A DNA stretch of 64,000 bases from Candidatus Hebobacterum abditum (GTDB lineage Bacteria; Armatimonadota; Hebobacteria; Hebobacterales; Hebobacteraceae): contig JALGXW010000009.1 of the NCBI GenBank assembly GCA_029821875.1, forward strand, positions 41,423 to 105,422. The letters are read 5' to 3'. The notes beneath the pieces were generated by a model that saw only the letters and a list, made by a program, of their open reading frames with translations, was not told the DNA's origin and did no database searches. This document shows, piece after piece, positions 1 through 64,000 of this stretch. Positions within the stretch are counted from its first letter, which is position 1; each line of letters begins with the position of its first letter. The position numbers were made by a program, and so were the translations under genes.

Positions 1-474
1 GGGGTATTCGCCGCCTGCAGTGTCGGTGTGCTCTGGGCCGGCCATCGCTACGGCGCAATCAACTTCGCCTGCTGGCCTGTCACCGCCGTTCCAACCTGCG
101 CCTTTCGCCAGTTCAGCACCAGCTTCACGTCGCCGGAGACCCCGGACAACTGGCTGCGGGCGGCGATGGTGGTGGGCGGGGGAGTCACGGTGCTGCTGTC
201 CTGGTTCAGTGCCCACTTCGCCTCCTGGCCATTCAGCCCCATAGGCTTCGTCATTGCCAGCGTCATGCATACGAATCGTGACGTCTGGGCAAACGCGCTT
301 CTCGGGTGGCTACTGGCGGCCGTGATCCGCAGGTACGGCGGGCTGAGGCTATACCGTCGGCTGCTCCCTGCCTTCGTGGGGCTGGTGCTCGGCCACTACT
401 TGACGGACGCCGCGATGTCCCTGTTCTGCACCCTCTTCCTGGGAGCCAGGGGCGTGACCACGATTGTGCCGTGA
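1..474 (+). CDS. C-terminal part of polytopic membrane protein, DUF6785/DUF6784-like (truncated by window start)
   Basis: Open from base 1 in frame 1 to TGA at 472-474. C-terminus (WPFSPIGFVIASVMH...WLLAAVIRRYGGLRLYRRLLPAFVGLVLGH) resembles the C-termini of 7159-9084 and 13398-15326 (WPLHPVAFPIASAW...RYGGLRLYR). Confidence 0.7.
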   Translation, partial: GVFAACSVGVLWAGHRYGAINFACWPVTAVPTCAFRQFSTSFTSPETPDNWLRAAMVVGGGVTVLLSWFSAHFASWPFSPIGFVIASVMHTNRDVWANALLGWLLAAVIRRYGGLRLYRRLLPAFVGLVLGHYLTDAAMSLFCTLFLGARGVTTIVP

Positions 475-917
475 TAGCTGCCGGGCTTCGCCACATGTCT
501 TGACTGGCGAAACTCAGGCAACCCCGCGGGGGCCCGACAGAGCCACTCAATACCCAGCGGCCGCCAATTCAACGCAAGCCAGTTGCCGCGGTTACCGACC
601 CCTGAGACCGCTCTGACCTTGCTGTGACGGTGTTTCTGGCGTGCCGTGCGCATCCTGCGTCGCTGTCCGACCACACCGCGGTGGACGCACCGAGAAACAG
701 GACTGCATCGGCCCCCACACAGTTGTTCGTCGCGTCGAAACGCGAGTTACAGGCCTAGACGGAGTATCCTCTGCATCGGTCTCACGGTCGCCCACTTCTT
801 GAGCTCCCAGGAGTCCACGAGCACGAGACGCCTCGGACGACAGGTAGCCTGCTGTGCGATGACGAATGGCTTCCGCGCGCACGTCCATTTCAGACGCTCT
901 CGGGGAGAAGTTTCGCC

Positions 918-1967
918 ATGTCGACCACAGCTTCACACTTCCCAGGGGATGAATGGGAGACTCGTCCGGCACCCGAGCTTGGCTTCGATCCGGAGAAGCT
1001 GGCAGCAGCACATCGCAAGCTGGCCGAAGTGGTGGGACCCGAAGGGCCCTACCGTGCCTGCGTGGTCAGGAATGGCCACATAGCGGCGGAGTGGAATGCG
1101 GGCGTCGAAGTTGACGAGCGCATCGAAATCGCCTCGGCCCAGAAGAGCGTGTACTCGTGTCTGCTTGGGATCGCCATCGGGGAGGGCAAGATCCCCTCGG
1201 CAGATGCCCTTGCGTGTGACTACTACCCGGAGATGCTCGAGGTCCCAGAGGGAACCGGACCGAAGCCCAACCGCAGCAACAAGCCAGAGGACGCGCAAAT
1301 CACGTTCCGACACCTCATCACGAACACGAGCGGGTACCTGAAACCGGGCGAGCGCCCCGGGGAGCAGTACCACTACCAGAGCTTCGGCATGTGCATCCTG
1401 ATGCACGCGATCGGGAAGGTGTATGGGGTGTACGATTCCTCAGATCCCGAGGGCTCCGCGGGGGAGGGCGAGCTGATTCGGGAGAAGATTCGGGATAAGA
1501 TTGGCGCCTCCTGGACATGGTCATGGGGGAACTTCGATCTGCCCCCCGAGGCCAGAATGGGCATCTACGGATACCATACAAAGCTATCCATGACCACGCG
1601 TGACATGTGCCGACTGGGCTGGCTTTGGCGCAACTTCGGGAACTGGGAGGGGCGCCAGGTCGTACCCGAGGAGTGGCTGCGGGAGGCCACCGTTGCCGCA
1701 CGGATTGCCAGTCAGCAGTCCTCATCTGACCCACTCACTCACGGCAGCCGGGCCTATGGCCATGGATTCTGGTGCAATGATGAGGGACAGCTCTGGCCGG
1801 ACTTCCCCAGGGATAGCTTCGCGGCGGCCGGCGCGTGGAACAGGCTCATCTGGGTGTGCCCCAGCCTGGACTTGGTGGTCGCCCAGAATCCCGGCATCCG
1901 CGCCCAACGACCTGTCCTCGAGACGCGAGTGTTGAACTGGGTGCTTGACGCCCTGACCATGCCCTAG
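918..1967 (+). CDS. Serine hydrolase, beta-lactamase class C / penicillin-binding-protein-like
   Basis: SxxK motif (SAQKSVYSCLLGIAIGEGKI), YGYHTKLSMTTRDMCRLGWLWRNFG, HGSRAYGHGFW motif; ATG start. Confidence 0.8.
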   Translation: MSTTASHFPGDEWETRPAPELGFDPEKLAAAHRKLAEVVGPEGPYRACVVRNGHIAAEWNAGVEVDERIEIASAQKSVYSCLLGIAIGEGKIPSADALACDYYPEMLEVPEGTGPKPNRSNKPEDAQITFRHLITNTSGYLKPGERPGEQYHYQSFGMCILMHAIGKVYGVYDSSDPEGSAGEGELIREKIRDKIGASWTWSWGNFDLPPEARMGIYGYHTKLSMTTRDMCRLGWLWRNFGNWEGRQVVPEEWLREATVAARIASQQSSSDPLTHGSRAYGHGFWCNDEGQLWPDFPRDSFAAAGAWNRLIWVCPSLDLVVAQNPGIRAQRPVLETRVLNWVLDALTMP

Positions 1968-2166
1968 TCGTCCCTTCCCAGCCTGGAGCACGTTACATTC
2001 CCCGCGCGCGCACGAGCACTGACCCCATCTCGCCGCCAGGCCAGGCTACTGACCGCCGCGTCGAACCGCCGTGAGGACGAGTTGGCCTCTTCGCGCAGGT
2101 GAGTCCTCACACTGTCCAGAAGCACAGGCCAATTCGCAGATGACAGAGCAGAGGAGGAGGTATGGG

Positions 2167-3501
2167 ATGGCCCATACGCCCAAGATCGCCATCATAGGAG
2201 CCGGCAGTGTCGTGTGGGCGCGTAACGTGCTTGGCGACATCCTCTCCTGGCCCGAACTCAAGCAGACTCACCTTGCGCTCATGGACATCGACCCGGGCCG
2301 GCTTACCATAAGCGAGCACATGGCTCATCGAATCGCAGACACGCTGTCCGCCGCGCCAAAGGTGACCACGCACCGGAGTCGGAGACCGGCGCTTGAAGAT
2401 GCCGACTACGTCCTCAACGCGATTCAGGTTGGTGGCTTCGCCTCGACGAAGATCGACTTCGACATCCCGAGGAAGTACGGGCTCCTGCAGACTATCGCTG
2501 ACACGAACGGTATCGGCGGCATCTTCCGCGCCCTCCGAACCATACCCGTCATGGTGAACATGGCGCGCGAGATGGAGCAGTTGTGTCCGAGAGCCATTCT
2601 CATAAACCTCGCGAACCCGATGGCGATGCTGTGCTGGGCGGTTGGCCGGGCGACAGACATCCAGACCGTGGGGCTCTGCCACAGCGTCCAACGAACGGCC
2701 GCGCTGCTGGCGGAGTTCATGGGGATCCGGGCGGAGGAGCTCGTATACTACGCAGCGGGAGTCAACCACACCACCTTCTTCCTGAGGCTGGAGCATCGCG
2801 GCAGAGATGTCTACCCCAGGCTGAGGAAGGCCATAGCGAGACCCGAGGTGTGGGAGCGAGAGTTCCTGACGAGACCCGGTGTGTGGGAGCGCGAGTCCGT
2901 CCGCTGCGAGGTCCTCCGACGACTTGGGTACTTTGTGACCGAGTCCAGCCACCACTTCGCCGAGTACGTGCCGTGGTTCATACGACGTGACCGCCCCGAC
3001 CTTGTGGCGCGCTACGGCTTCACCATCGAGGAGTACATCCGGCGCTGCAAGGAGTTGGACCGCCGCTGGGCTCGGCTCGAGCGCGAGATGATGTCCGACG
3101 GGCCGGTCGAGGTCCAACACTCAGACGAGTACTGCGCCCACATCATCCACGCACACCAGACAGGCGAACCCGCCGTTGTCTACGGAAATGTGCGCAACGA
3201 CGGCCTTATCACGAACCTCCCCGACGGCTGCATTGTGGAGGTTCCCTGCCTGGTAGACCACAATGGAATCCAGCCCTGCCACGTAGGAGAGCTCCCGCCT
3301 CAACTGGCGGGGCTTCTCCGCAACATCGTGAGTGTGCAGGAACTGACGGTCGAGGCCTTCTTCTCCCGAAAGCGAGATCACATCTACCACGCCGCGCTGC
3401 TGGACTCCCACACGGCCGCCGAGCTGGCCATGGACGACATCTACGCGATGGTGGACGATCTCTTCGAGGCCCATGGCAAGAGCGTGCCTCGGCTGCGGTA
3501 G
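2167..3501 (+). CDS. GH4 family NAD-dependent glycosidase, alpha-galactosidase-like (CHSV motif)
   Basis: N-terminal Rossmann KIAIIGAGSVVWARNVLGDIL; NPMAMLCWAVGRA; GLCHSVQ; AAGVNHTTFFLRLEHRGRDVYP. ATG 2167 preceded by GAGGAGGAGG. Confidence 0.9.
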   Translation: MAHTPKIAIIGAGSVVWARNVLGDILSWPELKQTHLALMDIDPGRLTISEHMAHRIADTLSAAPKVTTHRSRRPALEDADYVLNAIQVGGFASTKIDFDIPRKYGLLQTIADTNGIGGIFRALRTIPVMVNMAREMEQLCPRAILINLANPMAMLCWAVGRATDIQTVGLCHSVQRTAALLAEFMGIRAEELVYYAAGVNHTTFFLRLEHRGRDVYPRLRKAIARPEVWEREFLTRPGVWERESVRCEVLRRLGYFVTESSHHFAEYVPWFIRRDRPDLVARYGFTIEEYIRRCKELDRRWARLEREMMSDGPVEVQHSDEYCAHIIHAHQTGEPAVVYGNVRNDGLITNLPDGCIVEVPCLVDHNGIQPCHVGELPPQLAGLLRNIVSVQELTVEAFFSRKRDHIYHAALLDSHTAAELAMDDIYAMVDDLFEAHGKSVPRLR

Positions 3502-3548
3502 CGGGTCCTGCTCCCCCGGGGAAGTGCTGCCATTAGCAGTGAGGACAC

Positions 3549-4592
3549 CTAGGCGTTGGCTTCGATTCGCGCTCGGCCGGTCGAGTGTCTGACAACAAGG
3601 TGAGGCGTGATTTGCGGAGCTGGAAGCCTCTCGGCATCCTCTTGCAGCAGCCATTGGAGGGCAAGGCGTCCCGCCTCCACTCGCGGCAGCGCAAGTGTTG
3701 TCAGCGGCGGCTCCGTGAACCGCGCGGTGAAGATGTCGTCCACGCCGACGACGGAGAGCCGCTCGGGGACGGGGAAGCCGGACAGCTTCGCGGCCTGGAG
3801 GGCTCCGAGCGCGAGGAGATCGTTGTGGCAGGCAAGCGCGGTCACTTCGGGTGCCCGGTGCAGCAAGTCGAGGGTCGCGGCCTGGCCTATCTCGGGGCGC
3901 TGGCCGCCGGTCGCCACCGCAATCCACTCGTCCTTCAGTGTGAGGCCATGCTCGGACATCGCCTCGCGGAAGCAGTAGAAGCGGCTCTCTGGGCTGGTCG
4001 GCTCATCTCTCCGGTCCCACAGGTAGGCGATGTGACGATGTCCCAATGAGACAAGGTGCGAAACCACGTCCTGCATCCCGGTTCGGAAGTCGACCGACAG
4101 CGTTCGGGCGCCCGCCGGCGGGTGGGGCTGCAACTCCACCCCGAGCAGGTGGACGCCGGAGGACACCAGACGATCAAGGCAACTCGAGTCGAGACACCAC
4201 CCCCACATGATCAGCCCATCCACGCGCTTGCTCAGAAGCATCTGCACCTGGCGCTGCGCGGCGTCGTCCTCCGCGGGAGCGGTGCACACCATGACGCTCA
4301 GGCGGGCGCGCTGGGCCGCCATCTCGATGCCCTTGATGAAGTCGGAGTAGAAGGGGTTGCCCAAGTCGCCCACCAACACCGCCACGGTGTGTGTCGCGCC
4401 CTGCCTCAGGCTCTTCGCGACATGGTTGATCTCGTAGCCAAGCCCGCGAACGGCCGTCCAGACGCGCTTGGTCGTGTCCTCGCTGACGGGCGCCGTGCTG
4501 TTGATCACCCGCGACACGGTGGCCACCGAGACGCCCGCCTCTCGGGCCACGTCCACCATCTTCACTTTGCCGCGGTCATTCGGGCGTCGCAT
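3549..4592 (-). CDS. LacI family transcriptional regulator
   Basis: N-terminal HTH VKMVDVAREAGVSVATVSRVINSTAPVSEDTTKRVWTAVRGLGYEINHVAKSLR, then periplasmic-binding-like domain. Confidence 0.95.
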   Translation of the reverse strand: MRRPNDRGKVKMVDVAREAGVSVATVSRVINSTAPVSEDTTKRVWTAVRGLGYEINHVAKSLRQGATHTVAVLVGDLGNPFYSDFIKGIEMAAQRARLSVMVCTAPAEDDAAQRQVQMLLSKRVDGLIMWGWCLDSSCLDRLVSSGVHLLGVELQPHPPAGARTLSVDFRTGMQDVVSHLVSLGHRHIAYLWDRRDEPTSPESRFYCFREAMSEHGLTLKDEWIAVATGGQRPEIGQAATLDLLHRAPEVTALACHNDLLALGALQAAKLSGFPVPERLSVVGVDDIFTARFTEPPLTTLALPRVEAGRLALQWLLQEDAERLPAPQITPHLVVRHSTGRARIEANA

Positions 4593-4639
4593 GCTCGCTC
4601 AGCCGATCTCAGGGCCGGCTCGCCCCAGGCCCCGTGGCC

Positions 4640-5632
4640 TCACCGCGTGAGTAGGACTTTGCCCGACTGGCCGGAGGCGAATGTGGCGAAGGCCTCATCG
4701 GCCTCAGCCAGCGGGAACCTGTGCGTCACGAGGTCGTCCACTTCCAGACCTCGGCGATAGAGATCGAGTATCTCTCGATAGTCGGAGGGATTGAAGTACC
4801 AGGAGCCAGCTGCCTCGATTTCCTTTCGTATGAAGTGATCACTTGGGTGGATGATGGAGTCGCCCTTCTCTCCCACTAACCCGACCCTCCCGAACTTCCG
4901 AACGCAGTTTAGAGCAGTCGTGAGAGTGGCCTGCGCGGGACTGCAATCGAGGGCGACATCGACGCCGGCGCCACCGGTGAGATCCAGGATGGCCGCGGTC
5001 GGATCCCCGGCTTCCGGGTCAAGGACCTGCCATGCTCCCATCCTCTGCGCGAGATCGCGCCGGTAGGGCGACACATCGGTCGCGATGGCTCGGGCCCCCA
5101 GATAGCGGAGCACCGCCAGCATGCCCAGACCGATGGGCCCGCAGCCCAACACCGCCACGGTGTCGAAGGCGCTGACGCGGAGGCGACGCAATGTGCGGTA
5201 GGTCGTCCCAATCGTATCTCCGCCGAGCAGCACGCCGCGCTCCCAGTTCACATCGTCGGGGAGCGGCAGGCAGCACATCTCCGGCGCCGCGATCAACTCC
5301 GCATGCCCGCCGATCAGATAGCCCATCTCGTCGCAGTGCTCGAAGTCGCCCCGGGAGCAGTAGTAGCAGCGTCCGCAGCCGGTCATGATCTGCAGCACTA
5401 CGCGATCACCCACCGAGATGTGGCGCGTCCCGTTCACGGCCACCACCTCGCCGGCCATCTCGTGGCCTGGGATGCTCCCATCAGACCCATTCGGGCTGTG
5501 GTAGGAGTGCAGCTCGCTGCCACATATGGCCGATATCGCCATTCGAACAACGGCCTCGCCGGGCTGCGGTTCCGGATCCGGAAACTCCCTCACCTCCACC
5601 TTGCTGTTGCCAGCGAGCACTGCTCCGAGCAT
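4640..5632 (-). CDS. Zinc-binding alcohol dehydrogenase (MDR superfamily)
   Basis: GHEMAGEVVAV, CGRCYYCSRGDFEHC zinc-binding cysteines, VAVLGCGPIGLGMLAV Rossmann; start taken at internal MLGAVLAGN. Confidence 0.88.
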   Translation of the reverse strand: MLGAVLAGNSKVEVREFPDPEPQPGEAVVRMAISAICGSELHSYHSPNGSDGSIPGHEMAGEVVAVNGTRHISVGDRVVLQIMTGCGRCYYCSRGDFEHCDEMGYLIGGHAELIAAPEMCCLPLPDDVNWERGVLLGGDTIGTTYRTLRRLRVSAFDTVAVLGCGPIGLGMLAVLRYLGARAIATDVSPYRRDLAQRMGAWQVLDPEAGDPTAAILDLTGGAGVDVALDCSPAQATLTTALNCVRKFGRVGLVGEKGDSIIHPSDHFIRKEIEAAGSWYFNPSDYREILDLYRRGLEVDDLVTHRFPLAEADEAFATFASGQSGKVLLTR

Positions 5633-5705
5633 CGTGTCTCCTGTTTCCGTATAGCGCCCCTGTCGAGGCCTGTGGTGCGCGTCCACCTGACTGCCCGCAC
5701 GGAAC

Positions 5706-6962
5706 CTATGCGGAGATGATCTCTAACGAGGTTGCTCCCTCGATCGTGCGATTGATGTAGACAAGAAGGTCGTCCCCAACGGCCTGTGCCTCGAAGTCGG
5801 AGGCCGGTAGCTCCTTGCCATCGCACTTGACCTTGACGGGGGGCCGGCCGAAGTAGAGCCGAAGAACCGGGTTGATGATCGGGCGGCTTGGGGAGAGGCG
5901 GATCGTCACCGGCCCGGGCTCCCTCGCCCTGATGCAGTAGGCTCGTTGGCTGTAGGAATAGCCCTCGAACAGATGCGAGCTCTCCACCCGGGCAGGGCTC
6001 AACCACGAGCCTGCGAGGGCCCTCGCCTCCTCGATTCCTCCCGTGACAGCGCCCGTGAGGAAGAGCCAGGAACTCGGCCGGGGCGGAGTCTGGCCGGCGT
6101 AATGATAGCCGCAGTTCACGAAGGAGGTGTGGGTGGCGCGAGTCCGGACTTCCTCCTCCGTCGCCAGGACCCATCCCACGAACTCGCTGGAATCGTTCGC
6201 CGGCCAGTGCGAGTAGTTCGACGCGCCCGCGAAGGCGTTCATCTGAGGATGCGGCTTGCCGCAGGCGGAGCAGTCGGCAAACGGGAACAGCAGGCGGTTC
6301 CGCGGGAAAGCGACGAATGGCTCGGGCTGGTCGCGCAGGTGCACGACGCCGATGTACTCGGACCACTCAGCGATCTCCGGCTTCAGCTCGCACAGAGCCT
6401 TCCCCTCGTCGAAGGGATGAGGCCATTCCAGGTCGAACGTGTCGCCCGCCAAGTTGGTCAGCGTGAAGCCGATCGGCTCCACGCAGTCTTCCGGACGCAC
6501 CCCCGGCCCGTTGATGAGTATGAACTCCTGGACCTCCCAGATGCCGGGATTGATGCCATCCGGGCACTCATCCCCGGGCCAGCCGACGAGGTGGCGGACG
6601 GCGATGCCATCGGGGAAGACGCGGTAGTACTCCTCCGAGCGTGTGTTGCCGTGGAAGATCCGGTAGAGGCTGTCGCAGAGAGCATTCTTCCAGTGGACTG
6701 TAACGCGGGCGGGGCCGGACTCCGCGATGGACGCCTCGCTGAACCGGCAGGCCTTATCCATAATGACTTCATAACAGTGGGGGTCTTCGGGTGAGCTGGT
6801 TTCGAACCACTCCGGAGTGAACCACACATCCCCACCCAGGTCCCAGCACGGGACGTACTGCGCCTTCTCCCACAAGATGAGCCGCCACGGCTGGTCCGTC
6901 TCGACGATGACTGCATCGCCCTGCGTTCCCCAGAGAGAGAGGTCCTTACGACAAGCTTTCAT
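5706..6962 (-). CDS. Hypothetical protein, probable carbohydrate-active/beta-sandwich protein
   Basis: Long ORF; start MKACRKDLSLWG placed downstream of a LacI-type operator-like site at 7064-7077. No family recognised with confidence. Confidence 0.6.
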   Translation of the reverse strand: MKACRKDLSLWGTQGDAVIVETDQPWRLILWEKAQYVPCWDLGGDVWFTPEWFETSSPEDPHCYEVIMDKACRFSEASIAESGPARVTVHWKNALCDSLYRIFHGNTRSEEYYRVFPDGIAVRHLVGWPGDECPDGINPGIWEVQEFILINGPGVRPEDCVEPIGFTLTNLAGDTFDLEWPHPFDEGKALCELKPEIAEWSEYIGVVHLRDQPEPFVAFPRNRLLFPFADCSACGKPHPQMNAFAGASNYSHWPANDSSEFVGWVLATEEEVRTRATHTSFVNCGYHYAGQTPPRPSSWLFLTGAVTGGIEEARALAGSWLSPARVESSHLFEGYSYSQRAYCIRAREPGPVTIRLSPSRPIINPVLRLYFGRPPVKVKCDGKELPASDFEAQAVGDDLLVYINRTIEGATSLEIISA

Positions 6963-7063
6963 CCTGTATTGCCTCCACTTGCACGACTCCGAGCGCGATG
7001 CCGGCTCGCCTCCGGGCCCCGCGTGGACGGTCCGGTAGCCCTCTGATCGCACCACAGAGACTC

Positions 7064-7077
7064 AGAAAACGATTACA
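7064..7077. promoter_or_regulatory. LacI-type operator-like site AGAAAACGATTACA
   Basis: 11/14 match to TGATAACGATTTCA, CG-centred, upstream of the minus-strand gene starting at about 6962. Confidence 0.4.
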
Positions 7078-7158
7078 TAGCCACGATAGCAGACGGGTGC
7101 ATTAATGTCAACTCCACCGGCCTGCAGCGGATCGACGCACGGCCGGAGGCCCGCCCGG

Positions 7159-9084
7159 TCAGAGGAACGGCATGTCGATATCGAGGATCGCTCCAATGGT
7201 CATGCGGACGAACCCTATGATGGAGGAGCTCAGTATCATCCCCAGGAAGAACGGCAGGGCGGCGCGGTAGAGCCGCAGACCGCCATAGCGCATAATGACC
7301 GCCTTGGCCAGCCAGGCTATGAAGACGGCCAGCAGGGCGGAATCCATAACCCAGGCGGAGGCGATCGGGAAAGCCACCGGATGCAGCGGCCAGGCGTAGA
7401 ATCTGAGCTTCAGCGCCATGAGGACCACAGTACCCACGAAGCCGACGCCGGCCGCCCCGAGCAGGGAGGTGTTGGTGTCGGTTGGGTTCTCGAGCATACT
7501 TGCGAGCTGGAGAGGCACCTGGCGAGCATGGCCGCTGGCGAAGGGATCGGCGCCGGCCCGCGCCCCGATGTTGTAGAGCACATGCAAGGCGGCCCAGAAC
7601 AGACTGGGAACAACGATGACCGTTGTCAGAACAAGGATCCATGGGAGCCGTCGCCGCTCCATCCGCCCGGCGTCTGAGAGCTTGTAGGTCTCCAGCGCCC
7701 AGGGGTGCGGGTTCTGCGCGTGATGCATGGTGAAGGGATAGGAGAGCCACAGCATAGCCTGGCCCGATGGACTGATACCGACGCTGCCAAACAAGGCCGG
7801 CAGGAAGTGGTTGGGGCCCATGCCAACCTGCTCGAAGTGCGGGGGGCCCAGCTGGGCCCGGATCCGTGTGAGCACGAGGCCGATCAGCAGCAGGTTGGCG
7901 ATCCACCCCAGGCTGACCCAGGCAGCCATGCCGGCTCGGCCGAACGCGTAGGCGAGGAACCCGATGGCGACGGCCAGAGCCAAGATTGCGCCGCGGTAGC
8001 TCATCGGCTCGTTCGAGTCATCGAGCGGGGAACGCAACCCGAGAGTTCGCCGCACCACCTGGAGCAAGTAGTGACGATCGAGCCAGAGCACGGACGCCAG
8101 CAGGGCGATCAGGGCTCCGAAGGACTGCATGTCGATGTACGGGAAACCTGACGCGGTGTTGGTGGTCCAGGCGAAGTGCTTGGATATGATAAGCTGGGCC
8201 TTCCAGAACAGGTTGAAGAACCACAGCGAGAAGGCGAGGTCCAACGGCATCAGGTAGCTGAGGCCGATCAGAATCGGCCACAGCCCGATCCCCTTCCAGC
8301 GGTAGCCATCGAATGGGGGGTATTGCGCTATCCACGGCTCCAGGTCGAAGTAGAACGGAATGACGGGGACGGCCGGGAAGAAGCCGTGGAGAGTGGCCAG
8401 ACCTTCGAAGATGGCCACCAACCCGAAGCCAATCCACATCACCTTGTTCTTGGAGAGCCGGTGTCGTTCCTCCGCGATGTGCAAGGGCACGATGGTGATC
8501 GGGAATAGCAGCTTCTCCTCATCCGCCCAGCGGCGTCGGAAGATCGAACTCAGGCTGACATACGCCAGCATCAGCGCGGTGGCCATCGCGGTCCACCATA
8601 GCGCCGGCCCGGCCCAGGCCAGCAGGATGCTCGCGCGGTAGGGGTTCGTTTCTCCCTCGAAGAACCCGCCGATGATCTCCATGTCCGATACCATCAGCCA
8701 TTGCGGCAGATTGGGCCACAGGATATCGGCCCAGCGGTTGCCGGGGCTGGCGAACCAGAAGGCGTTGCAGATAGCCTCCGGCAGGGGCATGAGCAGATCG
8801 ACCCCACACCACGCGGTTGCGACCGAGAGCATCACGTAGATGGTCAGCAGCTCGCCGAGCGAGAAGACCCACTCCGGCTTCCGGCGCCGCAGGATCGTAT
8901 TCAGGCCGCCCAGCACAAACAGGTAGAAGAGGCAGTTGTAGTAGATGGGATAGGGCGTACCAGCGTCGTTGCCGAAGCGCCAGTAGGTGAGAGTCATCCA
9001 GTAGGTGTTGAGGGGTATGCCAATGGCCCCGATCAGCACCGCCCGGAAGCTGACCGCCGATCCTTTGCCGACTGCCTCGCCCAA
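7159..9084 (-). CDS. Polytopic membrane protein, DUF6785/DUF6784-like (putative transporter)
   Basis: Clearly homologous to 13398-15326 over its length (YWMTxTYW, GELLTIY, ATAWCxVD, SSIFRRRWxDExKLLFP). Putative TTG start at 9084 after GGGAGACGGGA; the ORF extension to 9480 overlaps the divergent gene and is probably not coding. Confidence 0.8.
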   Translation of the reverse strand: MGEAVGKGSAVSFRAVLIGAIGIPLNTYWMTLTYWRFGNDAGTPYPIYYNCLFYLFVLGGLNTILRRRKPEWVFSLGELLTIYVMLSVATAWCGVDLLMPLPEAICNAFWFASPGNRWADILWPNLPQWLMVSDMEIIGGFFEGETNPYRASILLAWAGPALWWTAMATALMLAYVSLSSIFRRRWADEEKLLFPITIVPLHIAEERHRLSKNKVMWIGFGLVAIFEGLATLHGFFPAVPVIPFYFDLEPWIAQYPPFDGYRWKGIGLWPILIGLSYLMPLDLAFSLWFFNLFWKAQLIISKHFAWTTNTASGFPYIDMQSFGALIALLASVLWLDRHYLLQVVRRTLGLRSPLDDSNEPMSYRGAILALAVAIGFLAYAFGRAGMAAWVSLGWIANLLLIGLVLTRIRAQLGPPHFEQVGMGPNHFLPALFGSVGISPSGQAMLWLSYPFTMHHAQNPHPWALETYKLSDAGRMERRRLPWILVLTTVIVVPSLFWAALHVLYNIGARAGADPFASGHARQVPLQLASMLENPTDTNTSLLGAAGVGFVGTVVLMALKLRFYAWPLHPVAFPIASAWVMDSALLAVFIAWLAKAVIMRYGGLRLYRAALPFFLGMILSSSIIGFVRMTIGAILDIDMPFL

Positions 9085-9149
9085 TCCCGTCTCCCTGCCT
9101 GGCCGGCCGAAGTGCTCATGTGAGCGCACGCGCTGCGCACCGGCGGCGA

Positions 9150-9163
9150 AGAAATCGTTATCA
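9150..9163. promoter_or_regulatory. LacI-type operator-like site AGAAATCGTTATCA
   Basis: 13/14 identical to TGAAATCGTTATCA at 9252-9265, in the divergent intergenic region. Confidence 0.55.
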
Positions 9164-9251
9164 TTTGTACGCTCCCGGGACCGTTGAGTCCTCCCTGGCA
9201 GTGTCGCATTGCCTGGAGGACTCTGCGGACGGCGGCCCGAATACTGGGCGA

Positions 9252-9265
9252 TGAAATCGTTATCA
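9252..9265. promoter_or_regulatory. LacI-type operator-like site TGAAATCGTTATCA
   Basis: Exact reverse complement recurs at 16857-16870; 102 bp centre-to-centre from 9150-9163. Confidence 0.6.
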
Positions 9266-9342
9266 GGCAGGCCTCCGCCTGGGCTTGGACGCTCGAGCGG
9301 GCCCGCCGGGCGCCCGCACCGGCGGGACGGGAGCAGGAACAG

Positions 9343-11172
9343 ATGAAGTGGTTCGAACAAGTGCAGTTCATCGCAGCCGTACCCATGCCGATCGAATGGG
9401 CGCGCGAGTACGGGACCACAGTCAACGGTATGTGGGCCGATCCTGAGCGGTGGGGCAAGGCCGAAGTTGAGCAGGCCCACGCCGAGGGCCGGCGCGTACT
9501 TGTCTCAGTGCCGCTCATCGCTCTCACCCCCCGCGCCTATGAGAAGGACGAGTACCGGCACCTTCTGAGCGAGACCTGCCGCGATGTCTACGGGACCGAG
9601 TCTGAAGTCAAGTGGTATTACTGGGAGTCAAAGCCCGTCTATGCGATGTGCCTCTATAGCCGCGTCTTCCGCGATGCCCTGTTGGCGATCATCAGGAAGT
9701 CCATAGATGCCGGCGCAGACGTGCTCAACGTGGACGAGATCCAGACCAGCATCGGTCTCATGTCCCGGGAGCCAAAGGACCCAGGGTTCTGCCCCAGGTG
9801 CCTGGAGAAGTTCTGCGCCCAGCTCGACAGCAATTCCGCCGCCCGCAGCGCGGGCGATGTCGAGAACGTTGGCAGTCTGAGGAAGAACGACTACTCCGCC
9901 CTCCTCCAACGCCTCCGCGAGGACGATGCCTTCTATCATCTCTATGCCTCTTTCCACGAGCGGGCCGCCTTCCAGACCGTAGAGGAGTTCCTCTCCGAGA
10001 TTCGCGCCGCCATCGCCGCGGCGGGCAGCGAAATGGCCGTCATCGCCAACCTCACCGGTCTCGGCACCTTCCTCGAGACCCAGGGCAGCCTCTGGGGCGC
10101 CGCTTGGGGGGAGCTCATTGACTTCGTCATCATGGAGAACCTCTACCTCCTCAGTCCCGGCACCTTCCAGGAGGGCAGGGCCCACTGGCTCCTGCCCCGC
10201 GGCAAGTTCACGGCCTGGTACCGCCTTGCCTCATCCTTCTCCTCGAAGGCCCCCGCCTGGTTGACGCCGCAGATCAACGTGCCGCGTCAGCTCGCCGGGC
10301 AGCCGAGCCTCAACTACTACCTGCTGATGTTTCTGGAGGCCTACGCAAACAACGGCCGGTGGGGCTACTACTGGTGGCCGGGGGTGGACAAGGAGACCCG
10401 CCGGGCGGCGACCGCGCCAGAGGCTGTGAAAGACTACACCCAGTTCATCCTCGCCCACCGAGAGTACTACGAGGGCCTAGACACCGACAACGCCCTCGCT
10501 ATCCTATACGCCAACTCCGCCGTGCTCGAGAACCGAAAGGGGCATTTCAAGTACATCGCTCTGGCCCAGGCCCTCGCGGAAAGCGGCTTCCAATACGACG
10601 TCCTTTATGTCGGCGACGATGTCTTCACGCCGAGCGATATCGACACCCGGCAACTCGCGCGCTACCGCGCCGTACTCCTGCCTGAGGCAGGGGGCCTCAC
10701 CGAGAAGCAGCTCAAAGCACTGAGGGCCTATTCAGACGGCGGAGGCCGGGTGATCGCATATTCGGAGATCGGTCTCGACGCATCTCCCTCTGTCACAGCC
10801 ATCACGGATGATCTCTTGCTGGACTTCTGGCACCAGTACCAGGACCGCGACCGGTCGCGGACTCTCTCACCCCTGGAGGATTTCGAGGGAGCGCGCATTC
10901 ACACGTCCGACCCCTGCGTGAATGTCGTTCGATACCAGACAGACGGCCGCGTCGTCTGCCATCTGCTCAACTACGACTATCGCGAGTCGGACGACGCGAT
11001 AATCCCGAAGCGTGACGTCGAGGTCAGGCTGCCGTGGAACGGCGACGCCCCGACCTCGGCCCGCTGTCTCTCTCTGGATGGCGAGCGCGAGCTTGCCGTC
11101 AGCCGGAACGGAAGCTGGCTGAGCTTCACCGTGCCGTCGGTCGATCCGTACGTGCTGGTCGTGCTCGGCTAG
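9343..11172 (+). CDS. TIM-barrel hydrolase-like protein with C-terminal trimerisation/GATase1-like domain
   Basis: GADVLNVDEIQTS...CPRCLEKFCAQL in the barrel part; LARYRAVLLPEAGGLTEKQLKALRAYSDGGGRVIAYSE typical of beta-galactosidase trimerisation-like domains. Start at MKWFEQVQFIAAVP. Confidence 0.65.
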   Translation: MKWFEQVQFIAAVPMPIEWAREYGTTVNGMWADPERWGKAEVEQAHAEGRRVLVSVPLIALTPRAYEKDEYRHLLSETCRDVYGTESEVKWYYWESKPVYAMCLYSRVFRDALLAIIRKSIDAGADVLNVDEIQTSIGLMSREPKDPGFCPRCLEKFCAQLDSNSAARSAGDVENVGSLRKNDYSALLQRLREDDAFYHLYASFHERAAFQTVEEFLSEIRAAIAAAGSEMAVIANLTGLGTFLETQGSLWGAAWGELIDFVIMENLYLLSPGTFQEGRAHWLLPRGKFTAWYRLASSFSSKAPAWLTPQINVPRQLAGQPSLNYYLLMFLEAYANNGRWGYYWWPGVDKETRRAATAPEAVKDYTQFILAHREYYEGLDTDNALAILYANSAVLENRKGHFKYIALAQALAESGFQYDVLYVGDDVFTPSDIDTRQLARYRAVLLPEAGGLTEKQLKALRAYSDGGGRVIAYSEIGLDASPSVTAITDDLLLDFWHQYQDRDRSRTLSPLEDFEGARIHTSDPCVNVVRYQTDGRVVCHLLNYDYRESDDAIIPKRDVEVRLPWNGDAPTSARCLSLDGERELAVSRNGSWLSFTVPSVDPYVLVVLG

Positions 11173-11204
11173 CGGGGAGCCGGCCGCCTCACAGGAGCTG
11201 CCCT

Positions 11205-13271
11205 ATGTCGAACTGGTTCGCCGAACATCCGCGCAAGGTGCACATCCTCTACGTGTCGCCCGACTGGGCGAAGCGGCGGGGGCAGCGCTTCGACGCGCGC
11301 CGGATGGCCGACTCTCTGGCGGAAGCGCGAGTCGATTGCGTGCAGTTCTACTGCAAGGATCACCACGGTATCTGCTACTACCCGTGCTCAGAGGGGTCGG
11401 CCTACGAGTTCGATGTTATCGGCCCAATGGTCGAGGCGTGTCACGACGTGGGCGTCAAGTTCATGGCCTACTTCAGCGTCGGGTTCGACAACTACGCGCT
11501 TGGGCTCCACCGCGATTGGATCCACGTCAAGCCAGATGGCGAGTCCTGGCGCATGGGCCCCTTCTACTTCGGTTGCCTCAGGTCTCCCTACGCCGAGTTC
11601 TCGCTCCGCCAGTTGGACGAACTGATGGCCGCCTACCCCGTCGATGGCGTCTGGCTGGACATCATCCCGGTCGCATGGCGAGACTATGAAAGGCCCGTCT
11701 ACGGCTGGTGGCACGGCGAGATCTCTCATGTCTGCCACTGCCTCCACTGCCATCGCGGGTTCCTGGAGCAGTCCGGCCGCGACCTGCCCCGAGAGCCGGA
11801 TGCTGGCGAGCAGATGGCCCTCTTTCGCTTCGGTGTCGAAGGCGTCGAGGAGTACCTGCGCCAGGCCACAGAGACGATCAGACGCCACCGGCCGGAGGCG
11901 ATCGTGACCTACAACAACGCCGGCGTCCCTCAGGATCCGGTCTTCCTGTCGGACCTCGTGACGGTGGAGGCGCACGCGCCCTTCTACAAGAACCAGAGCT
12001 GGGCGGCACGGTCCAGTCGGGCCCGCGGCAAGCCGTTCGAGGTGCTCATGCCGGGCGCGCTCCGAGGATGGAACGGCTTCGATCAAAAGCCCGCTCCTCT
12101 CATCCAGCTGGAGAGCGCGATCCCGGCGGCACACGGAGGCTCCGCAACCATTGGCGTCATAGGCCGGCCGGATGGATCGTTGGAGCCCGGCGCGCTGGAT
12201 GCAGTTCGAGACTCCTTCGTGCGGCTGGAGCAGCTCGAACCCCATCTGACAAACACTGACCCGGCCAGCGACATCGGCCTGCTGCTGCTCGTCGATCCGC
12301 TCGACTGCCCGCAGTTGGGCGTCACACATCTGAAGGAGGCGCATGCGTTCCACAACGTCATGGTGCAGGACCACCTTCAGTACCAGGTACTCTACTCGGT
12401 CGAGGATCTCCAGCGCTTCCGCGCCGTCGTGGCGCCGAGCCTGGCCCTGCTCTCGGACGCAGAGGCGGACACACTGAGGGAGTATGTCGCCGGCGGCGGG
12501 AGGCTCTTAGCCACGGGAGAGGCGGGGGCGCGCCATCCCGACGGAAGCCGCCGCGACCTACCGGCACTGGCCGACGTCCTGGGCTTCTTGGCGCTCGAAT
12601 GGCCGCCGTGGTCATACGCCTTCGTGCGTCGGGGAGAGGAGCGGCTCTTCGAAGGGATCCCCGATATCCCGATACGGATCGCGGGGCCGGTCGCGCTGCT
12701 CTCAGACGTGTCCGGCGAGGTGCTTGCCACCGTGCAGCTTCCCGAGGCCCCGGCGACGATCAACACAACCCTCCTCTGGCACGAGCCGGCGGGCGACGAG
12801 GATCGTTCGCATCCGTACGTCGTCCGAACGCGGCACGGGAAGGGGCTCTGCGTCTACGCAGCCTCAGCGCTTGCTACCACCACGACAGCCTTCCCCGACA
12901 TTGCTGGCGGGTGGGCGAAGGAGTTGACGCGCCGGCTGCTCTCCACAGTACTGCCAGAGGGGGAGCGTTCGCTGTCGATCAACGCGCCTCCCGGCTGCGA
13001 GGCGGTACTGAATCGGAAAGACGGCCGGCTCGTGCTCAACTTGATCAACCACTACGCCGGGCACCCCGACTACCTGCCTGCGAGAAGAGGGGAGGTCACT
13101 CTTGGGCCGTTCGACGTGGTGCTGAGGACGGATGTGTCAGGTGCTGTCCGGGCGCGGGTCGAGCCAGACGGGCCGAATGTGCCGGCTGCGGTCGAGGACG
13201 GGGCGATCCGCCTGACCGTACCCCCCTTCGAGGTCCACCAGGTCATCACGATTGAGCCGAGTCGCAGCTAG
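11205..13271 (+). CDS. Glycosyl-hydrolase-like protein with beta-galactosidase trimerisation-type domain
   Basis: FDARRMADSLAEARVDCVQFYCKDHHGICYYPC, DGVWLDIIPV, CHCLHCHRGF; FRAVVAPSLALLSDAEADTLREYVAGGGRLLATGEAG. ATG at 11205. Confidence 0.75.
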   Translation: MSNWFAEHPRKVHILYVSPDWAKRRGQRFDARRMADSLAEARVDCVQFYCKDHHGICYYPCSEGSAYEFDVIGPMVEACHDVGVKFMAYFSVGFDNYALGLHRDWIHVKPDGESWRMGPFYFGCLRSPYAEFSLRQLDELMAAYPVDGVWLDIIPVAWRDYERPVYGWWHGEISHVCHCLHCHRGFLEQSGRDLPREPDAGEQMALFRFGVEGVEEYLRQATETIRRHRPEAIVTYNNAGVPQDPVFLSDLVTVEAHAPFYKNQSWAARSSRARGKPFEVLMPGALRGWNGFDQKPAPLIQLESAIPAAHGGSATIGVIGRPDGSLEPGALDAVRDSFVRLEQLEPHLTNTDPASDIGLLLLVDPLDCPQLGVTHLKEAHAFHNVMVQDHLQYQVLYSVEDLQRFRAVVAPSLALLSDAEADTLREYVAGGGRLLATGEAGARHPDGSRRDLPALADVLGFLALEWPPWSYAFVRRGEERLFEGIPDIPIRIAGPVALLSDVSGEVLATVQLPEAPATINTTLLWHEPAGDEDRSHPYVVRTRHGKGLCVYAASALATTTTAFPDIAGGWAKELTRRLLSTVLPEGERSLSINAPPGCEAVLNRKDGRLVLNLINHYAGHPDYLPARRGEVTLGPFDVVLRTDVSGAVRARVEPDGPNVPAAVEDGAIRLTVPPFEVHQVITIEPSRS

Positions 13272-13397
13272 CACTGGAGAAGGGCGGTGACGAGCAGGGA
13301 GCATGTCAGACGTGCGACCCCCTTCGGCGCAGGCGGTCGGCCGAGCGGGTGCGGAGAGATCGGGCAGGATGTCCCGCTGTGAGGAAGGCTGGTACTA

Positions 13398-15326
13398 GTG
13401 GCCGACAGATCACGTTGGCAACCAGCGCGCGGTCGAGGCATCAGCCTGCGAGCTATTCTCATCGCAGTGGCGGCCACGCCCGCTAACGCATACTGGATGA
13501 CATATACGTATTGGCACTTCGGCCACTACGTTGGTCCGGGCATCATCTACTACAATTGTGTCGTCTATCTGGTTGGGCTCGTGTGCGTCAATGCGGTGCT
13601 GCGGCGCTGGCGGCCCCGGTGGGTTCTCTCTGTGGGGGAGCTGCTCACGATCTACCTCCTGCTTTCCCTTGCCACCGCCTGGTGCAATGTAGACTTCCTG
13701 AGCGACCTGCCGGAGGCGATCTCGAATCCCTTCTGGTTCTCGTCGCCGGCGAACCAATGGGATGAACTGGTGCTGCCCTACCTCCCGGGCTGGCTGACGG
13801 TTTCGGACCCGGAGGTCATCAGCGGGCTGTTCGAGGGCTATTCCACACTCTACCGGGGGCACGTGATGCTGGCCTGGCTGAGACCTGCGCTGTGGTTGAG
13901 TGCGATGGTCAGCGCGCTGATGCTGGCCTTCGTCTGTCTCAGCTCCATCTTCCGCCGCCGCTGGTCAGATGAGGACAAGCTGCTCTTCCCGGCAGCCATG
14001 GTGCCCCTGCAAGTCGTTGACAGACACCATGGGCTGTTCCGAAGTAGAGTCATGTGGATCGGATTGCTTCTGGCGGCCGGGGTCGAGGCCCTCAACACTA
14101 TCCATGGGCTGATTCCGGCCGTGCCGCCGATACCATTCTACCTCGACCCTGGCCCGTATATCCAAGGATTGCACCCTTGGAACTCTATCCGCCAAGTGGC
14201 CATGGGAATCGAGCCCATCGTGGTCGCCGTGTGCTATTTGATGCCACTCGACCTCCTCTTCTCAGTGTGGTTGTTCAACCTGATGTTCAAGGCTCAGCTC
14301 ATCACAGCGACCCACTTCGGGTGGACCACCAACATCTGGACGGGCTTCCCCTATGTGGACAACCAGTCACTGGGGGGCTACATCGCACTCGTGGTCTCGG
14401 TGCTGTGGCTCGGCCGTAACTACCTTCGTCAGGTCGTGCGTAAGGTACTGGGACTAAGCTCCAGCCTCGATGACTCGGGGGAAGCATTCAGCTACCGGGG
14501 CGCCGTGATGGGACTGCTCGTGGCGCTGGGCTTTCTCATCTACTTCTTCTCTAGGGGCGGCATGGGGCCGGTGCTCACGCTGTTTTGGGCTGGACATTTC
14601 CTCTTGCTCGGCCTGGCGGTAACTCGCATACGGGCTCAGCTTGCGCCGCCGATGTTTGAGTTATGGTGGATAGGACCGAACCACGTGCTTCCGATGGTGA
14701 TGGGCACCAGAGCGATGTCACAGCAGGCGCAGGGGATGATGTGGATCACCTATCCAGTCACGCGGGCGTTCAACAACGCGCCTCAGCCCTGGACCCTGGA
14801 GGGATTCAAGCTCGCCGAGAGCGGGCGTATGGACCGGGGGAGACTCGCCTGGCTCATGGTGGCAATCACCGCAGTGGCTGCCATGAGCGTCTTCTGGGGG
14901 ACCCTCCATGTTGCGTATGGGAGCGGCGTCGCCGGCAATGCTGACCCAGAGGCGGATCATCACGCGCTCGACGTGCCGGAGCTGCTTGCCCAAGCCGTGG
15001 GGAATCCAGGAGGTCCGGACTACTCGGCACTTATGGCAGTCGGAGCCGGCCTGGTCAGCACGATAGCGTTGATGGCGCTGAAGATGCGCTTCGTCGGCTG
15101 GCCGCTCCATCCCGTAGCTCTGCCTATCGCCTCCGCTTGGGCCACCGATTACCATCTCCCCGCCATCTTCACGGCCTGGCTGATCAAGGCCGTCATCATG
15201 CGGTACGGGGGCCTGCGACTCCATCGGCATGGGCTGACGTTCTTCCTGGGTGTGATCATCGGGTCCGCGATCGCCGTCTTCGTGCGCAGCATCATCGCGT
15301 GGCTCGCCGGTGTGCCGCTGCTGTGA
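13398..15326 (+). CDS. Polytopic membrane protein, DUF6785/DUF6784-like (putative transporter)
   Basis: Paralogue of 7159-9084; many hydrophobic segments; GTG start. Confidence 0.85.
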   Translation: MADRSRWQPARGRGISLRAILIAVAATPANAYWMTYTYWHFGHYVGPGIIYYNCVVYLVGLVCVNAVLRRWRPRWVLSVGELLTIYLLLSLATAWCNVDFLSDLPEAISNPFWFSSPANQWDELVLPYLPGWLTVSDPEVISGLFEGYSTLYRGHVMLAWLRPALWLSAMVSALMLAFVCLSSIFRRRWSDEDKLLFPAAMVPLQVVDRHHGLFRSRVMWIGLLLAAGVEALNTIHGLIPAVPPIPFYLDPGPYIQGLHPWNSIRQVAMGIEPIVVAVCYLMPLDLLFSVWLFNLMFKAQLITATHFGWTTNIWTGFPYVDNQSLGGYIALVVSVLWLGRNYLRQVVRKVLGLSSSLDDSGEAFSYRGAVMGLLVALGFLIYFFSRGGMGPVLTLFWAGHFLLLGLAVTRIRAQLAPPMFELWWIGPNHVLPMVMGTRAMSQQAQGMMWITYPVTRAFNNAPQPWTLEGFKLAESGRMDRGRLAWLMVAITAVAAMSVFWGTLHVAYGSGVAGNADPEADHHALDVPELLAQAVGNPGGPDYSALMAVGAGLVSTIALMALKMRFVGWPLHPVALPIASAWATDYHLPAIFTAWLIKAVIMRYGGLRLHRHGLTFFLGVIIGSAIAVFVRSIIAWLAGVPLL

Positions 15327-15411
15327 GGTCTAGTTGCCGAGGCAAGAGGAAGGGGTGGCCTCTTCGACTCCACTCAGGGAAGACGTGGGAACGCCTGCCG
15401 CACAGGAACGC

Positions 15412-15441
15412 GGGCGGAGCGCCCTTCAGGGCGCTCCGCCC
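15412..15441. terminator. Strong hairpin, 13-bp perfect stem GGGCGGAGCGCCC-ttca-GGGCGCTCCGCCC
   Basis: Between convergent genes 13398-15326 and 15488-16582; no T-tract. Confidence 0.65.
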
Positions 15442-15454
15442 TCAGACCATCTGC

Positions 15455-15477
15455 GGATCTTGCCGGAGGCAAGATCC
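15455..15477. terminator. Second hairpin, 10-bp perfect stem GGATCTTGCC-gga-GGCAAGATCC
   Basis: Directly downstream of the first hairpin, in the same convergent gap. Confidence 0.55.
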
Positions 15478-15487
15478 CATCTCAATC

Positions 15488-16582
15488 TCAGTACAGCGTT
15501 GGCACGTCCGGGTAGACCTGCGAGAACGTGCTGCCGTCGGCCGGGCAGTTTGAGGCAGGGCCAAACCCGTACGGCCACATGCCCTGCAGCTCTCCGTCTC
15601 TCACCTTTGCGAGAGCAACGTCGCCGAGCATCCACTGCGCATGGCCATCGAGGAAGCCCATGTTGTTGCCGCCAAGGTGGCGTGCATACCTCTTGCGGAG
15701 ATCCGGACTGGCCAGGAACGACCCGTCATTGGGAGCGAGGTTATAGATGCCGCAGTCAGCCGCCCACTCGGAACATACCTCCCAGTCGGCCCAGCCGCAC
15801 ATCTCGTTCCCGCACCCCAGCGCGCATAGATCGGGCGCCGCCAGGTACGCTGGCGGAAGCCAACCGGGAACGAACCCACCGTCGGCCACGATCACGTAAT
15901 TGACCACATCGGCAACGGCCGCCAGTTTCAGGTCCATGGACTTGTCTGCGCTGACGGAATACCCCCAGACGAAGACCTTGTCCCCCAGGGGCGTCGAGTC
16001 GAGCCAGCCGTGGGGTGCCCTCTGCTGGCCGACTGAGTCGGTCACCGTGCCACCCCAGCCGGGCGGCCAGGAGACCATACATGGCCCGCTGGCGTCAGTA
16101 TCGCCGCCCCACGAGCCCTCACCGGCTTGCAGGTGGCGCAGCCAGTCGGGACCAGGCACAATGAAGCGAGCCGCGGTGATCATCTTCTGGCTCGGGCATC
16201 GCCAGACGTCGCGGTTCTTGGTGTACTCGTCGAGGATGACGGGCCACCGGAGGTACGGATTGGCGTCCGCAAGCTCTCCCAGTTCAAGACACTCCCCGTC
16301 CTCGTCGAGACCTGCGTCCTCTGAGTTCCCGGGGGCCGTCAAGAAGTAGTCGATGACCTCCCGGCGGTGCTCGTTCGGCGGAAGCACGTCGTTGTTGTCC
16401 GCCAGATACATCTGAATGGCCAGGGCGATGTTCTTCACGTTGGACAAACACACCGCCTTGCGGGCCGACTCACGCGCCCGCGCGAAAACCGGAAAGACCA
16501 TTGCTGCCAGTATGCCGATGATGGCAATTACGACCAGCAGCTCAATCAGCGTGAATCCCTTGCGTCGATAGACAGTCCTCAA
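15488..16582 (-). CDS. Type II secretion-like pseudopilin with prepilin N-terminal methylation signal (H-X9-DG type)
   Basis: RRKGFTLIELLVVIAIIGILAAMVFPVFARARESARKAVCLSNVKNIALAIQMYLADNNDVLPP; FLDGHAQWMLGDVALAKVRDG near the C-terminus. Likely TTG start at 16582 after GGGAGG. Confidence 0.9.
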   Translation of the reverse strand: MRTVYRRKGFTLIELLVVIAIIGILAAMVFPVFARARESARKAVCLSNVKNIALAIQMYLADNNDVLPPNEHRREVIDYFLTAPGNSEDAGLDEDGECLELGELADANPYLRWPVILDEYTKNRDVWRCPSQKMITAARFIVPGPDWLRHLQAGEGSWGGDTDASGPCMVSWPPGWGGTVTDSVGQQRAPHGWLDSTPLGDKVFVWGYSVSADKSMDLKLAAVADVVNYVIVADGGFVPGWLPPAYLAAPDLCALGCGNEMCGWADWEVCSEWAADCGIYNLAPNDGSFLASPDLRKRYARHLGGNNMGFLDGHAQWMLGDVALAKVRDGELQGMWPYGFGPASNCPADGSTFSQVYPDVPTLY

Positions 16583-16856
16583 GGCCAACCTCCCACGCGT
16601 CACTGTTTTGGTAAGGATGATGATCCGTCGCCATCTTGCCGGCGCTTCACTGCGCTCTGCTGCTTGAGCCAGCACCTCCTCTCGGGCTCGTACTGTCCTC
16701 TTGTCCGTTCGCCGCCTTGTCCGGGACTCCCTGGCGTGGAACCTGCGCCAACGACTTCAGACCATACCGCACCCACGGCCAGGACCCCGCTTGAGAGCCT
16801 TCTGTGCCCTGGGCTGAGGGCCTGCCGCTTGACATTCCCTCCCCGCAGCCCTATCA

Positions 16857-16870
16857 TGATAACGATTTCA
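16857..16870. promoter_or_regulatory. LacI-type operator-like site TGATAACGATTTCA
   Basis: Exact reverse complement of 9252-9265; about 130 bp upstream of the gene at 17002. Confidence 0.6.
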
Positions 16871-17001
16871 TTTCGGACTGTCAAGCCAGCGAAACGCGGC
16901 CACGACAGCCGGACACCAAGGCACCAGACACTGTCGCGGTCCGTCCGCGTCGCTCCCAGGAACGGGCCGCCAGGCACCGCCCCGGGCCGTGGAGGAGCAC
17001 T

Positions 17002-17676
17002 GTGAAACGTTCTGAGATCAACTCGCTCATCGATGGCGCAGCCGCATTCGCTCGCTCGTGTGGCTTCCTGCTCCCGCCCTTCGCCTTCTGGTCCCCGCAG
17101 GAATGGCCGTCGAAGGGCGCCGAGGCCGACGAGATACGTGACTGCATGTTGGGTTGGGACCTGACTGACTTCGGGTCCGGCGACTTCGCCAACGTCGGCC
17201 TCATCATGTTCACCATCCGGAACGGCCATCTGTCGGACAAGCGGTACGCGAAGCCGTACTGTGAGAAGATGCTGATCAGCGATGTCGAACAGATCACACC
17301 GATGCACTTCCACTGGAGCAAGTCCGAGGACATCATCAACCGCGGCGGGGGCGACCTGGCGGTGCAGGTCTACAACTCGACTGCGGATGAAGGGCTCGAC
17401 GACTCCGACGTCACCGTGTCGGTCGACGGGGTGGCGCGCACGCTGAACGCAGGAGGCATCGTCACCCTGTCTGCGGGGGAGAGCATCTTCCTTCCCAGCG
17501 GCCTCTACCACAAGTTCTGGGGCGAGAAGGAGAAGGTGCTGTTGGGGGAAGTCTCGACTGTCAACGATGACACCCGCGACAACCGCTTCTACGAGCAGAT
17601 CGGTCGGTTCCCGAAGATCGAGGAGGACGAGGAGCCGCGCTACCTGCTCTTCTCGGAGTATCCCGATTCCGCCTAG
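17002..17676 (+). CDS. D-lyxose/D-mannose isomerase family (cupin)
   Basis: MKRSEINSLIDGAAAFARSCGFLLPPFAFWSPQEW...CEKMLISDVEQITPMHFHWSKSEDIINRGGGDL...SIFLPSGLYHKFWGE...GEVSTVNDDTRDNRFYE. GTG start preceded by GGAGGAGC. Confidence 0.85.
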   Translation: MKRSEINSLIDGAAAFARSCGFLLPPFAFWSPQEWPSKGAEADEIRDCMLGWDLTDFGSGDFANVGLIMFTIRNGHLSDKRYAKPYCEKMLISDVEQITPMHFHWSKSEDIINRGGGDLAVQVYNSTADEGLDDSDVTVSVDGVARTLNAGGIVTLSAGESIFLPSGLYHKFWGEKEKVLLGEVSTVNDDTRDNRFYEQIGRFPKIEEDEEPRYLLFSEYPDSA

Positions 17677-17750
17677 CGGATCGGGGACGATGAGTGACCA
17701 CGACGTTCCGGACTCTGCATGAGAGGTCAGACGGGAAAGGAGAGGCGAGG

Positions 17751-19178
17751 ATGAAGGTTGCGATCATCGGCGCTGGGAGCATCGTGTTCGCAAAGACGCT
17801 GCTGAACGACATGCTGGCCACGCCGGCCTTGCAGGATGCCGAGTACGCGCTCATGAGCCGCACCGAGCCGAAGCTGCGGCGCATGGAGGCCTTCACCAAG
17901 CGCATGGTCACGGAGAACGGCTTGGGCGCGAAGGTGTGGGCCACGCTCGACCGTCGGGAGGCCATCAAGGATGCCGACTACGTCATCTGCATGATCCAGG
18001 TTGGCGGCGTGGACGCTTTCAAGATCGACTACGAGATCCCGCTGAAGTACGGGGTGGACCAGTGCATTGGCGATACGCTTGGGCCGGGCGGAGTGCTGCG
18101 CGCCGCGCGCAGCATCCCGGTGCTGGTCGACATGGCCAAGGACATCGAGGAGGTGGCCAAGCCCGATGCCATTCTGCTCAACTACACCAACCCCATGGGC
18201 GTGTGCTGCTATGCTCTGGGCCGGGCCGCCAGCATCTCCTACGTGGGCCTGTGCCACGGGGTGCAGACGACGATGGACCTGATCGGCGGGTACGTGGGCC
18301 TGCCGAAGGAGGAGATCGACTTCGTGGCCGCCGGCATCAACCACATGGCCTGGTTCCTGAAGCTAGAGCACGAGGGCAAGGACCTCTATCCGCTGTTCAA
18401 AGAGCGGTGCGAGAAGCCCGAGTACTATGTGAACGAGAAGGTGCGCATCGAGGTGATGCGGCACTTCGGGTACTTCATGACCGAGAGCACCGGTCATCTC
18501 TCCGAGTACATCCCCTGGTTCCGGTCCAGCAAGCGCGCCCTGGAGGAGTTCTGCGACGAGCCAGGCTTCGGCGGGGAGTCCGGCGCCTATTACACCTGGT
18601 CGGCGGAGGTGGCGAAGAAGTACGCGGAGGTCGATCCGCTGGCGTTCGAGTCCCCCAAGCTCGAGCCGCGCAGCGCCGAGTACTGCACCCATCTGCTGGA
18701 GGCGAAGGAGACGGGGAACCCCTTCAAGCTGCAGGGCAATGTGCGCAACGACGGCTACATCACCAACCTGCCGATGGGCTCCTGCGTCGAGGTGCCGGTG
18801 TATGTGGACAAGGAGGGCCTCCATCCGCTGCGGGTGGGCGACCTTCCGCACCAGCTCGCCGCGCTGAACCAGACCAATGTAACAGTGCAGACGCTGGCCG
18901 GCGAGGGATCGTTGGACGGGGATGCAGAGCTGATCATGCAGGCGATGGCGATGGACCCGCTGACCTCGGCCTGCTGCACGCTGCGCGAGAGCCGGGAGAT
19001 GGCGGCGGAGATGCTGGAGGCGGAGAAGCAGTGGCTGCCCCAGTTCGAGGGCAAGAAGCTGCGGCCCACGCCGACCATCAAAGTGCCCAAGGACGTGAAG
19101 CGGGCCGGAGTGCCTGTGGACCCGGCGCTGGCCATCGGCAAGCGCTTCATGACGCTCATCGAGCAGAAGACGGACTAG
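17751..19178 (+). CDS. GH4 family NAD-dependent glycosidase, alpha-glucuronidase-like (CHGV motif)
   Basis: MKVAIIGAGSIVFAKTLLNDML; NYTNPMGVCCYALGRA; GLCHGVQTT; AAGINHMAWFLKLEHEGKDLYP. ATG 17751. Confidence 0.88.
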   Translation: MKVAIIGAGSIVFAKTLLNDMLATPALQDAEYALMSRTEPKLRRMEAFTKRMVTENGLGAKVWATLDRREAIKDADYVICMIQVGGVDAFKIDYEIPLKYGVDQCIGDTLGPGGVLRAARSIPVLVDMAKDIEEVAKPDAILLNYTNPMGVCCYALGRAASISYVGLCHGVQTTMDLIGGYVGLPKEEIDFVAAGINHMAWFLKLEHEGKDLYPLFKERCEKPEYYVNEKVRIEVMRHFGYFMTESTGHLSEYIPWFRSSKRALEEFCDEPGFGGESGAYYTWSAEVAKKYAEVDPLAFESPKLEPRSAEYCTHLLEAKETGNPFKLQGNVRNDGYITNLPMGSCVEVPVYVDKEGLHPLRVGDLPHQLAALNQTNVTVQTLAGEGSLDGDAELIMQAMAMDPLTSACCTLRESREMAAEMLEAEKQWLPQFEGKKLRPTPTIKVPKDVKRAGVPVDPALAIGKRFMTLIEQKTD

Positions 19179-19193
19179 CTCGCGACGAAGTGA

Positions 19194-19224
19194 GCGGCGG
19201 GGCGCGGGCGCGGCGCCCCGCCGC
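19194..19224. terminator. GC-rich hairpin, 12-bp stem GCGGCGGGGCGC / GCGCCCCGCCGC
   Basis: Perfect inverted repeat with 7-nt loop between 17751-19178 and 19309-20601; no T-tract. Confidence 0.4.
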
Positions 19225-19308
19225 GCTGCGCGCTCGGGCGAGACATCCGCTCTCGGGCCGGCCGCGACGGCGGCCGGACGCATTCCCATCACCAGCTAGG
19301 AGAAACCG

Positions 19309-20601
19309 GTGAGCATTGGCGACGTCAAACAGTCGCTCATCGAGGAGATGAGCGACATGGATATCGTGGACACCCATGAGCACCTGCCCAACGAGGCGGA
19401 GCGACTCAAGCAGCAGGTGGACTTCGCGACTCTCTTCAGCCACTACTGCAGGAGCGATCTGGTGGCGGCCGGGATGGCGGACGCGCAATACGATTGCCTC
19501 GTAGCCCCGGGGCTCTCGCCCTCAGAGAAGTGGGAGCTGTTCTCGCCGTACTATGAGCTGATCATCTCGGGCGGCTACAGCCGGGCGGCGCATCTGTCGA
19601 TGGAGCGCTTCTATGGGATGTCTCGCCTGACGAGCGCGGCCGATGCGGAGGCCCTCAGCGAGCGGATACGGGAGGCCAACAAGCCCGGCCTCTACCGGCG
19701 CGTGCTGAAGGACGCGTGCCGGATCTCCACGGCCCTGAACTTCGCCGACTTCGCCGGCAAGGAGGTCGATCCCGAGTTTTTCACGCTCATTCTCTTCGTC
19801 ACCCCTTTTGCCGAAGTAGCGTCTATGGGTGATCTACAGGCGATAGAGGCGGAGACCGGCGCCTGTGGGAGCAGTCTTTCGCGTTACGTGGACGGCCTCG
19901 CCATCTACCTGGAACAGCAGGCGAAGAAGGGCATGAAGGGACTGAAACTCCTCTCCGCGTACATGCGGGACCTGCGGTTCGATCCAGTGGATATGGCCAC
20001 GGCCGAACGGATCTTCAACCGAATCGCGAGCGAGTCATGTGGCATGCGGCCCTCCGTGCTCGGCTACGAGGAAGCTCGGCCCCTTCAGGACTACCTGGTC
20101 CATCGGTTGGTAGAGATCGCTGGCGACTTGGGCCTCGTCGCAGTCTTCCACACCGGCATCCAGGCCGGCAACTACAACAACCTGGAGAATGCCAGGCCCA
20201 CGCAACTCTGGAACATGTTCCGTCGCTATCCAAGGGTGCGGTTCAACCTCCTCCACGGTGGCCTGCCCTTCATTGACGAGGCTGGCCTGCTCGCCAAGTA
20301 CTTCCCCAATGTCACCATCGACATGGCTTGGATGCACGCAGGGTCGCCGGAGATCAGCATTCGCGCCCTCCGCGACTGGGTGGACCTCGTGCCGCGCAAC
20401 AAGGTGCTCGGCTTCGGCGGCGACTACCACGTCGTGGAGAAGGTCTACGGGCACCTCGTGCTGGCCCGCGAGAACATCGCCGCCGCGCTGGCCGACAAGG
20501 TTGAGCAGGGGGCCATGAGCCGCGAGGAGGCGCGTGCTTGGGTCCGGGCCATGCTATGGGAGAACCCGCGGGCGCTGTACGATCTCGCCGAACAGGTGTG
20601 A
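19309..20601 (+). CDS. Amidohydrolase family (metal-dependent TIM-barrel)
   Basis: DIVDTHEHLP; FHTGIQAGNYNN; VRFNLLHGGLPFIDEAGLLAKYFPNVTIDMAWMH; VLGFGGDYHVVEKVYGH. Confidence 0.85.
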   Translation: MSIGDVKQSLIEEMSDMDIVDTHEHLPNEAERLKQQVDFATLFSHYCRSDLVAAGMADAQYDCLVAPGLSPSEKWELFSPYYELIISGGYSRAAHLSMERFYGMSRLTSAADAEALSERIREANKPGLYRRVLKDACRISTALNFADFAGKEVDPEFFTLILFVTPFAEVASMGDLQAIEAETGACGSSLSRYVDGLAIYLEQQAKKGMKGLKLLSAYMRDLRFDPVDMATAERIFNRIASESCGMRPSVLGYEEARPLQDYLVHRLVEIAGDLGLVAVFHTGIQAGNYNNLENARPTQLWNMFRRYPRVRFNLLHGGLPFIDEAGLLAKYFPNVTIDMAWMHAGSPEISIRALRDWVDLVPRNKVLGFGGDYHVVEKVYGHLVLARENIAAALADKVEQGAMSREEARAWVRAMLWENPRALYDLAEQV

Positions 20602-20769
20602 AGATGTCGGCGGGCCCGCAGGGCCGTCTTGAGCCCTGGTGTTCCAGAACTCATCTGTGGGCTTGGATGCGCCGTTCTGGGCCCACATGTGTGTGTTACG
20701 CGAGGTCGCGACACCGGCTGTCTGGCACATGTGGTCCCTCTGCAGCCACGGCGGCACGATCCCCCATGA

Positions 20770-21213
20770 TGCAACGACGCGGTTGAGAATGCAGGCCCAG
20801 GGGCCGCTCGCGACTGTCTCCTTCCTACCGCGCGCGTCTCGATCTCGGACGACGACTTCGGATACGACATCGAGCTGTGCAACCGCCTGCGGCGGGGGCT
20901 GCTTCTCGCGGAGCGCCTGTCCGATCTGGAGGTGGCGGCCACCATATGGCGTGTGCCGCCGGACAAGCCCGAGGTCGCCGATGTAGTGCTGGCGGGGTCG
21001 AGCTACACGGGGCAGTTCTCAGGCTGGGGCAAGTTGCAGATCGAGCCTCCCGAGGCCATGCGGCGTGCCTTCGGAGGGGAAGCCACATCCGTCTGGAGCG
21101 ACGACTGCAACTGGTGCAGCGTTCTTGTGCCGCTCAGGGACAGCCTCGACGACATCATCGGCGTGCTTGAGCTCTGCGCCGCAATGAAGTCGGCCAAGGA
21201 CGTAATGATCTGA
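20770..21213 (+). pseudogene. Coding-like fragment, possibly decayed or start-less gene
   Basis: Frame-1 text VSISDDDFGYDIELCNRLRRGLLLAERLSDLEVAATIWRVPPDKPEVADVVLAGSSYTGQFSGWGKLQIEPPEAMRRAFGG...LRDSLDDIIGVLELCAAMKSAKDVMI looks protein-like. Stop at 20767, and no ATG/GTG/TTG before GTG 20932. Confidence 0.4.
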
Positions 21214-21501
21214 CGGGCGCCCGTGCGATGGCCTGCGGCTGTCAGCAGCCAACGGCGCGCGGATGAAGGCCGGCTGCGCGTGTCTCATTGCGCGGTGGCA
21301 GCCACACACGTTCCCCAGCGCAGTGAGAACGGCCGGAGAGCGCGTCCGGGGCTCACAGTGGGACCGGCGAGTCCGGCCCATCTCATCCCTCCCCCGGCAG
21401 GAGGGCTCGCGCTGGTGTCAGAAATAGCGCCGAAGAGCTGAATCGGGGGTAGGCGTCGCACTCGCGCATCGTGACCCATGACCTACCCGGGAGAGAGTCA
21501 G

Positions 21502-23478
21502 ATGGGCAAGAGGGAGGAGAGCGAAGCACGCGTATTCTCAGATCTACTGGCGGAGGACAGACTATTCGAACCTCCGGAGTCCTTTCGGGAGCAGGCAAAC
21601 ATCAGCGACGGCAGCGTCCGGGCCTCGGCCGCGGATGACCCCGAGGCCTTCTGGGCCGGGCTTGCGGGAGAGCTGGAATGGGATCGCCCGTGGGACCGAG
21701 TGCTGGAGTGGGCACCACCCTACGCCAAGTGGTTTGTGGGTGGGAAGCTCAACGCCAGCGTGAACTGCGTCGACCGACACGCGCGGACGCGGCGGCGCAA
21801 TCAGGCCGCCATCATCTGGGAGGGGGAACTGGGGGATCGGCGGACACTCACCTACTGGGATCTCTACCGAGAGGTCAGCAAGTTCGCCAACGCGCTCAAG
21901 TCTCTCGGGGTGGGCAAAGGCGACCGCGTCGCTCTCTATCTGCCCATGATACCGGAGCTGGCGATCGCGATGCTGGCCTGCGCCCGCATTGGCGCGATAC
22001 ACTCGGTCGTGTTCGGCGGCTTCAGTGCCGAGGCGCTGCGGGACCGGATCAACGACGCCCAGGCCAAGGTGCTGATCACCGCTGATGGGGGTTACCGCCG
22101 CGGGCAGATCGTGCCCCTGAAGCACGACGCGGACTACGCTCTGCGGGAGACTCCGTCCATCGAGCACGTCGTGATTGTGCAGCGGGGGAACTTCCCCATA
22201 CGCATTCACGAAGGACGGGACCACTGGTGGCACCGGCTCGTGGAGGGGGCAGCGGCCCAGTGCGAGCCGGAGTCGATGGATGCCGAAGACATCCTTTACA
22301 CACTCTACACCTCGGGGACGACCGGCAAGCCGAAGGGAATCATCCACACAACCGGGGGCTATCTGACAGGCGTCTATGCCACCACGAAGTGGATCTTCGA
22401 CCTGAAGGAGACAGATGTCTATTGGTGCACGGCCGATATCGGCTGGGTGACGGGACACAGCTACATCGTCTACGGTCCGCTGGCCGCTGGTGCCACCGTG
22501 GTGATGTACGAGGGCGCGCCAGACTGGCCGGAACGAGACCGCTTCTGGCAGATCGTCGAGAACTACGGAGTCACAGTGTTCTACACTGCGCCCACCGCCA
22601 TCCGCGCCTTCATGAAGTGGGGGGCGGAGTTCCCCGCGCGCCATGACCTCTCCTCGCTCCGGCTGCTGGGCACGGTGGGAGAGCCCATCAATCCCGAGGC
22701 CTGGATGTGGTACTACGAGCACATCGGCGAGCAGCGCTGCCCGATCGTAGACACCTGGTGGCAGACCGAGACTGGGATGATACTCATCACCACTCTTCCT
22801 GGTGTCGACCGAATGAAGCCAAGCTATGCTGGACATCCCTTCCCAGGCATCGAGGCCTCCATCTTGGATGATCAGGGCAGGCCGATCGAGGGACAGGGGG
22901 GAGGCGGCTACCTCGCCATCACCAAGCCCTGGCCGGCGATGCTCAGGGGCATCTGGGGTGACCCGGAACGTTACCAGCAGCAGTACTGGACGAAATGGGA
23001 TCAGGGTCCCTACTTCACCAGTGACGGCGCAAAGCAGGACTCAGACGGTTACTTCTGCCTGCTCGGACGGGTGGACGATGTGCTGAATGTATCCGGTCAC
23101 CGCATCAGCACGATGGAGGTGGAAAGCGCCCTGGTAGACCATGAGACCGTAGCCGAGGCGGCCGTGGTAGGCGTGACGCATGAGATCAGAGGGGAGGTGC
23201 CCGCAGCCTTCGTCACCTTGCGACAAGGAAGTGCGCCGGGACCTGCACTCGAGACAGACCTGAAGCAACACGTCGTCAACAAGATCGGGGCCATAGCCCG
23301 ACCTCAGGAGGTGATCTTCGCCGGCGAGCTCCCCAAGACCCGCAGCGGCAAGATCATGCGCCGTCTCCTGCGGGACATCGCCGCCGGGCGCGTGCTCGGA
23401 GACACCACGACCCTGGCCGACGGATCGGTGGTGGAGCAGCTCAAGAAGCAGTATGAGGAAGGCGGCCAGGAGGAGTGA
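21502..23478 (+). CDS. acs: Acetyl-CoA synthetase
   Basis: [80 protein letters not shown]. Confidence 0.95.
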
Positions 23479-23744
23479 TCGGCACGCGCAGCAAGACGGC
23501 CTGAGGACACCAGAGCCAAGTCGCCTCGGCGCGCACCTGCGAAGCCGGGGAGAGCGCAGCAGGCCGACGCCTGAAAGGGCTTCGGCTGCCGTTCTGGCAT
23601 CGGACATTCCTGGATGAACTTCTGGCGAGTGCCTTTCATCCCATCCAAGTGCAGCAGGTTGCGGCGCGCCTCCAGGAGAGCGCATGTGGTGACCGGAATC
23701 TGTGTTCAGAGTGACCTTCCGAGAGGAGCAACAGGAGGTGCTTT

Positions 23745-25193
23745 GTGCCTGACGTCTGCATCAACATCCTCACTGATTCCGATCTCGACCAGCTCGCGGA
23801 AGCGACGCTGACGGTTCTGGCGCAGACAGGTGTCATGTACCAGTCCGAGGCCATCCTGGACGCGTTGGACAAGGCCGGCGCGGAGATAGACCGGGAGAAC
23901 CATCGCGCACGCCTGCCCCGAAGCTTGGTGGAGGGAGTCGTCGAGCGGCAGCGACGCCGAGCGGGGGCCAAAGGGCCACCGGCCACCCGGCGCGAGCCGG
24001 GACCGCGCGACGGCCCTCTGCCCGCCGTCTACAACCAAGTCGCGCAGTTCTACTATGACCACGAGCGCGGCGCGCGTCGGGCCGGGAACAGACAAGACTT
24101 CGTGAGCATGGTGCAGTTCGGCGACGCCCTGGACGAGCGTCAGACTGTGGACCAGGTCCTCCTCATGCATGAGGAGCCGGCGCCGGTGGAGCCGCTGGAG
24201 GCTCTGACTTTGCTGCTCAGGCACACGTCCCGTCCGGGAAGTGTGTATCCGCACTTCGCCGAGCAGTTCCCCTACCTGGAGGAGATTGGCGAGATCTACG
24301 CAGGAGATCCTCGGCGCTTTCTCACTGGCGGCATCTTTATGGTCTCGCCATTGCGCATGGACCAGCGCGCCTGTGACTACATGGCCGGGATGATACGCCG
24401 CGGGCTCTCCTGCGGGGTGGGCACGCAGCCTGTCAGTGGCATCTCAGCGCCGGTGACGCGCGCGGGCACGGTCGTTGTCGGCGCGGCCGAGATCCTCGCC
24501 GGTTGGGCAGCCGCCACCGCGCTCGAACCCGACGTCGAACTCGCCTGGGGGTGCATCTGTTCAGGCTCTGTGGACATGCCCACAGGCAACGTCACCTTCT
24601 GCTCGCCGGAGTCCATGGTTCAGGACATCGGCTGTGTAGAGCTGTTCCGCCGCCGCTTCGGCGGCCACGTAACCGTGGCCGGAGGCTCTGACTACACCAG
24701 CGCTAAGCTGCCCGGGTATCAGGCGGGGTTCGAGAAGGCCTTCGAGGCGATGGCAGTCTCCGCCTACACCGGCGGCCATCCGCGCCTCGGCGCTGGACTT
24801 CTCGACCTGGGCAGGATGTTCTCCCCTCTACAACTCCTCATAGACCGGGAACTGCAATCCTTCCTGTGGCGCTTCTCGGCTGGAATGGAGGTAGACCACG
24901 AGCAGATCGCTCTCGACCTCATCGCCGCCGTCGGCTCGGGCATCGGCGCCTCCTACCTGGACTCCGACCACACGCTTCGCCACTATCGCGAGAACCTTTG
25001 GTTCCCCGCGCTGATGGAGCGCGGCGTGTGGCGCGGGGAGTGTGAGGAGGAGCGCCCGGATGAGAAGCTGCTCGAGCGCTGTCGCACACAGTTCACCGAC
25101 GTGATGTCTCGCTACCGGACGCCCGAGGTCGACGAGGACATGTTGACCGAGGTCCGAGAAGTGGTGGACAGAGCCCGGCGGGAACTGCTGTAG
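23745..25193 (+). CDS. Trimethylamine methyltransferase (MttB) superfamily protein, non-pyrrolysine
   Basis: VLAQTGVMYQSEAILDALDKAGAEID; GNVTFCSPESMVQDIGCVELFRRRFGGHVTVAGGSDYTSAKLPGYQAGFEKAFEAM...GAGLLDLGRMFSPLQLLIDREL. Full-length without in-frame amber. Confidence 0.85.
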   Translation: MPDVCINILTDSDLDQLAEATLTVLAQTGVMYQSEAILDALDKAGAEIDRENHRARLPRSLVEGVVERQRRRAGAKGPPATRREPGPRDGPLPAVYNQVAQFYYDHERGARRAGNRQDFVSMVQFGDALDERQTVDQVLLMHEEPAPVEPLEALTLLLRHTSRPGSVYPHFAEQFPYLEEIGEIYAGDPRRFLTGGIFMVSPLRMDQRACDYMAGMIRRGLSCGVGTQPVSGISAPVTRAGTVVVGAAEILAGWAAATALEPDVELAWGCICSGSVDMPTGNVTFCSPESMVQDIGCVELFRRRFGGHVTVAGGSDYTSAKLPGYQAGFEKAFEAMAVSAYTGGHPRLGAGLLDLGRMFSPLQLLIDRELQSFLWRFSAGMEVDHEQIALDLIAAVGSGIGASYLDSDHTLRHYRENLWFPALMERGVWRGECEEERPDEKLLERCRTQFTDVMSRYRTPEVDEDMLTEVREVVDRARRELL

Positions 25194-25278
25194 CTGTCGA
25201 GGCCGAGTCTAGCCGCCGCGGAACGCTCTATCCTGGGCCGCCTCGCGTCATCACGCATCGGTCTGGCTCGGCCGCCGC

Positions 25279-26082
25279 CTACAACTCCAGTTTCATGAGT
25301 TCGGCGGCGTTTCCCCAGGCGATCCTCTCTCGAGCTTCGTCCGAGACTGGAAGTCGCTCCAGGCGTTCCACCCACGTGTCTATGTCGCAAAGCGGATAGT
25401 CAATCCCGAACAGCAGCTTTGACGGCCCCAGCTCTCGAAGTGCGATCTCCATAGTGCCCCCTGCCACCATCGGCCAGCCGGAGGTGTCCACCCAGACATT
25501 GTCGTGGGACCGAGCGACTGCGATGCCTTCCCGAAAGGCCCAGGTGCCACCTATGTGCGCCATGATGATGCGGGCCTCGGGGTGCCGTTCTGCAAGTCTC
25601 CTGATGGCGGCCGAATCTTCGGCTGTCGAGGAGTGGTTGTTGATCGGCACGTCGAGCTCGATCGCCTTCTCGTAGATGGCGTCCATCGCCGGACCTTCTC
25701 GATCATAGCCCGCGATGTAGGGAACGATCTCGCCGATGACCTTCGCCCCACGCTCCCTGACATATGTCTCCATTAAGTCCAGGGTTTCGTTAGGGTGAAA
25801 CGGATCTGGTGAGAAGCCCAGGATGAACAACTCCGGGGCCATCTCCACCAGGCCAGCCGCAGCGCTGTTGACGCGTGGCAGCACCTCTGGCCCCTCCCTG
25901 AGCCTGTCGAGTCCGCTCCCCGAGTAGATCACCATTCGGCCGCCCGCGGCGAGGCCGGACTGCCGCACTGCCTCCACGTAAACGCTCGGGCCAATGGGCC
26001 CGGGTGGGGCTTGAGGGATCTCCCAGCCTGCGTCCTCGCCATTCTCTGAGTAGAAGTGCGAGTGCACGTCAACGATCCTCAT
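25279..26082 (-). CDS. Amidohydrolase family protein
   Basis: MRIVDVHSHFYSENGED; PINNHSS; IMAHIGGTWAFREGIAVARSHDNVWVDTSGW; KLLFGIDYPLCD; RIAWGNAAELMKL. Confidence 0.9.
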   Translation of the reverse strand: MRIVDVHSHFYSENGEDAGWEIPQAPPGPIGPSVYVEAVRQSGLAAGGRMVIYSGSGLDRLREGPEVLPRVNSAAAGLVEMAPELFILGFSPDPFHPNETLDLMETYVRERGAKVIGEIVPYIAGYDREGPAMDAIYEKAIELDVPINNHSSTAEDSAAIRRLAERHPEARIIMAHIGGTWAFREGIAVARSHDNVWVDTSGWPMVAGGTMEIALRELGPSKLLFGIDYPLCDIDTWVERLERLPVSDEARERIAWGNAAELMKLEL

Positions 26083-26356
26083 GTGAGTCCTCCGGGGCGC
26101 GGTGTGCCCGTCCGAGTTCTCTACGGCGCCGCACTGCCCTGCTGCTTCGGGCCGATTGGCTGCTGGATGGCCCACGTGTTCGATGCCGCGTGGGAGGCGA
26201 GGAACTGCGGATCGCGCGCGAACGGGACTCCCGGGGACAGCGGCCCCAGTCTGGTTGCCTTGTGGCCCCTTTCGCTGCCCCCTCCTCTGCTCCCACTGGA
26301 ACCTAGAGACAGCGGAGGCAGTCTAAAGGGCCAGACCACCTGAGGAGGGGCATACG

Positions 26357-29095
26357 ATGCGCGTGAAGTGGGGTGTTGCGGGAGGTCTCGTTGTGCTGAC
26401 CGTCGGTGTGGTCGTGCTCGTGATGGGCGGCCCTGCGCCGATGCAGCAGGCAGAGGCGGCCATCGATCGCTCGACGCCGGGCAGTCTGAGCGTCATCGTG
26501 AAGCCTGGGGAGAAGCTGCGGTCATGTCCCTTGGAACACACAGACGTGGAGGGATGGATCGCGGGTGACGTGGCCCACGTTCGCGTCACTCAGCGATTCG
26601 CCAATCCCTACGACGATCCCATCGAGGCGGTCTACGCATTCCCTCTGCCCGAGAACTCGGCTGTCAACGACATGGAGATGCGAATCGGAGAGCGCACCAT
26701 CCGAGGTGTCATCAAGGAGCGAGATGAGGCCAAGGAGATCTACGAGGAGGCCAAGCGCGCGGGGAAGACGGCCAGCCTCCTGGAGCAGGAGCGCCCCAAC
26801 ATCTTCACTCAGTCGGTCGCCAACATCATGCCGGGAGAGCCGGTAGAGATCACGCTCTGGTATGTGCAGGATCTCCCCTATGACCGCGGTCGCTACGAGT
26901 TCACGTTCCCGATGGTTGTCGGGCCGCGCTACATTCCGGGGCACTCGCTGGAAGGCCCGCACACGGGGGGAGGATGGGCGCCCGATACGGACCGCGTCCC
27001 CGGCGCCTCCCGTATCACGCCGCCCGTGTTGCGCCCGGGCGAGCGGACCGGCCACGACATCTCGCTTACCCTTCATCTCGATCCAGGCGTCCCCGCCCAT
27101 GACGTGAGCAGCAAGTCGCATGACGTCGCTGTGGATTCTTACGGCGACGCCCCGATGATCGTCTCGTTGCCCTCCCACGAGATGATCCCGAACAAGGACT
27201 TCTCGCTCTCCTGGCGGGTGGCGGGAGAGCGCCCGGAGGTCGCGCTGCTGACCCATAGTGATGATCGGTCCGGTTACTTCACCCTCATTCTGCAGCCCAA
27301 GGCCGACTTCGAGCCGAGCGAGATCGCCCCCAAGGAGATGATCTTCTGCCTCGACACCTCTGGGTCGATGAGCGGGGTGCCAATCGAGAAGTCCAAGGAA
27401 GTCGTGAAGCTCTGCCTGCAGGAGATGGGGCCCCATGACACCTTCCAGGTCATCCGCTTCGCCGGAGACTCGTCCACCTTCGCGCCCGAACCCGTCCCGG
27501 CGTCGAGGCGCAACGTCGAGCGGGCGATCGACTTCATCGACGAGCTGCGGGGGAGCGGCGGTACCGAGATGCTCAAGGGCATCGAGGCCAGCCTCGGGAG
27601 TCCACCAGACCCAAAGCGGGTACGGATCGTGGCCTTCCTCACCGACGGCTACATCGGGAACGAGAGTGAGATCCTGGCCCGCATCCAACGGAAGCTCGGG
27701 GAAGCGCGCATCTTCTCGTTTGGCATAGGCTCCTCAGTGAACCGCTATCTGCTGCGCAAGATGGCGGAGATGGGACGCGGAGTGCCGCAGTTCGTGAGAC
27801 AAGACGAGGACCCGGACGCGGCCGTACGGAGCTTCGTGGATCGCATCTCCCGGCCTTACCTGACCGACGTCGAGATCGACTGGGGCGGCCTCGATGTCAG
27901 GGACACCTACCCACCGTACGTGCCCGACCTGTTCGCCGACCAGCCCGTAGTCCTCCATGGTCGCTACGAGCAGCCCGGCGCAGACGCTGTCGCCATCCGT
28001 GGCCGGGTGAGCGGGGAGCCGTGGGAGACGACACTGCAGGCGATCCTCCCGGCCGACCAGTCGGACAATGCGGCCCTCGGTGTGCTCTGGGCACGCGCCT
28101 GCATCGAAGACATGATGGACCAGATGCATGAGGGAGAGGACCCTGAGCTGGTGGCGGCCGTCACCGAACTGGCCATCGCCTACCGGCTCGCATCCCAGTA
28201 CACTTCGTTCGTGGCGGTGGAGGAGAAGGTCGTCAACCGCGGCGGGCAGCAGGTGACGGTTCAGGTGCCCGTGCCAATACCCGAAGGTGTGAGCTACAAG
28301 GGTGTGTTCGGGGACGCGGCGTTGCGGGAGGAGAGCGCATTGGCTATGGCTCCGCCCCCGGCGATGGCCGCGGGTCGAGCTGCGGCCGGAATGGCCGGAG
28401 GCAGGGCAGGCCTCACAAGAGTACGCGCGCCGGCCGCCAAACCGCGGTCGGTTGGAGGCGTCCCTATCGCCACCACGCCTCGCATGTGGGACCCAGACAT
28501 ATCTGGAGGAGTATGGATTGCGCTCGTCACGGGCGAGGCCAACGCAACCTCCGAGGAGACGCTCGGGCATCTGCTGACGGCAGCCAGGACGGCAATCGGC
28601 CTTCCGGTTGGGACTGCCGCGATCCTGACATATGAGCAGATCGAGCAATTGGAGACGACAGAGGACCTGCAAGTGTTGCTGTTGATCGGCTCCGAGAGCG
28701 TCACGCTGAGCGACAAAGCGAAGGAAGTGTTGGTGGCCTACGTTGAGTCGGGCGGGTTCGTGGTCATCGACAGTGGAAGCGATGACTTCCACGAGAGTAT
28801 CGTGCCCGTGTTCGCTCCGCTGACGCGAACCGGCCACCTCGCCACGCTCGGCACGGATCATGAGGTGTTCCGTGATGACTCCATGCCGTTCGTGTTGAGT
28901 CAAGGGTGTCCCGCCGGAGACGAGTCACAGCGTGCGCGGCCCGCCGAGGGCCTCGTCGTCGATGGCCGCCTGGCCGTCTTCGTCAGCAGGGCCAACCTTA
29001 CGGGCGCGTGGCGCGAACCGCCAGATGAATCGACCCGCAACGCGTACCGAATGGGTGTCAACCTCATTGCCTATGGACTGCAGACTGCCTCCTAG
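26357..29095 (+). CDS. VIT and VWA domain protein with C-terminal DUF4159-like region
   Basis: VIT: VAHVRVTQRFANPYDDPIEAVYAFPLPENSAVNDMEMRIGERTIRGVIKERDEAKEIYEEAKRAGKTASLLEQERPNIFTQSVANIMPGE. VWA: MIFCLDTSGSMSG. C-terminal LLIGSESVTLSDKAKEVLVAYVESGGFVVIDSGSDDF. Confidence 0.9.
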   Translation: MRVKWGVAGGLVVLTVGVVVLVMGGPAPMQQAEAAIDRSTPGSLSVIVKPGEKLRSCPLEHTDVEGWIAGDVAHVRVTQRFANPYDDPIEAVYAFPLPENSAVNDMEMRIGERTIRGVIKERDEAKEIYEEAKRAGKTASLLEQERPNIFTQSVANIMPGEPVEITLWYVQDLPYDRGRYEFTFPMVVGPRYIPGHSLEGPHTGGGWAPDTDRVPGASRITPPVLRPGERTGHDISLTLHLDPGVPAHDVSSKSHDVAVDSYGDAPMIVSLPSHEMIPNKDFSLSWRVAGERPEVALLTHSDDRSGYFTLILQPKADFEPSEIAPKEMIFCLDTSGSMSGVPIEKSKEVVKLCLQEMGPHDTFQVIRFAGDSSTFAPEPVPASRRNVERAIDFIDELRGSGGTEMLKGIEASLGSPPDPKRVRIVAFLTDGYIGNESEILARIQRKLGEARIFSFGIGSSVNRYLLRKMAEMGRGVPQFVRQDEDPDAAVRSFVDRISRPYLTDVEIDWGGLDVRDTYPPYVPDLFADQPVVLHGRYEQPGADAVAIRGRVSGEPWETTLQAILPADQSDNAALGVLWARACIEDMMDQMHEGEDPELVAAVTELAIAYRLASQYTSFVAVEEKVVNRGGQQVTVQVPVPIPEGVSYKGVFGDAALREESALAMAPPPAMAAGRAAAGMAGGRAGLTRVRAPAAKPRSVGGVPIATTPRMWDPDISGGVWIALVTGEANATSEETLGHLLTAARTAIGLPVGTAAILTYEQIEQLETTEDLQVLLLIGSESVTLSDKAKEVLVAYVESGGFVVIDSGSDDFHESIVPVFAPLTRTGHLATLGTDHEVFRDDSMPFVLSQGCPAGDESQRARPAEGLVVDGRLAVFVSRANLTGAWREPPDESTRNAYRMGVNLIAYGLQTAS

Positions 29096-29210
29096 GCAGC
29101 GTCGGACCCTAGCCCGTTCTGGTCGGGCAAGAAACGGGGCACTCTGAGACCTCGAGTGACAGTCCTAGTTGGCATGTCATGAGGCCCCGACGCGCGCGTG
29201 GCTCACACTC

Positions 29211-30221
29211 TCAGCTTTGCTGAGAGAACTCCTCCACAAGGACGACGAGGTTCTCGAGCGGGATATCCCGGCCCAGGCTGTGGGTCGGTGCGATGATGAA
29301 CCCGCCGCCAGCGCCCACCTCCCGCAGGAGACGCCTCACCTCCTGCCGCACCCGCTCGGCAGGCTCATCAGGCAGGAGGTGCTGCACGCTCACCCCACCG
29401 TGGAAGGCGATATCGCGTCCATACTCCCGCTTGATCTGGTAGATGTCCATAACATCTGGCTGCACCGGATTGAGGCAGGTCAGGCCGACCTCCACTAGGT
29501 CGGGGATGATCTCGGCGACATCTCCGTCGGAGTGGAGGAAGGTCGTCTTCCCGTGCGAGCGGGCCCTCTCGATCATCCGCGCAAAGCGCGGCTTCACGAA
29601 CTCCCGCCACAGGTGCGGCCCCGTGATCAGGCCGCGCTGTGCTCCCCAGTCATCCCCGAAGCGCACCATGTCGAACTCGAAGCGGCAGGCCTGGTCGATC
29701 AAGGCCAGATTTAGCTCGCAGATGCGGTCCAACAGCTCGTGCGCGAAGCCCGGCCTCTCCACCATGTCCATGAGGAAGTTCTCGATTCCCCGCAAACTCC
29801 AGGCCCGCTCATACAGGCTGAATCCGATCCCCCACGCCACGTATCGGTCGGCCTGCTGGGCCGCCTGCTCCGCGAAGGTGTCGAACAACCCGGGCACATG
29901 AGCCGGCGGGAACTGGTACCCGCTTAGGGTGGGCTCCTTCAGGATCGGCTCTCGCACCATCCCGATCTCGCCGGGCACCGACTCCTCCCACACCACCCCG
30001 AAGGCGTCGGTGTAGTGGCGCTCGTCGACGCGCTCACCGGTCTCCGGGTAGCCAATGCTGACGTGCCCCAGGTGTGGGACGAGGTCCCGGTCGAACTCCG
30101 CATCGCCGGTGAACTCCACCAGCCGCTCGCGCAGCTCTCCCCAGAAACCGAGATCGTAAGGGCAGATGTCGGTGTCCTCATGCGCAAGAGCGCGCGCAAC
30201 TCGGCCCCTCGGTGTCAGCAC
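29211..30221 (-). CDS. Uroporphyrinogen decarboxylase (URO-D) family protein
   Basis: MLTPRGRVARALAHEDTD; DDWGAQRGLITGPHLWREFVKPRFARMIERARSHGKTTFLHSDGDVAEIIPDLVEVGLTCLNPVQPDVMD; ENLVVLVEEF. Confidence 0.9.
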   Translation of the reverse strand: MLTPRGRVARALAHEDTDICPYDLGFWGELRERLVEFTGDAEFDRDLVPHLGHVSIGYPETGERVDERHYTDAFGVVWEESVPGEIGMVREPILKEPTLSGYQFPPAHVPGLFDTFAEQAAQQADRYVAWGIGFSLYERAWSLRGIENFLMDMVERPGFAHELLDRICELNLALIDQACRFEFDMVRFGDDWGAQRGLITGPHLWREFVKPRFARMIERARSHGKTTFLHSDGDVAEIIPDLVEVGLTCLNPVQPDVMDIYQIKREYGRDIAFHGGVSVQHLLPDEPAERVRQEVRRLLREVGAGGGFIIAPTHSLGRDIPLENLVVLVEEFSQQS

Positions 30222-30231
30222 ACTCGACCTC

Positions 30232-30972
30232 CTACCTCGGGCGCCCCCTGCCGGAGATGATCTGCTCCAGGGCCTCGAGTCGCTGGTCGATGTAGCGATG
30301 CCACTGCTCCCGGCTCAGGCGCGGGTCGCCCTCCGGGCTAACCTCGAATACCTGGTCTGGGTGGCCGGGCAGGAAGATGTCCGCCTCCACCGCCTTCATC
30401 CTCTCCGCGCTGGCACGGAATGCCTCCGCATCTCCCGCCCACCGGACCGCCTCGAAGATGAACGGCCCGCAGGAGTCGCCCATGAAGCACAGTCGGTCCT
30501 GTCCCAGCGTGGTCACATACATCCCGCATCCTAGCGTGTGGCCGGCCGCGGCTAAGAACTCGATCTCGGTCTCCCCGAATGTCACGGTTTCACCGGGGCA
30601 GAGCGCCCTTGCGACCTCTGTCTGCTCGGCCAGCCACGGCACATCTCCTGCTCCGATCATGGCCTTCGCACCAGAGAGGCGAACCACTTCGGCCGTATTG
30701 CCCGCATGATCGGCGTGGCCGTGGGTATGCAGGACGGCCACTATCGAGGCCGGATCGACCCCCGCTCGCGCGATCTGTGCGAGGAAGAAATCACGGACGC
30801 GCCTGTCACAGGTGTCGATGAGGACCGGCCCCTCATCTGTGTGCAGGAGATAGGCGCCGAGGCGATAGCTTCCGACATACCATAGGCCGGGAACGATCTC
30901 GGCCGCTTCGGCCTCGTCGCGGTCCTCCCGGCCGGGGTAGTCGTCATCGAACTTCCAGAACCTGAACTGCAT
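30232..30972 (-). CDS. Metallo-beta-lactamase fold hydrolase
   Basis: VAVLHTHGHADHAGNTAEVV (HxHxDH), AAGHTLGCGMYV, CFMGDSCGPF, FLPGHPDQVFEV. Confidence 0.92.
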   Translation of the reverse strand: MQFRFWKFDDDYPGREDRDEAEAAEIVPGLWYVGSYRLGAYLLHTDEGPVLIDTCDRRVRDFFLAQIARAGVDPASIVAVLHTHGHADHAGNTAEVVRLSGAKAMIGAGDVPWLAEQTEVARALCPGETVTFGETEIEFLAAAGHTLGCGMYVTTLGQDRLCFMGDSCGPFIFEAVRWAGDAEAFRASAERMKAVEADIFLPGHPDQVFEVSPEGDPRLSREQWHRYIDQRLEALEQIISGRGRPR

Positions 30973-31010
30973 GGGGGCCTCCTTCGCGGACGCGTCGCGC
31001 CCGCGGGCGC

Positions 31011-31260
31011 TCAGGCGAACTCAAGGGACGAGTTCGCACGGCGGGAGCTCGCCTCCTGCCCAATTCGACGCGGCCGAGCCGCATATCCCCCTGATGCCTG
31101 TCGGCCCTGCAGCCATCCGGTCTCCGCCGCGAGGAGGCCGACGTAGCGAACGTAGTCCGGCCAAGTGACATCGGCCGGCACGCCGTGGTCGCAGCCGGGG
31201 ATGCAGCCGCCGTCGCGGCGAGCCATGATCGCAGTGCTCTGACCCCGGTTGCCAGGCGGC
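31011..31260 (-). pseudogene. Remnant of the C-terminus of a UroD-family protein
   Basis: In ORF 31011-31418: IMARRDGGCIPGCDHGVPADVTWPDYVRYVGLLAAETGWL resembles the GGYIPxxDHxVPPDV-type C-terminal motif of UroD-family proteins; the rest of the domain is missing upstream. Confidence 0.5.
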
Positions 31261-31544
31261 CGATCGGCGCGAGCACACGGTCTGGCATCGGATGCTCTCG
31301 CATCGGCCCTCTCGGCCACCGGCGCCCCCTTGCACCCGAGGGCCGGGATGTTGCCGCGGGAAACAGTGCCGATTTGCACAAGGATGTCCTGGCAAGGGGA
31401 TAGAATGCCAATACTCATGGGGCGCGACGTAGGAGGTGAGGGCGTTGTGAGCCGATCATGGCGACGCTCGGCTTGCTCGTCCCGGGGGCCGCTGAGCTGG
31501 CCTGGTCGCCAGCACTGCCGATGGCAGCGCTCCCGCGCGCGTAG

Positions 31545-31720
31545 GCCAACCAGTTCTCTCCCAACGTCGCGCAGACGAGGAGCTACGCGCGGAGCGCTCG
31601 GGCAATCGCCCGACGGAAGTGCGCGAGTATACGATCATCCTGGTGGCCATAGATACGGCCGGCAATCTCTCCGCGCCGTACGATCTCGTTGTCGCCGTGG
31701 ATCAGGACCAGGGGGAGTAA
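31545..31720 (+). pseudogene. Fragment of a secreted/fibronectin-like protein C-terminus
   Basis: [57 protein letters not shown] read in one frame; no usable start upstream. Confidence 0.35.
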
Positions 31721-31833
31721 AGGCGCGGGGATCGACAGCGCAAGACTGTCGCAGACAGCCGTGCTGACAGACATAAGCGGGCAGGAGCGCGGCCGAGGGA
31801 CAGAGTTGATTCGGCAGCCTCTGCCGCGCGCGC

Positions 31834-33834
31834 GTGTCGATGCATAGGACGGGGATGGCCTCACTTCGTCAGCGGGTAATTAGCCGGCGTTTCTGGCGCG
31901 CGGTCCTGGGCCGAGTGGCGATGGTCCTACTGGTCCTGTCTGCCGTGGTCCTGCTTGCCCCCTCGCTTAGCTTCATCGAGTTGCGTGCACTCGATGTGTT
32001 GTACGCTCTGAGGTCAGAACGCGAGCCCGATCCACGCATCGAGCTCATTGACAGCGGCGGCGATCCGAGTGTGTACGACGGCCTGCGGGACCCGCGCGAG
32101 CCGCCCGGGAGCGGGTGTGAGACCCCGAGACTGGCCTATGCTGAGGCAGTGCGCCGTCTGAGCCGATGGGGCGCGAAGGTGATCGTGTTTGATCTGATGT
32201 TCCGCCGGAGTTGCGAGTACGAGGATGAGCAGCTGGCCGAGGCCTTCCGGGAGGCGGGCAACGTCATCGTGGCGGCCACCACCAAGACCAAGCCGGGGGC
32301 GGTCGGGCTGGAAGACCCAGTGACGCCCCTCCACGAGGCGGCGGCAGTTGGTTCTCCGGTAGCGTATCAGGCCCACGAGACTGTACGTTCCGTACCGCTG
32401 TTGGTGCGAGACCGCGACAGCGGCCGGGAATACCGGGCCCTGTGTCTGGAGGCGTTCCAGCGCTTCAAGGGTGCGGGCCGCGCGCAGGCGAAGCTCAGGG
32501 GACGCCGGTGGCTCGTGATGGGCGACCAGAGAGTACCGGTGCTGCCCGGCGAGCAGATCAGCTTGCTGAGTCCCGGCGGCGCGGGCAAGCCCGACGACTC
32601 GAGCGAGAGCGGCGGGGCGGCCTTCGAAGTTGTACGGGGCGACAACGTGGAGGAGATCCCCGGACTCGTGACCTGGAACACCATGTTGCTCAACTGGGTC
32701 GGACCCGAGGGGACGATCCGGCCGCACCATCTGAGCGACTTGCTGGCCATGGACGATGACGTGCGGGGCCGCGAGATGTTCGACGGCAAGGCTGTGATCA
32801 TCGGTCAGATGGACTGGGATGCGCACTGGACGGCGGTCGGAGCCATGCCCGGCCCGGAGGTCCAGGCGAACGCCCTTCACACGCTGATGTCCGGGGACTT
32901 CATACGCCCCATCTCTCCCTGGGCCATGATCGGAGTGCTGCTGGCCTTCAGCCTCGGGACGTCGTTGGCTGTTCGGCGCTTCCGGGGCATGCGCGCCATC
33001 GGCGCCGTGGTCCTCCTCGTGGGCGCGGCGGTTGTGTTGGCCCGTCATCTGCTGGTAGAACGAGGCGTCTGGATGTACCTCTTCTACTGCGAGCTGGGCA
33101 TTGGCCTGACGTGGGGGATGACGGTCGTTGCCGAAAGCGATAAGGTGACGAACCTGTTGACACGGTTTGTCCCGTCCTTCATTGGAAAGCCGGAGGCGCC
33201 AGGGGTGGGGGAGGTCCGCACAATGGACGCCTCGATCCTGTTCTCCGACATCCGTGGCTATACGGGCATCGCCGAGCAGTTATCCGCTGCGGATACGCTG
33301 ACCATGCTCAATACGTACCAGTCCGCCGTCGAAGACGTCATCACCAGGTACGGGGGGACCATCGTGAAGACGCCCGGGGACGCGATCCTCGCCGTCTTCT
33401 GGAAGGACGTGGGAGATCTCAGCCACGCGACTTGCGCCCTCCGGTCGGGTGAAGAGATACTCCGTGATCTGCCCGCCATGGGGCGAGCTTGGGAGGCCGT
33501 CGGGGTGAGCCTCAAGATCGGTATTGGGATTGATGCCGGACAGGTGGCCATGGCATTGGTGGGCAAGCGTCATCTCGAGCCGACGGTCATCGGCGACGCT
33601 GTCAACGTGGCCCAGCGGCTGGAGACCCTCACAAAGACTCTGGGGTGCCCGCTCGTGTTCAGCGAGAACGTGCGCGAACGCCTCCGTGAAGACGTAGAGA
33701 CGGTATGCCTAGATGAGCTGACGGTCAGAGGACGGAAGACGCCGCTCCGAGTCTACGGGGTGGCTGGTCCGGACGGCCTCTGGCACGGTCTCGAGAAGAG
33801 TGTTGATCTTGCCGGGAAGGAGAAGACGGAATGA
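31834..33834 (+). CDS. CHASE2 domain adenylate/guanylate cyclase (class III)
   Basis: CHASE2-like extracytoplasmic region (LDVLYALRSEREPDPRIELIDSGG...LSRWGAKVIVFDLMFRR); cyclase DASILFSDIRGYTGIAEQLS, GGTIVKTPGDAILAVFW, EPTVIGDAVNVAQRLETLTK. Confidence 0.92.
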   Translation: MSMHRTGMASLRQRVISRRFWRAVLGRVAMVLLVLSAVVLLAPSLSFIELRALDVLYALRSEREPDPRIELIDSGGDPSVYDGLRDPREPPGSGCETPRLAYAEAVRRLSRWGAKVIVFDLMFRRSCEYEDEQLAEAFREAGNVIVAATTKTKPGAVGLEDPVTPLHEAAAVGSPVAYQAHETVRSVPLLVRDRDSGREYRALCLEAFQRFKGAGRAQAKLRGRRWLVMGDQRVPVLPGEQISLLSPGGAGKPDDSSESGGAAFEVVRGDNVEEIPGLVTWNTMLLNWVGPEGTIRPHHLSDLLAMDDDVRGREMFDGKAVIIGQMDWDAHWTAVGAMPGPEVQANALHTLMSGDFIRPISPWAMIGVLLAFSLGTSLAVRRFRGMRAIGAVVLLVGAAVVLARHLLVERGVWMYLFYCELGIGLTWGMTVVAESDKVTNLLTRFVPSFIGKPEAPGVGEVRTMDASILFSDIRGYTGIAEQLSAADTLTMLNTYQSAVEDVITRYGGTIVKTPGDAILAVFWKDVGDLSHATCALRSGEEILRDLPAMGRAWEAVGVSLKIGIGIDAGQVAMALVGKRHLEPTVIGDAVNVAQRLETLTKTLGCPLVFSENVRERLREDVETVCLDELTVRGRKTPLRVYGVAGPDGLWHGLEKSVDLAGKEKTE

Positions 33835-36800
33835 GGACTCGACTGCTATTTCGCGCGAGCCCGACTCGTTGGTGCCTGCTCTGGATGGGCTTGGGCTTTC
33901 TCTCCCTCTGCCTGCTGAGCGGCACGGCGCACGCGCGAAAAGCGCGAAAACCGACCTTCACGCTGCAATCCGCTCGCGGCCGGGTCGAGATTCAGACCGG
34001 CGGCAAGGGAGCTTGGCGGGCGATCGGCCGGGGCGTTCGAGAAGCTTCGCCCGGAGACCACATACGCACCGGCTCCAATGGCTCTCTCCACATCGTGACG
34101 AACGATGGGGCACGGATCGCCCTCGGGCCCGAGACCGAGGTCGTTCTTCGAGAGCCGGACCGACCTCGTGGCTGGCGAGTCACTCTCGGGCGCGTATGGG
34201 CCTCCATTACAGGCCGTCAGCGTCTCGAGGTGCGCGCGCCGGGTGCTATCGCGGCCGCGGAGGGGACGACCTTCCAGCTGGAGGTCAGCGAAGACGGCAC
34301 GACGGTGTTGACGGTGGCCGAAGGTACGGTCCAGTTCTTCAATGAGTTGGGCAGCGTGACGGTGCTCGGCTCGCAGCAGAGCACAGCACGGGTCGGTGAG
34401 GCCCCCACGCGCCCTATCGTCGTTGATCCCTCAAGCTTGACCGCATGGGAGGCCAATCTACAGACTCTCATCATCGCCCTGGAGTGCCCCCTGGTGAGCA
34501 CGGACCCAGCGCGGCTGGAGCAGGAGCTTTCCCAAAGACAACAGGCAGTGAAGGACCGTCCGGAGGAGGCCGCGGCCCGCGCCGCCCTGGCGGAGGTGCT
34601 GCTCGACCTGTACCGCACAGATGAAGCCGTGGCCGAGGCCCAGCGGGCGGTGGAGCTCACCCCCGATCAGACCGCCCTCCGCGGCGTGCTCGGATACGCC
34701 TTGCTGCAGGCCGGCCGTCCCGGCGAGGCGGGCGAGCAGTTCTCACTGGCGTCCAAAGCCGAGCCGGATGAGGCACGATGGCAGGTTGGCTTGGCGCTCG
34801 TGGCTCTGGGCCAACGTGATGCCGAACCGGCCGTCGAGCTCCTCCGCCGCGCCGGGGAGTTGGTCCCGGGCGACGCATCGCCCCGGGCGTGCCTTGCCGC
34901 CGCTTACCTGCGTGCCGGCGACCTGGAGAGGGCCGCGGCCTCCGCCTCGGAGGCTGTCAGCCTTGACCCCGAGTCCTCTCTTGCCAACACATACCTCGCC
35001 TATGTCCATCTCGCCCAGGGGAAGACCGACGAAGCTGTCACCAGTGCCAGCAGGGCCGTGAGCGAGGCCCCTCGGTCCGCGCTGGCGCGCGAGGCCCTTG
35101 GCACTGCTCTTATGTTCGCCGGGCAGTTCCCCGATGCGGGGCAAGAGCTTGACCAAGCGCTCGAGCTCAACCCGGCCTCGGCCAGCGCCCATCTGGCACG
35201 AGCGAAACTCCTGGCTGCCGAGGGCGAACTCGAGGTCGCCCTCCAGGAGGCTCAGGTGGCCGTCGCCCTCGACCCGCAGAGCGCGCCGGCTCGCAGCACG
35301 CTGGGACTGCTGTTCCTGCTGAACAAGGACTCGCAACGTGCAGGCCGTCAGTTCGAGCAGGCTCTGGCCGTGGATCCAAGCTTGTCTGAGGCCCGTACCG
35401 GCTGGGGCGCGGTCCTCTTCAGGCGCGGTCGCTTCCGCGAGGCCATGGAACAGCAGAAACTCGCCGTGTCTCTGGACACCGACTCCGCCTCCGCTCAGAA
35501 CAACCTGGGAGGCGTGTATGCGTCATTGGGGCGGATGGACGACGCGATCGACCACTTGGAGCGCGCCATCCAGCTGCAGCCCGGTTGGGGCCTGCCCTAT
35601 GCGAACCTCGCCGTCGTCCACCTGGAGGAGAATCGCTTCCGGGAGGCCCTCGACGCGGGCGAGCGGGCCCTCGCGCTTGGAGAGCGCTCTCCCTTCGTGC
35701 ATACAGTGCTGGCGCGAATCTACATGAGCCAGGGTCGTGCCGGCCGCGCGTTCGCTGAGTTGCGGCAGGCCGTGGCGCTGGATAAGCTGTACCCGCAGGC
35801 GCACTATCAGTTGGCGCAGCTTTACCTCGGTCAGGATAGGTCCCGGGACGCGGTACGGGAGATTGTGGGCTCGGTGATCGCCGATCCTTCCGCCATGCTG
35901 GAGACGAGGCTCTATGCCCGGACCGAGAACACCCTCGCTCTCGGAAGCTATGACCGGTTCCATGATGACGGACACCACAGTGGCCAGGCGAGCGACGGTG
36001 AGCTCAGCTACTTCGGGAGCTGGCTACTGGACGATAATGACGGTTGGCGGGAGGTGAACCAAGACGCGAGGGAGGTGTTCTTCGAGGGGATCGCCGGACA
36101 TCAGTCCCAGCCCGGTCGACAATTCGTCTTCTTCGGCACATTCTTCGACCGCGAGAGCGGCCTGCCCGGGCCGGAGACGGGCGCCTCCCTGGGAGATCCG
36201 GACGACCGGCGAGATTTCTCTGGCTACCAGACCCTCGTTGCCTATCGCGAACAGCTGTCTCCCGCGGTCAAGGGCACTTTCAAGTACTCGTACACTGAGA
36301 GCGACTTTCGTTCCCTGAACCCTGGCAGCATGACCGGAGCGGACACCAACCCGTTCCGCGACCTCAGGAATGAGAGCTCCCGGCACTCGCCGGAGATCCG
36401 TCTGGACGCAGTCGTCAATGGACATTCCTCCCTGAGTGCCGGTTACGCCCGTCTCTCGGACGAGACCAAGTCTTACGGGGTCGCGTCCGTCTTCGACCCC
36501 GGCACGGGTGAGATCATCCCTGCTCCCTTCGGCGTGAAGACCGACTATACGACTGACACGATGTGGCTGGAGGCAGGGACCGACTTCAGTGACCGCTTTC
36601 ACTTGACGCTTGGCGGGTACTGGGGACGGGAGGGAGACGCCTCCCGCGTGGGCTCGCCCAAGGTCGTGGCCCTCTATCGCCCCGATCGCTCCACCTGGTG
36701 GTCGTTTGTGATGAACCCGATCTTCCGGAGCGACGCCTCGGAGTTGGCTCCTGTCGAGGCCCTGGCCGATCCGAAGGGATTGAGCTACCTCAACTTCGGG

Positions 36801-37376
36801 GCAGAGGGCATTGGGCGGACCTACGAGTTGCGCTATCAGCGGCAAGGAGGCCGGTCGAGCACGGTGACCACCGCACTCGCCTACCAGGAGGTATCGGACC
36901 TGCTGATCGATGTAGAGGACCCCGCATGGACCGGCCTTCCGACCCGGGTGTTGGTGGACCAGGGGGATCGGTGGGTCGCCGACGCCGCCTACGAGCAATG
37001 GATCTCTGACACCATCTCCGGTCGTGTGTGGGTGCGATGGCAGTCGAGTTGTGGGGACTTCCCCGAGCTGCACGTGAGCGGAACTGAGTGGCCCTACGCC
37101 CCTGAGTGGCAGACGGGCGCGAGCTTCGACTACATCGACGCCGCGTGGCGCATCGGGCTCGAGCCTGTCTTCGTAGGCGACCGTTACGCAGACCCGGAGA
37201 ACACCCAGAGTGTCGACGGCTACTCGATCCTCAACCTGCGGGCCCGGTACCAGCGTAACCTGCGTCAGAACTACTTCCTGCATGTGATGAATCTCACCGG
37301 GAAGGACTACGAGACCTTCGCCGGATTCCCTCAGCCCGGCCGGACTCTTCTTGTCGGGCTGGAGTATCGCTACTGA
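33831..37376 (+). CDS. FecR domain - TPR repeats - TonB-receptor-type outer membrane beta-barrel fusion
   Basis: Signal peptide; FecR-like GRVEIQTGGKGAWRAIGRGVREASPGDHIRTGSNGSLHIVTNDGARIALGPETEVVL; tandem TPRs about aa 220-680; C-terminal barrel ending NLTGKDYETFAGFPQPGRTLLVGLEYRY. ATGA overlap with upstream cyclase. Confidence 0.88.
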   Translation: MRTRLLFRASPTRWCLLWMGLGFLSLCLLSGTAHARKARKPTFTLQSARGRVEIQTGGKGAWRAIGRGVREASPGDHIRTGSNGSLHIVTNDGARIALGPETEVVLREPDRPRGWRVTLGRVWASITGRQRLEVRAPGAIAAAEGTTFQLEVSEDGTTVLTVAEGTVQFFNELGSVTVLGSQQSTARVGEAPTRPIVVDPSSLTAWEANLQTLIIALECPLVSTDPARLEQELSQRQQAVKDRPEEAAARAALAEVLLDLYRTDEAVAEAQRAVELTPDQTALRGVLGYALLQAGRPGEAGEQFSLASKAEPDEARWQVGLALVALGQRDAEPAVELLRRAGELVPGDASPRACLAAAYLRAGDLERAAASASEAVSLDPESSLANTYLAYVHLAQGKTDEAVTSASRAVSEAPRSALAREALGTALMFAGQFPDAGQELDQALELNPASASAHLARAKLLAAEGELEVALQEAQVAVALDPQSAPARSTLGLLFLLNKDSQRAGRQFEQALAVDPSLSEARTGWGAVLFRRGRFREAMEQQKLAVSLDTDSASAQNNLGGVYASLGRMDDAIDHLERAIQLQPGWGLPYANLAVVHLEENRFREALDAGERALALGERSPFVHTVLARIYMSQGRAGRAFAELRQAVALDKLYPQAHYQLAQLYLGQDRSRDAVREIVGSVIADPSAMLETRLYARTENTLALGSYDRFHDDGHHSGQASDGELSYFGSWLLDDNDGWREVNQDAREVFFEGIAGHQSQPGRQFVFFGTFFDRESGLPGPETGASLGDPDDRRDFSGYQTLVAYREQLSPAVKGTFKYSYTESDFRSLNPGSMTGADTNPFRDLRNESSRHSPEIRLDAVVNGHSSLSAGYARLSDETKSYGVASVFDPGTGEIIPAPFGVKTDYTTDTMWLEAGTDFSDRFHLTLGGYWGREGDASRVGSPKVVALYRPDRSTWWSFVMNPIFRSDASELAPVEALADPKGLSYLNFGAEGIGRTYELRYQRQGGRSSTVTTALAYQEVSDLLIDVEDPAWTGLPTRVLVDQGDRWVADAAYEQWISDTISGRVWVRWQSSCGDFPELHVSGTEWPYAPEWQTGASFDYIDAAWRIGLEPVFVGDRYADPENTQSVDGYSILNLRARYQRNLRQNYFLHVMNLTGKDYETFAGFPQPGRTLLVGLEYRY

Positions 37377-37397
37377 GCAGTTCGGAAGGAGGAGTCG

Positions 37398-38540
37398 ATG
37401 AAACTAGCACTGCGGCGCTTCTGTGTACCTGCGACTGTGTTGCTCGCACTGGTCGTCGCAGGCTGCCCTGCAGGCCATGCCCAGGAGTCTCTGTCGGCAG
37501 TCCCCGGCCAGATTGCCGCGGCGATGTATGTCCAGCAGTGGAGCCAGATCCTTTGGGGCCTTGTCACCACGCAGACCGGAACGGAGATACCATCGTTCGG
37601 CGAGCCCGTCTTCGATCCGGATGGTTCGGTCACCCAGACATTCACGGCCGCAGACGGAACCGAAGTCGTCCTCACGTTGCTCCCGGACGGCTCGGCCCGT
37701 CTCGACATCACCTACGCAGATGGCACCACCCAGACCGTCATCCAATCGGTTCCCAGGTTCGACGGTGTGTCGGTGACCACCATCCACTGGAGCGTCACCT
37801 CGAGCGATGGGCTCTCCGTCGAGTACACGAGCATTGTTGACGACCGCGACACCATCTTCGATGAGAGTGACGACATCACGCAGCTGCTGGGTTCCTCCGT
37901 GTTGCCCGAAGGGATCACCCAGGAATTCGACGTGCTGAGCGCCGACGGACTAACCGAAGTGCACTCCAGCCAGAGCGACGGCTCGATCTTCACCTTGGCT
38001 GTGCCCTTGGCGTTCCCCGACTTCGCGCTGCCCGATCTCTCCCAGAGCGCGAGTGGCACCTACATTGGCCTCGGCGTCAGCGTGCAGTTCATGTTGACCC
38101 CGACGCCGAAGTATCCCACCCGCTGGGCCGCTCTCTTGGCTGACCTGGGTGATGGGATGACTGGCACGTTCTCTCTCAACAGCGATTTCTCTGGCTTCGG
38201 CCAGTTGACCGAGAGCAGTCCATGGGGTGAGAGACTGGTGGCCCTGATCTCGTGGACGCAAGACGGAGACACTCACGTCTACTTGCTGAGTGGTCAGGAC
38301 CGCCACATGGGGCCTGCGGGAGCTTCCCTAGACTACCTCGAGCACCGATGGCAGACTCTAACAGCATTGTTGGCCCCGGCCCCGGGCGTCGGCTTGAATG
38401 CTGGTAGACCCGGCCGGCCCCGGAGGGCGCCCCGCCTGCGCACTGGCCCACTGGGTCCGTCGAGAACGCTCCGCGGCGCGCTGGGACCGGCTTCCCGCCT
38501 TGGGACTCAGCGCGGTCCTGGGCAGCGGACCCTGCCCTAG
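37398..38540 (+). CDS. Hypothetical lipoprotein
   Basis: N-terminal lipobox-like signal (VLLALVVAGCPAGHAQ); AGGAGG SD-like sequence upstream; 21 bp downstream of the FecR fusion. The last ~40 aa are low-complexity and may not be native. Confidence 0.65.
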   Translation: MKLALRRFCVPATVLLALVVAGCPAGHAQESLSAVPGQIAAAMYVQQWSQILWGLVTTQTGTEIPSFGEPVFDPDGSVTQTFTAADGTEVVLTLLPDGSARLDITYADGTTQTVIQSVPRFDGVSVTTIHWSVTSSDGLSVEYTSIVDDRDTIFDESDDITQLLGSSVLPEGITQEFDVLSADGLTEVHSSQSDGSIFTLAVPLAFPDFALPDLSQSASGTYIGLGVSVQFMLTPTPKYPTRWAALLADLGDGMTGTFSLNSDFSGFGQLTESSPWGERLVALISWTQDGDTHVYLLSGQDRHMGPAGASLDYLEHRWQTLTALLAPAPGVGLNAGRPGRPRRAPRLRTGPLGPSRTLRGALGPASRLGTQRGPGQRTLP

Positions 38541-38593
38541 TCTGGGGGCCTGGCCAACAGACGTCGAACTGGTGACGCTCGATGATCGCACAT

Positions 38594-38619
38594 GGCCCCG
38601 CTCGCTCCCGAGCGGGGCC
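38594..38619. terminator. Hairpin, 11-bp perfect stem GGCCCCGCTCG-ctcc-CGAGCGGGGCC
   Basis: Perfect inverted repeat 50 bp downstream of 37398-38540. Confidence 0.6.
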
Positions 38620-38914
38620 TCGACGTGCCGGGGATCCTGGCGGAGCGTGAGCAGCCCTGCTCTGCCCTGATAGCCTTCCAGCTACTGGGCGCTCGCCGGT
38701 GTGGGTGCATCGCCGACTTGGCTCTGGAGCGGCCGAACCACAACACACGGCAAGCTTCGGGAGTCCAGCAGGTTCCTGCCGGCCTAACTGCCCCAGTGTT
38801 GCGCCCGAGGCCCGGAGCCGGACACACTTGCCTTCACGCCATAAAGGGGAGGGCTCGCGGGCCAACGGTGAGCCCTGGCGAGCGCCAGGTGATGAGGGCG
38901 AGGCCGCCGGCCGC

Positions 38915-39322
38915 CTAGCGCCCCAAAACTTGGTTGATGGTCTTCATCAGGTCGTCGACCTGGATCGGCTTGTCAAGCCAGCCTTGCACTGGCAGGTACT
39001 CCCCAGGCTGGTAGGTCCCGTCGGTCTCGTCGGGGTAGAAGCGCAGTTCGGTCGTCTGGTGGATGCCGGTAGCCATGACTATGGGGACATTCCTCAGCGA
39101 TTCGTCTTCCAGCTGCCGCATCTTCCAGACCAGATGGAATCCCTCAGTGCCCTCGGGCATCATGACATCTACGATCATCAACTCCGGTTTGGAGTCGACG
39201 GCGGCCGCCTCGGCCTCTTCCTTCGATCCGGCCGTCACAACTTCGTGCCCATTGGCCTCCAGGGCGAGCTTAAGCGCCTGGGCAACTTTGGGCTCGTCGT
39301 CCACCACCAGTATCTTCGCCAT
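38915..39322 (-). CDS. Single-domain response regulator (REC)
   Basis: MAKILVVDDEPKVAQALKLALEANGHEVVTA...LMIVDVMMPEGTEGFHLV...GWLDKPIQVDDLM. Confidence 0.92.
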   Translation of the reverse strand: MAKILVVDDEPKVAQALKLALEANGHEVVTAGSKEEAEAAAVDSKPELMIVDVMMPEGTEGFHLVWKMRQLEDESLRNVPIVMATGIHQTTELRFYPDETDGTYQPGEYLPVQGWLDKPIQVDDLMKTINQVLGR

Positions 39323-39581
39323 CCGATCCCTCCTCGGTTCACTCTAGAGATAGTCCGGCCGGAGCATCGTGCCTTGGCCGCTGATCATGGGCCCGCGATA
39401 CGAGGGAGGCCTCTGCAGCCAGTGCCCTGTTCCGGCCCTCGGCTCATCCCGCTGCTCTTCCGCGTCCGCCCTCGCGGCAACGGCGAGGAGCCGGTCCGGG
39501 CAGGGCCATTGCGCCGCCGACAAGGTCATTTATGACAGGCAGCAGCGCGGTCCTTCTTTCTGCAACGGGAAAGGGCCGACC

Positions 39582-40415
39582 TCAGGCAAGTCGAGGCGCG
39601 CGCTGTCCGTGCCCTTGCAGGGCCGCGCGAACCGACCGGAGCGCCTCCTCGAGCGATGTCGTGGCCGGAGGAACGGCTTCCAGCGTCACAGGCAGGTCGT
39701 AGCCGACCTCGTCGAGGGCGGTGAAGAATTCATCCCACTTGGGGTGGGTGACGTCCGGGAAGAGGTGGGCGTCGTCCGTATGGTCGTTGCCGTGCCAGTG
39801 AATGCCGAACATGCGGTCGCCCAGGGCGCGAATGTAGTCACCGGGAGGACCCTCGCCCAACATCGCGTGGCCGGTATCCAGACAGAACCCAACGACTGCA
39901 GGATCGAGGGCGTCGAGCACCGATTCCACCTCCGCCAGGGATCCACCGAGGTGGTCAGGTTGCAGGTTCTCCACAGCGATCTTCGTTCCCGCGTCTTGCG
40001 CGACCTCGGCCAGCTCTGCCAGACTCGCGCGGCTCTGGGCCAGCCGTCCTTCGCCACGATCGCGCACGCCGGGGTGAACGGTGACATGATGGGCGCGCAG
40101 CCGACCGGCCGTCCTGATGACCTTCTTGCGGTTGTGCAGCACACGTGCCCGTTTGGCGTCGTCCGGCTGCGAGATATCCCACGCCTCCTCGCTCGGATTG
40201 GAGAACGCGCAGTGGAGCGAATGCACCTCGAGCGGCAGCTCGCGAACGACCTGGGCCAGAGCGTTCATCGCCGCGTCGTCGGTGAGATCAAGGTGCGTGT
40301 CCGGCGCGTCGCCATGCAGTTCTACCAGCCGCACGCCGGCCGCGGCGAGTTGCTGGAGCGTCTTCGATATGGGTTGGGACATGGAGAAGAAGGTGGGTAT
40401 GACGATCTCTCTCAT
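39582..40415 (-). CDS. Sugar phosphate isomerase/epimerase family (xylose isomerase-like TIM barrel)
   Basis: GTKIAVENLQPDHLGGSLAEVESVLDALDPAVVGFCLDTGHAMLGEGPPGDYIRALGDRMFGIHWHGNDHTDDAH. Confidence 0.88.
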   Translation of the reverse strand: MREIVIPTFFSMSQPISKTLQQLAAAGVRLVELHGDAPDTHLDLTDDAAMNALAQVVRELPLEVHSLHCAFSNPSEEAWDISQPDDAKRARVLHNRKKVIRTAGRLRAHHVTVHPGVRDRGEGRLAQSRASLAELAEVAQDAGTKIAVENLQPDHLGGSLAEVESVLDALDPAVVGFCLDTGHAMLGEGPPGDYIRALGDRMFGIHWHGNDHTDDAHLFPDVTHPKWDEFFTALDEVGYDLPVTLEAVPPATTSLEEALRSVRAALQGHGQRAPRLA

Positions 40416-40470
40416 CGGGGGTTCTGTGACTCCTTTCGCGTTTGGGCAGAATCGGGACTAGACATCGGCA

Positions 40471-41823
40471 TCATTGGGGGGGGCGCTCCAGCGGTATGCG
40501 GCAGCAGATCGTCGTGCCGACGCCCGGTTCGCTCTGCACTTCGACCGTTCCGCTGTGGGCGTCGACGACATCCTTGACAATTCGCGTTCCAAGGCCCGTT
40601 CCCATCGGTTTCGTGCTAACAGCTTCGTCGGTGAACAGCTTCGCCTTCACATGGTCCGGGATGCCCGGTCCCGTGTCCGTACATTCCATGGTAATGAAGT
40701 TCCCGCCAGGGAACTCGCCAGCGGCCACGCCGTCGCAGCGAAAGGTAACCATGTCTCCATCGTCGCAGGCGTCGATGGCGTTCAGGATGAGGTTGTATAC
40801 CGCATTGTAGATCTGCTTTCCATCCACCATTGCCGGAGGCAGCTCGCGAGCCGCCTCGATGGTAAGCGTGACACCCTTACGCTGCGCCTGAGGACCCAAC
40901 ATGGCCCCAACGCGCTGCGCGATCGGGACAATGACGACGGGCTCGAAGTGCGGCTCGGACACTCTCCCCTTGACAGCGGCCGAGATCTGGGCCATGCGCT
41001 GCTGCACGACATCGCACCCCTCGAGGATCATCTCAACAATGTCCGGGTACAGCTCGCGCAGCTTATCCATAGTACCCGCGATCTCTGCGGCCTGATCTCC
41101 CGTCTGGCCCTGCCTCCCCAAACACTCGTCGAACGTCTGGAAGCAGTCGTTGGCGATCATCTCCAACGTTTGGGCGCCGGTCATCGGCGGGGTGATCATG
41201 TTCTTCACATCGTGGCTGATGTTCCCGATGAAGCGCACGACCGTCGCTAGGCGGGCCTCCTCGTGGAGGCGGACCGTCGTGATCGCCACCGCAATCTGGG
41301 CCGCGATGATCTCTATCAGGTTGATGTCATGCTCGTCGAACTGCCCCCCACCTCGCTTGTTGAGGACCTGCATCACGCCCAGGGGATCGGTCTCCGGCGA
41401 CATGAGCGGAACCGTCACCATGTTCCGGGTGACGTAGTCGATCTTCTCTGCCACCTCCCGCAGGTGGGCCCGCTCTGTCCCAACGTCCTCGGACACGAAG
41501 GTCCGACCCGACTGAAACACCATCCCAGCAAGTCCCTGGTCTAGCTCGAGCTCGGTGCCCATCAGCTCGTCAGCCTTCTCTCCCACCACGTACTGGAAGA
41601 CGAGCTTCTCCTTGGCTGGATCGTATAGCAGGATGGAGCCGGCCTCCGCGTGGGCCAGCGTGAGGCTGGTATTGAGCGCCTCTCGGACGAGGTGCTCGAC
41701 TTCCGTGGCAGTGCTGAGGCTGACCGCTATGCGCCGGACAGCATCAAGCTGCCGCTCCAGTTCCGACATCTCGCGCCGGAGGTCCTCGACGCTGTCGGCT
41801 CCGCCATCCATGGCCCTTCCCAT
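40471..41823 (-). CDS. GAF domain sensor histidine kinase
   Basis: GAF region (LTLAHAEAGSILLYDPAKEKLVFQYVVGEKADEL...); FIGNISHDVKNMI; HATPase MVDGKQIYNAVYNLILNAIDAC, DTGPGIPDHVKAKLF, MGTGLGTRIVKDVVDAHSGTVEVQSEPGVGTT. Confidence 0.92.
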   Translation of the reverse strand: MGRAMDGGADSVEDLRREMSELERQLDAVRRIAVSLSTATEVEHLVREALNTSLTLAHAEAGSILLYDPAKEKLVFQYVVGEKADELMGTELELDQGLAGMVFQSGRTFVSEDVGTERAHLREVAEKIDYVTRNMVTVPLMSPETDPLGVMQVLNKRGGGQFDEHDINLIEIIAAQIAVAITTVRLHEEARLATVVRFIGNISHDVKNMITPPMTGAQTLEMIANDCFQTFDECLGRQGQTGDQAAEIAGTMDKLRELYPDIVEMILEGCDVVQQRMAQISAAVKGRVSEPHFEPVVIVPIAQRVGAMLGPQAQRKGVTLTIEAARELPPAMVDGKQIYNAVYNLILNAIDACDDGDMVTFRCDGVAAGEFPGGNFITMECTDTGPGIPDHVKAKLFTDEAVSTKPMGTGLGTRIVKDVVDAHSGTVEVQSEPGVGTTICCRIPLERPPQ

Positions 41824-42186
41824 CCTGCGGCGCTCCAGGTCTCCTCTGTTGCGCTGGAGGACACCAATACGTGGCTGGGCTTCCCAGGTGCAGACATCAG
41901 GTCCATTTCTGGACGAGCCTGCGCCATCCTCCCGTGCCCACTAGGGACTCTGTCCGAGGACCCGGACGCGCTGGCGTCCATCCCCGAGCAGTCGCCCCGT
42001 CAGGACGGCAGTCGTCCCGTCCCGCAGGTGGGGTCATCTGACGCGAGCCGTGGCCTCAGGGGTCGCCGACGCGCGCGGCCGCTGTCGACTGTTGGCCGAG
42101 CCGGCCGCGCCACGGCCTTGAGTGCCCTCGAGAGGATTTTCGCTGCGATTCGACACAGAGACTATGCTACACTACAGGCTCGTGAT

Positions 42187-43341
42187 ATGAGGTTCTCGCG
42201 TCTGACCTACAGCTTGGCTCTCGTCTTCCTGTGCTATGGCGCAATCGTGTTTGCGTTTGGCCCGTGCCTCACCTCAATGGCGGATACCTTTGCCGTCCCC
42301 GTGGGTCGGCTGGGCCTGATCTTCACGCTCTACGCCGTCGGCCTGATACCATCGGTTCTTCTCAATGGCTATCTGTCGGAGGTGATGGGCCGGCGCTGGC
42401 TCCAGCTCGGCACTATGGGACTGATGGCCGCTGGATGCGCTCTCTTCGGCGTAGTCGCGAGCGTGGGTGGGCCGAGCAGCTTCCCGGCCGCGCTCGCCGC
42501 CATGGTGTTGCTCGGATACGGCGCGGGCGGCATCGAGGCCGTGACGAATGTGCTTGTCACCGATGACAACCAGCCGAGTCCGGCCTTCGCCCTCAACGCC
42601 ACCCACGCGTTCTTCGCTATCGGGGCCGTTCTCTCGCCCCTCGCGGTGAGCTTCCTGCTGCGGTCCGGCCTGCCGTGGGAATGGGTCTTCTTCGGGGGGG
42701 CCGCGCTGCTTGTCGTTCTCATCTTCGTGCTGCTGCCGCAGCGCATGCCGCGCCCGGCAAGCGATCCGGTCCCGCCTCTGGCTGCGGTCGGGCTGCTGAG
42801 ATCTCCGCTGGTGCTGCTGCTGTTGGCTGCTATCACGCTGTATGTAGGCGCGGAGGTGGGCCTCTCTGCCTGGGTGAGTCCCCTGATGGAGACGGTGCTC
42901 GGCACGCGGCGCGACCTCGCCGGCCTGTCCGTGTCGGTCTTCTGGTCGCTGATGATCGTCGGCCGCTTTGCCGTGGGCGCTTTATCGGTGAAGTTGCGTC
43001 CTGCCCCGCTGCTCTTTGTGCTGGCCCTTGGGAGCGCCCTCAGCTCGGCCGGGGTGGCCTATGCAGGAAGTCCCGCGCAGTGCCTCGTCGCGACGGGCCT
43101 CGCGGGTCTATTCATGTCGGGGATCTTCGCCTTGGTCCTGGTCGACGCGTCTCGCAGCTTCCCAGAGCGTATTGGATCAGTGTATGGGATCATCATGGCC
43201 GGTGTCGGTGTCGGGTCGCTGATCATCCCCGCGGCGATGGGATGGATCTCTGAGGCCGCGGGGATGCGCACCGCGATGTTGGTCCCGGCCGGTCTCATGG
43301 CGGCGCTGGCAGCTGGCTACATCGGACGGTGGTCGCGGTGA
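42187..43341 (+). CDS. Major facilitator superfamily transporter
   Basis: LTYSLALVFLCYGAIVFAFGPCLTSMADTFAVPVGRLGLIFTLYAVGLIPSVLLNGYLSEVMGRRW; about 12 hydrophobic segments; start ATG 42187. Confidence 0.88.
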   Translation: MRFSRLTYSLALVFLCYGAIVFAFGPCLTSMADTFAVPVGRLGLIFTLYAVGLIPSVLLNGYLSEVMGRRWLQLGTMGLMAAGCALFGVVASVGGPSSFPAALAAMVLLGYGAGGIEAVTNVLVTDDNQPSPAFALNATHAFFAIGAVLSPLAVSFLLRSGLPWEWVFFGGAALLVVLIFVLLPQRMPRPASDPVPPLAAVGLLRSPLVLLLLAAITLYVGAEVGLSAWVSPLMETVLGTRRDLAGLSVSVFWSLMIVGRFAVGALSVKLRPAPLLFVLALGSALSSAGVAYAGSPAQCLVATGLAGLFMSGIFALVLVDASRSFPERIGSVYGIIMAGVGVGSLIIPAAMGWISEAAGMRTAMLVPAGLMAALAAGYIGRWSR

Positions 43342-43369
43342 GAATCGAAGCCAGGGGCCGTCCGCGTTC

Positions 43370-44149
43370 CTACTCCTGGTCGCAAAGGGAGAAGGTGCGC
43401 CGAAGCGCCTCGACAGGGTCGCCCTTGGGCTGGAACTCGTGGCCGACGTAGAGGCCGTAGTCGGTCTCCGCGATGGCTCGGCAGATGCCTGAATAGCTGA
43501 GTTCCTGGGCGTCGTCCATGTCGCGCCGGCCGGGGTTGCCGGCGGTGTGGAAGTGTCCGATCCACTGGATGTTGTCGCGGATGGTGCGGATGATGTCCCC
43601 CTCCATGATCTGCATGTGATAGATGTCGTAGAGGATCTTGATGCGGGGGCTGCTCACCTGCTCGCAGACGGCGACTGCCCAGCTCGTGTGGTCGCAGTCG
43701 TACCCGGGATGATCCACCTTGGAGTTGAGGACCTCGAGGTTGAGGTTCACGCCTTTCTCCTCCGCGTACGGGGCGACGCGCCTGAGGCCCTCCGCGGTAA
43801 CGTCGATGGCCTCCTCCGCGCTTCGGCCGGGTTGACGGTTTCCACTGAGGCAGATGATCCCCGGCACGTCGAGTCGAGCGGCGGCATCGATGGATTCCTT
43901 GAGTTGCTCTTCGACCGCGTCATGGTCGTCTCGGTCATTGAGCGCGCCCTTCCCGAAGCCGCCGAACGTGGCGATGGCGAGGCCATGGCCCTTGACGAGT
44001 GCGGCCTTCTCTTCGAACTCCTCGTCCCGGCCCCAGAACTCGACCGCCGCGTAGCCGATGTCCACGGCTGCCTTGCAGATTGCCTCCAGCGTCATGCCGG
44101 CCGAACCGGCCTCGAACATGGGCACACAGATGGATTGCCTGATGCGCAT
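43370..44149 (-). CDS. Hydroxypyruvate isomerase-like / sugar phosphate isomerase family
   Basis: VNLNLEVLNSKVDHPGYDCDHTSWAVAVCEQVSSPRIKILYDIYHMQIMEGDIIRTIRDNIQWIGHFHTAGNPGRRD; ELSYSGICRAI. Confidence 0.85.
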   Translation of the reverse strand: MRIRQSICVPMFEAGSAGMTLEAICKAAVDIGYAAVEFWGRDEEFEEKAALVKGHGLAIATFGGFGKGALNDRDDHDAVEEQLKESIDAAARLDVPGIICLSGNRQPGRSAEEAIDVTAEGLRRVAPYAEEKGVNLNLEVLNSKVDHPGYDCDHTSWAVAVCEQVSSPRIKILYDIYHMQIMEGDIIRTIRDNIQWIGHFHTAGNPGRRDMDDAQELSYSGICRAIAETDYGLYVGHEFQPKGDPVEALRRTFSLCDQE

Positions 44150-44517
44150 GTGTGTCTCCTCAGTCTCCGGAAGATGTCGGGTCTACGCTTCGGGCTTGAC
44201 CGGCTTACCCGTCGCCATTCACTCGCTGGCGGCGCCCGCGTTGACACCCCACGAACAGCGGACTCCCCGTCCAGGACGTCCTACATGCCGGTTCCTGGCG
44301 CAGCGCCCGACTCAGCTTCTGTCCGGCCGCGGGCAACCCTTCAGGGCGCGATGGGAGACGGGCCGACGGGGTCGGCGCTTCCCGCGGCAGTCAACGGCCC
44401 GCAGGTGAAGGACGGCGCGCTGCGGAACTCGACTGACCGCGGCGTGTCCAGGGCGATCTGGCAGGCTCTGTCAGTTGACGGTTGCCGGGCCGCCAGGACG
44501 CGGGAACGGAGGCATCG

Positions 44518-46686
44518 GTGCGAGTCCAGGAGCGAGTGCGCGAGTTGCTGAAGCGGATGACGCTTGCCGAGAAGGTCGGACAAATGTGCCAGGTGACGGG
44601 TGGGACCGAGGAGCACAAGAACCTCGTGCGCCAGGGCCGGATGGGATCGATCCTGAACGTGTCCGAGTCCGAGGCGCCGGATCGAGCACGTGTGTCGAAC
44701 GATTTCCAGGCGGCCGCCGTCAAGGAATCCCGGCTTGGCGTTCCCCTCATCATCGGGCGTGATGTGATCCACGGCTTCCGGACGGTGATGCCTATCCCTC
44801 TGGGCCAAGCCGCCAGCTTCGACATGCCGCTGGTGGAGGAGGCGGCAGCGGTTGCGGCGCGCGAGGCCTCGGCCTGTGGCATCAACTGGACCTTCGCGCC
44901 GATGGTAGACGTGGCTCGTGACCCGCGTTGGGGCCGCATCGCAGAAGGCGGGGGAGAGGACCCTCTGCTGACGTCCCGCCTTGGCGCCGCCATGGTGCGG
45001 GGATTCCAGGGGCCGGACCCGGCACACCCCGAGCGGATTGCGGCCTGTGCCAAGCACTATGTTGGCTACGGCGCGGCCGAGGGAGGGCGCGACTACAACA
45101 CGACCTGGATCCCAGAGGGTCTCTTGCGAGACGTGTATCTTCCATCGTTCAAGGCCTGCGTGGACGTCGGCGCGCTCACCCTCATGAGTGCCTTCAACGA
45201 TCTCAACGGGATCCCCGCTACGGGCAGTTCGTGGGCAGTCCGGCAGGTCCTCAAGGAAGAGTGGGGCTTCGGAGGATTCGTCGTCAGCGACTGGGCATCC
45301 GTCGAGGAGATGATCCCTCACGGCCTCTGCTCGGACAAGCCCGAGGCAGCTCGCGCCGCGGTCGGGGCCGGCGTGGACATGGAGATGGTCAGCACCTGCT
45401 TCGCCGAGCATCTCGCGCAGCTCGTGGAGGTCGGCCAAGTCCCGATGGAGCTCATCGACGATGCCGTCGCCCGTATCCTCGGTGTCAAGTTCCAGCTCGG
45501 TCTCTTCGACTCTCCCTACACAGAGGAGGCGCGCGCCAACACTCTCTTGACCGGCGCCCATCTCGATGTGGCGAAGCGCCTCGCCACCGAGAGCTGTGTC
45601 CTGTTGAAGAACGATGGGGGACTCCCGCTGCCCGACGATATGCGGTCGCTCGCCGTCATCGGACCGCTGGCCGACGCGCCGGTCGACCAGCTTGGGTGTT
45701 GGACGATGGACGGTCGCGGGGAAGACACCGTGACCCCGCTGCACGCGCTGCAAGAGGCGCTTCGAGGGCGGTGCGATGTGCGTCACGCGCCGGGGCTCCC
45801 GGACTGCCGGAGCACTGACGCCGCTGGGTTCGCCGAGGCCCGGCGCGTCGCGGGCGACTGTGATGGCGCCGTTCTGTTCCTCGGGGAGGATGCCGGCCTT
45901 TCCGGTGAGGCGCACTGCCGCGCCTTCCTCGACCTGCCCGGCGCGCAAGGAGAGTTGGTGGCGGCCCTCGCAGATGTCGGCCGGCCCATCATAGCGGTCG
46001 TCATGGCCGGGAGGCCGCTGACGCTCACTAGCATCGTCGAGCACGTCAACGCGCTGCTGGTGGCCTGGCATCCGGGGACCATGGGCGGCCCGGCACTGGC
46101 CGAGCTTCTGCTCGGCGTCAGTTCGCCCTCCGGCAAGCTCCCAGTGAGCTTCCCGCGCACGATCGGCCAGGTCCCCGTCTACTATGCTCACAAGAACACG
46201 GGCAGGCCCGCCCCTCCCGGCAAAGAGGGTGCGCCGGTCGGCACACCTCTGGATCCCGAGAGCTTCTTCTCCACCTACCTCGACATGCACCACTCGCCTC
46301 TCTTCCCCTTCGGCTACGGGCTGAGCTACGGAACCGCGACATACTCGAATCTGAAGCTCTCCGCGCCCGCGCTGTCCATTGGCGAAGCCCTGGAGGTTGT
46401 GGTCGCCGTCACGAACGACAGCGGGGTGGCGATGGAGGAGGTCGTTCAGCTCTACGTGCGGGATCCGGTTGCCTCACTGACGAGGCCGGTCAAGGAGCTC
46501 AAAGACTTCATGCGAGTTCGGCTCGCGGCGGGTGAGAGCAGGGAGGTCTCCTTCTCCCTTGGCACAGAGCAGCTCGCGTTTCACGCCGGCGACGGCGAAC
46601 GGATTGTGGAGCCCGGGGTCTTCCACGTCATGGTGGGTGGCAGCTCCCAGGAGGTTCTGAAGGCTGAGTTCAGTGTTAAGGGCTAG
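44518..46686 (+). CDS. Glycoside hydrolase family 3 beta-glucosidase-like
   Basis: LLKRMTLAEKVGQM; RDVIHGFRTVMPIPLGQAASFD; FAPMVDVARDPRWGRIAEGGGEDP; GFVVSDWASVEEM (nucleophile D); C-terminal fibronectin-III-like domain. GTG start after GGAGG. Confidence 0.93.
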   Translation: MRVQERVRELLKRMTLAEKVGQMCQVTGGTEEHKNLVRQGRMGSILNVSESEAPDRARVSNDFQAAAVKESRLGVPLIIGRDVIHGFRTVMPIPLGQAASFDMPLVEEAAAVAAREASACGINWTFAPMVDVARDPRWGRIAEGGGEDPLLTSRLGAAMVRGFQGPDPAHPERIAACAKHYVGYGAAEGGRDYNTTWIPEGLLRDVYLPSFKACVDVGALTLMSAFNDLNGIPATGSSWAVRQVLKEEWGFGGFVVSDWASVEEMIPHGLCSDKPEAARAAVGAGVDMEMVSTCFAEHLAQLVEVGQVPMELIDDAVARILGVKFQLGLFDSPYTEEARANTLLTGAHLDVAKRLATESCVLLKNDGGLPLPDDMRSLAVIGPLADAPVDQLGCWTMDGRGEDTVTPLHALQEALRGRCDVRHAPGLPDCRSTDAAGFAEARRVAGDCDGAVLFLGEDAGLSGEAHCRAFLDLPGAQGELVAALADVGRPIIAVVMAGRPLTLTSIVEHVNALLVAWHPGTMGGPALAELLLGVSSPSGKLPVSFPRTIGQVPVYYAHKNTGRPAPPGKEGAPVGTPLDPESFFSTYLDMHHSPLFPFGYGLSYGTATYSNLKLSAPALSIGEALEVVVAVTNDSGVAMEEVVQLYVRDPVASLTRPVKELKDFMRVRLAAGESREVSFSLGTEQLAFHAGDGERIVEPGVFHVMVGGSSQEVLKAEFSVKG

Positions 46687-46714
46687 CTCGTTCAGCCCGT
46701 AGCGCTGTCTTGTA

Positions 46715-46744
46715 TTGTCGGCTTCTGTCGCGAACTGCTATGCT
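46715..46744 (+). promoter_or_regulatory. Candidate sigma70-type promoter TTGTCG-N18-TATGCT
   Basis: Upstream of the glycyl radical enzyme gene; visual match only. Confidence 0.3.
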
Positions 46745-46830
46745 GTACCTGTGCGTTGTCTGTGTGAACGAGTCTGTCCGATGAAGCGGCCGAGGCTTTA
46801 CTGCTATCCACTGGGAACGGCCTACGTAAC

Positions 46831-49056
46831 GTGAGGGCATACGATCATCCGGGAACGTCTCTGCTGACCGATAACCTGCCTGGCCTCTCGCCCCGCGTTG
46901 AGCAGTTGCGCTCGGGCGCGCTGGACTCAGAGGGCGAGTTCCATCAGTGGTACTCCCTCTGGGCCGAGTCTCTGGCGGCGACAGAAGGAGAGCCACTCAC
47001 TATCAGGCGCGGCAAGGCGTTCGCACATCTGCTGGAGCAGATGGATCTGGTCCTCCCTTCGGGGGCCCTCATCGTCGGCCGCCATCCAAAGACCGTGCTG
47101 GACGAAGCGGAAGCCGATCGGACCCGCTCGGCATGGCACGACCTGGCGAACCCGCCCGACGCGTCGGAGCTGCACTACCAGGAGGAAGGGCTCTTCCGAG
47201 CATCGGTTATCCTGCTCCACATCGCGCCGAACACACGCGAGATCCTCGAGCACGGCCTTGGGGGGCTCTGTCGGAAGATTCGCTCGAGTCTGGAGACGGC
47301 AGAGGACGGCGGCGACTTCCTGCGAGGGGCACTCATCTGTGCGGAGGCCGCACAGCGCTTCATCGGCCGCTACGCGGAGCTGGCGGAACGGGAGGCGGCT
47401 GAGGAATCCCACCCTCAGAGAGAAGCAGAGCTGCGCGAGATCGCCGAGAACTGCAGGCGCATCGCGAGCGATCCGCCCGACAGCTTCTGGGCCGGGCTTC
47501 AGCTCGTCTGGTTCATCTACCTGCTCGTGAACCTGGAGGCGGGGGCCTCGATCGGCCAGAGCGGGCCGGGCTGTCTGGACCGCTGGCTCATCGACCACTA
47601 CCACCGGGATGTGGAAGAGGGCCGACTGACTCCGGCCCGCGCGCTCGAACTCCTCGAGTGCTTGTTCGTCGAGATGAACGCGTCGCTGCCTCGAGATGGG
47701 ATCCTCCCCCTCGCCATTGGCGGCCTCGGAGCGGACGGAGAAGGAGCCGAGAACGAGCTGACGTCGCTCTGCCTCCGTGCCGTTGCCGAGCTGCGCTTGC
47801 TGCATCCGTCACTCGCGCTGCGGGTCCATCGGAGGATGCCGCCGGAGCTTCTGCGTGCGGCGTTGCTCTCCATCGGCTCCGGGAACAGCTATCCGGCGCT
47901 CTTCAACGACGAAGTCTGCGTGCCGAGCCTGCGTCGGTCTGGCGTCTCCGAGGAGGATTCCCTCGAGTGGGTGCACAGCATCTGTACCGAGCTCACCGCC
48001 GTCGGCAAGACGTATGCCTGGATTGCTGCCCCCTACCTGAACTTGGCGAAGTGCTTGGAGCTGGCGCTCAACCACGGTCGCTGCATGTTGACCGATCGAC
48101 AACTCGGTCCGGACCTGGGCGACCTCACCACCTATTCCGACTTCGAAGAGCTCTACGCCGCCTATCTGGATCAGGTCTCGCACGTGATGGGGGAGGGAGT
48201 GGCGGCGGCCGGCCGCAACAAGCAGCAGGCGAAGGAGCGCACTCCCTACCCGTTCCTGGCCTGTCTGACTGCGGACTGCATCGAGAGGGGAAGGGACTAC
48301 ACCGACGGCGGCGCCCGATACCAGCCCGACTACGTCCAAGGGATCGGCTTGTCAACGGTGGCCGACAGTCTCGCCGCCATGCGCCGGTTCATGTTCGACG
48401 GAGGTGAGATCCCGCCCGAGAAGCTGCTTGCGGCGATGAAGTCAGACTTCGTCGGGTCTGAGGCGCTCCGGCAGAGACTCCTCAACCGAGCGCCCAAGTT
48501 CGGGAACGACGACGACTATGCGGATGAGATCTACGTGAGGCTGGTCGAAGACCTCTACCGAGAAGTCAATGGGCGGACCGACGGTGTGGGAGGCGTCTGC
48601 TTCCCTGGGTTCATGACCTGGGAGAGCCACAACCTCCTGGGCAAGGGGACCGGCGCCTCCGCCGATGGCCGACGGGCGCGGGCCGCGCTGAGTGACTCGG
48701 TCGGGGCGGTGCAGGGAATGGACCGCCTGGGCCTCACCGCTCTCTTGAGGTCGGTGACCAAGGCCGACTTCGTGCCCAGCGTGGGTGGTGTAACGTTCAA
48801 CGTCAAGGCCGCGCCCGATCTCTTCCAGAACGAGGGCATGCTCGGCCGCCTCGAAGCCGCTCTGCGCGCCTACTTCGACGCTGGCGGGTTCCAGGTGCAG
48901 GTCAACGTCCTGAGTCGCGACGTGTTGGCGGCAGCTCGCGATCAGCCGGAGCTGCACCGCAATCTCATCGTGCGGGTCGGTGGCTTCAGCGCCTACTTCG
49001 TCGAGCTCGACCGGGGCATCCAACAGGAAATCATCGCGCGCACGATGCACCAGTAG
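46831..49056 (+). CDS. Glycyl radical enzyme, pyruvate formate-lyase family
   Basis: C-terminal glycyl radical motif LIVRVGGFSAYFVELDRGIQQEIIARTMHQ; central HSICTELTAVGKTYAW with likely thiyl Cys; FWAGLQLVWFIYLL; followed by activase gene. GTG start. Confidence 0.9.
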   Translation: MRAYDHPGTSLLTDNLPGLSPRVEQLRSGALDSEGEFHQWYSLWAESLAATEGEPLTIRRGKAFAHLLEQMDLVLPSGALIVGRHPKTVLDEAEADRTRSAWHDLANPPDASELHYQEEGLFRASVILLHIAPNTREILEHGLGGLCRKIRSSLETAEDGGDFLRGALICAEAAQRFIGRYAELAEREAAEESHPQREAELREIAENCRRIASDPPDSFWAGLQLVWFIYLLVNLEAGASIGQSGPGCLDRWLIDHYHRDVEEGRLTPARALELLECLFVEMNASLPRDGILPLAIGGLGADGEGAENELTSLCLRAVAELRLLHPSLALRVHRRMPPELLRAALLSIGSGNSYPALFNDEVCVPSLRRSGVSEEDSLEWVHSICTELTAVGKTYAWIAAPYLNLAKCLELALNHGRCMLTDRQLGPDLGDLTTYSDFEELYAAYLDQVSHVMGEGVAAAGRNKQQAKERTPYPFLACLTADCIERGRDYTDGGARYQPDYVQGIGLSTVADSLAAMRRFMFDGGEIPPEKLLAAMKSDFVGSEALRQRLLNRAPKFGNDDDYADEIYVRLVEDLYREVNGRTDGVGGVCFPGFMTWESHNLLGKGTGASADGRRARAALSDSVGAVQGMDRLGLTALLRSVTKADFVPSVGGVTFNVKAAPDLFQNEGMLGRLEAALRAYFDAGGFQVQVNVLSRDVLAAARDQPELHRNLIVRVGGFSAYFVELDRGIQQEIIARTMHQ

Positions 49057-49065
49057 ACGTCGCCC

Positions 49066-49968
49066 ATGCGCATCTGGATCACCGACATTCAGCGTTTCTC
49101 CCTCCACGACGGGCCGGGCATTCGGACCACCGTCTTCTTTCAGGGCTGTCCATTGCGCTGCCTGTGGTGCCATAACCCCGAGTGCCTCGCCGCCGGCCCC
49201 AAGCTCCGCTACACGGAGTCGCGCTGCATGGGCTGCGGCTCCTGCGTCACGTTGTGTGAGCACTCCTGTCATCCGATGACAGAGAGCGGACACGTGCTGG
49301 ATCGCTCCCGCTGCCAGGCCTGTGGGCGATGCGCGGCCGAGTGCCCGACGGGCGCGCTTGGGCTCATCGGGGAGCAGCGTACACCAGAGGAGATCATCGA
49401 GATCGTCGCCCGCGATCGCCCCTTCTACGATGCCTCCGGGGGCGGCGTGACCCTCTCCGGCGGTGAGCCCCTCGCGCAGGTGCGGGGCGCCCGCGCGCTG
49501 CTGCGGCTCGCCCAAGCCCGCGGCATCCACACGGCCGTGGAGACATGTGGGTACGCGGAGTGGCGCCGCATCGCGCCGCTTCTCGACCTGGTCGACCTCT
49601 GGCTCTACGACGTGAAGCACCTGGACCCAGGCGTGCACCAGGAGTTCACGGGCGTGCCAAATCGGCGCATCATCGCAAACCTGGAGCGGCTGTTGGCCGC
49701 AGGCGCGGCGGTGATCCTGCGCATTCCCCTCATCCCCGGGCACAACGACGGGGACGACTTCTTCACTCTCCTCTCACAGTGGCTGGCCAAGCATGACTCG
49801 ATCGGTGAGGTCCACCTCATGCCGTACAACCGACTGGCCAGGTCGAAGTACGCAGGTCTGGGCCTGCCGTACCCCCTTGGCGACGCCGAGTCGCTTCCCT
49901 CGACATTGCTGGCGGCGCGGAGAGCCGCGCTGGAACGCACCGGGCGCATAGTCCGAGTGGGTGGCTAG
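49066..49968 (+). CDS. Glycyl radical enzyme activating protein (radical SAM)
   Basis: FSLHDGPGIRTTVFFQGCPLRCLWCHNPECL (CX3CX2C), two ferredoxin-like clusters (CMGCGSCVTLC, CQACGRCAAECPTGAL), GGGVTLSGGEPL. Confidence 0.95.
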   Translation: MRIWITDIQRFSLHDGPGIRTTVFFQGCPLRCLWCHNPECLAAGPKLRYTESRCMGCGSCVTLCEHSCHPMTESGHVLDRSRCQACGRCAAECPTGALGLIGEQRTPEEIIEIVARDRPFYDASGGGVTLSGGEPLAQVRGARALLRLAQARGIHTAVETCGYAEWRRIAPLLDLVDLWLYDVKHLDPGVHQEFTGVPNRRIIANLERLLAAGAAVILRIPLIPGHNDGDDFFTLLSQWLAKHDSIGEVHLMPYNRLARSKYAGLGLPYPLGDAESLPSTLLAARRAALERTGRIVRVGG

Positions 49969-50184
49969 TGGCAGCGGCGCTCCGCCGAGGGCCCTGGAAG
50001 CCAGGCCTCGCTCTCGGCAGCGGCATACGCAGAGGGACCGCCCCGATGAGGGCGGCCCGACTGAGGCCGAGAGTGTCGTCAGGCGTTCTCGAGAGAGATG
50101 ATTGGCGATCGATCCAGAATAGCCCACTAAGCTCGCACGAACCGGCGGCCTGCTGCAGGCCGCGGTGCAAGGAGATGGCGACGC

Positions 50185-51627
50185 ATGAAAGTGATCCTGA
50201 TCGTGGCCGACACGCTGAGGCGAGACCACCTTGGGGCCTATGGAAACACGTGGATCCACACCCCGAACCTGGACGCGCTCGCGGCGGAGGCGGCGGTCTT
50301 CGAGCAGCACTACATCGGGTCGTTCCCAACCGTTCCCAACCGACGCGACATGCTGCTGGGCCTCGGCGACAAGGAACATCCGTTCAACCGGTGGCGCGGC
50401 ATCGATGACGACGAGATGACGCTCGCAGAGCGGCTGCATGAGGAGAAGGACATCCCGTCTATGATGGTCACGGATGTCGCCAACACGGTGAGCGACGGCC
50501 GGAACATGTATAAGGGCTTCTCCGCCTGGGCCTGGAACCGGGGGCAGGAAGGCGATCCGTGGTGGCTGGATGATGGCGTCCCGCTTGAGTTTCCGGTCGA
50601 GCCAGAGATGATCCGGTACTCCGCGGAGAGGTGGCACCAAGTTCTCGTCAACCGAGCACATCGCGAGGTCGAGACCGACTGGTTCGCGCCACGGACCTAT
50701 TCGATCGCTATCGACTGGCTGGAGAGGAACTACACGCGGGAGGACTTCTTCCTCTACATCGACACGTTCGACCCCCACGAGCCGTGGGACCCACCCCGCT
50801 GGTACGAGCAGCTCTATGATCCCGACTTCGAGGGCCGGAGATTCGACGCCCCCACCTACGGCGCTCTGAAGCAGCTCGGCATCGCCAAGCGAGAGCTGCA
50901 CAACATCCGCGCCAGATATGCCGGGGAAGTGACGATGGTGGACGCGTGCGTCGGCCGGCTGCTGGCGACGCTGGAGCGATTGGGTATCTACGAGGAAACG
51001 CTGATCATCTTCACCACCGATCACGGCGCCTACTTCGGCTATCCCGGGGACAATGGGATGATCTGCAAGGCGAACGTGATCGGCGCCGATGGGAAGGTGA
51101 TGGCCGCCGGCCGGCCTATGAAGCAGCCGGCACAGTACCTGCCGCACTGGACCGGCGTGTGTCGGATCCCGCTGATCGTGCGGCTGCCCGGTCAGCGCGA
51201 GGGGAGGCGTGTGCGCGCCATCACCCAGCCATGGGACATCATGCCTACGGTGCTGGGGGCCTTCGGCATCGCGAAACCGCGGGAGCTGTGGGGGGCCTCT
51301 CTACTGCCATTGGCGAAGGGGAGGACTGCCAGAAGGCGCCGGGCGGCGGTGCTGGGCAATCCCCATCACGCACAGGTGATGACACAGCGGTGGCTCTACG
51401 CAGTGTGGCGGGGGCAGCGTCGGCCCGTGCTCTATGATCTCAGGGATGACCCCGAGCAGAGCAGCAATGTCCTTCCAAAGCACCCTCAGGTGGTGGCGCG
51501 GATGCAGCGCTGTGTCGCAGCATACCTCGACCAACAGGGGCTGGCCGACCTGCTGCCCGAGTATGGGTTTGAGGGATCGGCGAACGATGGCGCGCGAATC
51601 GACGCCGGCGTCTTGTGGTACACGTAG
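50185..51627 (+). CDS. Sulfatase-like protein of alkaline phosphatase superfamily, with Thr at the formylglycine position
   Basis: MKVILIVADTLRRDHLGAYGNTWIHTPNLDALAAEAAVFEQHYIGSFPTVPNRRDMLLG; FFLYIDTFDPHEPWDPP; LIIFTTDHGAYFGYPGDNGM. Confidence 0.88.
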   Translation: MKVILIVADTLRRDHLGAYGNTWIHTPNLDALAAEAAVFEQHYIGSFPTVPNRRDMLLGLGDKEHPFNRWRGIDDDEMTLAERLHEEKDIPSMMVTDVANTVSDGRNMYKGFSAWAWNRGQEGDPWWLDDGVPLEFPVEPEMIRYSAERWHQVLVNRAHREVETDWFAPRTYSIAIDWLERNYTREDFFLYIDTFDPHEPWDPPRWYEQLYDPDFEGRRFDAPTYGALKQLGIAKRELHNIRARYAGEVTMVDACVGRLLATLERLGIYEETLIIFTTDHGAYFGYPGDNGMICKANVIGADGKVMAAGRPMKQPAQYLPHWTGVCRIPLIVRLPGQREGRRVRAITQPWDIMPTVLGAFGIAKPRELWGASLLPLAKGRTARRRRAAVLGNPHHAQVMTQRWLYAVWRGQRRPVLYDLRDDPEQSSNVLPKHPQVVARMQRCVAAYLDQQGLADLLPEYGFEGSANDGARIDAGVLWYT

Positions 51628-51763
51628 GGCCGGCTCTGCCGTCCTGCCTGGGTGGGATGCCGACCTCGCGCGGGCCAGACCAGGCGCCGAAGTGGCACCG
51701 AACGGGGCTCTGTCGATAGGCGCCGTGCCGTCCGCTCAATGCCCGTCCGAGCACGAGGCGCAG

Positions 51764-52273
51764 TCAGAACGATTGCTCCCAATCCTCGGTCAGCCCGTGT
51801 CCGTCACACGATGTGACGACCCAGGCCCTCCGCCACAGCTTGAGCGCGCCTTGCTTGCGCTTCTCGAACTCGACCTCAAGCTTCATCGGCCACCTGATCA
51901 CGTCGCCGCCAGTGTCGACGACGGCAACGACATCGAAGCGGCCCGTCGCCTTCGGCGGCGCCACGTCTATGCTGGCATCATGTATCGTGATCTCGACGCT
52001 CTGGGCCTGCCGGGCGAGTCGGCCCACGATCGCCAACACATCATCACGGTCCAGTCCAGCGGAGTCCTGGTAGTCAGGGGCGACGCGGTCCATGACCTTC
52101 GCCGCGTCCTGACTGTCGAAGCCCTCCTCTACCTCATTGACGAGCGCTTCGAGTAGCTCGCGGTCTGTCGGCTGCAGGCGAGGCTGCCCCAGCCAGACGA
52201 CCACTACCGCTACGGGTGCCACCAGCAACAGCACCTTGCGGCCACGCCAGAGCGCGCCGATTGCTCGCGTCAT
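51764..52273 (-). CDS. Small membrane-anchored protein, NTF2/SnoaL-like fold suspected
   Basis: N-terminal TM segment VLLLVAPVAVVVVWLG, then LLEALVNEVEEGFDSQDAAKVMDRVAPDYQDSAGLDRDDVLAIVGRL. Start ATG 52273 overlaps (ATGA) the stop of 52270-53721. Confidence 0.65.
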   Translation of the reverse strand: MTRAIGALWRGRKVLLLVAPVAVVVVWLGQPRLQPTDRELLEALVNEVEEGFDSQDAAKVMDRVAPDYQDSAGLDRDDVLAIVGRLARQAQSVEITIHDASIDVAPPKATGRFDVVAVVDTGGDVIRWPMKLEVEFEKRKQGALKLWRRAWVVTSCDGHGLTEDWEQSF

Positions 52274-53721
52274 CTCACACCTCCTATCTGCTCCGCGGGT
52301 GAGGCCGCGGCCCCTATGCGTCTGCCCGAGCCCCCGTGTCTGGGGGCGGGCTGCTCGCGCTCGCGTCCCAAGCCGGCGAGCACGGCTTCGAGCGCGGGCA
52401 GGAAGCTGCACACGCGCTTCGCTCGTATCACGAGGTCCCAGAGCGGCTCACACTTCTTCCAGCCGCCTGCATATGCGATGTGTCGGAGTCGGTCCGTCAG
52501 GCTTCCCTTGGCGGAGGCGCTTCTGAATATGGACCCCCAACTGTAGAAGTCGCGATAGGCGCGCCAGTATCCGGCCTCCAACTGCTCGGCCGACATTCCT
52601 GCGGGTCGGAACACCGCATGGCGCGTATCGTACAGATCCCAGTCCTCTGTTGTGATGCGACCTTGCGCCTCGAGGCGAGTGTGCAGGGCCGTTCCCGGAT
52701 AGGGTGTGAGGATGTGGAAGGTCGCCGTCTCGATGCCATGGCTGATCGCCCACTCGACCGTGCGGCCGAAGACCCCATCGTCATCTCCGTCCATCCCGAA
52801 GACGAAGCTCGCGTTGATCATCACACCGAGGTCGTGCAGCCTGCGCACGGCCGCCGCGTAGTCGCGGTGCATATTGTGGAACTTGTGCTGATCCTCCAGG
52901 TTGCTCGGGTCGAGTGTTTCGAAGCCGACAAACAGGCTCCGCAGTCCTGACTCGACGGCTGCCTCGAGGAGGCCCGGCGCGAGCACGGACTGCACCGTGC
53001 CGGCCGCCTGCCACAGTCGCCCCATGCCCTTCATGCCATCGAACAGATCGAGCGCGAACCTCCGAGCCCCGAACAGGTGATCGTCGAGGAAGTAGAGATG
53101 CCGCCCCGGAAGCCGTTCGATCTCGGACAGCGCCTGGTCCACCTGCTGTGTGTAGAACGACCGGCCCCCTCGGAAGAAGGGCTCGTTGTAGCAGAAGTCG
53201 CAGCGGTGCGGGCAACCCCGCGAGACTGCGATCGAGTTCGGCAGAAGGTACAGATGCCGCTTGATCAGGTCTCGGCGCACCGGTGGCTGATCGACGAGAG
53301 TGCGCACCGCAGATCGGTAGACCGCGCCCGGCCGCCCAGAGCGGAAGTCGCGCAGGAACTGGGGCCACGTGTCCTCGCCTGGTCCGAGGAAGATCGTATC
53401 GGCGTGGTGCTTGGCCTCCTCCGGCAGCGACGTGACGTGCACGCCACCGAGGGCGACATGCACTCCTCGCCTCCGGTAGTGATCGGCTATCTGGTAGGCG
53501 CGACGGGCAGAGGTGATGTAGACCTGGATGCCGACCAGGTCCGGCTCATCGTCGAGATTGAGCCGCTCCACATGCTCGTCCTGCATCGTGACCTCGTCGT
53601 CCTCGTCCAGGTAGCCGGCGAGCGTGGCCAGTCCCAGCGGCGGGAACAGCGAATACTTGATCGAGCGCCAGAAGGGACTCGTCGCTGCGGTCAGCGCCGG
53701 CAAGATCAGCTTCACCTTCAT
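52270..53721 (-). CDS. B12-binding domain radical SAM protein
   Basis: PPLGLATLAGYLDEDDEV; GVHVALGGVHVTSLPEEAKHHADTIFLGPGEDTWPQFLRDF; SRGCPHRCDFCYNE (CX3CX2C); LFVGFETLDPSN. Confidence 0.92.
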   Translation of the reverse strand: MKVKLILPALTAATSPFWRSIKYSLFPPLGLATLAGYLDEDDEVTMQDEHVERLNLDDEPDLVGIQVYITSARRAYQIADHYRRRGVHVALGGVHVTSLPEEAKHHADTIFLGPGEDTWPQFLRDFRSGRPGAVYRSAVRTLVDQPPVRRDLIKRHLYLLPNSIAVSRGCPHRCDFCYNEPFFRGGRSFYTQQVDQALSEIERLPGRHLYFLDDHLFGARRFALDLFDGMKGMGRLWQAAGTVQSVLAPGLLEAAVESGLRSLFVGFETLDPSNLEDQHKFHNMHRDYAAAVRRLHDLGVMINASFVFGMDGDDDGVFGRTVEWAISHGIETATFHILTPYPGTALHTRLEAQGRITTEDWDLYDTRHAVFRPAGMSAEQLEAGYWRAYRDFYSWGSIFRSASAKGSLTDRLRHIAYAGGWKKCEPLWDLVIRAKRVCSFLPALEAVLAGLGREREQPAPRHGGSGRRIGAAASPAEQIGGVR

Positions 53722-53891
53722 CGTCGGTCACCTCGCTCTCAGGGACGACTGCCGAGCTGACTTTATGCTATGCTTGGGGCGCGGATTGACCGACCCACTG
53801 CGTCCACTACTTCGCGCACTTGAGTGCTCGACGCCGCGCACTCTGTTGTGGTCTTGTGGAAGTGAGGCATCTCGTCGGAGGTGAAGGAGCG

Positions 53892-54629
53892 ATGCTCGAC
53901 GTCCTAGTGGTGGAGGACAATCCTCGGCTGCGCGAAGCGCTCAATACCGGACTCAGCGGCCTGCCCGGAGTCACAGTTGTGCATACTTGCGACTCCGGAG
54001 AAGACGCCCTCGCCTATTGCCTCGAGCACACACCCGACGCCGTCCTCATGGACGTGGAGCTGGCGGGCGAGATGAACGGGATCGAGGCGGCTGTGGCGGT
54101 CCGGCGGGAGCTGCCGCGCCTGCCCGTGGTCTTCTACTCGATCCAAGACGACGAGGCCTACTACCGGGCCTTTCGGAACTCAGGCATCCTGAGCCACTAC
54201 GCCTATGTCCGCAAGTCGGACTACCTGCTGCCCGAGATGATCCTGCCTTTGCTCCAGGACGCGGTGAGCGGCAGGAGCTTCATTGACTCCGACATCGAAA
54301 CCCGCGTCCAAGAGGTGACCCACAAGGACGCCGAGTCGCCGATGGCCCTCCTCGAGCCGAACGAGCAGGAGGTCGCGCGCATGCTGGCCCTCGGCATGAC
54401 GAACGAGCAGATAGCTGCGCGTATGGGCTTCCGTGACAAGCGGACCATCAGCCGCACCAACGGGCAGATATACGCGACCTGGGGGCTGAGCAAGAGCGCC
54501 ACGGACGACAAGGTGGCGCGGACGCGGGCCGCACTCATCGTGCGCACCGGACGCCTGATCTCATGGGACGATGAAGGCGCGCCTTGGGTTACAGACGGGC
54601 GCGGAGAGCGGGTGAAGTGGGAGGCGTGA
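53892..54629 (+). CDS. Response regulator, REC domain plus C-terminal HTH-like output
   Basis: LDVLVVEDNPRLREALNTGLSG, VLMDVELAGEMNGIEAA; LLEPNEQEVARMLALGMTNEQIAARMGFRDKRTISRTNGQIYATWGL. Confidence 0.85.
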   Translation: MLDVLVVEDNPRLREALNTGLSGLPGVTVVHTCDSGEDALAYCLEHTPDAVLMDVELAGEMNGIEAAVAVRRELPRLPVVFYSIQDDEAYYRAFRNSGILSHYAYVRKSDYLLPEMILPLLQDAVSGRSFIDSDIETRVQEVTHKDAESPMALLEPNEQEVARMLALGMTNEQIAARMGFRDKRTISRTNGQIYATWGLSKSATDDKVARTRAALIVRTGRLISWDDEGAPWVTDGRGERVKWEA

Positions 54630-56803
54630 TCTTCGACATCCCGCTGCTCTACGGGGCTCTGCTCGGCCTGTCGCTCTTCAACACGGTTGTGCTGCTGTGG
54701 CTCGGTCTGACTGTCTTGCTGAACGCGGCGCGCCGCACAGCGGCAATCTGGCTCGTGGGCGGCGGCCTGGTGGCAGCGGCTGTCTTCTTCGTAAGCCACA
54801 CCTTCATCGTCTGGTATAGCGCAACCACCCTCCGGCCGTCACTCAATGCCTGGTGGTCGCTCGGCTGGCTCGGGCTCGTCTTCGCACCCTACGCCTGGTA
54901 TATCGCGATGCTCTGGCACACCGGCTACTGGGAGGAGGCCCGTTCGGGGTTCAGTCGGAGGCACCGTCCAGCGTTGGTGTTCGCCACGCTCCTTGCAGTC
55001 GCACTTCTGGCGGTGGTCGCCGTAGGCAAACCCATTCCCTCGTCGATGCGACTCAGCGGCCTCTACTTCTTCACGGCACCGCTTCTCTTCGGCCTTCCAC
55101 TGCTGCTGCTTCTCTATCCGCTCTTCGTTCTGGTCTGTGTGCTCTTCTCGCTGAGCGCGCTGCGCCGGCCTGGGCCCATCTCCCGCGCGCTCGCCGCTCC
55201 CGCCCGCAGGCGGGCGCGGCCCTGGCTGATTGCCGCCTCCGTGTCGGTGCTGATCGTCAGCCTGCTGATGATCGACGTCATGATCTTCCTCGTCCTCTAC
55301 GCGCGGGGACGGTACCTGGAGGTGTTGCTGGACCAGCCGGTCATCGAGGCCTTCTGGCTCGACTTGGCGGTGAGTCTACCGATAACGGCAGCCGTCGTGC
55401 TCCTCGGCCAGGCCGTCGTCGCGTACGAAGTCTTCGCGGGGAGGGCCCTGCCGAGGAGGGGCCTGCGACGCCAGTGGCATCTCGTGCTGCTGCTCGCGCT
55501 GCTCTCCAGCGCGACCGTTGGTGTTACCTTGGCCCTGGGCGCGAATCCGATGTTCACCATCGTGGTGCTGGTCGTACTCGCGGCGTCGAGCTACGCCGTG
55601 CTCGGCTGGCGATCCTACGCCGAGCGGCAGGCGCAGGCAGACGAGCTACGCTTGCTTGTATCCAGCGAGCATGCCTTCGATGCATTGCTCAGTCCACCCA
55701 CCAGCGAGACGTCGGGATCCCCAGGGCCGTTCGTCGCCCTCTGCCGAGATGTGCTCGGCGCGCAGTGTGCCTATCTACTGCCGACTCGACTGCTCTCATC
55801 TCTCGTTGGCGGCCCATTGAGCTACCCGCCAGAACGAACCGCGGATTTCGGCATCGACGATGACCTCGCCCAGCGCATCGAGCCGGGATCTATGATCCTA
55901 GCGGTGCCTCCCGAGCGCTACGGCGGCGCCGCCTGTGCCGTTCCCCTCTGGAACCCCCGCGGCTTGGCCGGCGTTCTCTTGCTTGGCGCAAAGAGCGGTG
56001 GTGGGCTCTACTCCCAGGAGGAGATAGAGATTGCGCGCGCGGCCGGCGAGCGGCTCCTGGACACGATCGCTGTGCTCGGCCTCGCACAGCGCCTTCTGTC
56101 TCTCCAGCGAGAGCGGTTCATTCAGACCCAGGTGCTCGACAGCCAGTCCCGCCGTGCGCTGCACGACGAGGTCCTCCCAAGCCTCCACGCCGCCATGCTG
56201 GGTCTTCGCTCCTCACCCGGAGGTGGACCCCAGACGACTGAGGTGGTTGCACAACTTGCCGAGGTGCACCAACGCCTATCGGCTCTGCTGCGCGAGATGC
56301 CCATAGGGCGCGCCTCACGGGTGGCCGACCTCGGGCTCTTTGGGGCGCTCCGCGATGCGGTGGAGACGGAGTTCGCCCGCAGCTTCGACGGAGTGGTGTG
56401 GAACGTCGATGAAGAGGCGGCCGAGCAGGCCTCCTCCCTTCCGACGCTTACGGCCGATGTAGTCTTCTACGCGGCCAAGGAGGTCGTCCGCAACGCCGCC
56501 CGCCATGGCCGCGGCGGGGAGCCCTCGCGCCCGCTCCGGCTGCGACTCGGGGCGGCCTGGCTAGACGGCCTTCACCTCTCTATCGAGGACGACGGAGTCG
56601 GCATCGCCTCGACAGAGCCGGCGGATTCCCAGAGCCACGGCCTCGCTCTGCACAGCACCATGCTCGCCGTCATTGGCGGCTCCCTGGCGACGGGCCGCGA
56701 CGCGGGGAGGGGGACAAGAGTGACCATCTCTGTCCCAGCAGAGGCCTGGAGTGAGGACCTGCCAGGCGACGACCCGCCTCCGCTTCAGGGATCATCACCT
56801 TGA
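54626..56803 (+). CDS. Membrane sensor histidine kinase (HisKA_3/NarL-type)
   Basis: Multiple N-terminal TM segments; SRRALHDEVLPSLHAAMLGLR H-box; AAKEVVRNAARHGRG; IEDDGVGIA; GTG start overlapping upstream TGA (GTGA). Confidence 0.88.
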   Translation: MIFDIPLLYGALLGLSLFNTVVLLWLGLTVLLNAARRTAAIWLVGGGLVAAAVFFVSHTFIVWYSATTLRPSLNAWWSLGWLGLVFAPYAWYIAMLWHTGYWEEARSGFSRRHRPALVFATLLAVALLAVVAVGKPIPSSMRLSGLYFFTAPLLFGLPLLLLLYPLFVLVCVLFSLSALRRPGPISRALAAPARRRARPWLIAASVSVLIVSLLMIDVMIFLVLYARGRYLEVLLDQPVIEAFWLDLAVSLPITAAVVLLGQAVVAYEVFAGRALPRRGLRRQWHLVLLLALLSSATVGVTLALGANPMFTIVVLVVLAASSYAVLGWRSYAERQAQADELRLLVSSEHAFDALLSPPTSETSGSPGPFVALCRDVLGAQCAYLLPTRLLSSLVGGPLSYPPERTADFGIDDDLAQRIEPGSMILAVPPERYGGAACAVPLWNPRGLAGVLLLGAKSGGGLYSQEEIEIARAAGERLLDTIAVLGLAQRLLSLQRERFIQTQVLDSQSRRALHDEVLPSLHAAMLGLRSSPGGGPQTTEVVAQLAEVHQRLSALLREMPIGRASRVADLGLFGALRDAVETEFARSFDGVVWNVDEEAAEQASSLPTLTADVVFYAAKEVVRNAARHGRGGEPSRPLRLRLGAAWLDGLHLSIEDDGVGIASTEPADSQSHGLALHSTMLAVIGGSLATGRDAGRGTRVTISVPAEAWSEDLPGDDPPPLQGSSP

Positions 56804-57665
56804 GCGCCGCGGGCATGATGCTGATATCGACGGGCGTTCGGCCGGCCCGGTCGCCGTCGACGTGAACGAACACCGGCGGCTCCGACTCAATGAGCACACG
56901 CCGCGCCCGCAGGCGATCTACTCCGCGGGAGGCGCCGGGGCGGCCTCGCAGCACCCCGCAGACCTGACGAGCGACCTGGACCGCGGGGCCGCTCCGAAAG
57001 AACCACACGTCGAGCCACCCATCATCTACCACGGCCTGGGGCGCCACCCGCAGATGGTACGCGTAGTGCCGGGCGTTGGCGACGAGGACGAGCCACGCTT
57101 CGCCCTCCACGGCGGCGGCCTCGGTCGTGACGCGGAATCGCGTGGCCGGGTAGCGTGTCAGCAGACGTACGCCGCGACTCAATGCCGAATAGCCCAGCAT
57201 GTCCTTGTTCGCCGGCGGCAAGACAGTGTGGACGACCGCTCCGTCGAAGCCTGCTCCTGCCATCTGAGCGAAGGGCCGTCCGTTCGCCAGCCCTAGGTCG
57301 ATGCGGTGAGCCAGGCCGCCCAACGAGACCGTGACGGCCTCTGGCAGCGCGCGAGGGATGCCCAGCTCCCCTGCGAGCGCGTTGAGCGTTCCCGATGGCA
57401 CGATTCCCAGGGCGAATCCGGTGCCCGCGAGCGCGGGTAGCACGGCATTGATGGTGCCGTCGCCCCCGGCCGCGATAACCCTCGTGTCATCTGGCGACTC
57501 GCCCGCCAGTGCCTCTCGCAACCTGGCCTGCACCTTCTTCGTGGAGCATGCGGCCACTCGCTGCACGTGGACCCTTGCCTCTCGCAGGCAGCGGACAATG
57601 GCTGCCAACCTCGGCCGCCGTCGGCGGGACCCGGCAGCGGGATTCGCCACCACGAGGGCCTTCAT
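56670..57665 (-). CDS. Diacylglycerol kinase catalytic domain (lipid kinase) family
   Basis: MKALVVANPAAGSRRRRPRLAAI; VIAAGGDGTINAVLPALAGTGFALGIVPSGTLNALAGELGIP. Start ATG overlaps stop of 57665-59149. Confidence 0.93.
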   Translation of the reverse strand: MKALVVANPAAGSRRRRPRLAAIVRCLREARVHVQRVAACSTKKVQARLREALAGESPDDTRVIAAGGDGTINAVLPALAGTGFALGIVPSGTLNALAGELGIPRALPEAVTVSLGGLAHRIDLGLANGRPFAQMAGAGFDGAVVHTVLPPANKDMLGYSALSRGVRLLTRYPATRFRVTTEAAAVEGEAWLVLVANARHYAYHLRVAPQAVVDDGWLDVWFFRSGPAVQVARQVCGVLRGRPGASRGVDRLRARRVLIESEPPVFVHVDGDRAGRTPVDISIMPAALKVMIPEAEAGRRLAGPHSRPLLGQRWSLLSPSPRRGPSPGSRQ

Positions 57666-59149
57666 CAGAGCTGCCCCCTGTGGACCTGGGACAGCGCCTC
57701 TTGTACTGGGCGCGGAGGGAGGGCCTCGGCGGGCACGACCTGTCGCCTGTGCCCCTCCACTGGCCGACGGCCGTTGCGGCTCCTGATCGGCCCACCCGAT
57801 GCTGCAAGCACTCCTGTGAGCAATGGCGAGAAGCGGCCGACTTGCCCAGAGCGGATGATCAGGTCCCACAGCGCCTCGAACCTGCCCCATCCGGCGGTGT
57901 ACACGCAGTGGCGAAGCTGGTCGCGCAGCCGTGCATGGGTCGCTGCGCTCTTCAGAATGGAGCCCCAGCCATAGAAGTCGCGGTGGGCACGCAGACGTCC
58001 GGCCTTGAGTTGCGCGGCCGACATCCGCGCAGGTTGGAACACGACATGAGCCGTGTCGTACAGGTCCCAATTCCGCGTGAGAATACGATCCTCGGCCGCC
58101 ATCCGCTGGTAGAGACGTGTGCCCGGGTACGGCGTGAGGATGTGGAAGGTGGCCGTCTCGATGCCCTGGGCGAGCGCCCACTCCACCGTGCGCTCGAAGA
58201 CGCTTTCGTCATCGTCATCCAGGCCGAAGACGAAGGTGGCATTCACCATCACTCCGGCGTCGTGGAAACGGCGCACGGCCTCCTCGTAATCACACTTCAG
58301 ATTCTGGTGCTTCCGGTAGTCGGCGAGGTTCCTGTCGCTGATCGTCTCGAATCCCACCAGCAGTGTCCGCAGCCCCGACGCGACGGCGCGATTCAGCAGA
58401 TCTGTGCGAAGAGCTGAGTCCACTGTCGCGGCAGACTGCCAAGTTCGGCCCATTCCCTTCATGCCCCCGAAGAGGGCCCGCGCAAACTCCTCACTTCCGA
58501 GGATGTGGTCGTCCAAGAAGTACAGGTGGCGGCCGGGGAGACGTTCGATCTCCGCCATAGCCTGATCCACGGTCTGCGTGTAGAACGCCTTGCCTCCACG
58601 GAAGAAGCTGGAGTTCGAGCAGAAGTCGCAGCAGTGGGGGCAGCCGCGTGAGACCACGAGGGCGTTGGGCGCCAGGTAGAGGTGCGTCTTGATCAAGTCT
58701 CGACGGGCCGGTGGCTGGTCGGCGAGACAGCGGACCTGGGAGCGATAGACCCTTCTCGGCCGGCGAGCCCTGAAGTCGCCGAGGAACCGCGGCCATGCCT
58801 CTTCCGCCGGCCCGAGAAACACTGTGTCCGCGTGCCGGAGTGCTTCCACTGGCATTGCGGTCGCGTGAAGGCCGCCCAGACAGACATGGACTCCTCTCCT
58901 GCGGTAATGATCGGCTATCTCGTATGCGCGGCGAGCCCCGGACACAGACACTGAGATGCCGACGAGATCCGGGCTATCATCTGCCTCGAGTGGCTCGACG
59001 TTCTCATCCTCGATCCAGACCTCGTCATCTGCGCGCACGTACCCGGCCAGTGTCGCGAGCCCGATGGGAGGCCACAGCGAGTAGTTGATCTTGCGCCGGG
59101 GCTCTCCCTGTGACCGCGTGAACCGCGGGAGAACGAGCTTCACCCTCAT
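57665..59149 (-). CDS. B12-binding domain radical SAM protein (paralogue of 52270-53721)
   Basis: PPIGLATLAGYVRADDEV; GVHVCLGGLHATAMPVEALRHADTVFLGPAEEAWPRFLGDF; SRGCPHCCDFCSNS; LLVGFETISDRN. Confidence 0.92.
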   Translation of the reverse strand: MRVKLVLPRFTRSQGEPRRKINYSLWPPIGLATLAGYVRADDEVWIEDENVEPLEADDSPDLVGISVSVSGARRAYEIADHYRRRGVHVCLGGLHATAMPVEALRHADTVFLGPAEEAWPRFLGDFRARRPRRVYRSQVRCLADQPPARRDLIKTHLYLAPNALVVSRGCPHCCDFCSNSSFFRGGKAFYTQTVDQAMAEIERLPGRHLYFLDDHILGSEEFARALFGGMKGMGRTWQSAATVDSALRTDLLNRAVASGLRTLLVGFETISDRNLADYRKHQNLKCDYEEAVRRFHDAGVMVNATFVFGLDDDDESVFERTVEWALAQGIETATFHILTPYPGTRLYQRMAAEDRILTRNWDLYDTAHVVFQPARMSAAQLKAGRLRAHRDFYGWGSILKSAATHARLRDQLRHCVYTAGWGRFEALWDLIIRSGQVGRFSPLLTGVLAASGGPIRSRNGRRPVEGHRRQVVPAEALPPRPVQEALSQVHRGQL

Positions 59150-59365
59150 GGCAGTTTACCTCCATCTCAGGATGTGGTTGGTCGGTTGGCCGCCATGTTA
59201 GGTTTGAGGGCCGATTCTGCCGACCCACCGGGTGCGCGCCGGCGCGCACCCGAGTGCGCGGGGGCCCCTCCCGGCAGGAGCGCCTCGGGGGAAGCCGAAC
59301 TTCGGTCGGCAGAGCCGTTGCTGTGATCAACCACGCGAGACGGAGCGCGCAGGAGAGTCGGTGCA

Positions 59366-60382
59366 ATGAGACAGGCCGTGATGACGTCGCCCGGGAAGAT
59401 CGAGTTTCGCGAGGCCGCGGAGCCGCGGGTGAGCCCGGGCCAAGTATTACTGCGGGTCAAGCAGATTGGGGTGTGCGGAAGCGACGTGCATGTCTACCAT
59501 GGCAAGCACCCCTTCACGTCCTATCCGATCGTGCAGGGGCACGAGTTCTCGGCCGTCGTCGAGGGCCTCGGCGAGGGCGTGGATGGAATCGAGATCGGCT
59601 CAAAGGCCACCGCACGCCCCCAGGTCGTCTGCGGTGAGTGTCGGCCGTGCCGCCGCGGCGACTACCACATCTGCGACCACCTGAAGGTGCAGGGCTTCCA
59701 GGCGCCGGGCGTCGCGCAGGATCTCTTCGTCACTGAGGCGGAGAAGGTGGTCGTGCTGCCGGATAGCTTTACACACGTCCAGGGCGCGCTGGTCGAGCCG
59801 GCCGCCGTGGCCGTCCATGCGAGCGGCTGGGCAGGGGAGCTGAGCGGGAAGAACGTCGTGGTGACGGGCGCCGGTCCCATCGGCAATCTCGTCGCGCAGA
59901 TGTGCCGCTGCCGGGGGGCGCACGTTCTCATCACAGACCTGAGCGAGTTCCGGCTTGACAGGGCGCGGGAGTGCGGCCTCGAGGCGACATCAAATGCCGC
60001 GGAAGAGGCGCTGCCAGAGGCCTCGCGGCGGGCCTTCGGAAACGACGGCTTCGACGTCGCCTTCGAGTGCGCGGGGGCGGAAGCCAGTGTCTCGGCGGCG
60101 ATCGACGCGGTGAACAAGGGCGGGTCGATCGTCATCGTCGCGGTCTTCCAGGAGAAGCCGCCGGTGGACCTGGCTGTCATCGGGGACCGGGAGCTGCATC
60201 TGCTCGGGACGCTGATGTACCAGCACGGCGATTACGAGGAAGCTGTCCGACACATCGCCGCTGGCGACATCTGCACGGCGCCGCTCGACTCGAAGCACTT
60301 CCCCTTCCAGCAGTACCTCGATGCATACCGCTACATAGAGGATCAGGGGGCCGACTGCCTTAAGGTCTTCATCGACCTCTGA
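59366..60382 (+). CDS. Zinc-dependent alcohol dehydrogenase (sorbitol/L-gulonate dehydrogenase-like)
   Basis: GVCGSDVHVYHGKHPFTSYPIVQGHEFSAVVEGLGEGVDGI; CGECRPCRRGDYHICDHL; VVVTGAGPIGNLVAQMC. Confidence 0.9.
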   Translation: MRQAVMTSPGKIEFREAAEPRVSPGQVLLRVKQIGVCGSDVHVYHGKHPFTSYPIVQGHEFSAVVEGLGEGVDGIEIGSKATARPQVVCGECRPCRRGDYHICDHLKVQGFQAPGVAQDLFVTEAEKVVVLPDSFTHVQGALVEPAAVAVHASGWAGELSGKNVVVTGAGPIGNLVAQMCRCRGAHVLITDLSEFRLDRARECGLEATSNAAEEALPEASRRAFGNDGFDVAFECAGAEASVSAAIDAVNKGGSIVIVAVFQEKPPVDLAVIGDRELHLLGTLMYQHGDYEEAVRHIAAGDICTAPLDSKHFPFQQYLDAYRYIEDQGADCLKVFIDL

Positions 60383-60448
60383 GATGACCTCGGCCGATGC
60401 GGGGGCCGCCGGCCGCGCGGTTCCGCGTTCTCAGCCTCCGCAGAGGGG

Positions 60449-61339
60449 CTAGTCCGTGGCCCCGGCGAGGGCCTCGAAGCCGCCGACGATGTCGAGCAGC
60501 TCGGCCGTGATCGAGACCTGCCGCTGCCGGTGGAACTGACTCCGCAGCTCTTGGACTCGCTCCTCGATGTTCCGTTCGGCCGCCTGCATTGAGGCCAGGC
60601 GGCTTGCGTTCTCCGCGGCGAGGGACTCGACGACCGACCGATAGATGGATACGAGAAGATGCTGGCGAATGAGGGCCGAGAAGAGCGTGTCCCAGTCCAC
60701 GGTGAACATCGGGAGTGTCCTGCCGCCCCATCTCCGCTCCTTCAGATCGCCGAGCCAGCGGACATCCACTGGCAGTAGTTGGCGTGTGTGTGGACCGTAG
60801 CTGGCACGTGATGTCGGTCGGTTGTGGTATACGAGGAGGCTGTCGACGCCCAGCTCGTCGTGCCACTGGTCGATCTGCAGCAGAACGTCTTCGACTAAGG
60901 GGCAGATCCCAGAGAGCGAGGCGGGGACCGAAAACACTTCGTCGAGCTGGACGCCAGCTTGCTCGAGGGGGAATGTGACGCGAAGCCCGATGGCGAGGAT
61001 GACCTGGCGCTCTCGCCGTGCGCCAAGCCGGCCGAGATCGCGTGCTGCGTACTCGGAGATGTCTTCATTGAACTGGCCGCACATGCTCTGGTCCGACCCG
61101 ATGACGGCTGCCGCCACCAGCTCGCCCTCCGTCTGCTGGGTTAGCCTGAGCTCCTCCGGTCCATGGCGCAGGGCAATCTGGAGGCCGAGTTCGACGGCCC
61201 GGTGATAGTCAGCAAGGGAGTCCACGGCATCCTGGAAGTGACGGATGCTGATGGCCGCGAGGCCCTTCATGGTCTTGACGACAGACCTGAGATTCTCGGC
61301 CGTGCCAATCCTCGCGCGCAGCTCTTCCAGGGTCTCCAC
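60449..61339 (-). CDS. atpG: F-type (N-type) ATPase gamma subunit
   Basis: LEELRARIGTAENLRSVVKTMKGLAAISIRHFQDAV; C-terminal ENASRLASMQAAERNIEERVQELRSQFHRQRQVSITAELLDIVGG. Confidence 0.92.
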   Translation of the reverse strand: METLEELRARIGTAENLRSVVKTMKGLAAISIRHFQDAVDSLADYHRAVELGLQIALRHGPEELRLTQQTEGELVAAAVIGSDQSMCGQFNEDISEYAARDLGRLGARRERQVILAIGLRVTFPLEQAGVQLDEVFSVPASLSGICPLVEDVLLQIDQWHDELGVDSLLVYHNRPTSRASYGPHTRQLLPVDVRWLGDLKERRWGGRTLPMFTVDWDTLFSALIRQHLLVSIYRSVVESLAAENASRLASMQAAERNIEERVQELRSQFHRQRQVSITAELLDIVGGFEALAGATD

Positions 61340-61342
61340 AGA

Positions 61343-62875
61343 TCACTCCCTCCGAAGCGGCGAGACGGCCTGTTTCGCCGCCTCAAGGAGGCGTGTGCGG
61401 TCCTCGTCCGATAGGTCGTCACCGGCGTGGATCTTCGCGACAATCTCGGGCAGGTCGTGCCTGAGGGCGCGGCGCACGCGCCTCTCCGCTTCGGCCACCC
61501 GCTCGACGTCGAGCTCATCGAAGAGCCCCTGGGTGACGGCGAGCAACACAGCCGTCTGCTCCGCGGGCGACATGGGCTCGTACTGGGGCTGCTTGAGCGC
61601 TTCGCGGATCCTGCGGCCCCGTTCCAGGGTTCGGGCTGTCTCTTCGTCGAGTCTCGTGCCAAACCGGGAGAAGGCTTCGAGCTCCTCGAACTGCGAGTAG
61701 GTGAGCCGTAGGTCGCTGGACACCTTCCGATAGGGAGGGAGCTGGGCTCGGCCGCCGACGCGGGAGACGGAGCGGCCAACGTCGATGGCCGGGAGGAGGC
61801 CCTTCTGCTGCAGCTGCGGCGAAAGGTAGATCTGGCCGTCGGTGATGGAGATGAGATTCGTAGGGATGTAGGCGGAGATGTTCTGGGCCTCCGTCTGGAC
61901 GATGGGAAGTGCCGTCAGGGAGCCCCCTCCGCGATCGTCTCTGAGGTTCGTCGCCCGCTCGAGCAGGTGGGAGTGGATGTAGAAGATATCCCCGGGGTAG
62001 GCCTCCCGCCCGGGTGGCCGGCGGAGGAGGAGGGAGAGCTCGCGGTAGGCGCGGGCGTGTCGCGTGAGGTCGTCGTAGACGATGAGGACGTCGCGCCCCT
62101 GGCCCACGAAGTACTCGGCGATGCTCGTCGCGGCATAGGGGGCGACGTACTGGAGGCCGGGCGGATCATCTCCGGTGGTGACGACGACGGCGGTGTAACG
62201 GAGTGCTTCGCTCTCCCGCAGATCCGCGACGACCTTGGCTACGGCCGAGGTGCGCTGGCCGATAGCGCAGTAGACACACATTAGCCCGTAGTTCTTCTGA
62301 TTGATGATTGCATCGATGGCGAGCGCGGTCTTCCCGGTCTGACGGTCTCCGAGGATGAGCTCGCGCTGGCCCCGGCCGATCGGGATGAGGGCATCGACGG
62401 CTTTGATGCCGGTCTGGAGAGGGACGCTCACCGGCTCGCGCTCCATCATGCGCGGGGCCGGCTGCTCGACGTGGCGCCGCCGGGTGCCGCGGAGGGGGCC
62501 GTGGTCGTCGAGCGGTCGGCCCAGGGCGTCCACGACACGGCCGAGCAGCGCCTCGCCGACGGGGACGTCGAGCAGCCTATGCGTGCGCCGCACTTCGGCA
62601 CCCGCCCCCACGTGCTCGCTGTCGCCCAGGAGAACCACGCCGACCTCCTCGGGGTCGAGATTGAAGGCGAGGCCGAGCACGTCTCCGGGGAAGAGGATCA
62701 ACTCCTCGGCGCGCACCGAGGGGAGGCCGGAGACGCCGGCGATTCCCTTGCTGACATGGGTGACGATGCCTATCTCTCGAGTGGCAAGCCGGGCCAGGTC
62801 CCCGTCGAGGGCGCGCTCGATGGCACTCGCCGTCTCCTCCGTCACCGCTCTCAAGGGATGGCTGTCAGTCGCCAT
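61343..62875 (-). CDS. atpA: F-type (N-type) ATPase alpha subunit
   Basis: [76 protein letters not shown] 62875. Confidence 0.95.
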
Positions 62876-63529
62876 TGCCTTCGCCGGTCTCCACCGAGAG
62901 GGCCTGGGATAGCCCCTCGCTGAGGGCATCGAGATACTCGTCCACGCTCCAGGCGAGCTTGTACCCCCCGGCCCTGAGCTCAATGCCGCAGATCAGGTCC
63001 TGCGAGCTGTGGAACTGGACCTCTGAGGCGTCGGAGAACTCGTCTCGTACGGCAGCCTCCACCTGCCGACGGGCGCCGTCGGGGAGATCGAAGGCAGTGA
63101 AGACAGTCACCACCTCGGCGTGCTCGACGGCTCGGGACATGGGGTCACGCTCGTCGTCGTCCAGCGCATGTCGCTGAGGAAGGAGTGCTGCTCGCGGCGC
63201 AGCGAGTCGCGCCACCTGGAGCGCAGGTCATCGACTTCCTCTCGCGCCTCCTGGATCATCTCGCCGCGCCTACGTTCCGCCTCCTCGCGCGCCTCCCTGA
63301 GGAGCTGAGACCGCTTATCATCGAGCTCCTCCCGCTCCTCCCGATAGGAGCGCGCTTCCTCCTTGGCCTCGCGCTCGCGCTCCTCGGCCTCTCTGAGGCG
63401 CTGTGCGATCCTCTCCTCGCGCTGATCCATCGCCTTGACTATGGGCCCATAGAGGAATCGCTTGAGGAGCGCGATGAGGACGAGGAAGTTGACGATCTGG
63501 GCGATGACTGTGAACCAGTCTACTTGCAT
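62865..63529 (-). CDS. atpF: ATPase b subunit (N-type, b/delta-like), split over two overlapping frames (63107-63529 and 62865-63215)
   Basis: First frame: [50 protein letters not shown]...[12 protein letters not shown]. Continuation [44 protein letters not shown]... lies in the -1 frame. Confidence 0.75.
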
Positions 63530-63535
63530 CGGCCG

Positions 63536-63808
63536 CTACTTCCCTGAGACGAAGTGGTTCCAGAACGGGTTCGAGAAGATGATGATCATGGCGACCACGA
63601 AGCAGTAGATGGCGGTGGACTCGATCATGGCCAGGCCGACGAAGAGGGTCCTGGTGATGGTGTTGGATTCGTCGGGCTGCTGGGCGATGGAGGAGAGCGC
63701 GGACATGACCGCTCTCCCTTCGGCGAGGGCGGGGCCGATTGACCCCACAGCAATGGTGATCCCAGCCGTGATGATGGAGACCATCGCGGTTATCTCAGCG
63801 CCGGTCAT
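63536..63808 (-). CDS. atpE: ATPase c subunit
   Basis: AVGSIGPALAEGRAVMSALSSIAQQPDESNTITRTLFVGLAMIESTAIYCFVVAMIIIFSNPF. Confidence 0.95.
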   Translation of the reverse strand: MTGAEITAMVSIITAGITIAVGSIGPALAEGRAVMSALSSIAQQPDESNTITRTLFVGLAMIESTAIYCFVVAMIIIFSNPFWNHFVSGK

Positions 63809-64000
63809 CTAGGTTCCTCCTTGTGATTCGCGTTGCGTGGGTTCGGTTTCCTCGCGCTCGTGGCGGCGTCGGGTTGCAGAGGCGATGTAGACCATCGCGA
63901 GGACGGCGAAGATGTAGGCCTGGACGAGGCCGGTGAGCAGGCCGAGCGCGTTCATGATGATGGGGAAGAACAGCGGGGCGAGGGCGAGGAGGATGCCGAC
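63809..64000 (-). CDS. atpB: ATPase a subunit, C-terminal part (truncated by window end)
   Basis: Manual reverse translation: ...PIIMNALGLLTGLVQAYIFAVLAMVYIASATRRRHEREE...GGT*, TAG at 63811-63809. Confidence 0.85.
   Translation of the reverse strand, partial: VGILLALAPLFFPIIMNALGLLTGLVQAYIFAVLAMVYIASATRRRHEREETEPTQRESQGGT

Follow-up and report, generated by a model that had tools for sequence, protein, structure and literature searches.

The closest described relative of the locus reported here is found in the alfalfa symbiont Sinorhizobium meliloti, where NsrA is an outer-membrane receptor needed for the response of the CHASE2 adenylate cyclase CyaK (SMb20776; PMC5498481) to plant signal 1 (PMC7529298, PMC13001267, PMC10463352). 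In this system, the barrel portion of NsrA has been placed at residues 600-1200, there is no response without NsrA to added proteins, among them the candidate ligand ribosomal protein uL2, and recognition by the external loops of the barrel was suggested by the authors (PMC7529298). In the Campylobacterota, a gene cluster has been described that holds a CHASE2 adenylate cyclase, a phosphodiesterase, a FecR outer-membrane protein and a TPR protein (PMC9239204). The BiofilmReg operon of Burkholderia encodes a LysM-FecR protein together with a CHASE2 histidine kinase, and in that work the cues recognised by CHASE2 were stated to be unknown (PMC5192318).

The DNA analysed here (the window) is a stretch of 64,000 nucleotides from contig JALGXW010000009.1 of Candidatus Hebobacterum abditum (Armatimonadota), in which one gene encodes a signal peptide, a FecR domain, a tetratricopeptide repeat (TPR) array and a predicted C-terminal barrel in a single chain. 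With a probability of about 0.72, this protein is read here as an NsrA-type outer-membrane receptor that works with a CHASE2 adenylate cyclase whose gene directly precedes its own. With NsrA already described, the FecR-TPR-barrel architecture is known to biology. Sequence comparison appears to add a barrel that is akin to TonB receptors and lacks their plug, a lipoprotein as third gene, outputs that alternate between cyclase and kinase, and the system's spread within Armatimonadota. The features concerned are the following.

31834..33834, + strand: CHASE2-adenylate cyclase, 666 aa (Pfam CHASE2 90 bits, Guanylate_cyc 66 bits)
33831..37376, + strand: FecR-TPR-barrel gene, 1181 aa, ATG start, reading frame intact
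33831..33935, + strand: signal peptide region, residues ~1-35 (from sequence; hydrophobic helix 11-37 in the AlphaFold model)
34056..34334, + strand: FecR domain, residues 76-168 (PF04773; beta-rich 43-186 in the AlphaFold model)
34569..35879, + strand: 13 tetratricopeptide repeats, residues 247-683 (Pfam TPR families; modelled helix pairs each 34 residues)
35889..37373, + strand: predicted TonB-receptor-type beta-barrel without plug, residues 687-1181 (PF00593 in 15/21 relatives; PDB profile search; hhalign to plug-bearing receptors)
37398..38540, + strand: lipoprotein gene, 380 aa (lipobox LVVAGC; beta-rich)

An earlier note, made from the sequence alone, had proposed that one polypeptide joins a signal peptide, a FecR-type domain, a TPR array and a TonB-receptor-like barrel, and this is borne out by Pfam, by family profiles and, for the N-terminal parts, by AlphaFold. 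When residues 1-686 were scanned with Pfam, PF04773 (FecR) was matched at 54 bits (cut-off 24), and many TPR families were matched in the 1181-residue protein. The possibility that the reading frame is an assembly chimera, which the same note had named as grounds for refutation, does not apply, because the FecR-TPR-barrel architecture recurs in ~23 Armatimonadota genomes. AlphaFold was run with an alignment of four sequences, in full-length and barrel-only jobs, and returned a signal helix, a beta-rich FecR domain at 43-186 with moderate confidence, and thirteen TPRs with 34-residue spacing at 247-683, their confidence ranging from high to moderate; in both jobs the barrel region came out beta-rich at a pLDDT of ~30, a level at which the strand count, 22 in a TonB-dependent receptor, is not readable. 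The model, which had been proposed as a check, thus agrees with the signal helix, the FecR-like domain and the TPRs, and neither confirms nor refutes the barrel.

Evidence for the barrel comes from the family. The C-terminus of the window copy alone matched no Pfam family; PF00593 was matched in 15 of 21 family members, and in a congener with 82% identity the match reached 45 bits and covered positions 29-436 of the 436-position profile. An alignment of five barrel sequences proved too divergent for scanning contigs. When a family profile of 21 barrel domains was compared with solved structures, TonB-dependent receptors were found, the best being PqqU and YncD (YncD 6v81, E=1.6e-12, with a weaker colinear stretch starting at YncD residue 184). 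Against canonical Armatimonadota receptors, hhalign aligned 447 columns (probability 98.9%, E=2.7e-17) and set family columns 6-480 against residues 168-625 of a receptor that is 633 residues long and has its plug at 59-162; the template consisted of two such receptors only, with the C-terminal third strongest and the N-terminal edge less certain. This pairing suggests that the barrel homology begins at the plug-barrel boundary of a canonical receptor. All 21 family members end in R-[FYHW]. In the family, then, the kinship of the C-terminal barrel with TonB receptors is clear at the sequence level, the fold itself being a prediction.

The plug (PF07715), which the earlier note could not see, was likewise not found by Pfam in the reading frame or in any scanned family member, and profile-profile comparison of the whole family with a plug alignment gave no match (Prob 0.1%). 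A plug hidden in the downstream lipoprotein or in the FecR-TPR arm was considered and rejected, neither having matched the plug alignment. Since the barrel homology to canonical receptors appears to start from the end of their plug onward, and no plug is matched, the FecR-TPR arm would stand in the plug's place.

The cyclase is laid out as an N-terminal membrane helix, a predicted periplasmic CHASE2 domain (34-373), further membrane helices and a class III cyclase domain (464-636), and reading the sequence against established class III cyclase motifs shows those for metal, substrate and transition state to be intact. It is the sole CHASE2 match in the genome. The start of the barrel gene overlaps the cyclase stop as ATGA, an overlap that is repeated in the congener (L023) and in genome G012 (L021), and the lipoprotein gene, whose product matches no Pfam family, starts 21 bases past the barrel-gene stop. 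No sigma-70-type promoter was found, and terminator-like sites were no commoner than chance. The genome also encodes cyclic-nucleotide-binding proteins, TonB with one plug-bearing receptor, and 30 sigma-70 region 2 matches, with no sigma-factor match on JALGXW010000009.1.

Several other genes were noted in passing. Convergent to the operon lie a receiver-like 135-aa protein (38915-39322, - strand) and a GAF-HATPase sensor protein (40471-41823, - strand), both of which are found at the same place in L023 (the congener) and L022 (G012). At 26357-29095 (+ strand), a 912-aa VIT/VWA protein that carries DUF4159 at its C-terminus scores 537 bits against a marine proteobacterial sortase target model, just under the cut-off of 552. 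The sole other FecR domain of the genome (G000:C57:228034-228300; L096) is fused to PD40 propeller repeats, and a sigma-70 region 2 match lies ~640 bases ahead of its gene, which is a more classical FecR setting.

When the barrel profile was searched against 291 Armatimonadota genomes, matches were found in 40, of which ~23 carry the strong family, with proteins mostly of 1165-1290 residues where complete; further genomes (L028, L069, L090-L093) hold FecR-TPR-barrel-like proteins of greater divergence, and in a scan of named genomes the only hits besides close relatives were TonB receptors of the ordinary type or TPR proteins. In the host's own family, six other genomes had no match to the barrel profile, and copies at 64-68% identity occur in genomes of distant families, which suggests that horizontal transfer or repeated loss lies behind the patchy distribution. 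An apparent half-swap between two genes in the single-contig assembly of G012 (L021, L022) was rejected as biology and is a scaffold misjoin, because both joins to unrelated sequence lie in runs of N.

A CHASE2 protein adjoins the barrel gene in 19 of the 22 strong-family loci whose upstream side is readable, and its output is a class III cyclase in 10 of these 19 loci and a histidine kinase in 9. Within the strong family, the kinase and cyclase versions separate in the trees of both proteins, the CHASE2-protein tree including the output domain and so not being independent of this split. The subclade of L078, L079 and L080 has lost its CHASE2 adjacency, and there the gene follows a large secreted-looking FlgD_ig protein. 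The lipoprotein is adjacent in all 22 loci that have that side on the contig, and in one (L025) its place is on the upstream side of the cyclase gene. In L088 (G252) the barrel gene is followed by the lipoprotein partner in two copies (11214-12197 and 13276-14274).

Relatives outside the phylum were reached by a FecR-region protein search of plasmids, which led to Sinorhizobium, Ensifer, Methylocystis and a few others, the CHASE2 region of the window cyclase giving no match to plasmids. At three loci, in Sinorhizobium, Ensifer and Methylocystis, a FecR and TPR protein of 1209-1227 residues is encoded immediately upstream of a CHASE2 cyclase; in Methylocystis these are annotated as just 'FecR domain-containing protein' and 'adenylate/guanylate cyclase domain-containing protein'. 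The window protein matched an unannotated open reading frame of an S. meliloti megaplasmid by BLASTP (E=9e-24), and the Armatimonadota and alphaproteobacterial families aligned end to end by hhalign (E=3.3e-45, 1048 columns), with E=1.5e-14 for the barrels alone. This open reading frame is presumably nsrA, which reportedly lies immediately upstream of cyaK (Garnerone et al. 2018). No lipoprotein match was found beside the alphaproteobacterial copies, and because of this the third component, as judged from these sequences, is not general.

The sensory rather than uptake role that the earlier note had favoured is supported by the CHASE2 cyclase and lipoprotein neighbours and by the NsrA-CyaK match; its alternative of an assembly device is not, and both the cyclase partner and the prior description of NsrA had been missed. 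We propose that the barrel sits in the outer membrane and, probably together with the lipoprotein, answers an external signal, and that the 13-TPR arm would span into the periplasm and present FecR to the periplasmic CHASE2 domain that the inner-membrane cyclase carries. The FecR-CHASE2 contact, by changing, would then set cAMP synthesis or, in relatives, histidine-kinase activity. The CHASE2 and FecR-TPR-barrel proteins are kept together while the output domain swaps, and this gives comparative support for their working as a pair; what the signal is, whether FecR touches CHASE2 directly, how far the arm reaches and what the lipoprotein does are inferred. Observations that sit less well with this receptor-cyclase pairing are the three family loci that pair with the FlgD_ig secreted protein and not with CHASE2, a window barrel that has no Pfam match alone and a pLDDT of ~30, and the alphaproteobacterial copies that have no lipoprotein match beside them.

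The module may instead read envelope state (for example outer-membrane assembly or lipoprotein traffic), with the barrel acting mainly as an anchor and the FecR-TPR arm and lipoprotein as the sensor that CHASE2 reads. Conservation of the lipoprotein partner is in keeping with such a role, as are the barrel-less LysM-FecR proteins beside CHASE2 kinases in Burkholderia (PMC5192318) and the mean identity of family members to the window protein, which is higher in FecR (0.50) and TPR (0.51) than in the barrel (0.41), although a diversifying ligand-binding barrel would equally show lower conservation. This explanation is considered unlikely: the response to uL2 and other added proteins depends on NsrA, and recognition through the external barrel loops is what the authors of that work suggest (PMC7529298).

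It is quite improbable that the protein works as an export porin like BcsC, PgaA or Slam, with TPRs leading a polysaccharide or lipoprotein through the barrel and the CHASE2 cyclase doing no more than regulate that pathway. The layout of TPRs plus barrel is shared with such porins, but the NCBIfam matches to BcsC and PgaA score far under cut-off and, like the Pfam TPR_Slam match, are confined to the TPR region; the barrel belongs, by its profile matches, with TonB receptors, and no synthase, glycosyltransferase or secretion gene recurs alongside in the loci compared. Very improbable indeed is a divergent TonB-dependent transducer, its receptor fused to FecR, that would act via an ECF sigma factor. 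A FecR domain joined to a TonB-receptor-type barrel, in a genome with TonB and 30 sigma-70 region 2 matches, is what such a transducer would call for, but the plug is missing, no sigma factor is matched on the contig, and FecR lies at the N-terminus of a secreted protein that has no separate inner-membrane anti-sigma part; the other FecR gene of the genome, in contrast, stands ~640 bases after its sigma-factor match. The comparison with anti-sigma sensors drawn in the earlier note is not supported at this locus, where FecR is, as read from the domain order, the periplasmic part of an outer-membrane protein.

Under the favoured receptor-cyclase pairing, the CHASE2 sensor domain gains a concrete conserved partner, and NsrA of S. 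meliloti is extended from one symbiosis to a broad family that includes a very different phylum. The swapping of outputs makes the FecR-CHASE2 contact directly testable, and the locus points to a TonB-receptor-type barrel used without a plug. As a more tentative generalisation, TonB-receptor barrels that lost their plug and gained a FecR-TPR arm touching CHASE2 across the periplasm could form a widespread class of trans-envelope receptors that signal from the cell surface independently of TonB, with interchangeable cAMP and phosphorelay outputs and, in Armatimonadota, a lipoprotein co-sensor.

Among known systems, the Burkholderia BiofilmReg operon is similar in pairing a periplasmic FecR-domain protein with a CHASE2 enzyme, there of the kinase type, and differs from the window operon in that its protein has a LysM peptidoglycan anchor, with no TPR array or barrel described (PMC5192318). 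The Campylobacterota cluster likewise groups a CHASE2 cyclase with FecR and TPR proteins and has an outer-membrane location, but FecR and TPR are listed there as separate genes and a phosphodiesterase is present (PMC9239204), a type of gene that was not found with the window operon. With TonB-dependent receptors and transducers (PF07715 + PF00593; FecA), the window protein appears to have the barrel family in common; it carries a FecR-TPR arm in place of their plug, and a cyclase or kinase partner takes the place of the ECF sigma factor of the transducers. The TonB-receptor match is clear for the Armatimonadota barrel and faint for the alphaproteobacterial barrels. NsrA-CyaK of S. meliloti (Garnerone et al. 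2018, doi 10.1128/JB.00019-18; PMC7529298) differs in that identity is ~25% (BLASTP over FecR-TPR), the receptor gene precedes the cyclase whereas it follows it in the window, the window operon has a lipoprotein partner, and some Armatimonadota relatives use a kinase. It is like the window locus in having a protein of ~1200 aa with FecR, TPRs and a C-terminal barrel in the same order, encoded directly beside a CHASE2 adenylate cyclase.
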